From Candidatus Methylomirabilota bacterium (GTDB lineage: Bacteria > Methylomirabilota > Methylomirabilia > Rokubacteriales > CSP1-6), in the NCBI GenBank assembly GCA_035260325.1, contig DATFVL010000186.1, positions 1 through 38,066 of the forward strand: DNA of 38,066 bases, read 5' to 3'. Of this stretch, positions 1 through 38,066 are shown in pieces; the stretch's first letter is position 1; the number at the start of each line of letters is the position of its first letter. The notes beneath the pieces are model-generated. The model ran no database searches, was not told the origin of the DNA, and was given only the letters and a program-made list of their open reading frames with translations. A program made the position numbers and the translations under genes.

Positions 1-3000
1 GTGCTGGTGCCGTTCACGCGCGAGCACGACCGGGTGGCCTCCGCGATCCGCTCGGTGGAGGCCCACGACTTGCCCAACCGGCTCGCCGAGGCCCTCCACA
101 CCGCGCGGGCGCTGGTGGGCTCCGATCCGCGCGCCGAGATCCACGTCTTCACCGACGGCGCGTTCGTGCTCCCGCCGGGCCCCGAGACGAGCGACCCGCG
201 CGTCCGGTGGATCGGCGTCGGGCGGCGGAGCCAGAACGTCGGCATCACCAACCTCTCCATCCGGAAGGCCTACTTCGGCTCCTTCGACTACCAGGCGTTC
301 GTCTCGCTGGTGAACTTCACCGCCGAGCCGCAGACGTTCACGTTCACGCTCGAGCTCGACCGCCAGACGATCGCCGAGAAGCAGGTGACGCTCGAGCCGA
401 GCGTGCGCCGCTCGGTGGTCCTGCCGTTCAGCCACGGGGGCGGCGGCACGGTGACGGCGCGTCTCGGGATCGACGACGACCTCGCGGTCGACGACGTGGC
501 CTACGCCGTCCTCCCGCCGCCACGGAAGATCGGCGTCCTGCTCGTGAGCCCCGGCAACCTCTTCCTCGAGAAGGTGCTCCGGACGGATCCCCAGGTGGCG
601 CTCGAGGTGAAGACGCCCGAGGAGTACGCGGGCGGCATGGCCGACGCGGACGTCGTCGTCCTCGACTCGATCACGCCGCCACGGGTGGGACCGGGGCGCT
701 TCGTGTTCGTCAACATGGTGCCGACCGACGTGCCGCTCGAGGTGCTCGGCAAGATCGAGCGGCCGACGATCATGGACTGGGACCGCGCGCACCCGGTCAT
801 GCGGCACGTCGAGTTCGCCAAGGTCGCCATCGAGGACGCGCTGCGCGTCCGCCCGCTCGCCGCGGGCCGCCCGCTCGTCGAGGCGGTCGGCGGGCCGCTC
901 ATCTACGCGCTCGAGGAGCCCGACCGCAAGGCGCTCTTCATCGGCTTCGACCTCTTCAAGAGCGACCTGCCGCTCCGGATCGCGTTCCCGCTGATCCTCT
1001 CGAACGGCCTGCGCTGGCTCCACCCGGCGGGGCTCGACCAGTCGAGCCTGCAGTTCGCGGCCGGCCAGCCGATCCTCCTGCCGGTCGCCCACGGCGTGAC
1101 GCGGGTGACCGTCACGACGCCCAGCGGCCGCAGGGTCAGCGCGCCGGTCACCCGCGGCGTGGTGAGCTTCACGGAGACCGACGAGGTCGGGATCTACACG
1201 CTGTCGACGGCGCGCGGCGAGACCCGCGTCGCCGTCAACCTGATGGACGCGAACGAGTCGAACCTGATGCCGCGGCCGCTGCCGGCGGCCGCCGGGCCCG
1301 CGGCCGTGGCGCCGGCGCCGATCCCGATCCAGCGCGAGCTCTGGCCGGCCTTCGTGCTGCTCGCCGCGGCGCTGCTCGCCGCCGAGGGGCTCCTCTACTG
1401 GCGCCGGCAGAGCGCGGGCCGCCTCCGCGTGCCCGCGGCGCCCGGCGACCGATGGGCGCTCGCGGTGCGCGGCGCGCTGGTCGTCGTCCTGCTCCTGAGC
1501 CTGCTGCGCCCGAGCGTGCCGCGCTGGGTGGACCGGATGAACGTCGTCTTCCTCCTCGACCTGTCCGACAGCGTGAGCCTCGCGGCGCGCGAGCGCGCCT
1601 ACCGGTTCGTCGCCGAGGCCGCGCGCTCGATGCGGGGCGGCGACCGGCACGGCGTGATCGTCTTCGGCGAGTCGGCGGTCGTGGACGAGGCGCTCACGAA
1701 CCGGCCCGCGATCGAGCGGCCGAAGGCGCAGGTGGACGGGCGGGGCACCGACATCTTCCAGGCGATCCAGCTCGCCCTCGCGATGCTGCCCCCGGGCCAG
1801 GCCAACCGCGTCGTCATGCTCACCGACGGCCGGCAGAACCAGGGCAACGCCCTCGCGGGCGCGCAGGCGGCGAAGGACGCGGGCGCCGACCTCCACTACG
1901 TCCCGGCGCCGCTCACGTTCACGCAGGAGGTCGTCGCCGAGGCGCTCCTGCTCCCGCGGGAGGTCAAGTACGGCGAGCCGTTCCAGGCGAAGGTGGTGGC
2001 GTGGAGCCACCGGGAGACGCAGGGGCGGCTCTCGCTCTTCCGCAACGGCGAGTTCCTGGGCTCGCAGGTGGTCCGGCTCGCGGCGGGCAAGAACGTCTTC
2101 AGCTATCGCCAGGCGCTCGACGCGAGCGGCATCCACGTCTACCAGGCCGCGCTCGAAGTGGACGGCGACACGATCGAGGAGAACAACCGCGCTATCGGCG
2201 CGATCGTCGTGCGTGGCCGCCCGCAGGTCCTGCTCGCGGAGAAGGACCGGGCCCACGCCCAGTCGCTCGCGGCGGCGCTCCGCGCGCAGAACATCGAGGT
2301 GACCGTCGTCGAGCCCGCCGGGGTCCCGAGCGACCTCGCGGGGTTCCAGAAGTACGACGGCCTCGTGCTCTCGAACGTCTCGTCGCTCAAGCTGACGCGC
2401 GCCCAGATGGGCCACATCCGCGACTACGTGCGCGACTACGGCGGCGGCCTCGTCATGATCGGCGGGGAGGAGAGCTTCGGGCTCGGCGGCTACTACCGCA
2501 CGCCGGTGGAGGAGGCGCTGCCGGTCACGATGGAGGTCAAGCAGAAGGTCGAGATCCCGAGCCTCGCCGTCGTGCTTTCGATCGACCGCTCGGGCTCGAT
2601 GGCGATGTCCACGGACGAGAAGGTGACCAAGCTCGACCTCGCCAAGGAGGCCGCCCACCTCGTCGTGGACCTGCTCGACGAGCGGAACGAGGTCGGGGTC
2701 ATGAGCTGGGACACCGAGTTCCTGTGGGACGCGCCGGTGCGCCAGGCGAAAGACAGGCAGGCGATCCACCACGCGATCGCCACGATCAAGGCGGGCGGCG
2801 GCACCGACGGCTACCCCGCCCTCAAGGAGTCGTACGCGGTCCTGTTCGAGCGGCCCGCGCTCCTGAAGCACGTCATCTTCCTCTCCGACGGGCAGATGAC
2901 GCGCGGCGACTTCCAGGGGCTGCTGCGGCGGATGGCGAAGGACAAGATCACGGTCTCGACCGTCGCGATCGGCAAGGACGCCGACATCCAGCTCATGGTG

Positions 3001-3957
3001 GACGTCGCCAAGTGGGGGAAGGGCCGCTTCTACTACACCGAGGACTCCCAGACCATTCCGCGCATCTTCACCCTCGAGACGCAGCTGGCCTCGAAGGCGT
3101 CGTTGGTCGAGCAGCCCTTCAAGCCCCAGCTCACGTCGCCGAACCACGAGGCGATGCAGGAGATCGACTGGAAGAACGTGCCGCCCCTCGGCGGCTACGT
3201 CGCGACCACGCTCAAGTCCTCGGCCGAGCTGGTGCTCATGAGCCACCAGGAGGATCCGGTGCTCGCGACGTGGCGCTACGGGCTCGGGCGCTCGGCCGCG
3301 TTCACGTCGGACGCCAAGGCGAAGTGGGGCGTCCTCTGGCTGCGCTGGCGCGACTTCAACAAGTTCTGGTCGCAGCTCGTCCGCTGGACGCTGCGGAGCG
3401 GGTCGCGCAGCGACACCGTCGCGATCGTGGAGCGGCGCGACGCCCTGGGTGAGATCACCGTGGACGCGGTGGACCCGAAGGGCGAGTTCATCAACTTCCT
3501 GGACTCCCAGGTCGGCGTGGTCGCGCCGAACCGCGAGCGCTCGGTCATCGACCTCGAGCAGGTGGGGCCCGGGCGCTACCGCGGGCGCTTCCCCGCGTCG
3601 CAGGAGGGCGTCTACCTCGTGGGCATGGCCCAGCGGCGAGGCGACCGCGTCATCGGCTCGCAGCTCGCGGGGCTGGTGGTCCCGTACGCGCAGGAGCTGC
3701 GCGACCTCGGCGTGGACGAGACGCTGCTCCGCGAGCTGGCGGAGCTGACCGGCGGCGCCGCGCTCGAGAAGCCGCACGACGCGTTCCTCAAGGCGCGGCG
3801 CCGGTCGCGCATCTCCGTCGAGATCTGGCCGTGGCTGGTCGTGGCGGTGGCGGTGCTGCTGATCCCGGAGATCGCGCTGAGGCGGCTCGGGCCGGGCGCG
3901 TTCGCCCCGCTGGCGGCGCTCGTCCGCCGTCGCGTCGGCCGGAAGGAGGTCCCATGA
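1..3957 (+). CDS. Large membrane von Willebrand factor A protein (BatA-like/VWA), 5' end outside window
   Basis: The frame is open from the first base and the 1318 visible residues begin inside a VWA-like fold whose metal site would lie upstream, so the gene is probably truncated by the window. Visible order: end of a VWA-like domain and beta-rich segment (1-440); hydrophobic helices near 445-465 and 485-503; a VWA domain with MIDAS DxSxS at 520-524 (DLSDS); a beta domain; a class-I amidotransferase-like segment (about 740-830) without an obvious catalytic triad; a second VWA domain with MIDAS DRSGS from 862; a beta domain; a C-terminal helix near 1278-1296. The family is membrane-anchored and metal- or protein-binding, often next to MoxR/Bat genes. 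The substrate is unknown. The stop overlaps the start of the TPR gene, so the two are probably co-translated. Confidence 0.85.
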   Translation: MLVPFTREHDRVASAIRSVEAHDLPNRLAEALHTARALVGSDPRAEIHVFTDGAFVLPPGPETSDPRVRWIGVGRRSQNVGITNLSIRKAYFGSFDYQAFVSLVNFTAEPQTFTFTLELDRQTIAEKQVTLEPSVRRSVVLPFSHGGGGTVTARLGIDDDLAVDDVAYAVLPPPRKIGVLLVSPGNLFLEKVLRTDPQVALEVKTPEEYAGGMADADVVVLDSITPPRVGPGRFVFVNMVPTDVPLEVLGKIERPTIMDWDRAHPVMRHVEFAKVAIEDALRVRPLAAGRPLVEAVGGPLIYALEEPDRKALFIGFDLFKSDLPLRIAFPLILSNGLRWLHPAGLDQSSLQFAAGQPILLPVAHGVTRVTVTTPSGRRVSAPVTRGVVSFTETDEVGIYTLSTARGETRVAVNLMDANESNLMPRPLPAAAGPAAVAPAPIPIQRELWPAFVLLAAALLAAEGLLYWRRQSAGRLRVPAAPGDRWALAVRGALVVVLLLSLLRPSVPRWVDRMNVVFLLDLSDSVSLAARERAYRFVAEAARSMRGGDRHGVIVFGESAVVDEALTNRPAIERPKAQVDGRGTDIFQAIQLALAMLPPGQANRVVMLTDGRQNQGNALAGAQAAKDAGADLHYVPAPLTFTQEVVAEALLLPREVKYGEPFQAKVVAWSHRETQGRLSLFRNGEFLGSQVVRLAAGKNVFSYRQALDASGIHVYQAALEVDGDTIEENNRAIGAIVVRGRPQVLLAEKDRAHAQSLAAALRAQNIEVTVVEPAGVPSDLAGFQKYDGLVLSNVSSLKLTRAQMGHIRDYVRDYGGGLVMIGGEESFGLGGYYRTPVEEALPVTMEVKQKVEIPSLAVVLSIDRSGSMAMSTDEKVTKLDLAKEAAHLVVDLLDERNEVGVMSWDTEFLWDAPVRQAKDRQAIHHAIATIKAGGGTDGYPALKESYAVLFERPALLKHVIFLSDGQMTRGDFQGLLRRMAKDKITVSTVAIGKDADIQLMVDVAKWGKGRFYYTEDSQTIPRIFTLETQLASKASLVEQPFKPQLTSPNHEAMQEIDWKNVPPLGGYVATTLKSSAELVLMSHQEDPVLATWRYGLGRSAAFTSDAKAKWGVLWLRWRDFNKFWSQLVRWTLRSGSRSDTVAIVERRDALGEITVDAVDPKGEFINFLDSQVGVVAPNRERSVIDLEQVGPGRYRGRFPASQEGVYLVGMAQRRGDRVIGSQLAGLVVPYAQELRDLGVDETLLRELAELTGGAALEKPHDAFLKARRRSRISVEIWPWLVVAVAVLLIPEIALRRLGPGAFAPLAALVRRRVGRKEVP

Positions 3958-5303
3958 TGGGTGGGCTCGGACGGCGGTCCCGGCTCGGTCCGCTCGTGCT
4001 CGCGGCGGTCCTCGTCGCGTCCGGGGGGGCCACGGCGAGCGTCAAGCCGCGCGCGTTCGTCGTCCTGCCGTTCGACGCGAGCGCGCTCGGCCGGGAGGAG
4101 CAGTGGCTGGGCGAGGGGGTCGCGCAGGTGGTCACGCTCGGCCTGACCCAGCACGGGGCCGTCGTGCAGATCGAGCGCGCGCGCGTGCACGCGTACGGGC
4201 AGCCGGAGGTCTGGGGCGAGGCGGCCGTGCTCCACGCGGCGCGCGGCGTGCGCGCCGAGGCGGCGGCCTTCGGGCGGATCGAGCGGCGCGGCGACGAGTA
4301 CGTCGTCCAGGCGCGGCTGCTGGAGGTGAAGGCCGGGGGCGGCGACACCACCGCGTTCGAGCCCATCACGGCGCCGGAGGGCGAGCTCCTCGCCAAGATC
4401 GCGGCGCTCCCGCTCCTCTACGCCCGGACGCTTCGCATCCCGGTGACGGACCCCGAGGCGGCGCGAATCGAGCGCGCGGCGCGGCCGACGACCTCGCTGC
4501 GCGCCTTCGAGCTCTACGCGCGCGGCATGGTGGCGACGCAGCGCGGGAACCAGGAGGGCAACGAAGCGGCGGTCGACCTGCTCGCGCGCGCGATCGAGGC
4601 CGACCCGAACTTCGTCGTCGCCCACTACATGCTGGGCGTCGTCCACCAGGCGCTCGGCAACCGCTGGAAGGCCGCCGCGCAGTACCGCGCGTCGACGCAG
4701 CTGGACGCCGCCTATCCGGAGCCCTACAAGGCGCTCGGCGACCTGTTCCTCGCGGCGCCGCGCCGCCTCTTCGACCAGGCGGTGGAGGCGTACAGCAAGG
4801 CGATCGAGCTGCGGCCGTTCTACGCCGACGCCTACGTGGGGCTCGGCGAGGCGCGCGCGGCGAAGGGCGAGGTGGACGGCGCGATCGGCGCCTTCCAGAA
4901 GGCGCTCGTCTTCAACCCGGTGAACCCGAAGGTGTACATGAGCCTCGGCAAGATCTACTACGCGGAGAAGGGCCTCTATTACGAGTCGGTCAACGCCTAC
5001 AAGCGCGCGATCGAGCTCGACCCGCAGCTCATCGAGGCGCGGATGGGGCTCGGCGAGGTCTACGAGGAGAAGGGCCTCTACAAGGAGGCGATCGAGGAGT
5101 ACCGGCGGGTCATCGAGCTGGACGAGAAGAACACGGGCGCCCTCTACAACCTGGCGCTCGTGTACGAGAAGGTGGATCCCCGCGAGGCGATCGCCCACTG
5201 GGAGCGCTACATCCAGCTCGCCTCACCGCTGCAGTCCGAGAAGGACTGGGTGGACGTCGCGCGTCAGCACCTCAAGAAGCTGAAGGGGCAGGTCAGGGAC
5301 TAG
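3957..5303 (+). CDS. Exported tetratricopeptide-repeat protein
   Basis: A 448-residue protein. The start is ATG 3957, 7 nt after a strong AGGAGG (3944-3949); ATG 3954 is an in-frame alternative. The N-terminus has arginines, then a hydrophobic run (about residues 9-24) and small residues ending ATA-S, a plausible Sec signal peptide. Residues about 30-150 resemble the alpha/beta N-terminal domain (TolB/FlgO-like) common in bacterial TPR proteins. From about 180 to the end there are at least six TPR units with the A-x-x-x-Y-x-A-I-E-L-x-P pattern. It is likely a periplasmic or lipid-proximal scaffold working with the upstream VWA protein, as in Bat-type operons, where TPR and VWA proteins co-occur. 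No enzymatic residues are seen. Confidence 0.85.
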   Translation: MGGLGRRSRLGPLVLAAVLVASGGATASVKPRAFVVLPFDASALGREEQWLGEGVAQVVTLGLTQHGAVVQIERARVHAYGQPEVWGEAAVLHAARGVRAEAAAFGRIERRGDEYVVQARLLEVKAGGGDTTAFEPITAPEGELLAKIAALPLLYARTLRIPVTDPEAARIERAARPTTSLRAFELYARGMVATQRGNQEGNEAAVDLLARAIEADPNFVVAHYMLGVVHQALGNRWKAAAQYRASTQLDAAYPEPYKALGDLFLAAPRRLFDQAVEAYSKAIELRPFYADAYVGLGEARAAKGEVDGAIGAFQKALVFNPVNPKVYMSLGKIYYAEKGLYYESVNAYKRAIELDPQLIEARMGLGEVYEEKGLYKEAIEEYRRVIELDEKNTGALYNLALVYEKVDPREAIAHWERYIQLASPLQSEKDWVDVARQHLKKLKGQVRD

Positions 5304-5536
5304 GCGAGCAGCGACTGGAGCTTCGGCCGGTCGAAGCCGACCACGACCTGGTCGTCCACGACGATTACCGGAATCTGCATCCGCCCCGTGAGCCGCACGA
5401 GCTCGTCGCGCGCCTCCGCGTTCTCGGCCACGTTGAGGTCCTCGAACGGCACGCCCTGAGACGAAAGAAACTCTTTCGCCGCGCGGCAAGGGCCTCAGGT
5501 CGGGCTCGAGTAGACCCGGACGGAATGACTGCGCAT
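5300..5536 (-). CDS. Selenocysteine-containing glutaredoxin/NrdH-like redoxin (in-frame UGA)
   Basis: Read through one UGA (codon 14, 5497-5495), the frame gives 78 residues with a complete glutaredoxin fold. The N-terminal strand VRVYSSPT is followed by U-G-P-C, which replaces the usual C-x-x-C. Next come helix RAAKEFL, EDLNV, the cis-Pro signature IPVIVV and the family C-terminus VVGFDRPKLQSLL. The frame stays open and conserved on both sides of the UGA, which a pseudogene would not predict. GGAGG lies 7 nt upstream of ATG 5536. A hairpin at 5460-5480 fits a bacterial SECIS (separate entry). Members are thiol-disulfide reductants, and Sec at the N-terminal redox position is known in small Grx/Trx-like selenoproteins. 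The gene overlaps the convergent TPR gene by 4 nt and is divergent from galT. The selA/B/C/D genes are not in this window. Confidence 0.88.
5460..5480 (-). promoter_or_regulatory. Bacterial SECIS-like hairpin downstream of the Sec UGA
   Basis: On the minus strand a 7-bp perfect stem CGAAAGA/UCUUUCG (9 bp counting a G-U and a G-C pair) closes a 3-nt loop GUU. The loop starts 24 nt after the UGA (23 nt between). Published bacterial SECIS rules ask for a small apical loop with a G in the first two positions, a stem of 4-16 bp, and 16-37 nt between UGA and loop; all are met. A weaker outer pairing GCCCU/AGGGC (5489-5493 with 5453-5457) may close the element. The hairpin lies inside the coding sequence, as expected for SelB-dependent decoding. 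Confidence 0.8.
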
Positions 5537-5630
5537 GGGCGCCTCCCTTCTAATCTATGCGCGGCTTGCTCGCGGCCATGGGTATCATACTTGGGATGAG
5601 GGCGCGGGCCGCAGGGTTTCGGAGTCTCCC

Positions 5631-6631
5631 GTGGACGAGCTGAGAAAGGATCCGACGCGCGGGCACTGGGTGCTCATCCGGCCCAAGGGCAAGCCCCCGC
5701 TGACCGGTGAATGCCCGTACTGTCCGGGCGCCGAGCACCTCACCGCGCCGGAGATCGCCGCCTACCGCAAGGACGGGTCCGCGCCGAACGCGCCGGGCTG
5801 GTCGGTGCGCGTGGTCCCGGAGGGCGACGCGTACTTCCGCATCGAGTGTGACCTCGTGCGCGAGGGCGTCGGCATGTTCGACATGATCACGCCGCGCGGC
5901 GCCTCCGAGCTGATCCTCGAGTCGACCCGCCACGAGGACACGCTCGCGACGATGAGCCCGGACGCGCTGGAGACGGTGCTGTGGATGTACCGCGACCGTC
6001 TCGTGGACCTGAAGCGCGACGGCCAGATCCGCGACATCCTGGTGTCGCGGCGCCACAAGAAGCCGGGCGTGTCGACGCACCACCCGTACTCGCGCGTGAC
6101 GGCGATCCCGATCGTCTTCGACGAGACGCGCCGCGAGCTCCGCGAGGCGCGCGAGTACTATCAGTACAAGCGCCGCTGCCTCTACTGTGACATGCTCCGC
6201 CAGGAGAGCGGCGCCGAGGACCGCGTGGTGCGCCTGACACCCTTCTTCGCGGCGATCGTCCCGTACGCGGCGCGGACGCCGCTCGAGACCTGGATCCTCC
6301 CGCGCCAGCACGGCTGCTCCTACGAGGACACGCTGGGCCCCGAGAGCGCGCGCGACCTCGCGCGCCTGCTGTCCGAGTACTTCCGCGCGCTCGCGCAGGC
6401 CTTCGCCGACCCGGGCTTCGAGATGGAGCTCCACACGGCGCCGAACCTCAGGTCGCGCATCCTGCAAGGGGACTGGGCGACGATCCGCGACGACTATCAC
6501 TGGCACGTCGAGATCGTCCCGCAGCCCGAGCGCGCGAACCGCCTCGGCGGGATCTTCGTCAACGAGACGGCACCGGAGGTCTCCGCGGCGGAGCTGCGCC
6601 AGGCGTGGCCCGGCGGCGCCGCGGGCCGGCC

Positions 6632-6641
<10 letters not shown>
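5631..6641 (+). CDS. galT: Galactose-1-phosphate uridylyltransferase
   Basis: 336 residues from GTG 5631, which has GGAG 6 nt upstream; the open frame extends further 5' but without family-like sequence. It transfers UMP between UDP-glucose and galactose-1-phosphate in the Leloir pathway. Seen: zinc-type C-P-Y-C near residue 27, R-H-x-K segment about 140, second C-L-Y-C about 183, and the HIT-superfamily nucleophile motif H-W-H-V-E-I-V-P near 288. Length matches the family (about 330-350). No other gal genes are adjacent, so the physiological substrate could be another sugar phosphate. The 3' end overlaps the convergent glutamate dehydrogenase gene by 10 nt. Confidence 0.9.
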
Positions 6642-7897
<1,256 letters not shown>

Positions 7898-7911
7898 CTC
7901 AAGAGTTTCCC

Positions 7912-7937
7912 TTGACAGACCCCTTCCGGGCTGTCAA
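7912..7937. promoter_or_regulatory. Divergent promoter/operator: TTGACAG inverted repeat between gdhA and rrf2
   Basis: TTGACAG (7912-7918) and CTGTCAA (7931-7937) form a perfect 7-bp inverted repeat with a 12-nt spacer. Each arm reads as a consensus -35 box (TTGACA) on one strand, so the element may carry overlapping divergent promoters or be a dyad operator. For the rrf2 direction the hexamer 17 nt downstream is CAAACT (7935-7940), only a weak -10. Confidence 0.5.
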
Positions 7938-7942
7938 ACTAC

Positions 7943-7955
7943 GACTAATTTCGTC
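7943..7955 (+). promoter_or_regulatory. Candidate IscR/Rrf2 box upstream of the isc operon
   Basis: The 13-mer GACTAATTTCGTC matches the core of the E. coli type-1 IscR site (GACT-RWWWY-AGTC) at 12 of 13 positions, although the flanks match poorly. It lies 45 nt before the rrf2 start, downstream of the TTGACA box, where a repressor would block initiation. It overlaps two further dyads: CTAAT/ATTAG (7945-7964) and TCGCCGA/TCGGCGA (7954-7976). Autoregulation of the operon by its own Rrf2 protein is the expected arrangement. Confidence 0.45.
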
Positions 7956-7999
7956 GCCGATTAGAAATGTCGGCGATAATAAGAGGGTCAGAGAAACCA

Positions 8000-8431
8000 A
8001 TGCTCCGGTTCACCAAGCGCGCCGATTACGGGTTGATGGCGATTCATTATATCGCCGTCCACGACGGCCCCGGCACGATCAGCGCCAAGCGGATCGCCGA
8101 GGAGTTCGGGATCCCGCCGGAGCTGCTCGCGAAGGTCCTCCAGCGGCTGGCGAAGCGGCGGCTGATCGTGAGCCAGAACGGTCCCAAGGGTGGTTACGCG
8201 CTCGCGCGCCAGCCGAACGAGATCACCGTGGGCGAGGTGATCCGTGCGCTCGAAGGGCCGATCAGCATCGTGAGCTGCATGGACCACGGCGGTTGCCCGC
8301 AGGAGCCGCGCTGTAATCTCAAGCGGCCGGTGCAGAAGCTCCAGGCGGCGATCAGCCAGCTGCTCGACACGATGAGCCTGGCGGAGCTCACGAGCGACGA
8401 CATCCCCGAGATCCTCTCGATCCGGGCGTAA
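8000..8431 (+). CDS. iscR: Rrf2-family Fe-S-responsive transcriptional regulator (IscR-like)
   Basis: 143 residues from ATG 8000; an upstream in-frame ATG at 7967 adds 11 non-family residues. The N-terminal winged helix-turn-helix begins LRFTKRADYGL, a typical Rrf2 start. Cysteines 93, 99 and 105 have the C-x5-C-x5-C spacing of E. coli IscR (92/98/104), which bind a [2Fe-2S] cluster. The histidine ligand IscR carries three residues after the last cysteine is Lys108 here, so cluster ligation or stability may differ. First gene of the isc operon, 13 nt before iscS, and the likely autorepressor sensing Fe-S supply. Confidence 0.9.
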   Translation: MLRFTKRADYGLMAIHYIAVHDGPGTISAKRIAEEFGIPPELLAKVLQRLAKRRLIVSQNGPKGGYALARQPNEITVGEVIRALEGPISIVSCMDHGGCPQEPRCNLKRPVQKLQAAISQLLDTMSLAELTSDDIPEILSIRA

Positions 8432-8444
8432 GGAGACGGTGCCC

Positions 8445-9671
8445 ATGGCCCTGAAGTTCCCGATCTTCATGGACGCGCAGTCGACGACGCCGGTGGACCC
8501 GCGGGTCGTCGACGCGATGCTGCCGTACTTCACCGAGAAGTTCGGCCATCCGGCGAGCCGTAACCACCCGTTCGGCTGGGAGGCCGAGGCGGCGGTCGAC
8601 GCGGCGCGTGCGCAGCTGGCGCGCCTGATCGGTGCCCGCGACCCGAAGGAGCTCGTCTTCACGTCGGGGGGGACGGAGTCGATCAATCTCGCGCTCAAGG
8701 GCATCGCCGAGATGTACCGGGAGAAGGGCAACCACATCGTCACGACGGTCATCGAGCAGCGGGCGGGCCTGGACGTGTGCAAGCGCCTCGAGCGGCAGGG
8801 CGTCGAGGTCACGTACGTGGGCGTGCAGCCGGACGGTCTCGTGGACGTCGAGGCGATCCGCAAGGCGATCACCGACAAGACCATCCTGATCTCGGTGATG
8901 TTCGCGAACAACGAGATCGGGACGATCCAGGACATCGCCGCGATCGGCAAGCTCGCCAAGGAGAAGGGCATCATCTTCCACACGGACGCGACGCAGGCGC
9001 TCGGGAAGATCCCGGTGGACGTGGAAGGGATGGGCATCGACCTGCTCTCGTGCACCTCCCACCTGGTCTACGGCCCGAAGGGCGTCGGCGCGCTGTACGT
9101 CCGGCGCAAGGGGCCGCGCGTGCGCATCGCGCCGCTCATCGACGGCGGCGGCCACGAGCGTGGGATGCGGTCGGGCACGCTGCCGGTGCCGCTCATCGTC
9201 GGGTTCGGCCGCGCCGCGGAGCTCTGCGGCGAGGTGATGGCGGAAGAGCGCGTGCGTCTGGCGAAGCTGCGCGACCGGCTTCAGGATCTGATCCTCTCCA
9301 ACGTGGACGAGGCGTTCCTGAATGGGCACCCGGAGCGGCGCCTGCCGCACAACCTGAACATCTCCTTCGCCTACGTCGAGGGCGAGTCGTTCCTGATGGG
9401 CCTGAACAAGGAGACCGCGCTCTCCTCGGGCTCGGCCTGCACCTCCTCGACGCTCGAGCCCTCGTACGTCATCGCGGCGCTCGGGGCGAGCGCGGAGCTC
9501 GCGCATTCGTCCATCCGGTGGAGCCTCCACCGCTTCAACACGGAGGAGGAGGTCGACTACGTGGGGAAGCGGACGATCGAGGTCGTCACGCGGCTCCGCG
9601 AGATGTCGCCGCTCTACGAGCTCGCCAAGGAAGGCGTCGATATCAAGTCCATCCAGTGGAAGGCTGAGTAA
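8445..9671 (+). CDS. iscS: IscS-like cysteine desulfurase homologue lacking the PLP lysine (probable pseudoenzyme)
   Basis: 408 residues from ATG 8445 (AGGAG about 9 nt upstream; a GTG at 8439 sits too close to it). Group-I IscS throughout: TTPVDPRV, FTSGGTES, NNEIG, TDATQ, GGGHERGMRSGTLPV, the persulfide loop SSGSACTS with Cys332, and the C-terminal GVDIKSIQW that docks IscU. Two catalytic positions are changed. The S-G-H-K-I-Y-G-P-K-G motif reads T-S-H-L-V-Y-G-P-K-G, so the PLP Schiff-base lysine is Leu207 (CTG 9063-9065). The PLP-stacking E-H-K-A is E-Q-R-A (Gln105, 8757-8759). The lysine change needs two base substitutions and the frame is intact, so a read error is unlikely. Normal desulfuration is not expected. 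An Archaeoglobus fulgidus IscS without this lysine is known. A docking or sulfur-accepting role is possible. Confidence 0.93.
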   Translation: MALKFPIFMDAQSTTPVDPRVVDAMLPYFTEKFGHPASRNHPFGWEAEAAVDAARAQLARLIGARDPKELVFTSGGTESINLALKGIAEMYREKGNHIVTTVIEQRAGLDVCKRLERQGVEVTYVGVQPDGLVDVEAIRKAITDKTILISVMFANNEIGTIQDIAAIGKLAKEKGIIFHTDATQALGKIPVDVEGMGIDLLSCTSHLVYGPKGVGALYVRRKGPRVRIAPLIDGGGHERGMRSGTLPVPLIVGFGRAAELCGEVMAEERVRLAKLRDRLQDLILSNVDEAFLNGHPERRLPHNLNISFAYVEGESFLMGLNKETALSSGSACTSSTLEPSYVIAALGASAELAHSSIRWSLHRFNTEEEVDYVGKRTIEVVTRLREMSPLYELAKEGVDIKSIQWKAE

Positions 9672-9683
9672 GGGAGGCCGCGC

Positions 9684-10094
9684 ATGGCGTACAGCGAGAA
9701 GGTCGTCGATCACTACAACAACCCGCGCAATGTCGGCTCGTTCGCGAAGGACACGCCGGGCGTCGGGACGGGGCTCGTGGGCGCGCCGGAGTGCGGCGAC
9801 GTGATGAAGCTCCAGATCAAGGTGAATGTCGAGACCGGCGTGATCGAGGACGCGAAGTTCAAGACCTTCGGGTGCGGCAGTGCGATCGCGTCGTCGAGCC
9901 TGGCGACCGAGTGGCTGAAGGGCAAGTCCGTCGACGAGGCCGCCAAGATCAAGAACACCGACATCGTGAACGAGCTGAAGCTGCCGCCGGTGAAGATCCA
10001 CTGCTCGGTGCTCGCCGAGGACGCGATCAAGGCGGCGCTGTCGGATTACAAAGAGAAGTGGGCCGCCGCGAATGCGGCGGCTGAGTCGAAATAG
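9684..10094 (+). CDS. iscU: Fe-S cluster assembly scaffold IscU
   Basis: 136 residues. It builds [2Fe-2S]/[4Fe-4S] clusters from persulfide sulfur and iron and passes them on with HscA/HscB. All ligands are present: Cys37 with following Asp39 (PECGD), Cys64 (FGCGS) and Cys107 in K-I-H-C-S-V-L-A. The HscA-recognition L-P-P-V-K motif is intact just before Cys107. The C-terminal lysine/alanine tail is slightly longer than in E. coli (128 residues). Twelve nt after iscS with a GGGAGG ribosome site. This scaffold looks fully functional, in contrast to the IscS next to it. Confidence 0.97.
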   Translation: MAYSEKVVDHYNNPRNVGSFAKDTPGVGTGLVGAPECGDVMKLQIKVNVETGVIEDAKFKTFGCGSAIASSSLATEWLKGKSVDEAAKIKNTDIVNELKLPPVKIHCSVLAEDAIKAALSDYKEKWAAANAAAESK

Positions 10095-10113
10095 GGACGG
10101 GAGGCGAGGCGCC

Positions 10114-10443
10114 ATGGCGGTGACGTTGTCCGAGGCTGCGGCCAAGCAGGTGAAGGAGCTGAAGCAGGCCCAGAATCTGCCCGACACCGTCTTTCTTCGC
10201 ATGGGCGTGAAGGGCGGCGGGTGCTCCGGACTCTCGTACGCGCTCGAGTTCGACAGCGAGAAGGGCCCGCACGACAAGGAGTTCGAGATCGACGGGATCA
10301 AGATCGTGGTGGACAAGAAGAGCTACATCTACCTGAACGGCACCACGCTCGACTACGTCCAGCAGGGGCTGACGGGCGGCTTCACATTCGTCAACCCCCA
10401 GGCGAAGTCGAGCTGTGGATGCGGGACGTCGTTCTCGGCATAG
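10114..10443 (+). CDS. iscA: A-type Fe-S carrier IscA
   Basis: 109 residues from ATG 10114, with GGGAGGCGAGG upstream. HesB/IscA fold with the three conserved ligands Cys37 (GGGCSG), Cys101 and Cys103 (SCGCGTSFS). A-type carriers accept clusters from IscU and deliver them, mainly as [4Fe-4S], to apo-targets. The gene follows iscU by 19 nt and is followed by a strong hairpin terminator that separates it from hscB. Confidence 0.96.
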   Translation: MAVTLSEAAAKQVKELKQAQNLPDTVFLRMGVKGGGCSGLSYALEFDSEKGPHDKEFEIDGIKIVVDKKSYIYLNGTTLDYVQQGLTGGFTFVNPQAKSSCGCGTSFSA

Positions 10444-10462
10444 TCGGGTCCGCCGAACCAAC

Positions 10463-10497
10463 GCGAACGGGCCCGGCGGAGGGCCCGTTCGCATTTT
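10463..10497 (+). terminator. Rho-independent terminator within the isc operon
   Basis: A perfect 12-bp stem, GCGAACGGGCCC (10463-10474) with GGGCCCGTTCGC (10481-10492), has a 6-nt loop and is followed by ATTTTG. The short U-run suggests partial rather than complete termination. It lies between iscA and hscB and could lower chaperone-gene expression relative to the core genes. Confidence 0.75.
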
Positions 10498-10515
10498 GAG
10501 GAGTCGATAGGGCGC

Positions 10516-11083
10516 ATGGATTACTTCGAGGTCTTCGGGCTCCCCCGGAGGCTCCGTCTGGACGCGGCCGAGCTGCAGCGGAAGTTCTACGAGCTGTCGC
10601 GACGCACGCACCCGGACTTCCACCAGGCGGAGCCCGCGGAGGCGCAGGCGCGCGTGCTCGAGACCTCCGCGCGGCTCAACGCGGCGTACCGCGCGCTGCG
10701 CGACCCAATCGCGCGCATCGAGTACCTCGTGCGCCTCGAGGAGGGACGGGACACCAAGGAGGGCGCCGCCGAGAAGCCCAAGGCGCCGCCGGAGCTGCTC
10801 GCGGAGATGTTCGAGATCCAGGAAGCGCTGGAGGAGGCGAAGGCCGGCGGCCTCGACGCCGCGGGGCGTGGGGCCCTGGCGACGCAGCGGGACCGGCTGG
10901 CCGCGCGCGTGCTCGGGATCGAGTCGGACCTCGCCGGGCGGCTCAGCGAGGCCTGGGACCGGGCGGCGGCCGAGCAGCGGCGGCGCCTCATCGGGCAGTT
11001 CAAGGAGGCGCTCGCGGCGCGCGCGTACCTCCGCACCGTGATCGACGATCTGGGCACGGTACTCGGAGAGAGCCAGGACGGAC

Positions 11084-11106
<23 letters not shown>
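10516..11106 (+). CDS. hscB: J-domain co-chaperone HscB
   Basis: 196 residues. The N-terminal J-domain (1-75) has the H-P-D motif (RRTHPDF, about 32-34), which stimulates HscA ATPase. The C-terminal three-helix domain (about 90-170; ELLAEMFEIQEALEEAK) matches the IscU-binding domain of HscB. It recruits IscU to HscA for cluster transfer. Starts 18 nt after the terminator hairpin, with AGGAG at 10499-10503; its last 23 nt overlap hscA. Confidence 0.93.
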
Positions 11107-12912
<1,806 letters not shown>

Positions 12913-12913
<1 letters not shown>

Positions 12914-13266
12914 TGGCCGTCTATAAGGTCACGTTCCTCCCGCTGAACGTCACCGTGGAGGTGGACCCGGCGAAGTTCCCGCTCCAGGAGGACGGCCTCC
13001 CCGGCTCGCTTCTGGACATTGCGCTGGGAAACAACATCGATCTGCAGCACAACTGCGGCGGCAAGTGCGCCTGCACGACCTGTCATGTCATCGTGAAGGC
13101 GGGGGCGGAGAACCTGTCCAAGATGGAAGAGGACGAGGAGGACCGGCTCGATACCGCCGAGGGTCTCACGCTCCATTCCCGCCTGGGTTGTCAGGCGGTC
13201 GTGGGAGGTGATGTCGTCGTGGAAATTCCACTGTCCGGGCGAGGCGGTCACAAGGTGCCGGAGTAG
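12913..13266 (+). CDS. fdx: [2Fe-2S] ferredoxin of the ISC system
   Basis: 117 residues from ATG 12913, sharing one base with the hscA stop. Adrenodoxin/ISC-type ferredoxin with cluster cysteines Cys48, Cys54 and Cys57 (C-x5-C-x2-C) and Cys93 in L-G-C-Q. An extra Cys52 lies inside the loop, as in E. coli Fdx. The D-E-E-D-R-L-D acidic stretch is the partner-docking helix. It supplies electrons for persulfide reduction and cluster coupling on IscU. Confidence 0.94.
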
Positions 13267-13271
13267 CTCGT

Positions 13272-13478
13272 ATGAGCATGACGTGGCGCGACACCGAGGA
13301 CATCGCGATCGCGCTCAGCGAGCGCCACCCGGACCTCGACCCGCTGACGGTCCGCTTCACGGACCTCCACCGGTGGGTGACGGAGCTCCCGGGCTTCTCC
13401 GACGACGCGAAGGCTTCGAACGAATCGACCCTGGAGAAGATCCAGATGGCCTGGCTGGAGGAGTACCGCAACCGATGA
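13272..13478 (+). CDS. iscX: IscX (YfhJ) Fe-S assembly regulator
   Basis: 68 residues and a clear IscX: W-R-D-T-E-D-I-A near the start, H-P-D-x-D-P, R-F-T-D-L-H-x-W-V-x-L-P-x-F, and the W-L-E-E-Y tail. IscX is a small acidic protein that binds IscS (and iron) and tunes desulfurase activity. Retaining IscX with an IscS that appears inactive is notable. Five nt after fdx; last gene of the operon. Confidence 0.95.
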   Translation: MSMTWRDTEDIAIALSERHPDLDPLTVRFTDLHRWVTELPGFSDDAKASNESTLEKIQMAWLEEYRNR

Positions 13479-13487
13479 GCGTGGCGC

Positions 13488-13607
13488 GCCGGGAGGGCAG
13501 ATCCCTCGTCGACCACGCTGGCCCCAATGCGCCAGCCAGCGCTCGATGCGGTGCGATCCTGACCGACCCCAGAAGCTACGGGTCTCCGAGAGATCTGCCC
13601 TCCCGGC
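13488..13607. repeat. 16-bp perfect inverted repeat between iscX and the DsrE-type genes
   Basis: GCCGGGAGGGCAGATC (13488-13503) is exactly complementary to GATCTGCCCTCCCGGC (13592-13607), enclosing 88 nt. A smaller hairpin GCTGGC/GCCAGC (13517-13536) lies inside. No coding potential is recognised in 13479-13669. The position between convergent transcription units suggests a bidirectional terminator, but there is no U-tract. A structured RNA or a decayed MITE-like element are alternatives. Confidence 0.6.
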
Positions 13608-13669
13608 TCCGCGTCACGGGTCTCGGAAGGGTTCCCGCCCCCGGCCGCGACGGCATCGGTGCGGCACGG

Positions 13670-13894
13670 CTACCAGGTGATGACGTGGTCGGACTCGAAG
13701 ATCAGGTCGAGGAGCCGGGAGTAGGACAGCTCGTCGGGGACGCGGTGGACGGCGGCGCCGGTCGGGAGCGCGGGCCGCGCGGCGCCCGGCAGGAGCACGA
13801 CGGTCACGCGGTCGCCGGCGCCGAGGCTCTGCTCGATCGCGGCGCGGGCGAGGGCCGCGTCGGAGGTCTTCAGGAGATGGAGCACCGCCGCCAT
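13670..13894 (-). CDS. DsrH/TusB-like sulfur relay subunit
   Basis: 74 residues. N-terminal VLHLLKTSD and the C-terminal S-Y-x-x-L-L-D-L-I-F-x-x-D-x-V-I-T-W signature match DsrH/TusB. No cysteine is present, as is common for the TusB-type subunit. Its ATG shares one base with the TGA of the upstream DsrF-like gene, so they are coupled. Last gene of a three-gene minus-strand operon. In the family these subunits form a heterohexamer carrying persulfide sulfur. Confidence 0.75.
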   Translation of the reverse strand: MAAVLHLLKTSDAALARAAIEQSLGAGDRVTVVLLPGAARPALPTGAAVHRVPDELSYSRLLDLIFESDHVITW

Positions 13895-14250
13895 CAGAAC
13901 ACGAGGACGCGGCGCCCCTGGCGCAGCAGCTCGGCGATTCGCTCGCGCGTGACGGGGATGACCTCGTGCGCATCGGCGTTCCAGTCGGGAGCTGGAGGGA
14001 TCGCGTCCGTCTCGACGTGGAAGGGGATGCCGAGCGCCTTGAGATTCGCGCGGAACTTATTGATGTCGTCGCCGTCCACGAGGTCGTCGGTGTCCTCGTC
14101 GAGCAGGTGCGCCGCCGGCCCGGTGAGCACGAACGTCACGTCGTTCTCGCCGGCGACGATGCCGAGCCCGATGCGCATGGCCTCGTTGGCCCGGTGCGAC
14201 GCGCGCGGGTCCGCCGAGATCAGGACGACGACCGGCGGACGCTCGGGCAC
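13894..14250 (-). CDS. DsrE/DsrF-family protein (TusC-like), no cysteine
   Basis: 118 residues from GTG 14250. DsrE-superfamily alpha/beta fold: VVVLISADP, then an A-x-x-A-M-R-x-G helix and V-T-F-V-L-T-G-P-A. The sequence contains no cysteine, so it cannot itself carry persulfide and is more likely a structural partner, as TusC/DsrF are in known complexes. Stop to start spacing from the upstream DsrE-like gene is 4 nt. The paralogue assignment (TusC versus general DsrE) is inference from gene order. Confidence 0.7.
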   Translation of the reverse strand: MPERPPVVVLISADPRASHRANEAMRIGLGIVAGENDVTFVLTGPAAHLLDEDTDDLVDGDDINKFRANLKALGIPFHVETDAIPPAPDWNADAHEVIPVTRERIAELLRQGRRVLVF

Positions 14251-14254
14251 GGAT

Positions 14255-14578
14255 TCAGTTGAGCGCGACGAAGCGGTCGGTGCCGTTGATCAGGTCGGTC
14301 AGCACCACGAGGCCGCAGTAGGTGACGCGGTCGGCGTCCTTGAGGGGAATGCGGCGCTTCTGGCAGCCGTAGGCGCACACGAAGAGCTTCGCGCCGCGGT
14401 CGGGCAGCGCGCGGATGCGCGGGTCGTCGAGCGCGCGGACGCCGTCGTCGATCAGGTACAGATAGAGCTCGGCGCCGCGGTCGAGCGCCGCGCCCGCGAG
14501 CCCCACGGCCGTCTCGAGGTTCGCGTGCTCGAGCCCCGTGGACAGCAGCACACCGAGTTTCTTCTTCGCGAGGTCCAT
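14255..14578 (-). CDS. DsrE-family sulfurtransferase (TusD/DsrE-like)
   Basis: 107 residues from ATG 14578; an upstream in-frame ATG at 14617 would add 13 residues without family character. The DsrE fold includes KLGVLLSTG and E-L-Y-L-Y-L-I-D-D-G-V. Cysteines 68 and 72 (F-V-C-A-Y-G-C-Q-K-R) sit where DsrE/TusD places the sulfur-accepting cysteine; Cys88 is a third. Likely accepts persulfide from a cysteine desulfurase and relays it. Divergent from the NifS-type desulfurase gene, whose start is only 43 nt away, suggesting a shared control region and a functional link. Confidence 0.78.
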   Translation of the reverse strand: MDLAKKKLGVLLSTGLEHANLETAVGLAGAALDRGAELYLYLIDDGVRALDDPRIRALPDRGAKLFVCAYGCQKRRIPLKDADRVTYCGLVVLTDLINGTDRFVALN

Positions 14579-14621
14579 CGCGGATCGAGCGTAGCACCGT
14601 ACTGAACAGGAGAGCAAGGGA

Positions 14622-15779
14622 ATGAGCCGACGAGTGTATCTCGATCACAACGCATCGACGCCCGTGCACCCCGAGGTGCTGGCCGAGATGGTGCCGTTCT
14701 TCGCCGAGGTCTACGGGAACCCCTCGAGCATCCACGGCTTCGGGCGCGAGGCGCGCGACGGCGTCGAGCAGGCGCGCGAGCGCATCGGGCGCTTCCTCAC
14801 GGTCCCGCCGCAGGAGATCGTCTTCACCTCGGGCGGCACGGAGTCCGACAACTTCGGCGTGAAGGGCCTGGCGTGGGCGCGCGGCAAGGGGCACCTCATC
14901 ACGTCGCGCGTCGAGCACCACGCGGTCCTGCGGACCTGCCAGGCGCTCGAGGCGCACGGCTTCGACGTCACCTACGTCGGCGTGGACGCCCACGGCGTGG
15001 TGGACCCGGACGACGTCCGGCGCGCCCTCCGGCCCGACACGATCGCGATCAGCCTCATGCACGCCAACAGCGAGGTGGGGACGCTCCAGCCGATCGGCGC
15101 GATCGGCCGCCTCGCGCGCGAGTGCGGGATCCCCTTCCACGTGGACGCCGTCCAGACCTTCGGCAAGCTCCCGCTCGACGTCGAGGCGCTCGGCGTGGAC
15201 GTGCTCTCGTTCTCGGGCCACAAGATCTACGGCCCGAAGGGCATCGCCGGGCTCTACGTCAGGAAGGGCACCCGGATGGTTGCGATCCAGCACGGTGGCG
15301 AGCACGAGCGGCGCCGGCGCGCCGGGACCGAGAACGTGCCCGGCATCGTCGGCCTCGGCAAGGCGGTCGAGGTGCGGGCCCGCGACATGCGCGCCGAGGC
15401 GGAGCGGGTCACGGCGCTGCGGAACCGCCTGTGGGAGGGCGTGCGGGCCCGCGTCCCGGAGATCCGGCTCTCGGGGCACCCGACGGAACGGCTGCCCGGC
15501 ACGGCGAGCCTCCTCGTCCGCCACGTGGAGTCGGAATCCATCGTGCTCGGCCTGGATCTCAAGGGCATCGCGGTGTCGGCCGGGTCGGCCTGCACCGCGG
15601 GCAACGTCGAGCCGTCGCACGTCCTGGTCGCGATGGGGGTGCCGCTCGACTGGGCCATGGGCGCGGTGCGCTGCTCGCTCGGCCGCTCGACCACCGCGGA
15701 GGACATCGACTACGTGATCGAGAGCGTCGAGACGGTCGTGACGAAGCTCAGGCGGGCGATGCCGGTCGGGGCGGCATGA
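14622..15779 (+). CDS. nifS: NifS-type cysteine desulfurase, catalytically intact
   Basis: 385 residues. It is PLP-dependent and converts cysteine to alanine plus enzyme-bound persulfide. All key residues are present: E-H-H-A with PLP-stacking His99, the VDAVQ loop, S-G-H-K-I-Y-G-P-K-G with Schiff-base Lys201, and G-S-A-C-T-A-G with persulfide Cys324. It is shorter than the ISC-operon homologue and closer to NifS. The stop overlaps the start of the adjacent scaffold by ATGA. No nitrogenase gene is nearby, so the role is general Fe-S or sulfur supply. It is the only clearly active desulfurase in the window. Confidence 0.95.
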   Translation: MSRRVYLDHNASTPVHPEVLAEMVPFFAEVYGNPSSIHGFGREARDGVEQARERIGRFLTVPPQEIVFTSGGTESDNFGVKGLAWARGKGHLITSRVEHHAVLRTCQALEAHGFDVTYVGVDAHGVVDPDDVRRALRPDTIAISLMHANSEVGTLQPIGAIGRLARECGIPFHVDAVQTFGKLPLDVEALGVDVLSFSGHKIYGPKGIAGLYVRKGTRMVAIQHGGEHERRRRAGTENVPGIVGLGKAVEVRARDMRAEAERVTALRNRLWEGVRARVPEIRLSGHPTERLPGTASLLVRHVESESIVLGLDLKGIAVSAGSACTAGNVEPSHVLVAMGVPLDWAMGAVRCSLGRSTTAEDIDYVIESVETVVTKLRRAMPVGAA

Positions 15780-16156
15780 GGTACAGCGAGACGCTCGTGG
15801 ACCACTTCCTCAACCCGCGCAACGCGGGGTTGATGCGCGAGCCCGACGGCACCGGCGAGGGCGAGTACGCGGGCTGCGGCGACCTCGCGCGCTTCTTCCT
15901 CCGCGTCCGCGCCGGGCGGGCGGTGGAGGTGCGCTTCCAGACGTACGGCTGCGGCCCGACGATCGCGGCGGCGAGCATCGCGAGCGAGCTCAGCCGCGGG
16001 CGCACCGTCGACGAGCTCCGCCGCCTCACGGCCGAGGAGATCGAGTCGGCGCTGGAGGGGCTGCCCGCGGACCGCAGGCACGCCGCCGACGTCGCGGCCG
16101 CCGGGCTTCGCGCGGCCGCGCACGATTATCTCAGTCGGGAGGGGGCGCATGTTTGA
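15776..16156 (+). CDS. IscU/NifU-N-like scaffold lacking the third cysteine
   Basis: 126 residues from ATG 15776 (ATGA overlap with nifS). IscU fold: Y-S-E-T-L-V-D-H-F-x-N-P-R-N, Cys34 with Asp36 (AGCGD), Cys59 (YGCGP). Where IscU reads L-P-P-x-K-x-H-C-S, this protein reads L-P-A-D-R-R-H-A-A: the histidine is kept but the third cluster cysteine is Ala103 (16082-16084). The HscA-binding L-P-P-V-K motif is also lost. Cluster assembly would need another ligand, or the protein acts as a carrier or partner. It overlaps cysE by 8 nt. Confidence 0.9.
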
Positions 16157-16811
16157 GGCGATCCGGCGGGACATCGAGGCGGTGCTCGAGCGCGACCCGG
16201 CGGTGCGCTCGAAGCTCGAGGTGGTGCTGTGCTATCCGGGCGTCCACGCGCTCGTGCTCCACCGCCTGGCCCACCGGATCTGGCTGGCGGGCTGGACGAC
16301 GCTCGCGCGCTTCGTGTCGCACGTCGCACGCTTCCTCACGGGCATCGAGATCCACCCGGCGGCGAAGCTCGGCCCCGGCCTCTTCATCGACCACGGCATG
16401 GGCGTGGTCATCGGCGAGACGGCCGAGGTCGGGGAGGACGTGACGATCTACCAGGGCGTGAGCCTCGCGGGGACGAGCCTCAAGCGGGAGAAGCGCCACC
16501 CCACGCTCGGGAACAACGTCGTCGTCGGCGCGGGGGCTAAGATCATCGGCGGGTTCAAGATCGGCGACGGCAGCCGCATCGGCGCGGGCTCCGTCGTCGT
16601 GCGCGAGGTGCCGCCCAACTCCGTTGTCGTGGGCGTCCCGGGGCGGGTAACATACAAGGACGGCCAGCGGGTCGAGGGCGAGATCGACCTCGACCAGACC
16701 GACCTGCCGGACCCGGTGAGCCGCGCGCTCGAGCAGCTGCTCGAGCGGATCCGGACGCTCGAGGCTGACGTCGAGACGCTGCGGAAGAACCTCAAGGAGG
16801 AGCAGCCGTGA
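16149..16811 (+). CDS. cysE: Serine O-acetyltransferase
   Basis: 220 residues. It makes O-acetylserine, the direct precursor for cysteine synthesis. A helical N-terminal region is followed by a left-handed beta-helix of hexapeptide repeats: [34 protein letters not shown] fragments with the catalytic D-H-G-M-G, then [14 protein letters not shown] and V-P-G-R-V. A C-terminal coiled-coil-like tail (about 180-220) replaces the usual cysteine-synthase-docking end. The gene is joined to a desulfurase and scaffold pair, so cysteine supply and consumption are likely co-expressed. Confidence 0.93.
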
Positions 16812-16987
16812 CGCCGAAGGACGTGCTGAGCCTGAAAGAAGCGTCGACCTACCTCGCGATGGACGAGACCACGCTGAAGACGCTGGCGATCGACCGGCTC
16901 ATCCCCGCGCTCCAGCTCGACGGCGCGTGGGTCTTCTCCAAGAAGTCCATCGACAAGTGGCGGAGCCAGCAAGCCCGGCGCGGGTGA
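16808..16987 (+). CDS. Small helix-turn-helix protein (excisionase/MerR-like fold)
   Basis: 59 residues from GTG 16808, overlapping the cysE stop by GTGA. Sequence features: L-S-L-K-E-A-S-x-Y-L at 7-16, a T-L-K-T-L recognition helix, [11 protein letters not shown] at the end. This is the standard short excisionase-family DNA-binding fold. No integrase or phage gene is near, so it is more likely a small regulator of the cysE/nifS operon than a true excisionase. Its stop overlaps the next gene's GTG start. Confidence 0.75.
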
Positions 16988-17547
16988 TCCCGCGTGACCG
17001 CGCCTGGTCGATCCTCACCGAGTTCACCCGGAGCGACAGCCTCCGCAAGCACGCCCGCGCCGTCGAGGCGTCGATGCGCGCGTACGCGGGCCAGTACGGC
17101 GAGGACGCGGAGGTCTGGGGCGTCGCGGGGATGCTCCACGACTTCGACTACGAGGTGCACCCGCGCGCCCCGCACCATCCGCTGAAGGGCGCCGAAGTAT
17201 TGATATCGCGGGGCGTGCCCGACGCCGTCGTCCGCGCGATCCTCGCCCACGCCGACTACGGGGGCGTGCCGCGCGTGTCGCTCCTCGAGCGCGCCTTGTA
17301 CGCGTGCGACGAGCTCTCCGGCTTCGTCCACGCGGTGGCGCTCGTCCGGCCCGGCAAGGTCATCACGGGCCTGGAGGTCGCGTCCGTGCGGAAGAAGCTC
17401 AAGGACAAGGCGTTCGCGCGGACGGTGAACCGCGACGACGTCTACCGCGGGGCGCAGGAACTGGGCGTCGACCTCGACGCCCACATCGCGTTCGTCGTCG
17501 GCGCGCTCACGGGCGTTGCGCCGGAGATCGGCCTCTCGCGCGGCTGA
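16984..17547 (+). CDS. HD-domain phosphohydrolase-like protein
   Basis: 187 residues from GTG 16984 (GTGA overlap with the HTH gene). The HD signature is visible: H in L-R-K-H-A-R, then M-L-H-D-F-D, then H-P and I-L-A-H-A-D-Y, with a later D-E-L-S. These are the metal ligands of the HD superfamily, whose members hydrolyse phosphate esters or nucleotides. The substrate cannot be deduced. Last gene of the nifS-scaffold-cysE-HTH run. Confidence 0.85.
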   Translation: MIPRDRAWSILTEFTRSDSLRKHARAVEASMRAYAGQYGEDAEVWGVAGMLHDFDYEVHPRAPHHPLKGAEVLISRGVPDAVVRAILAHADYGGVPRVSLLERALYACDELSGFVHAVALVRPGKVITGLEVASVRKKLKDKAFARTVNRDDVYRGAQELGVDLDAHIAFVVGALTGVAPEIGLSRG

Positions 17548-17569
17548 CCGGCGCCCGGCCGTCTCGTCG

Positions 17570-17599
17570 TTGACCGGGGTCGACGGCCGATGGTAGCTT
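17570..17599 (+). promoter_or_regulatory. Candidate promoter for the hydrolase-cyclase gene
   Basis: TTGACC (17570-17575) and TAGCTT (17594-17599) are separated by 18 nt in the 74-nt gap after the HD gene. The -35 is good and the -10 weak. It would give a leader of about 16 nt. Confidence 0.3.
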
Positions 17600-17621
17600 C
17601 GGGGCGTCGCCCGAGGGGCAC

Positions 17622-18968
17622 ATGGTGGTACCTCCCGAGACCCGATACGCAAGGAGCGGCGATTTCCACATCGCCTACCAGACCGTCGGGCAGGGGCCGC
17701 TCGACCTCGTCTTCGTCCACGGCTGGATCTCGCACATCGAGCACATCTGGGAGGAGCCGGGCCTCGCGCGGTTCCTCGGTCGCCTCGCATCCTTCAGCCG
17801 GCTGATCCTGCTCGACAAGCGCGGCACCGGGCTGTCCGATCCTGTGCCCCTGAATCAGCTCCCGACCCTGGAGGAGCGAATGGACGACGTGCGCGCCGTC
17901 ATGGACGCGGCGGGATCGAGCCGTGCCGCCCTCTTCGGCACGTCGGAAGCGGGCGCCCTGAACGTCCTCTTCGCCGCCACCTTCCCGGAGCGGACGCGCG
18001 CGCTCATCCTCTTGAACTCCTACGCCCGGCTCGCCTGGGCGCCGGACTATCCCTGGGGCATGAGCCTCGAGGACGGCGAGAAGCTGATCAAGGCGGTCGA
18101 GGAAGGCTGGGGCAAGGGTGTCGCCTTCGAGGCGCTGGTCGCCAGCCAGACGGACAACGAGGCGATGCGGAAGTGGTGGGCGCGCTACCAGCGGCTCGCC
18201 GCCAGCCCCGGGACCGCGGCGACCCTCCTGCGCAGCGCCTTCAACACCGACGCGCGCGCGGTGCTGTCGGCGATCAAGGTGCCGACCCTCGTCCTGCATC
18301 GCACGGGCGACCCCTTCACGGGCCCCGAGCACGGACGCCACCTGGCCCGGGGGATCTCCGGGGCGAGGTTCATCGAGCTGTCCGGCGTCGACCACCTCTT
18401 CTTCGCCGAGGACGTCGAGAGGCTGGTCGCCGAGATCCAGGAGTTCCTCACCGGCGCGCGCGAGAGCGGCGAGCCGGATCGGGTTCTCGCGTCCGTGCTG
18501 TTCGTCGACATCGTCGGCTCGACCGAGCGCGCGACGGCGCTCGGCGACCTGCGGTGGCGCGACCTGCTCGAGCGCTTCTACGTCCTCGTGCGCGGCGCGC
18601 TGTCGCGGTTCCGCGGCCGGGAGCTGGACACGGCGGGCGACGGCGTCTTCGCGACGTTCGACGGCCCCGCGCGCGCCATCCGCTGCGCCTCGGCCATCGC
18701 CGCGGCCGTGGGCGAGCTCGGCATCGCCGTCCGCGCCGGGGTCCACACCGGGGAGTGCGAGGTCCTCGGCGACAAGGTGAGCGGCGTCGCGGTGCACATC
18801 GGAGCGCGGGTCGCCGCCGCGGCGGCGCCGAACGAGGTGCTGGTCTCGGCCACCGTGAGGGACCTGGTCGCCGGGTCCGGGATCCGGTTCGCGGATCGCG
18901 GCGGTCACGCCCTGAAGGGCATCCCGGGGGAGTGGCGGCTGTTCGCCGTGGCGGCCGAGGGCCCGTGA
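17622..18968 (+). CDS. Alpha/beta hydrolase fused to class III adenylate/guanylate cyclase
   Basis: 448 residues. The N-terminal half (about 15-275) is an alpha/beta hydrolase: oxyanion-type V-H-G-W, nucleophile Ser108 in G-T-S-E-A-G (a variant of G-x-S-x-G), acid in R-T-G-D-P, and the catalytic-type D-H-L-F-F. The C-terminal half (about 285-445) is a class III cyclase with metal aspartates Asp296 (F-V-D-I-V-G-S-T) and Asp340 (T-A-G-D-G-V-F). This fusion is known in actinobacteria and other soil bacteria; the hydrolase may sense a ligand that controls cyclic-nucleotide synthesis. It ends in a GTGA overlap with dinB. Confidence 0.9.
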   Translation: MVVPPETRYARSGDFHIAYQTVGQGPLDLVFVHGWISHIEHIWEEPGLARFLGRLASFSRLILLDKRGTGLSDPVPLNQLPTLEERMDDVRAVMDAAGSSRAALFGTSEAGALNVLFAATFPERTRALILLNSYARLAWAPDYPWGMSLEDGEKLIKAVEEGWGKGVAFEALVASQTDNEAMRKWWARYQRLAASPGTAATLLRSAFNTDARAVLSAIKVPTLVLHRTGDPFTGPEHGRHLARGISGARFIELSGVDHLFFAEDVERLVAEIQEFLTGARESGEPDRVLASVLFVDIVGSTERATALGDLRWRDLLERFYVLVRGALSRFRGRELDTAGDGVFATFDGPARAIRCASAIAAAVGELGIAVRAGVHTGECEVLGDKVSGVAVHIGARVAAAAAPNEVLVSATVRDLVAGSGIRFADRGGHALKGIPGEWRLFAVAAEGP

Positions 18969-20173
18969 GGCCCGCGGCGCGCGCGCGCGCGATCGCCCAC
19001 GTGGACATGGACGCGTTCTACGCGGCGATCGAGCAGCGCGATCGCCCGGATCTCCGCGGCAGGCCGGTCGTCGTCGGCGCGGATCCGAAGGGGCGCGGCG
19101 TCGTGTCGGCGGCCTCGTACGAGGCGCGGCGCTTCGGCGTGCGCTCGGCGATGCCCATCGTCCGCGCCGCGCGCCTGTGTCCCGACGCCGCCTTCCTGCC
19201 GGTGGACATGGCCAAGTACCACCGGGTCTCGCTCGAGATCATGGCGATCCTCGCCGACTTCTCGCCGCTCGTCGAGCCCGTCTCGGTGGACGAAGCCTTC
19301 GTCGACCTCACGGGGACCGAGCCCCTCTTCGGGAGCCCGCTCGACGCCGTCCGGGGCATCAAGCGGAGGATCCGCGAGGCGACGGCGCTCACCGCCTCGG
19401 CCGGGCTCGCGCCCAACAAGTTCGTCGCCAAGGTCGCCTCCGACCTCGAGAAGCCCGACGGCCTCGTCGTCGTGCCCCCGGGGGGCGAGGCGCGATTCCT
19501 GGCGCCCCTGCCCGTGGAGCGGATCTGGGGCGTCGGCCGGGTGACCGCGGGCGCGCTGCGCGAGCTCGGCTTCGGGACGATCGGCCAGCTCCAGCGCGTG
19601 CCCCGCGCCGTGCTGGCGCGGCGCTTCGGGAAGCACGGCGAGCACCTGCACGACCTCGCCCTCGGCCGCGACGAGCGGCCCGTGGAGCCGTTCGGCGTGC
19701 CGAAGTCCGTCGGCGCCGAGGAGACGTTCGGCGTCGACACGACGGACGCGGGGCTCCTGCGCACGACGCTCCGCGCCCAGGCCGAGCGCGTGGCGGCGGA
19801 GCTGCGCGAGAGCGGCTTCGCGGGCGCCCGCGTGACGCTGAAGCTGCGCCTCAAGCCGTTCGAGACCCACACGCGGAGCATGACCGGTGAGCCGACCCAG
19901 GACGGGCTCGAGCTCTACCGCCGCGCGCTGGCGCTCCTCGAGCGCGCGAGAGTCGCGCGTCCCGTCCGCCTGATCGGGCTCTCGGCCTCGCGGCTCGGCC
20001 CCGCGGGCTCGGGCCAGCTCGATCTCCTCGACCCCACGGCCCTCCGCCGCGAGCGCCTCGCGCGCGCGGTGGACCGGCTCACGGAGCGCTTCGGCGAGGG
20101 CGCGGTGATTCCCGCCGCCCTCCTGGCGCACCGGCGGCGTGCGCGCGAGCGTTCGGAGGACCCGCCGCGCTGA
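18965..20173 (+). CDS. dinB: DNA polymerase IV (Y-family)
   Basis: 402 residues from GTG 18965, overlapping the upstream stop. It performs translesion synthesis. Palm residues: D14-M-D16 (H-V-D-M-D-A-F-Y) and Asp109/Glu110 in S-V-D-E-A-F. The steric S-Y-E-A-R-x-F-G-V-R finger motif, the thumb helix-hairpin-helix W-G-V-G and the little-finger domain follow. The Q-L-D-L-L near the C-terminus resembles a beta-clamp-binding peptide. No LexA box was recognised. Translational coupling to the cyclase fusion is unusual for a DNA-damage gene. Confidence 0.93.
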   Translation: MRPAARARAIAHVDMDAFYAAIEQRDRPDLRGRPVVVGADPKGRGVVSAASYEARRFGVRSAMPIVRAARLCPDAAFLPVDMAKYHRVSLEIMAILADFSPLVEPVSVDEAFVDLTGTEPLFGSPLDAVRGIKRRIREATALTASAGLAPNKFVAKVASDLEKPDGLVVVPPGGEARFLAPLPVERIWGVGRVTAGALRELGFGTIGQLQRVPRAVLARRFGKHGEHLHDLALGRDERPVEPFGVPKSVGAEETFGVDTTDAGLLRTTLRAQAERVAAELRESGFAGARVTLKLRLKPFETHTRSMTGEPTQDGLELYRRALALLERARVARPVRLIGLSASRLGPAGSGQLDLLDPTALRRERLARAVDRLTERFGEGAVIPAALLAHRRRARERSEDPPR

Positions 20174-20194
20174 GCCGGGGCGCCGCGGCCGCGA

Positions 20195-20224
20195 TTGCCA
20201 TCCGTAGTCGGCTTCGGCTACACT
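20195..20224 (+). promoter_or_regulatory. Candidate sigma-70 promoter of the ferritin-like/biotin operon
   Basis: TTGCCA (20195-20200) and TACACT (20219-20224) are spaced 18 nt and lie in the 95-nt gap after dinB. They match consensus at 5 and 4 of 6 positions. A perfect dyad follows immediately (next entry), consistent with a regulated start. Confidence 0.45.
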
Positions 20225-20227
20225 GAC

Positions 20228-20241
20228 TGAACAGCGGTTCA
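20228..20241. promoter_or_regulatory. Dyad operator TGAAC-N4-GTTCA at the predicted transcription start
   Basis: TGAAC (20228-20232), AGCG, GTTCA (20237-20241) is a perfect inverted repeat placed 4 nt after the -10 box, where a repressor would block initiation. The repeat resembles TetR-type operators, but no regulator gene is adjacent. It could also be a chance dyad. Confidence 0.35.
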
Positions 20242-20268
20242 TTTCGGATACACCCGCAGGGGGATGCG

Positions 20269-21024
20269 ATGGAGCGTCCGATCGCCTATGACAAGCTCGC
20301 CCGCGAAGATCGCTTCGTCCGCATGCGCGCCCGCGACGTGGCCCAGCTCAAGATGGACCAGGGGTTCCCGCCGTTCCCCGACCTCTCGACCCGCGACTCG
20401 ATCAAGGAGCGGGTGCACGGGATCATGGTGGGCGAGATGCAGGCGATGGAGGGCGCCGGGCGCACCGTGTGTGACTTCCCCGAGACGCCGTGGGAGTTCA
20501 CGCTCGACATGGCGCGCCAGGTCTGGGACGAGTCGCGCCACGTCGAGATCTACCTCCGCCTCCTCGAGCACCTGGACGGCTACGCGGGCGAGTTCCCCGA
20601 GACCACGATCCTCTGGCGCTGCGCGTGCGCCGCGGACGCGGCCGCGCGGGTGGCCGGCGTGAACCGCGGCCTCGAGGGGCTCGCGTGCGACGTCTTCAAC
20701 CAGCTCGTCTACATCGCGCGGAAGATCGGCGACCCGATCCTCGAGCGCGCCGTCGAGTTCGTCCTGGCCGACGAGATCACGCACGTCCGGATGGGCTCGA
20801 AGTGGCTCACGAAGCTCACGGAGGGCGATCCCGAGCGCCGGCGCAAGGCGATCGAGTTCCAGGAGAACATCGACGAGCGCTTCAACCTCGGCGGGATCCG
20901 GCGCGACGGCGACCACGAGGTCGTGTCCATCTCGATCGCCACGGACGTCAGGCGGATGGCGGGCTTCACCGAGGAGGAGATCGAGCGCCTGATCAAGACG
21001 ACCCAGCGCTCGCAGGTCTACTAA
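20269..21024 (+). CDS. Ferritin-like di-iron protein (DUF455-like)
   Basis: 251 residues. An all-helical protein with two E-x-x-H pairs (W-D-E-S-R-H-V-E and L-A-D-E-I-T-H-V) and additional glutamates (V-G-E-M-Q-A-M-E and G-L-E-G), the ligand pattern of a carboxylate-bridged di-iron four-helix bundle. The spacing and H-V-R-M-G-S-K-W ending resemble the DUF455 family. Members may be oxygenases or oxidases; the substrate is unknown. First gene of a five-gene operon, 6 nt before the next gene. Confidence 0.75.
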   Translation: MERPIAYDKLAREDRFVRMRARDVAQLKMDQGFPPFPDLSTRDSIKERVHGIMVGEMQAMEGAGRTVCDFPETPWEFTLDMARQVWDESRHVEIYLRLLEHLDGYAGEFPETTILWRCACAADAAARVAGVNRGLEGLACDVFNQLVYIARKIGDPILERAVEFVLADEITHVRMGSKWLTKLTEGDPERRRKAIEFQENIDERFNLGGIRRDGDHEVVSISIATDVRRMAGFTEEEIERLIKTTQRSQVY

Positions 21025-21030
21025 GGCTCC

Positions 21031-22023
21031 GTGAGTCACCCGCTCGCCGGCCACTTCCCGGTCGACCATTCCGCCCGGCTCCTCCGCAACTATCGCTACG
21101 TGGCCGAGCGGAGCATGCGCGCCCTCGGCGGCTGGATCGCCCTCACGCCGGAGCTGCCCGCGAAGCTCTTGCTGGGCCGCCACGTGTGGGACCTGGCCCA
21201 GCACGCCGACGCGCTCGGCCGGCGCCTCCCCGAGCTGCGCGCCCAGGCCCAGGTCTCCGAGCCGGCCAACCCCGAGGTCGTCGCCTTCATGGACGCGCTC
21301 GAGGAACCCGAGCAGCCCGGGCAGACGGTCGAGCGGCTCGTCGGTGTCTACCGGGTCCTGAAGCCCCACGTGCTCGCGGTCTATCTCGACCATCTCGCGC
21401 GCGCGAATCCCGTCTACGAGCCGCCCACGCGGCGGATCCTCCTCGGGCTCGTCGAGGACGAGGGCCGCCACATCACGGCGGGCGAGGTGATCCTGCGCCA
21501 TCTCGCCGCGACGCCGGCGCTCGTGGAGCGCGCGACCGTCTGGCAGGGACGGCTCGAGGGCCTCCTGACCGCCGCGCGCGGCGTGACCGGTGAGGGCCTG
21601 GCCGCGTCGCGGCCGCCCGGGACGCCGGCGCCGCTCGAGCTCGGCGACGACGCCCGCGAGTGGATCCGCCTCGCGGAGGCCGTGAGCGCGTGGCCGATCC
21701 CCGACGATCTCCGCGCCGCTATCGCCGCGTTCGGCGCGGCGCTCCTGGCGCGCGACGACGCCGCGGTCCGGCGCTGGCTCGCGCCGGGCGTCGCCTGGGA
21801 CGATGGCGCGCGGGCGGCGCTCGGCGGCTCGGCCTTCGCGCGCCACGCGATCGTCGCCTTCGCGCGCGTCGGGGCCCAGCGGCTGGTGAAGCTCCGCCTC
21901 GACGGGCCCGCCGCCGCCGCGACGGTGCTCGCGCGCTGGGCGCCGGGCGACGCCGGCTGGCGCGTGGCCGCCCTCGAGGCGGCGCCCGCCGAGGCGGCCT
22001 CCCCCGACCTCCCGCGTCGTTGA
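21031..22023 (+). CDS. Second ferritin-like protein with C-terminal NTF2/SnoaL-like domain
   Basis: 330 residues from GTG 21031. The N-terminal 190 residues are helical with ferritin-like marks: A-E-R-S-M-R, H-V-W-D-L-A-Q-H and V-E-D-E-G-R-H-I-T-A-G-E. Only the second E-x-x-H pair is complete; the first reads D-L-A-Q-H, so the metal site may be incomplete. Residues about 225-320 look like an NTF2/SnoaL-like fold (A-A-I-A-A-F-G-A-A-L then a W-A-P-G-D strand). This may be a partner subunit of the preceding di-iron protein. Overlaps the TTG start of the biotin carboxylase gene by 4 nt. Confidence 0.65.
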   Translation: MSHPLAGHFPVDHSARLLRNYRYVAERSMRALGGWIALTPELPAKLLLGRHVWDLAQHADALGRRLPELRAQAQVSEPANPEVVAFMDALEEPEQPGQTVERLVGVYRVLKPHVLAVYLDHLARANPVYEPPTRRILLGLVEDEGRHITAGEVILRHLAATPALVERATVWQGRLEGLLTAARGVTGEGLAASRPPGTPAPLELGDDAREWIRLAEAVSAWPIPDDLRAAIAAFGAALLARDDAAVRRWLAPGVAWDDGARAALGGSAFARHAIVAFARVGAQRLVKLRLDGPAAAATVLARWAPGDAGWRVAALEAAPAEAASPDLPRR

Positions 22024-23366
22024 TTCGGACCGTCCTCGTCGCCAACCGGGGCGAGATCGCGCGGCGCGTGTTCCGAGCCTGCCGCCGGCTCGGCCTCGGG
22101 ACGGTCGCCGTGTACTCCGAGGCCGACCGCGAGTCACCCCACGTGCGCGACGCCGACCGCGCCGTCGCGATCGGCCCGCCGCCCGCCCGCGCGAGCTACC
22201 TCGACATCGCGCGGATCCTCGTGGCGGCGCGCGAGAGCGGCGCCGACGCGATCCACCCGGGCTACGGCTTCCTCTCCGAGGACTGGCGCTTCGCCGACGC
22301 GTGCCGGCGGGCGGGGATCGTCTTCGTCGGGCCCACGCCCGAGGCCATCCGGCGCATGGGCGACAAGCCCGAGGCGCGGCGGCTCATGGCCGCGGCCGGC
22401 GTCCCCGTCGTTCCCGGGAGCCCCGCGGCGGTTCCGGACGCGGGCGCGGCGGAGACGGCCGCCCGCGACATCGGCTACCCCGTCATGCTCAAGGCGACGG
22501 CGGGCGGCGGCGGCATCGGCATGGCCCGGGTGGACACACCGGGCGACATGGCCGCCGCGTTCGCGACGGGCCGGCGCCGCGCCGAGGCCGCGTTCGGCCG
22601 GGGCGACGTCTACATCGAGAAGTACCTCGAGCGCCCGCGCCACGTGGAGGTCCAGATCTTCGGCGACGCCGCCGGCACGGTCCTCCACCTGCACGAGCGC
22701 GAGTGCTCGATCCAGCGCCGTCACCAGAAGCTCGTGGAGGAGTCGCCGGCGCCGCGCCTGCCGGCCGCCGTGAAGGAGGGGCTCACGCGCGCCGCCGTCG
22801 CGGGGGCGAAGGCGATCGGCTACGTGAACGCCGGGACCCTCGAGTTCCTCGTGGACCCCGCGGGGGGCTTCTACTTCCTCGAGATGAACACGCGGCTCCA
22901 GGTCGAGCACCCCGTGACCGAGGAGTCGACCGGGCTCGACCTGGTCGTCGAGCAGCTCCGCGTGGCGGGCGGCGCGCGGCTCAGCTGGCGCCAGGAGGAG
23001 ATCGTCCAGCGCCGCGCGGCGATCGAGTGTCGAGTGTATGCTGAGGACCCGGCGAAGAACTTCCTGCCCTCCCCCGGGACGCTCGGCCGGCTCGAGCTGC
23101 CGTCGGGCGAGGGGATCCGGATCGAGTCGGGCGTCGAGGCCGGGAGCGAGGTCTCAGTCCACTACGACCCGCTGCTGTTCAAGCTGGTCGTGTCCGGGCA
23201 GACGCGCGCCGAGGCGGTGGCGGCGATGGCGGGCGCCCTGGACCGCTGCGTGATCGAAGGTGTGAAGACGACCGTCCCGTTCCTCCGCCGGGTGGTCGCG
23301 CACCCCGACTTCGTCGCCGGGCGGGTGCACACGCAGATGATCGAACAAGGAGCGTTCAATGGCTGA
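22020..23366 (+). CDS. accC: Biotin carboxylase subunit (AccC-like)
   Basis: 448 residues from TTG 22020, coupled to the upstream stop. It uses ATP and bicarbonate to carboxylate biotin on the carrier protein. Seen: V-L-V-A-N-R-G-E-I-A start, H-P-G-Y-G-F-L-S-E, glycine-rich ATP loop K-A-T-A-G-G-G-G-I-G-M, H-L-H-E-R-E-C-S-I-Q-R-R-H-Q-K, and catalytic E-M-N-T-R-L-Q-V-E-H. Full length for the family. No carboxyltransferase gene is adjacent, so the acyl-CoA substrate is undetermined. Overlaps the carrier gene by 8 nt. Confidence 0.93.
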   Translation: MIRTVLVANRGEIARRVFRACRRLGLGTVAVYSEADRESPHVRDADRAVAIGPPPARASYLDIARILVAARESGADAIHPGYGFLSEDWRFADACRRAGIVFVGPTPEAIRRMGDKPEARRLMAAAGVPVVPGSPAAVPDAGAAETAARDIGYPVMLKATAGGGGIGMARVDTPGDMAAAFATGRRRAEAAFGRGDVYIEKYLERPRHVEVQIFGDAAGTVLHLHERECSIQRRHQKLVEESPAPRLPAAVKEGLTRAAVAGAKAIGYVNAGTLEFLVDPAGGFYFLEMNTRLQVEHPVTEESTGLDLVVEQLRVAGGARLSWRQEEIVQRRAAIECRVYAEDPAKNFLPSPGTLGRLELPSGEGIRIESGVEAGSEVSVHYDPLLFKLVVSGQTRAEAVAAMAGALDRCVIEGVKTTVPFLRRVVAHPDFVAGRVHTQMIEQGAFNG

Positions 23367-23574
23367 GGAGATCAAGGCGCACATCACGGGAGTCGTCTTC
23401 CAGATCACCGCGAAGGCGGGCGACCGCGTGGGCGCCGGCGATGCGGTCATCGTGCTCGAGTCCATGAAGATGGAAATTCCCGTGGAGGCGCCGCGGGCGG
23501 GCGCTGTCAGGGAGATCCGGGTGAAGGAGGGGCAGACCGTCCAGGAGGGCGAGATCGTCGCGATCCTGGAATAA
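23359..23574 (+). CDS. Minimal biotin carboxyl carrier protein
   Basis: 71 residues, only the biotinyl/lipoyl domain. The biotinylation motif E-S-M-K-M-E has target Lys37, flanked by the two symmetrical beta hammerheads (G-D-x-V and G-Q-T-V). It lacks the Ala/Pro-rich N-terminal extension of E. coli AccB and resembles stand-alone carriers of propionyl- or methylcrotonyl-type carboxylases. Overlaps the biotin carboxylase gene, so the pair is probably made in fixed ratio. Confidence 0.92.
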   Translation: MAEEIKAHITGVVFQITAKAGDRVGAGDAVIVLESMKMEIPVEAPRAGAVREIRVKEGQTVQEGEIVAILE

Positions 23575-23586
23575 GGGGAGGGAGCC

Positions 23587-24093
23587 ATGAGCGTCGACCT
23601 GATCCGGGGGCTCTACGATTACCACCGGTGGGCGAACCGCCGCCTCTTCGACGTCGCCGCGGCGCTCGGCGAGGAGGTCACGTCGCGCGACGTGGGCAAG
23701 CAGTTCAGCTTCCCGACCGTCACCCGGATGTTCGGGCACCTCTACGGCGCCGACCGGGTGTGGCTTTCGCGCTGGAAGGGCGTGTCGCCGACGACCCTCC
23801 CGGGCGCCGAGTTCGCGACCCTCGCCTCGGTCCGCGTCCCCTGGGACGCCCTTGAGAGCGAGCAGCGGGCGTTCGTGGAGGCCCTGACGCCCGCCGACCT
23901 CGACCGCCCGGTCGAATACAAGAACACCGAGGGCAAGGGCTTCAGGCTTGCGCTCGGGCCGCTCCTCCAGCACGTGGCGAACCACGCGACCCACCACCGG
24001 AGCGAGATCGCGACCATGCTCACGATGCTCGCCGGCTCGCCCCCGGACACGGGCATCAACTCCTACCTCCTCGCGAAGACGCGACAGGCCTAG
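23587..24093 (+). CDS. DinB/YfiT-fold putative metalloprotein
   Basis: 168 residues. DinB four-helix fold (unrelated to polymerase IV): Y-D-Y-H-R-W-A-N-R-R at the N-terminus, H-L-Y-G-A-D-R-V-W, and the C-terminal H-V-x-x-H-x-x-H-H-R with the histidines that bind a metal in the family. Members include thiol-dependent transferases (bacillithiol or mycothiol S-transferase type), but the specific activity is not visible. Twelve nt after the biotin carrier with GGGGAGGG upstream; last gene of the operon. Confidence 0.85.
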   Translation: MSVDLIRGLYDYHRWANRRLFDVAAALGEEVTSRDVGKQFSFPTVTRMFGHLYGADRVWLSRWKGVSPTTLPGAEFATLASVRVPWDALESEQRAFVEALTPADLDRPVEYKNTEGKGFRLALGPLLQHVANHATHHRSEIATMLTMLAGSPPDTGINSYLLAKTRQA

Positions 24094-24123
24094 CCGGGGA
24101 GAATCAGGCGGGGGTCGGGGGGT

Positions 24124-24149
24124 CTGGGGGGCCCGTCGAGGCCCCCCAG
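24124..24149. terminator. Hairpin between convergent genes, possible bidirectional terminator
   Basis: A 10-bp perfect stem CTGGGGGGCC (24124-24133)/GGCCCCCCAG (24140-24149) with a 6-nt loop lies in the 67-nt gap between the DinB-fold gene and rpoD, which converge here. There is no U-tract on either strand, so intrinsic termination may be weak. Confidence 0.5.
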
Positions 24150-24160
24150 TCCATCGGCGG

Positions 24161-25645
<1,485 letters not shown>

Positions 25646-26020
25646 GCTGTCACCAAGCTCGCTAGAGTTCTATCTCTAAGATGCTGGGGGCGGCCCAACC
25701 GTTTCGTCGGGCGCTCCCGGAATCGTTCTCTTTCCGACGACTTGGCCAGGCTCGCGGCACCTCACTGGACGTGCAACCTGCCAGCCACGGCCCGGCCCCC
25801 TATCTACGGGTGTGATGGAGATCCGCGCCCAAGTATTCAGTCGATGCTGTCGTGGGAGCAGCGTTATCACCCTCTGCGGGGGTCCCGCGAGCGAGGGAAT
25901 ACCTGATGGTCGACAGGGAGAATCCTTGAACGCGTGACCGGTTGGTGCGGACGGTGCTCGGGCCCGGCCCGAGGCGGGGTCATTTGACACCGGTCGCGGC
26001 GGGAGGGTAGAAGCGAGAGG
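25646..26020. other. 375-nt non-coding intergenic region with foldable segments
   Basis: Less GC-rich than the surrounding genes; contains the divergent upstream regions of rpoD and the malic enzyme gene. No credible ORF. Inverted repeats include TAGAG/CTCTA (25663-25678), TCGTCGG/CCGACGA (25704-25710 and 25734-25740), and a possible three-way junction at 25833-25902: GTATTC/GAATAC closing stem, a GCTG/CAGC hairpin, and a CCCTC/GAGGG stem that abuts the closing stem and encloses CGGG/CCCG. I matched it to no known riboswitch or housekeeping RNA. Confidence 0.5.
25984..26013 (+). promoter_or_regulatory. Promoter of the malic-enzyme gene, probably leaderless
   Basis: TTGACA (25984-25989), an 18-nt spacer and TAGAAG (26008-26013). 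The -10 box ends 7 nt before ATG 26021, so a normal start point would fall at or next to the start codon, implying a leaderless or near-leaderless mRNA. Confidence 0.5.
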
Positions 26021-27454
26021 ATGATAGCCCCGAGCGCGTCCTACTCCTTCACGATCCGCCTGCAGATCGCGAACCGTCCCGGGATGCTCGGGCGCGTGGC
26101 CTCGGCGATCGGCGAGGCCGGCGGGGACATCGGCGCGGTGGACCTCGTGGAGACCACCCGCGAGCGTACCGAGCGCGACATCACGGTCAAGTGCCGTGAC
26201 AGCAGCCACGCGCAGCGGATCGTGAGCCGGCTCAAGCACGTCGCGGGTGTCCGCGTCGTCAACGTCTCCGATCGCACCTTCCTCATGCACCTCGGGGGCA
26301 AGATCGAGATCCGCAACAAGGTCCCGATCCGGACGCGCGACGACCTCTCCATGGCCTACACGCCCGGGGTCGCGCGCGTCTGCCTCGCGATCCGCGACGA
26401 CCGCGAGCGCGTGTTCTCGCTGACGGTCAAGCAGAACATGGTGGCCGTCGTCACCGACGGCACCGCGGTCCTCGGCCTCGGCGACATCGGGCCCGAGGCG
26501 GCGCTGCCGGTGATGGAAGGCAAGGCGATGCTCTTCAAGGAGTTCGCGGGCGTGGACGCGTTCCCGATCTGCCTGGCGACGAAGGACGTGGACAAGATCG
26601 TCGAGACGGTCAAGTTCGTCGCGCCCGCGTTCGGCGGCATCAACCTCGAGGACATCGCGGCGCCCCGCTGCTTCGAGGTCGAGGAGCGCCTCCGGAAGGA
26701 CCTCGACATCCCCGTCTTCCACGACGACCAGCACGGCACCGCGGTGGTCGTGCTCGCGGCGCTGCTCAACGCCGTCCGCATCGTGAAGAAGGACCTCCGG
26801 CGGCTGCGGGTCGTCGTGACCGGCGTCGGCGCGGCCGGCACGGCGACGATCAAGATCCTGATGTCGAGCGGCGTGCGCGACATCGTCGGCGTGGACGAGC
26901 ACGGCACGATCCACCGCGGCCGCGCGGCCGGCATGGATTTCATGAAGCGCTGGGTCGCGTCCGCGACGAATCCGCGACGGGTGACGGGCGACCTCGGCGA
27001 CGCGCTCGCGCGCGCCGACGTCTTCATCGGCCTGTCGGTGCCCGGCATCCTCACGCTCAAGCACATCCGGCGGATGGCGCGCGATCCGATCGTCTTCGCG
27101 ATGGCCAACCCGGAGCCCGAGATCCGGCCGGAGGAGGCCGAGCGCCACGTGCGCGTCATGGCGACCGGGCGCTCCGACTACCCGAACCAGATCAACAACG
27201 TGCTGTGCTTCCCGGGCTTCTTCCGCGGCCTGCTCGACTCCCGGGCGCGCGCGGTGAACGACGAGATGAAGCTCGCCGCGGCGCGGGCGCTCGCGGCGTG
27301 CGTGCGCCGCGACGAGCTCAGCGCGGAGTACATCATCCCGAGCGTCTTCAACAAGCGTGTGGCGCCGGCCGTCGCCGCGGGCGTGGCGCGGGCCGCCCAC
27401 GAGACGGCCACGGCCCGTCGCCGGCGACGCCTGGACCTCGCCGGGGTCCGGTGA
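26021..27454 (+). CDS. NAD(P)-dependent malic enzyme with N-terminal ACT domain
   Basis: 477 residues. The N-terminal 85 residues form an ACT-like regulatory domain (L-Q-I-A-N-R-P-G-M-L-G-R-V-A then a conserved I-V-S-R-L segment). The catalytic part has A-Y-T-P-G-V-A-R-V, D-G-T-A-V-L-G-L-G-D-I-G, K in M-E-G-K-A-M-L-F-K, F-H-D-D-Q-H-G-T-A and the cofactor loop G-V-G-A-A-G-T-A. It oxidatively decarboxylates malate to pyruvate. The ACT domain suggests allosteric control by an amino acid or other small ligand. It overlaps the next gene by GTGA and heads a long operon. Confidence 0.93.
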   Translation: MIAPSASYSFTIRLQIANRPGMLGRVASAIGEAGGDIGAVDLVETTRERTERDITVKCRDSSHAQRIVSRLKHVAGVRVVNVSDRTFLMHLGGKIEIRNKVPIRTRDDLSMAYTPGVARVCLAIRDDRERVFSLTVKQNMVAVVTDGTAVLGLGDIGPEAALPVMEGKAMLFKEFAGVDAFPICLATKDVDKIVETVKFVAPAFGGINLEDIAAPRCFEVEERLRKDLDIPVFHDDQHGTAVVVLAALLNAVRIVKKDLRRLRVVVTGVGAAGTATIKILMSSGVRDIVGVDEHGTIHRGRAAGMDFMKRWVASATNPRRVTGDLGDALARADVFIGLSVPGILTLKHIRRMARDPIVFAMANPEPEIRPEEAERHVRVMATGRSDYPNQINNVLCFPGFFRGLLDSRARAVNDEMKLAAARALAACVRRDELSAEYIIPSVFNKRVAPAVAAGVARAAHETATARRRRRLDLAGVR

Positions 27455-28167
27455 GCGCGCCACGCTGGTCGGTCGTCATCCCGGCGTACAACGAGGCGCG
27501 GCGCCTGCCGGCGTACCTCGACGAGGTCGTCGCCCACCTCGAGGGGCGCGGCGAGCCGTACGAGGTCGTCGTGGTGGACGACGGCTCGACCGACGGGACG
27601 CCGGAGGTCGTCGAGGCGCGGCACTACCCGTCGGTCCGGGTGCTGCGGGTCCCCCGGAACTCGGGCAAGGGCGCCGCGGTACGAGCCGGGATGCTCGCCG
27701 CCCGCGGGGCGTACCGCCTGTTCGCCGACGCCGACGGCGCGACGCCGATCGCGGAGATGAAGCGCCTGGAGCCCGCGCTCACGGCGGGCGCGGACGTCGT
27801 GGTCGGCTCCCGCGTGCTCGTGGACCCCGCCGTGGCGGTCGTCACCCGGCCGCACCGCGTACGGGCGGGCCGCGTGTTCAACTGGCTCGTGGCGCGGCTC
27901 GGCCTGCGCGGCATCGCCGACTCGCAGTGCGGCTTCAAGGCGTTCACGGGGCCCGCGGCGGACCGCCTCTTCGCCGGGCTCCGGACGCGCGGCTTCGGCT
28001 TCGACGTGGAGCTGCTGCTCGCCGCCCAGGCGGTGGGGTATCGCGTCGTCGAAGTGGCGGTGAACTGGGCCGATCAGGAGGGCAGCAAGGTCGGCGTGCT
28101 GCGCCACGGGCCGGGCATGCTGTGGCAGATCGTCCGGGCCCGACTGAGGGCCGGGAGGGCTCGGTGA
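27451..28167 (+). CDS. Family 2 glycosyltransferase (polyprenyl-phosphate sugar synthase-like)
   Basis: 238 residues from GTG 27451. GT-A fold: S-V-V-I-P-A-Y-N-E-A start, V-V-D-D-G-S-T-D-G-T, N-S-G-K-G-A-A-V-R-A-G, metal-binding D-A-D-G-A, and the D-S-Q-C-G-F-K motif seen in DPM1/ALG5-like enzymes, which make polyprenyl-phosphate mannose or glucose. No transmembrane helix is evident. The product could feed the GT39-like transferase encoded 2.3 kb downstream in the same direction. Coupled to the aminotransferase gene by GTGA. Confidence 0.88.
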   Translation: MSAPRWSVVIPAYNEARRLPAYLDEVVAHLEGRGEPYEVVVVDDGSTDGTPEVVEARHYPSVRVLRVPRNSGKGAAVRAGMLAARGAYRLFADADGATPIAEMKRLEPALTAGADVVVGSRVLVDPAVAVVTRPHRVRAGRVFNWLVARLGLRGIADSQCGFKAFTGPAADRLFAGLRTRGFGFDVELLLAAQAVGYRVVEVAVNWADQEGSKVGVLRHGPGMLWQIVRARLRAGRAR

Positions 28168-29321
28168 GCTTCGCGCGGCGGATCCGGGAGATCGAGCCGT
28201 TCCTCGCCGTGGAGATGGGCGAGCGCGCCCAGGCGCTCGAGCGGGCGGGCGTCGACGTGGTACACCTCGAGTTCGGCGAGCCGGACTTCGAGGCGCCGCC
28301 CGTGGTCCGCGAGGCGCTCGAGAAGGCGATCAAGGACGGACGCACGCGCTACACGCACAGCCTCGGGATCCTCCCGCTGCGCGAGGCGATCGCCGAGCAT
28401 TACCTGAACACCTACGGCGTGACGGTCTCGCCCGATCGGATCCTCGTCACGGCCGGCACGTCGCCCGCGATGCTCCTCCTGTTCGGCCACCTCCTCGATC
28501 CCGGCGACGAGGTCGTCCTGAGCGATCCGTACTACGCGTGCTATCCGAACTTCATCCGCTACGCCGAGGGCACGCCCGCCTACGTCGGCGTCACCGAGGA
28601 GGACGGTTTCCAGTACCGACCGGAGGCGATCCGTGCGCGCCTCTCGCCGCGCACCCGGGCGATCCTCGTCAACTCGCCCGCCAACCCGACCGGCACGGTG
28701 CTCCCGGCCGAGCGCCTGCAGGCGATCGCGGCGCTCGCGCGGGAGGGCGGGCCGTTCGTCGTCTCCGACGAGATCTATCACGGCCTCAGCTACGAGGGGC
28801 CGGACCGCACCATCCTCGAGTTCACCGAGCACGCGTTCGTGCTGAACGGCTTCTCGAAGGCGTACGCGATGACCGGCTGGCGGCTCGGGTGGGTCATCGC
28901 GCCCGCCACGCACATCCGGGCCCTCCAGACGCTCTACGGCAACTTCTTCATCTCGACGAACGAGTTCGTCCAGTGGGCGGGCGTCGCGGCGCTGCGCGAG
29001 GCGGGGGAGGAGAGCCGCCGGTTCCGCGCCGTCTTCGACGAGCGCCGGCGGGCGATGCTCGCGGGGCTGCGCGCGCTCGGCTTCGGCGTCGGGTGCGAGC
29101 CGACGGGCGCCTTCTACGTGCTGGCCAACGCGCGGCACCTCGCGCGTGATTCGGTGCGCCTCGCCCACGCGATCCTCGACGAGGCGCACGTCGCGGTGAC
29201 GCCCGGGGCGGCCTTCGGCGCCAACGCCGAGGGCTACCTGCGCTTCTCCTACGCGTCGTCGCTCGAGCGCATCCGGGAGGGCCTCGACCGCCTGGGTCGG
29301 TTCCTCGCGTCGCGACGGTGA
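28164..29321 (+). CDS. Class I/II PLP-dependent aminotransferase
   Basis: 385 residues from GTG 28164. Fold-type I aminotransferase: E-F-G-E-P-D-F, A-G-T-S-P-A, N-S-P-A-N-P-T-G-T, D-E-I-Y-H-G-L, and Schiff-base Lys232 in G-F-S-K-A-Y-A-M-T-G-W-R-L-G. The C-terminal R-F-S-Y-A contains the substrate-carboxylate arginine. Resembles aspartate/alanine aminotransferases of the Iγ type; substrate not assignable. Overlaps both neighbours by GTGA. Confidence 0.92.
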   Translation: MSFARRIREIEPFLAVEMGERAQALERAGVDVVHLEFGEPDFEAPPVVREALEKAIKDGRTRYTHSLGILPLREAIAEHYLNTYGVTVSPDRILVTAGTSPAMLLLFGHLLDPGDEVVLSDPYYACYPNFIRYAEGTPAYVGVTEEDGFQYRPEAIRARLSPRTRAILVNSPANPTGTVLPAERLQAIAALAREGGPFVVSDEIYHGLSYEGPDRTILEFTEHAFVLNGFSKAYAMTGWRLGWVIAPATHIRALQTLYGNFFISTNEFVQWAGVAALREAGEESRRFRAVFDERRRAMLAGLRALGFGVGCEPTGAFYVLANARHLARDSVRLAHAILDEAHVAVTPGAAFGANAEGYLRFSYASSLERIREGLDRLGRFLASRR

Positions 29322-29740
29322 GCGCCGCCGACTGCCCCGCGTGCCTCGGCCGCTGGCCGGATCCGGCCTGCCGGATCGCCGATCTCGGGCCGGCCGTCCT
29401 CTACCTCCACGACGACCAGTTCTTCCCGGGCTGGAGTGTGCTCGTGCTGAAGCGCCACGCCACCGAGCTCTACGAGCTCATCCGTGAGGAGCGCGTCGCG
29501 CTGATGGAGACCGTGAGCCGCGTGGCGCAGGCCCTCGCCGCGACCTACGGCGCCCGAAAGACGAACTACGCGCTCCTGGGCAACCTGATCTCGCACGTCC
29601 ACTGGCACGTCCTGCCCCGCCTGGCCGACGACCCGGCGCCGAAGGATCCCGTGTGGAGCGTGCGCCACGCGCCGCGCCGTCTCGCCCCGGGCGAGCTGGC
29701 CGACCGCGTCGCCGCGATCCGCGGGGCGCTCTCCGCGTGA
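29318..29740 (+). CDS. HIT-family protein
   Basis: 140 residues from GTG 29318. The histidine triad H-V-H-W-H-V-L is near residue 93 and is the nucleophile region of nucleotide hydrolases/transferases (Hint/Fhit/Ap4A class). An N-terminal C-P-A-C pair may bind zinc. Members hydrolyse nucleoside phosphoramidates or dinucleoside polyphosphates. GTGA overlaps on both sides place it in the malic-enzyme operon. Confidence 0.85.
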   Translation: MSAADCPACLGRWPDPACRIADLGPAVLYLHDDQFFPGWSVLVLKRHATELYELIREERVALMETVSRVAQALAATYGARKTNYALLGNLISHVHWHVLPRLADDPAPKDPVWSVRHAPRRLAPGELADRVAAIRGALSA

Positions 29741-30465
29741 GCGGCATGGACCCGGCCTACGTCGCGGTCCACATGGAGGAGGACCGGCGGCACTGGTGGT
29801 TCAGGGGCCGGCTCGCCGTGCTCCTCGCGGCCCTGCGCCGCGCGCTCCCGCGCCGCCCGGTGAGACTCCTCGAGCTCGGCTGCGGCAGCGGCAACGTCCT
29901 CGGCGCGCTCGGCGAGTTCGGCGAGGCCGTCGGGATGGAGACCCATCCGGCGCTCGCCGCCGCCGCGCGCGCCGCCGGTCTCGACGTGCGTCCCGGGGCC
30001 CTGCCCGGCGATCTCGTGGTGCCGCCGGGCTGGGCCGACGTCGTCCTGCTCCTCGACGTCCTCGAGCACCTCGAGGACGACGCCGCGGCGCTCGCGGCCG
30101 CGCGCCGCGCGCTCGCGGCGGGCGGCCTGCTCGTCGTGACCGTGCCCGCCTACGGCTGGCTCTGGAGCGCCCACGACGTCGCTCTCGGCCACCGCCGGCG
30201 CTACACGGCGGGCGCGCTCCGGCGGCTCGTCGAGCGCGCGGGCTTCGCCGTCGAGCGGGTGAGCTACTTCAACACGCTCCTCTTTCCCGCGGTCGCGCTC
30301 GCGCGCGCCTGGAAGCGCCTCACCGGCGGCTCGGCGCACGACCTCCGCCGGCCGGTGCCCCCGGTGAATCGGGGGCTCGAGTGGGTGTTCGCGCTCGAGC
30401 GCCACGTCGTGCCGCGCGTGTCCCTGCCGTTCGGCTCCTCGCTGCTGCTCCTCGCGCGCCGATGA
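29737..30465 (+). CDS. Class I SAM-dependent methyltransferase
   Basis: 242 residues from GTG 29737 (ATG 29746 is possible). N-terminal H-W-W-F-R-G-R is typical of a methyltransferase family often found with glycosyltransferases. SAM-binding motif I is L-L-E-L-G-C-G-S-G-N-V, and the post-I and motif IV segment reads L-L-L-D-V-L-E-H-L. A basic, hydrophobic C-terminus may be membrane-associated. Substrate unknown; context suggests a polyprenyl-linked or cell-envelope glycoconjugate. Confidence 0.85.
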   Translation: MSGMDPAYVAVHMEEDRRHWWFRGRLAVLLAALRRALPRRPVRLLELGCGSGNVLGALGEFGEAVGMETHPALAAAARAAGLDVRPGALPGDLVVPPGWADVVLLLDVLEHLEDDAAALAAARRALAAGGLLVVTVPAYGWLWSAHDVALGHRRRYTAGALRRLVERAGFAVERVSYFNTLLFPAVALARAWKRLTGGSAHDLRRPVPPVNRGLEWVFALERHVVPRVSLPFGSSLLLLARR

Positions 30466-30496
30466 CGCCCCGCGCATCTTTGACAGGCCACCCACG

Positions 30497-32686
30497 GTGT
30501 GGGCCGGGCTCGCGGACCCCGATACAGTGACCCGGGCCCCGCGCGGGACGCGCCGCGACCGGGCGCTCGTCGCCGCGGCGTTCGCCGCCCTCGTGGCGGT
30601 CGCCGCGGTCTGGCTCGCGTGGGACCGGCGCCCGCCTGAGTGGGACCACGCGAACCACCTCGAGCGCGCCGTCGTCTGCGCCCAGGACATGGTGCGCGGC
30701 GACGTGCGCGCGATCCTCGAGCGCTCGACGTTCTACCCGCCGCTCGTGCCCTGCGCTGCGGGCCTCGTGTACTTGATCTGGCCGTCCGACGCCGCCGCGG
30801 CCCAGGCCGTGGTCCTCCTGTTCCTCGGCCTCGGGATGGGGGCGGTCTACGCGCTCGGGCGGCGGCTCGCGGGCGGCCCCGAGGGCGTCGTCGCCGCGCT
30901 CGTCTTCGGGAGCGCGCCCTTCGTCGTCTTTTCCTCGCTCCGCTTCCAGCTCGATCTCCCGCTCGCCGCGATGGTCGCCTTGGCCGTCGCGGTGCTGCTC
31001 CGGACCGAGGCCTTCACGCGCCCCGGCCCGACCTTCGCCTTCGGCGTGGTCCTCGGGCTCGGGCTGCTCACCAAGCCGCCGTTCGCCGCCTACGTCCTGA
31101 TCCCGCTGGCCTTCGTCCTCGCCCGCGTGCGGAGGGCCCGCGCGCTCGCGAGCGCGGTGCTCGCCGGCGGGCTCGGTCTGGCCCTCGCGCTGCCGTGGTA
31201 CGGCCCGCGGCTCTTCGGCCTGGTGCCCGAGGTCGCCGCGCGCTCGTTCAGGCAGGCCGCCGAGTCGGGTCACCCGGATCCGCTCTCGGCGGCGGCGCTC
31301 GCGCTCTATCCACGCTGGTTCGTGCCCCAGTTCGGGCTCGTCGCGACGCTTCTGCTCGTCGGTGGCCTCGCGGCCGCGGCCGCCCGCCGGCGGTGGCTCC
31401 TGCCTGCGAGCGTGCTCGCGCCGCTCGCCCTGCTCGCGGCGATCCAGAACAAGAACCTCCGGTACACGCTCCCGCTCCTGCCGTTCGCGGCGGTGCTCGC
31501 CGGCATGGGCTTCGGCGCGCTGCGCGGGCGCCCACGCGCGCTCGTGCTCGCGGCGCTCGTCGCTGCTGCGGCCGCGCAGGTGAGCGCCACCGCGTTCGGG
31601 GTCCCGCCGAGCCCGACGCTGCCCGGGCTCGGCGTTCCGCTGCTCCTCGCCTCACCGCCGGTCCGCGACGACTGGCGCCATCGAGAGATCCTGACGCTTC
31701 TCGCGAAGGACAGCCGCGGCGCCGCGGCGACCGTCAGCGTCGTGCCGAACGACAACTTCTTCTCGGTGAGCAACTTCCGCTATTACAGCGTGCGCGACGG
31801 CCTCGCGCTCAGGTGGGCCCGAGGCTGGGACGGCGAGCCCGTGGGGATCGACTACATGATCCTCAAGACGGGCTCTCAGGGGCCATCATGGACTGCCGAG
31901 AGGCCCCGCCGGATCCACGAGCGCCTCGCCGACGATCCTCATCTCGCGCGCGTCTATCCGGTCATCGGCGAGTGGACGCTCCCCGACGGCTCGACCGCGA
32001 CCCTGAGGGCACGGCGGATCGAGCCCGGCGTCACGGCCGCCCTGGGGCGCCTCGCCCGCGCGGCCGAGAACGCCGTGCGGCGCCGGCTCGCCGAGGTCGC
32101 GCGCGACGTGGAGGGGCTCGAGGTGCTGATCGTCCACGGCGAGGCGATCCGGCGGGGCCGCCTGGAGCGGATCGAGATCGCCGCGCGCGCGGCGGCGGTC
32201 GGCGAGCTCTCGCGCCGGAATGCGGCGGTCCTGCGCGTGCACGATCTCCGGATCGCGTTCGAGGACGTGCTCGTGAACCCGTGGAGCCTCGAGGCCGCGG
32301 GGCGCCTCGACCCGCTCGACGCGCGGCGCGTGCGCCTCCTCGCGGTGACGATCCGGGCACCCGACCTCGCCGCGTTCCTCCGGGACGTCAAGGGCTTCCG
32401 TCAGGCCGAGGTGCGTCTCGAGCCTGGCGCGCTCGCGTTCGTGTTCCGGCAGCCGGGCCCGGACGTGTCGGGACGCGTCCGGATCCTGCCGTCGGCGGAT
32501 CGGCCCTTCGAGCTCGCCTTCGAGCAGGTGAGGGTCGGCGGCGTTCCGGCGCCGGGGATGGTCGTGGACTGGGTGGTTCGCGGATATGATCCCTCGCTGA
32601 GGCTGGCGAGCCGCCTGCCCGTGCCCGTCGAGATCGGTCGGGTCGAGATCGCTCCCGACGCCGTCCGGATCTCGACGAGCCGCTGA
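30497..32686 (+). CDS. GT39-like membrane glycosyltransferase fused to an LmeA (DUF2993)-like domain
   Basis: 729 residues from GTG 30497; GTG 30527, ten codons in, is an equally plausible start. The first 510 residues resemble the dolichyl-phosphate-mannose/ArnT-like family: many hydrophobic helices (first about 25-45) with an acidic-loop E-W-D-H-A-N-H after helix 1, where the catalytic Asp of the family lies. The last 220 residues (about 510-729) are a soluble beta-rich domain of the LmeA/DUF2993 type (A-E-N-A-V-R-R-R-L then V-L-R-V-H-D-L-R-I-A-F-E-D-V), which binds phospholipid in the family. It probably transfers a sugar from a polyprenyl carrier outside the membrane and binds the acceptor lipid with the tail. 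Partner GT2 and methyltransferase genes lie upstream. Confidence 0.75.
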   Translation: MWAGLADPDTVTRAPRGTRRDRALVAAAFAALVAVAAVWLAWDRRPPEWDHANHLERAVVCAQDMVRGDVRAILERSTFYPPLVPCAAGLVYLIWPSDAAAAQAVVLLFLGLGMGAVYALGRRLAGGPEGVVAALVFGSAPFVVFSSLRFQLDLPLAAMVALAVAVLLRTEAFTRPGPTFAFGVVLGLGLLTKPPFAAYVLIPLAFVLARVRRARALASAVLAGGLGLALALPWYGPRLFGLVPEVAARSFRQAAESGHPDPLSAAALALYPRWFVPQFGLVATLLLVGGLAAAAARRRWLLPASVLAPLALLAAIQNKNLRYTLPLLPFAAVLAGMGFGALRGRPRALVLAALVAAAAAQVSATAFGVPPSPTLPGLGVPLLLASPPVRDDWRHREILTLLAKDSRGAAATVSVVPNDNFFSVSNFRYYSVRDGLALRWARGWDGEPVGIDYMILKTGSQGPSWTAERPRRIHERLADDPHLARVYPVIGEWTLPDGSTATLRARRIEPGVTAALGRLARAAENAVRRRLAEVARDVEGLEVLIVHGEAIRRGRLERIEIAARAAAVGELSRRNAAVLRVHDLRIAFEDVLVNPWSLEAAGRLDPLDARRVRLLAVTIRAPDLAAFLRDVKGFRQAEVRLEPGALAFVFRQPGPDVSGRVRILPSADRPFELAFEQVRVGGVPAPGMVVDWVVRGYDPSLRLASRLPVPVEIGRVEIAPDAVRISTSR

Positions 32687-32698
32687 GGAGAGATCGCC

Positions 32699-33364
32699 AT
32701 GCGAGAGTCGGTGGAAGCCAAGCGCGTGCGCGCGCGGAAGATCATCAGCGCCCTGAAGCGGGCGTATCCGGGCGCGAAGATCGCGCTCGACTTCGAGACG
32801 CCGCTGGAGCTCGTGGTGGCGACGATCCTGGCCGCCCAGTGCACCGACGAGCGCGTGAACATGGTGACCCCCGCGCTCTTCCGGAAGTACCGGACGGCGC
32901 GCGACTGGTCCGGGGCCGACCTCGCGACGCTCGAGCGCGAGATCCACTCGACCGGATTCTTCAGGGCGAAGGCGCGCTCGATCGTCGGCATGGCGCGGGC
33001 GCTCGTCGAGCGGCACGGCGGCGAGGTGCCGCGGACGCGCGAGGAGCTGACCGAGCTTCCCGGCGTCGGGTTGAAGACGGCCAACGTGGTCCTGGGCAAC
33101 GCCTTCGGCCAGCAGGCGATCGCGGTGGACACCCACGTCTTCCGGGTTTCCCAGCGCCTCGGGCTGGCGAAGTCCGACGATCCCGACGAGATCCACGACC
33201 AGCTCGTGGAGGTCCTGCCGAAGAAGGAGTGCACGCTGACGACGCACCTCCTGACGACGCACGGGCGCCGGACGTGCGGGGCGCGAGCGCCGCTCTGCCC
33301 GGCCTGCCCCGTGAAGGCCTTCTGTCCGTGGCCGGACAAGACGCGCGTGAGTGCTTCGCGTTGA
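32699..33364 (+). CDS. nth: Endonuclease III
   Basis: 221 residues, GGAGAG upstream of ATG 32699. Bifunctional DNA glycosylase/AP-lyase for oxidised pyrimidines. The helix-hairpin-helix L-P-G-V-G-L-K-T-A has catalytic Lys126, and Asp144 (A-V-D-T-H-V) follows 18 residues later, as in E. coli (120/138). The [4Fe-4S] ligands C-x6-C-x2-C-x5-C are complete near the C-terminus. It is a direct client of the Fe-S machinery in this window. Its stop overlaps the rplM -35 box. Confidence 0.96.
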   Translation: MRESVEAKRVRARKIISALKRAYPGAKIALDFETPLELVVATILAAQCTDERVNMVTPALFRKYRTARDWSGADLATLEREIHSTGFFRAKARSIVGMARALVERHGGEVPRTREELTELPGVGLKTANVVLGNAFGQQAIAVDTHVFRVSQRLGLAKSDDPDEIHDQLVEVLPKKECTLTTHLLTTHGRRTCGARAPLCPACPVKAFCPWPDKTRVSASR

Positions 33365-33389
33365 CACCGGCGAGGATTTCCCTTAAGCT
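33361..33389 (+). promoter_or_regulatory. Promoter of the rplM-rpsI-arg-rpsB-tsf run
   Basis: A perfect TTGACA (33361-33366), a 17-nt spacer and TAAGCT (33384-33389), in an unusually A/T-rich patch. The expected start near 33396 gives a leader of about 50 nt with an internal U-run, typical of a ribosomal-protein leader. Confidence 0.6.
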
Positions 33390-33446
33390 TGGTCGTTGCG
33401 AATTTTTCTGTGTGGACGCCTACTTAGCGCCGTCGAGAGGACGCTG

Positions 33447-33914
33447 ATGCCGACGTTGATGCCCACGGAGAGCGAGATCCAGCGGAAGTGGTACGTCGTG
33501 GACGCGCAGGGCCAAGTGTTGGGGCGACTGGCGAGCCGCGTCGCGTCAATCCTCCGCGGGAAGCACAAGCCCATTTTTGCGCCCCACCTGGACGTCGGCG
33601 ACCACGTCGTCGTCGTGAACGCCGAGAAGGTGCACCTCACCGGACGCAAGCTCAGCCTCAAGCTCTATCGCTGGCACACCGGCTACATCGGCGGCCTACG
33701 TAGCGTCTCGGCGGAGACGATGCTCCGCACCCACCCCGAGCGCGTCGTCGAGTGGGCCGTGCAGGGGATGCTCCCGAAGAACCGGCTCGGCCGGGCGATG
33801 GCCAAGAAGCTGAAGGTGTATCGCGGCGCCGAGCATCCGCACCAGGCCCAGCGGCCCGAGCCGCTGCCGCCGCCGGCGGGTCAGCCGGCCGCGACGGCCG
33901 GGGAGGTCCGCTGA
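33447..33914 (+). CDS. rplM: 50S ribosomal protein L13
   Basis: 155 residues from ATG 33447 (GAGAGG 6 nt upstream); an in-frame ATG at 33459 would drop four residues. Family marks: K-W-Y-V-V-D-A, G-R-L-A-S-x-[12 protein letters not shown]-x-H-T-G-Y-x-G-G, V-x-G-M-L-P-K-N-x-L-G and A-E-H-P-H-x-A-Q. The C-terminus is extended by a short Pro/Ala-rich tail (about 142-155). Its stop overlaps rpsI. Confidence 0.97.
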
Positions 33915-34309
33915 TGGCCGTGCTCGACCGGTTCTACGGCACGGGGCGCCGCAAGACGTCGGTCGCCCGCGTGTGGGTCCGCCCCGGCTCCGGGCGCATC
34001 GTCGTCAACCGGCGCGCGTTCGAGGATTACTTCCCGCGCGAGACGCTCCGGATGATCATCGCGCAGCCACTCCAGGTCACCAACACCTTCGGGCAGTTCG
34101 ACGTCGTCGTCACGGTGAAGGGGGGCGGCCCCACGGGCCAGGCAGGCGCGGTCCGTCACGGGATCTCGCGCGCGCTCGCCCGTTTCGACGACAAGCTGCG
34201 CCTGCCGCTCAAGAAGGCCGGCCTCCTCACCCGGGACCCGCGGATGCGCGAGCGGAAGAAGTACGGGCAGCCCGGCGCCCGGCAGAAGTTCCAGTACTCG
34301 AAGCGGTAG
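33914..34309 (+). CDS. rpsI: 30S ribosomal protein S9
   Basis: 131 residues from ATG 33914, overlapping the rplM stop. Family marks: [16 protein letters not shown]-x-T-G-Q-A-G-A-x-R-H-G-I-x-R-A-L, D-x-R-x-x-E-R-K-K-Y-G, and the basic C-terminus ending Q-Y-S-K-R, whose last residues reach the ribosomal P site. Confidence 0.97.
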
Positions 34310-34326
34310 TGCCTGGACGGTCAGAC

Positions 34327-35376
34327 GTGACGCGCGTCGCGGTCGCCGGAGCGAGCGGCTACATGGGAGCCGAGCTCCTCCGGATCCTCCTCGGCCATCC
34401 GAAGGTCACCCTGACGGGCGCGACGTCGGACCGGCTGGCGGGCACGCCGCTCGGGCGCGCGTACCCGCACCTGCGCGGCGTCACCGACCTCAGCTTCCAC
34501 GACCTCGACGCCGGCTGGCTCGCGGACACGGCCGACGTCGTGTTCCTGGCGCTGCCCCACATGGAGTCGCAGAAGGTCGTGCCGCTGCTGCGGCGGCGCG
34601 GGGTCAAGGCGATCGATCTCTCGGCGGACTACCGGCTGCGCGATCCCAACGACTACGTCACGTGGTACAAGGCGCCGCACACCGACGCGGCGGGGCTTGC
34701 CGAGGCGGTCTACGGCCTGCCCGAGCTGCACCGCAAGGCGATCGCCGGCGCCGCCCTCGTCGCGTCGCCGGGCTGCTATCCGGCGGGCGCGGTGCTCGCG
34801 ACGGCGCCCCTCGTGAAGCGCGGGCTCGCGCGGCTCGAGGGCATCGTGATCGACGGCAAGTCCGGCATCACCGGCGCCGGGGCGCAGGGCCGCACGCTCG
34901 ACCCGATGTACCTCTACACCGAGGCCAACGAGAACGTGCAGGCCTACGCCATCGCGAGCCACCGGCACACGCCGGAGATCGAGCAGGAGCTCGGCGCGCT
35001 CGCGGGCGCTCCGGTCCGCGTCGCGTTCACGCCGCACCTCGTGCCGCTCAACCGCGGCCTCTTCACCACCGCCTCGGTGGGGCTCACGCAGCCGCTCTCG
35101 ACGGCGGCGCTGCTCGACGTCTACCGCGAGTTCTACGCCGGCGAGCCTTTCGTCCGCGTGCTCGACGAGGGCGAGCGGCCGACGACGCGGGCCGTGGTCG
35201 GCTCGAACTACTGCGACGTGACGGTCGTCGCCGACGCCCGCACGGGGCGCGCGGTGTGCCTGTCGGCGATCGACAACCTCGGCAAGGGCGGCTCGGCGAA
35301 CGGCGTGCAGAACCTCAACGTCCTCCTCGGCTGGCCGGAGCGCGCGGGGCTCGAGGCCCCGCCGGTGTACCCCTAG
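34327..35376 (+). CDS. argC: N-acetyl-gamma-glutamyl-phosphate reductase
   Basis: 349 residues from GTG 34327; GTG 34309, sharing a base with the rpsI stop, would add 6 residues. Third step of arginine biosynthesis, NADPH-dependent. Rossmann start V-A-V-A-G-A-S-G-Y-M-G, active-site Cys150 in S-P-G-C-Y-P, and H-R-H-T-P-E-I and N-L-G-K-G-S-A motifs. Placed directly after rplM-rpsI. Confidence 0.95.
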   Translation: MTRVAVAGASGYMGAELLRILLGHPKVTLTGATSDRLAGTPLGRAYPHLRGVTDLSFHDLDAGWLADTADVVFLALPHMESQKVVPLLRRRGVKAIDLSADYRLRDPNDYVTWYKAPHTDAAGLAEAVYGLPELHRKAIAGAALVASPGCYPAGAVLATAPLVKRGLARLEGIVIDGKSGITGAGAQGRTLDPMYLYTEANENVQAYAIASHRHTPEIEQELGALAGAPVRVAFTPHLVPLNRGLFTTASVGLTQPLSTAALLDVYREFYAGEPFVRVLDEGERPTTRAVVGSNYCDVTVVADARTGRAVCLSAIDNLGKGGSANGVQNLNVLLGWPERAGLEAPPVYP

Positions 35377-35380
35377 CGAC

Positions 35381-36601
35381 ATGGCGTCCCCCGACCTCGA
35401 GTGGCTCGAAGGCGGCGTCACCGCCGTCCCGGGGGTCCTCGCCGCGGGCGTGGCGGCGGGGATCAAGCCGTCCGGTAAGAAGGACCTCGCGCTGATCTAC
35501 TCCTCGGCGCCGGCGCGCGTGGCGGCCCAGTTCACCTCGAACCAGGTGAAGGGCGCGCCCGTGCTCGTCTCGATGGAGCACGTGCGCGGCGGCCAGGCGC
35601 AGGCGATCGTCGCGTCGAGCGGCTGCGCCAACGTCTGCACCGGCGAGCGCGGCATCAGGGACGCGCGCGAGATGACGAAGCTCGTGGGCGACCTGCTCCG
35701 GATCCCGGCGGGCCACGTCCTGGTGGCCTCCACGGGCGTGATCGGCGTGCCGCTCCCGATGGACAGGGTCCGCGCGGCGGTGCCGAAGCTCGTGAAGGCG
35801 CTCTCCCCGCAGGCGGGCCGGGCCGCGGCCGAGGCGATCCTGACGACCGACACGCGGCCGAAGGAGGCGGCGCTGCGGCTCGAGGTGAACCGGCGGCCGG
35901 TCACGCTCGGCGGGATCGCGAAGGGCGTCGCGATGCTCGAGCCGCACCTGGCGACGATGTTCTGCTTCGTCGCGACGGACGCCGCCGTCGGGCGCGATGC
36001 GCTGCGCGGCGTCGTGCGCCGCGCGGTGGACCGGTCCTTCAACCGGATCACCGTGGACTCGGACCAGTCCACGAGCGACACCGTCGCCGTGCTGGCCAAC
36101 GGCCTCGCCGAGCACGCGCCGCTCGAGGAGGGCGGCCGGGGGCTCAGGCAGTTCGCCGCGGGGCTCGAAGCGCTCATGACCCGGCTCGCGCGCATGCTGG
36201 TCGCCGACGGCGAGGGCGCGACGAAGCTCGTGGCCGTCACCGTGCGCGGCGCGGCGAGCCGGCGCGACGCCCTGCTCGCGGCCCGCAGCGTGGCGAACTC
36301 GCCCCTCGTGAAGACCGCGATCAACGGCGCCGACCCGAACTGGGGCCGGATCATGATGGCGCTCGGCAAGTCGGCGGCGCGGGTGGAGCAGGAGAAGGTC
36401 TCGATCCTCTTCCAGGACGAGCGGGTCGTCGAGCGCGGCATGCTCCGCGAGGGGGTGCGCCTCGAGCGGGTCCGCGAGATCATGGGGGGGCAGGAGTACG
36501 ACATCACGATCGACCTCGGGCTGGGGCGCGGGGAGGAGCGCGTCTTCACCTGCGACCTCAGCGAGGAGTACGTGCGATTCAACGGCAAGTACACGACGTA
36601 G
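35381..36601 (+). CDS. argJ: Bifunctional ornithine acetyltransferase/N-acetylglutamate synthase
   Basis: 406 residues. It transfers acetyl from N-acetylornithine to glutamate, giving the cyclic arginine pathway. The self-cleavage site is A-T-M with nucleophile Thr192 (H-L-A-T-M), preceded by K-G-V-A-M-L-E-P. Other marks: S-G-x-A-N-x-C-T-G and the G-A-D-P-N-W-G-R-I substrate motif. Four nt after the argC stop. Confidence 0.95.
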   Translation: MASPDLEWLEGGVTAVPGVLAAGVAAGIKPSGKKDLALIYSSAPARVAAQFTSNQVKGAPVLVSMEHVRGGQAQAIVASSGCANVCTGERGIRDAREMTKLVGDLLRIPAGHVLVASTGVIGVPLPMDRVRAAVPKLVKALSPQAGRAAAEAILTTDTRPKEAALRLEVNRRPVTLGGIAKGVAMLEPHLATMFCFVATDAAVGRDALRGVVRRAVDRSFNRITVDSDQSTSDTVAVLANGLAEHAPLEEGGRGLRQFAAGLEALMTRLARMLVADGEGATKLVAVTVRGAASRRDALLAARSVANSPLVKTAINGADPNWGRIMMALGKSAARVEQEKVSILFQDERVVERGMLREGVRLERVREIMGGQEYDITIDLGLGRGEERVFTCDLSEEYVRFNGKYTT

Positions 36602-36685
36602 CACCATCACGCACGCCGCGCGCCATCGGTCGGCACGCCTGAGGGCGGGCCGTAGCGCGGCGGAGGACGAACCGAAGGAGGACAC

Positions 36686-37462
36686 ATGGCGACGTTGACG
36701 ATGAAGGAGCTGCTCGAGGCCGGGGTGCACTTCGGCCACCAGACCAAGCGCTGGAACCCGAAGATGCAGAAATACATCTTCGGTGAGCGCAACGGCATCT
36801 ACATCATCGATCTGCAGAAGACCCTGAAGAAGTTCCGCGAGGCGTACGCGTTCGTCCGCGACCTGGCCGCCGGCGGCGGCGCGGTCCTCTTCATCGGGAC
36901 GAAGAAGCAGGCGCAGGAGAGCGTCTTCGAGGAGGCGACCCGCTGCGGGATGTTCTACGTCAACCAGCGGTGGCTCGGCGGGACGCTGACGAACTTCGCG
37001 ACGATCCGGAAGTCGATCGCGCGGCTCAAGAAGCTCGAGGAGATGAAGGAGACCGGCGAGTTCGAGCGCGTGCCGAAGAAGGAGGCGCTCGAGCTCGACC
37101 GCGAGCGCGAGAAGCTCCAGAAGGCGCTCGTCGGGATCAAGGCGATGGAGCAGTTGCCCGCGGCCGTGTTCATCATCGACCCGCGCAAGGAGCGGATCGC
37201 CGTATTGGAGGCCCAGCGGCTCGGCATCCCGATCGTGGCCATCGTGGACACCAACTGCGACCCGACGGGGATCGACTACGCGATCCCCGGCAACGACGAC
37301 GCGATCCGCGCCGTCCGCCTCATCACGTCGCGCATCGCCGACGCGATCAACGAGGGGCGCGGCACCCTGGCGAAGGACGAGACCGGGGGCGCGGCGGCCG
37401 AGGGGTCCGAGACGCCCGCGGAGCCCGTCGAGATGGCCGCGGCCAGCGAGACGGAGGGCTAG
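36686..37462 (+). CDS. rpsB: 30S ribosomal protein S2
   Basis: 258 residues, AAGGAGG ribosome site before ATG 36686. Family marks: [30 protein letters not shown]-x-L-T-N-F, I-D-P-R-K-E, and V-D-T-N-C-D-P. The C-terminal 25 residues are acidic and low-complexity. The 84-nt gap before it is GC-rich and could hold an S2 leader, but no convincing promoter is visible. Confidence 0.97.
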
Positions 37463-37465
37463 CCG

Positions 37466-38066
37466 ATGGCGTCGAGCGCCCAGCAGGTGAAGGAGCTCCG
37501 CGACCGCACGGGCGCGGGGGTGATGGACTGCAAGGAGGCCCTCCAGGAGACCCGGGGCGACCTCGAGCGCGCGGTCGAGTGCCTCCGGAAGAAGGGGCTC
37601 GCGCAGGCGGCCAAGCGGGCCCACCGGGAGGCGAAGGAGGGCGTCGTCGGGGCCTACATCCACCCCGGCGCGAAGCTCGGCGTGCTCGTCGAGGTCGATT
37701 GCGAGACCGACTTCGTCGCGAAGACGCCCGCCTTCCAGGAGCTCGTCAAGGCCCTCGGCATGCAGATCGCCGCGGCGAACCCGCAGTACGTGTCCCGCGA
37801 GGACGTCCCGGGCGCCGTGCTCGAGAAGGAGCGCGAGATCTACCGGGTGCAGCTCGCCGACCAAAAGAAGCCGCCGCAGGTGGTCGACAAGATCATCGAG
37901 GGCAAGCTCGAGAAGTTCTTCAGCGAGCAGTGCCTGCTCGAGCAGCCCTTCGTGAAGGACGCCTCGGGGAAGACGCGGGTCAAGGACCTCGTCGACGGCG
38001 TGAACGCGCAGACGAAGGAGCGCGTCGTCGTCCGGCGCTTCGCGCGCTTCCAGGTCGGCGAGGCGG
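37466..38066 (+). CDS. tsf: Elongation factor Ts (3' end cut by window)
   Basis: 200 residues visible from ATG 37466, three nt after rpsB. It is the guanine-nucleotide exchange factor for EF-Tu. N-terminal UBA-like domain V-K-E-L-R-D-R-T-G-A-G-V-M-D-C-K-E-A-L, then the core T-D-F-V-A-K motif. The sequence reaches R-R-F-A-R-F-Q-V-G-E-A, which in short (Thermus-size, about 200-residue) EF-Ts proteins lies at the C-terminus, so only a few codons are probably missing. Confidence 0.95.
   Translation, partial: MASSAQQVKELRDRTGAGVMDCKEALQETRGDLERAVECLRKKGLAQAAKRAHREAKEGVVGAYIHPGAKLGVLVEVDCETDFVAKTPAFQELVKALGMQIAAANPQYVSREDVPGAVLEKEREIYRVQLADQKKPPQVVDKIIEGKLEKFFSEQCLLEQPFVKDASGKTRVKDLVDGVNAQTKERVVVRRFARFQVGEA

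Follow-up and report, generated by a model that had tools for sequence, protein, structure and literature searches.

Does a minus-strand reading frame interrupted by a single in-frame TGA, lying where ORF calling finds almost nothing, encode a glutaredoxin with selenocysteine (Sec) in its active site? The window, by which we mean the whole stretch of 38,066 nucleotides analysed here, is contig C186 of a 3.77-Mb MAG (96% complete), and the gene has its closest named relatives in Candidatus Rokuibacteriota / Rokubacteria (Methylomirabilota in GTDB). We found the frame as the preliminary description had reported it, with 78 residues, a stop and one lone internal TGA, and the ribosome binding site that it had claimed is also in place (Table 1). 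Read through on the minus strand from 5536 to 5300, the frame gives MRSHSVRVYSSPTUGPCRAAKEFLSSQGVPFEDLNVAENAEARDELVRLTGRMQIPVIVVDDQVVVGFDRPKLQSLLA*. Just as had been noted, the locus is nearly empty to ORF calling: the mechanical ORF list holds, in this frame, only a GTG-initiated fragment of 50 aa (5300-5452), and given that list it is plausible that automatic annotation has overlooked the gene. We are highly confident that the locus encodes a predicted functional selenoprotein of the glutaredoxin superfamily, with SECIS-directed Sec at codon 14.

Table 1. Features of the Sec glutaredoxin locus and its immediate neighbours (window positions).
Feature	Position	Strand	Basis
Sec glutaredoxin CDS, 78 aa + stop, single UGA read as Sec	5300..5536	-	frame, Pfam, homologues
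In-frame UGA = Sec14, catalytic N-terminal position of U-G-P-C (S-P-T-U-G-P-C)	5495..5497	-	codon in homologues
Cys17 codon TGC, resolving cysteine kept	5486..5488	-	frame, homologues
Bacterial SECIS hairpin GGCGAAAGA-GUU-UCUUUCGUC, 9 bp stem, 3-nt loop, G first	5460..5480	-	folding, covariation; 23 nt after UGA
Ribosome binding site GGGAGG, 5 nt upstream of ATG	5542..5547	-	sequence
TPR-repeat protein, convergent neighbour, stop overlaps Grx stop	3831..5303	+	ORF, profile match, conserved neighbour
GalT-like (galactose-1-phosphate uridylyltransferase family), divergent neighbour; GTG start near 5631 inferred	5631..6641	+	profile match, conserved neighbour

The glutaredoxin-like sequence said to lie on both sides of the TGA was borne out by the Pfam Glutaredoxin profile (PF00462; 70 bits vs. 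a gathering cut-off of 22.9), which, with Cys written for U, matches over the whole model (E 1.9e-19), so that the frame on either side of the UGA is not there by chance. The protein also passed NCBIfam TIGR02196 (GlrX_YruB), narrowly (89.3 bits vs. 88.55), a model for glutaredoxin-like proteins in general, with no reference to Sec in its name; it aligned over nearly the whole of NF041212 (Uxx-star family glutaredoxin-like (seleno)protein) with a score just under the curated cut-off (64.4 vs. 66 bits), and is therefore not filed there. The AF2 model (pLDDT 94.6) has the thioredoxin fold, as judged from AF2 and Foldseek, and its closest fold match, 7c10 (rmsd 1.0, 49% identity), is cGrx1, which also heads the PDB matches by sequence (E 2.5e-16). 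cGrx1, the Grx1 of Clostridium oremlandii (PDB 7c10, 7c12, 7c13), is natively a Sec glutaredoxin, and the two proteins have in common Sec at the N-terminal catalytic position, a retained resolving Cys, KEFLS after the active site and VGFD near the C-terminus (PMC7642778); they differ in phylum and in motif, U-G-P-C here against the U-P-H-C inferred for cGrx1. The preliminary description was thus right to place Sec in the active site, at the first position of U-x-x-C, but not in taking the replaced residue for the resolving Cys: the attacking Cys is the one replaced, and resolving C17 is kept. As the available portions of PMC1088965, PMC1794560 and PMC13188914 describe them, UxxC Sec glutaredoxins are an established selenoprotein family of Zhang and Gladyshev, with the same PF00462 domain and with a bSECIS following the UGA; those portions make no mention of a Rokubacterial glutaredoxin, and that of PMC13188914 reports a very large selenoproteome for a Methylomirabilota MAG. 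The kind of protein is therefore already known, and the Rokubacterial UxxC glutaredoxin adds a new member to the YruB / C. oremlandii Grx1-like group.

A lone TGA at a Cys position is also what a TGC-to-TGA mutation or a sequencing error would leave in a former Cys glutaredoxin. Among the matches listed, however, every same-family match spanning the position (~54% identity or more; 290 genomes) carries exactly one internal TGA, and the catalytic codon is TGA in 30/30 homologues, nearly all from the same taxonomic family; these 30 were chosen as the strongest matches and placed by means of their own TGA, and the 290-genome comparison shows the same without such selection. Both flanks of the UGA are under purifying selection (30 homologues), with pN/pS 0.11 upstream and 0.20 downstream of it. 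When the set was widened to 91 homologues, now located by alignment, 65 have TGA at the catalytic codon, 26 have TGC or TGT and none has TAA or TAG, which provides both the Sec/Cys pair and TGA homologues in other organisms. Decay of the frame in close relatives, which the preliminary description had said would tell against it, did not appear: frame, UGA and SECIS hairpin are kept in dozens of genomes. With the same TGA in dozens of independently assembled genomes, strong selection downstream of it and a hairpin that shows compensatory changes, we regard a pseudogene or sequencing error as extremely improbable, the conservation of TGA and frame being what refutes it. One partial match (G056:C1:124369-124503) contains two TGA codons and one TAG, and is possibly a decayed gene copy.

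The apical hairpin that follows the UGA folds at -10.9 kcal/mol (z -3.2); when the full 61 nt are folded, z is only -1.24, the signal sitting in the apical hairpin. PMC13188914 asks of a bSECIS a stem of 4-16 bp, a loop of 3-9 nt with a G among its first two positions, a distance of 16-37 nt from the UGA and an MFE of at most -7.5; the hairpin lies within all of these limits, its stem being 9 bp long, its loop 3 nt with a leading G, its distance 23 nt and its energy -10.9 kcal/mol. An outer stem (GCCCU with AGGGC), which by eye is not kept in all relatives, was dropped from the element, and a search of the window against Rfam returned no match. In every Sec homologue examined (65/65 sequences) the element begins 23 nt past the UGA, the 3-nt loop position opens with G, and the stem has up to 9 bp. 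Pair cells are formed in 547/585 cases in the 65 Sec sequences vs. 90/234 in the 26 Cys homologues, and at least six of the seven inner pairs in 64/65 Sec vs. 0/26 Cys sequences (Fisher p 7e-22, nominal since the sequences are related); the hairpin was looked for in all 26 Cys homologues and found in none. In a set of 45 sequences the proportion of pair cells formed is 95.3%, compared with 47-67% when the partner is slid, and three pairs are changed on both sides; among the 65 sequences two pairs vary in compensatory fashion, chiefly as CG/AU/UA and AU/UA/CG. Several of these changes alter the amino acid (for example, codon +7 goes from K to M and codon +6 from A to E or V), and the pairing is therefore not a by-product of protein conservation.

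The stem also leaves its mark on the coding sequence. It forces the codons AAA-GAG-TTT-CTT-TCG-TCT in the Rokubacterial gene; in five confident genes of the genome TTT and TCT are unseen and CTT accounts for 0.5% of Leu codons. Of the Sec forms, 58/65 have EFLS (or GFLS) after the active site, vs. 1/26 Cys forms. That lone Cys form with KEFLS (L104, G218:C14) has a broken hairpin remnant and comes from a genome without selA; both features fit a recent change from Sec to Cys, and it looks as if this change followed the loss of the Sec machinery. A divergent subgroup of Sec glutaredoxins (L120, L134-L139), mostly with N-V-G-U-G-P-C and with EYLS, forms its hairpin from different pairs at the same spacing and with the same loop G.

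The UGA could also be a true stop that yields a truncated product, with a restart at the GTG near 5452, and the GTG-initiated 50-aa frame does exist. The stretch from the UGA to that GTG, which includes resolving Cys17 and helix 1, is nevertheless conserved like the rest; each of the two fragments would fall short of a full glutaredoxin fold with its active site, and the SECIS would serve no purpose. We consider termination at this codon very unlikely indeed.

Sec insertion at codon 14 calls for an organism that decodes Sec, as the preliminary description had assumed, and the search of the MAG for sel genes upheld this. The MAG has tRNA-Sec (selC; 69.8 bits, anticodon tca, i.e. UCA), selA (587 bits, profile search) and, directly beside selA, the N-terminal part of selB (positions 1-162), cut by the contig end, the three forming one cluster; selD is found as two fragments at contig ends, the N-terminal one reading CAGUASK. 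The absence of selA, selB or selC, named beforehand as refuting, was thus not borne out, and the machinery of a bacterial selenoprotein is there, selB in part. From its sequence, SelD (selenophosphate synthetase) itself appears to be a selenoprotein (N-terminus MAEHTHTEVRLTSYAACAGUASK, L047, G000:C183:9121-9309); its second fragment (L048, G000:C305) lies at a different contig end and the overlap is not identical, so that the gene may be present twice or the MAG may mix strains. Among the 119 relatives searched, 94 have selA at the curated cut-off. Some genomes carry the UGA glutaredoxin without selA, among them G167 (97% complete) and G031 (listed as 100% complete), the latter also with no selC above cut-off; since selA and selC are clustered in the genome studied here, one gap in the assembly could account for the absence of both, and a missing selABC contig is the likely explanation.

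General recoding of UGA exists in some bacteria, and by that precedent the codon might be read as Cys or Trp. Against this stand the Sec machinery, the gene-specific SECIS and a scan of the window that found no other convincing internal UGA, and we accordingly give such a reading next to no credence. The one candidate of that scan, at 32684, is a normal stop ahead of an HhH-GPD DNA-repair gene; the scan does not flag the glutaredoxin itself, and hence can miss selenoproteins with SECIS-biased codons.

The gene order VWA-TPR-Grx-GalT-Rrf2-IscS is conserved across most Rokubacteria, from which it follows that the Rokubacterial glutaredoxin homologues are largely orthologues; a search of phage records gave no match. 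Nearby, at 7967-12913 (+) of the window, lies an ISC operon (Rrf2 regulator, IscS, IscU, IscA-like, HscB, HscA), conserved but on the other strand, which makes a link to Fe-S assembly only a lead. The MAG holds a second Sec glutaredoxin paralogue (L044/L046, G000:C29:25500-25724), with the motif W-S-T-T-U-Q-S-C and the same SECIS hairpin; a strict SECIS pattern run on the genome hits only these two genes.

By the known mechanism, SelB with Sec-tRNA(UCA) would bind the SECIS hairpin of the mRNA and insert Sec at codon 14, a route of which all components are seen here except the C-terminal part of selB. The product is predicted to fold as a small thioredoxin-fold redoxin, in which the conserved Pro56 is the proline known from the family to be cis. 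By analogy with cGrx1, and from the conserved U-x-x-C, the U14 selenolate would attack a disulfide (or related oxidised group) on the substrate, and C17 would resolve the mixed selenenylsulfide. cGrx1 is described as glutathione-reduced, whereas the 96% complete MAG gave no match to the GCS2 (GCS2-type GshA only) or GSH-S_ATP profiles, and glutathione is thus an unlikely reductant on this genomic evidence. Re-reduction would probably depend on a thioredoxin-reductase-like flavoenzyme or another low-molecular-weight thiol; a thioredoxin-reductase fragment lies at a contig end in the MAG, and thioredoxin reductase is a candidate partner. Methionine sulfoxide reductase has been proposed as a substrate of cGrx1 and, by analogy, is one guess at a putative substrate here.

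We tentatively propose that the Rokubacterial Sec glutaredoxin is a conserved single-locus protein, not replaced by a Cys form and independent of glutathione, whose K-E-F-L-S is set by the SECIS and not by protein function; the last point is raised because Sec forms from different phyla have both motif and hairpin and Cys forms have neither. By computation, a firmly supported selenoprotein is added to an uncultured phylum, and a gene skipped by ORF calling proves recoverable from UGA, SECIS and conservation taken together. Compared with one another, the Sec and Cys homologues also show cleanly how an RNA element constrains the sequence of a protein.
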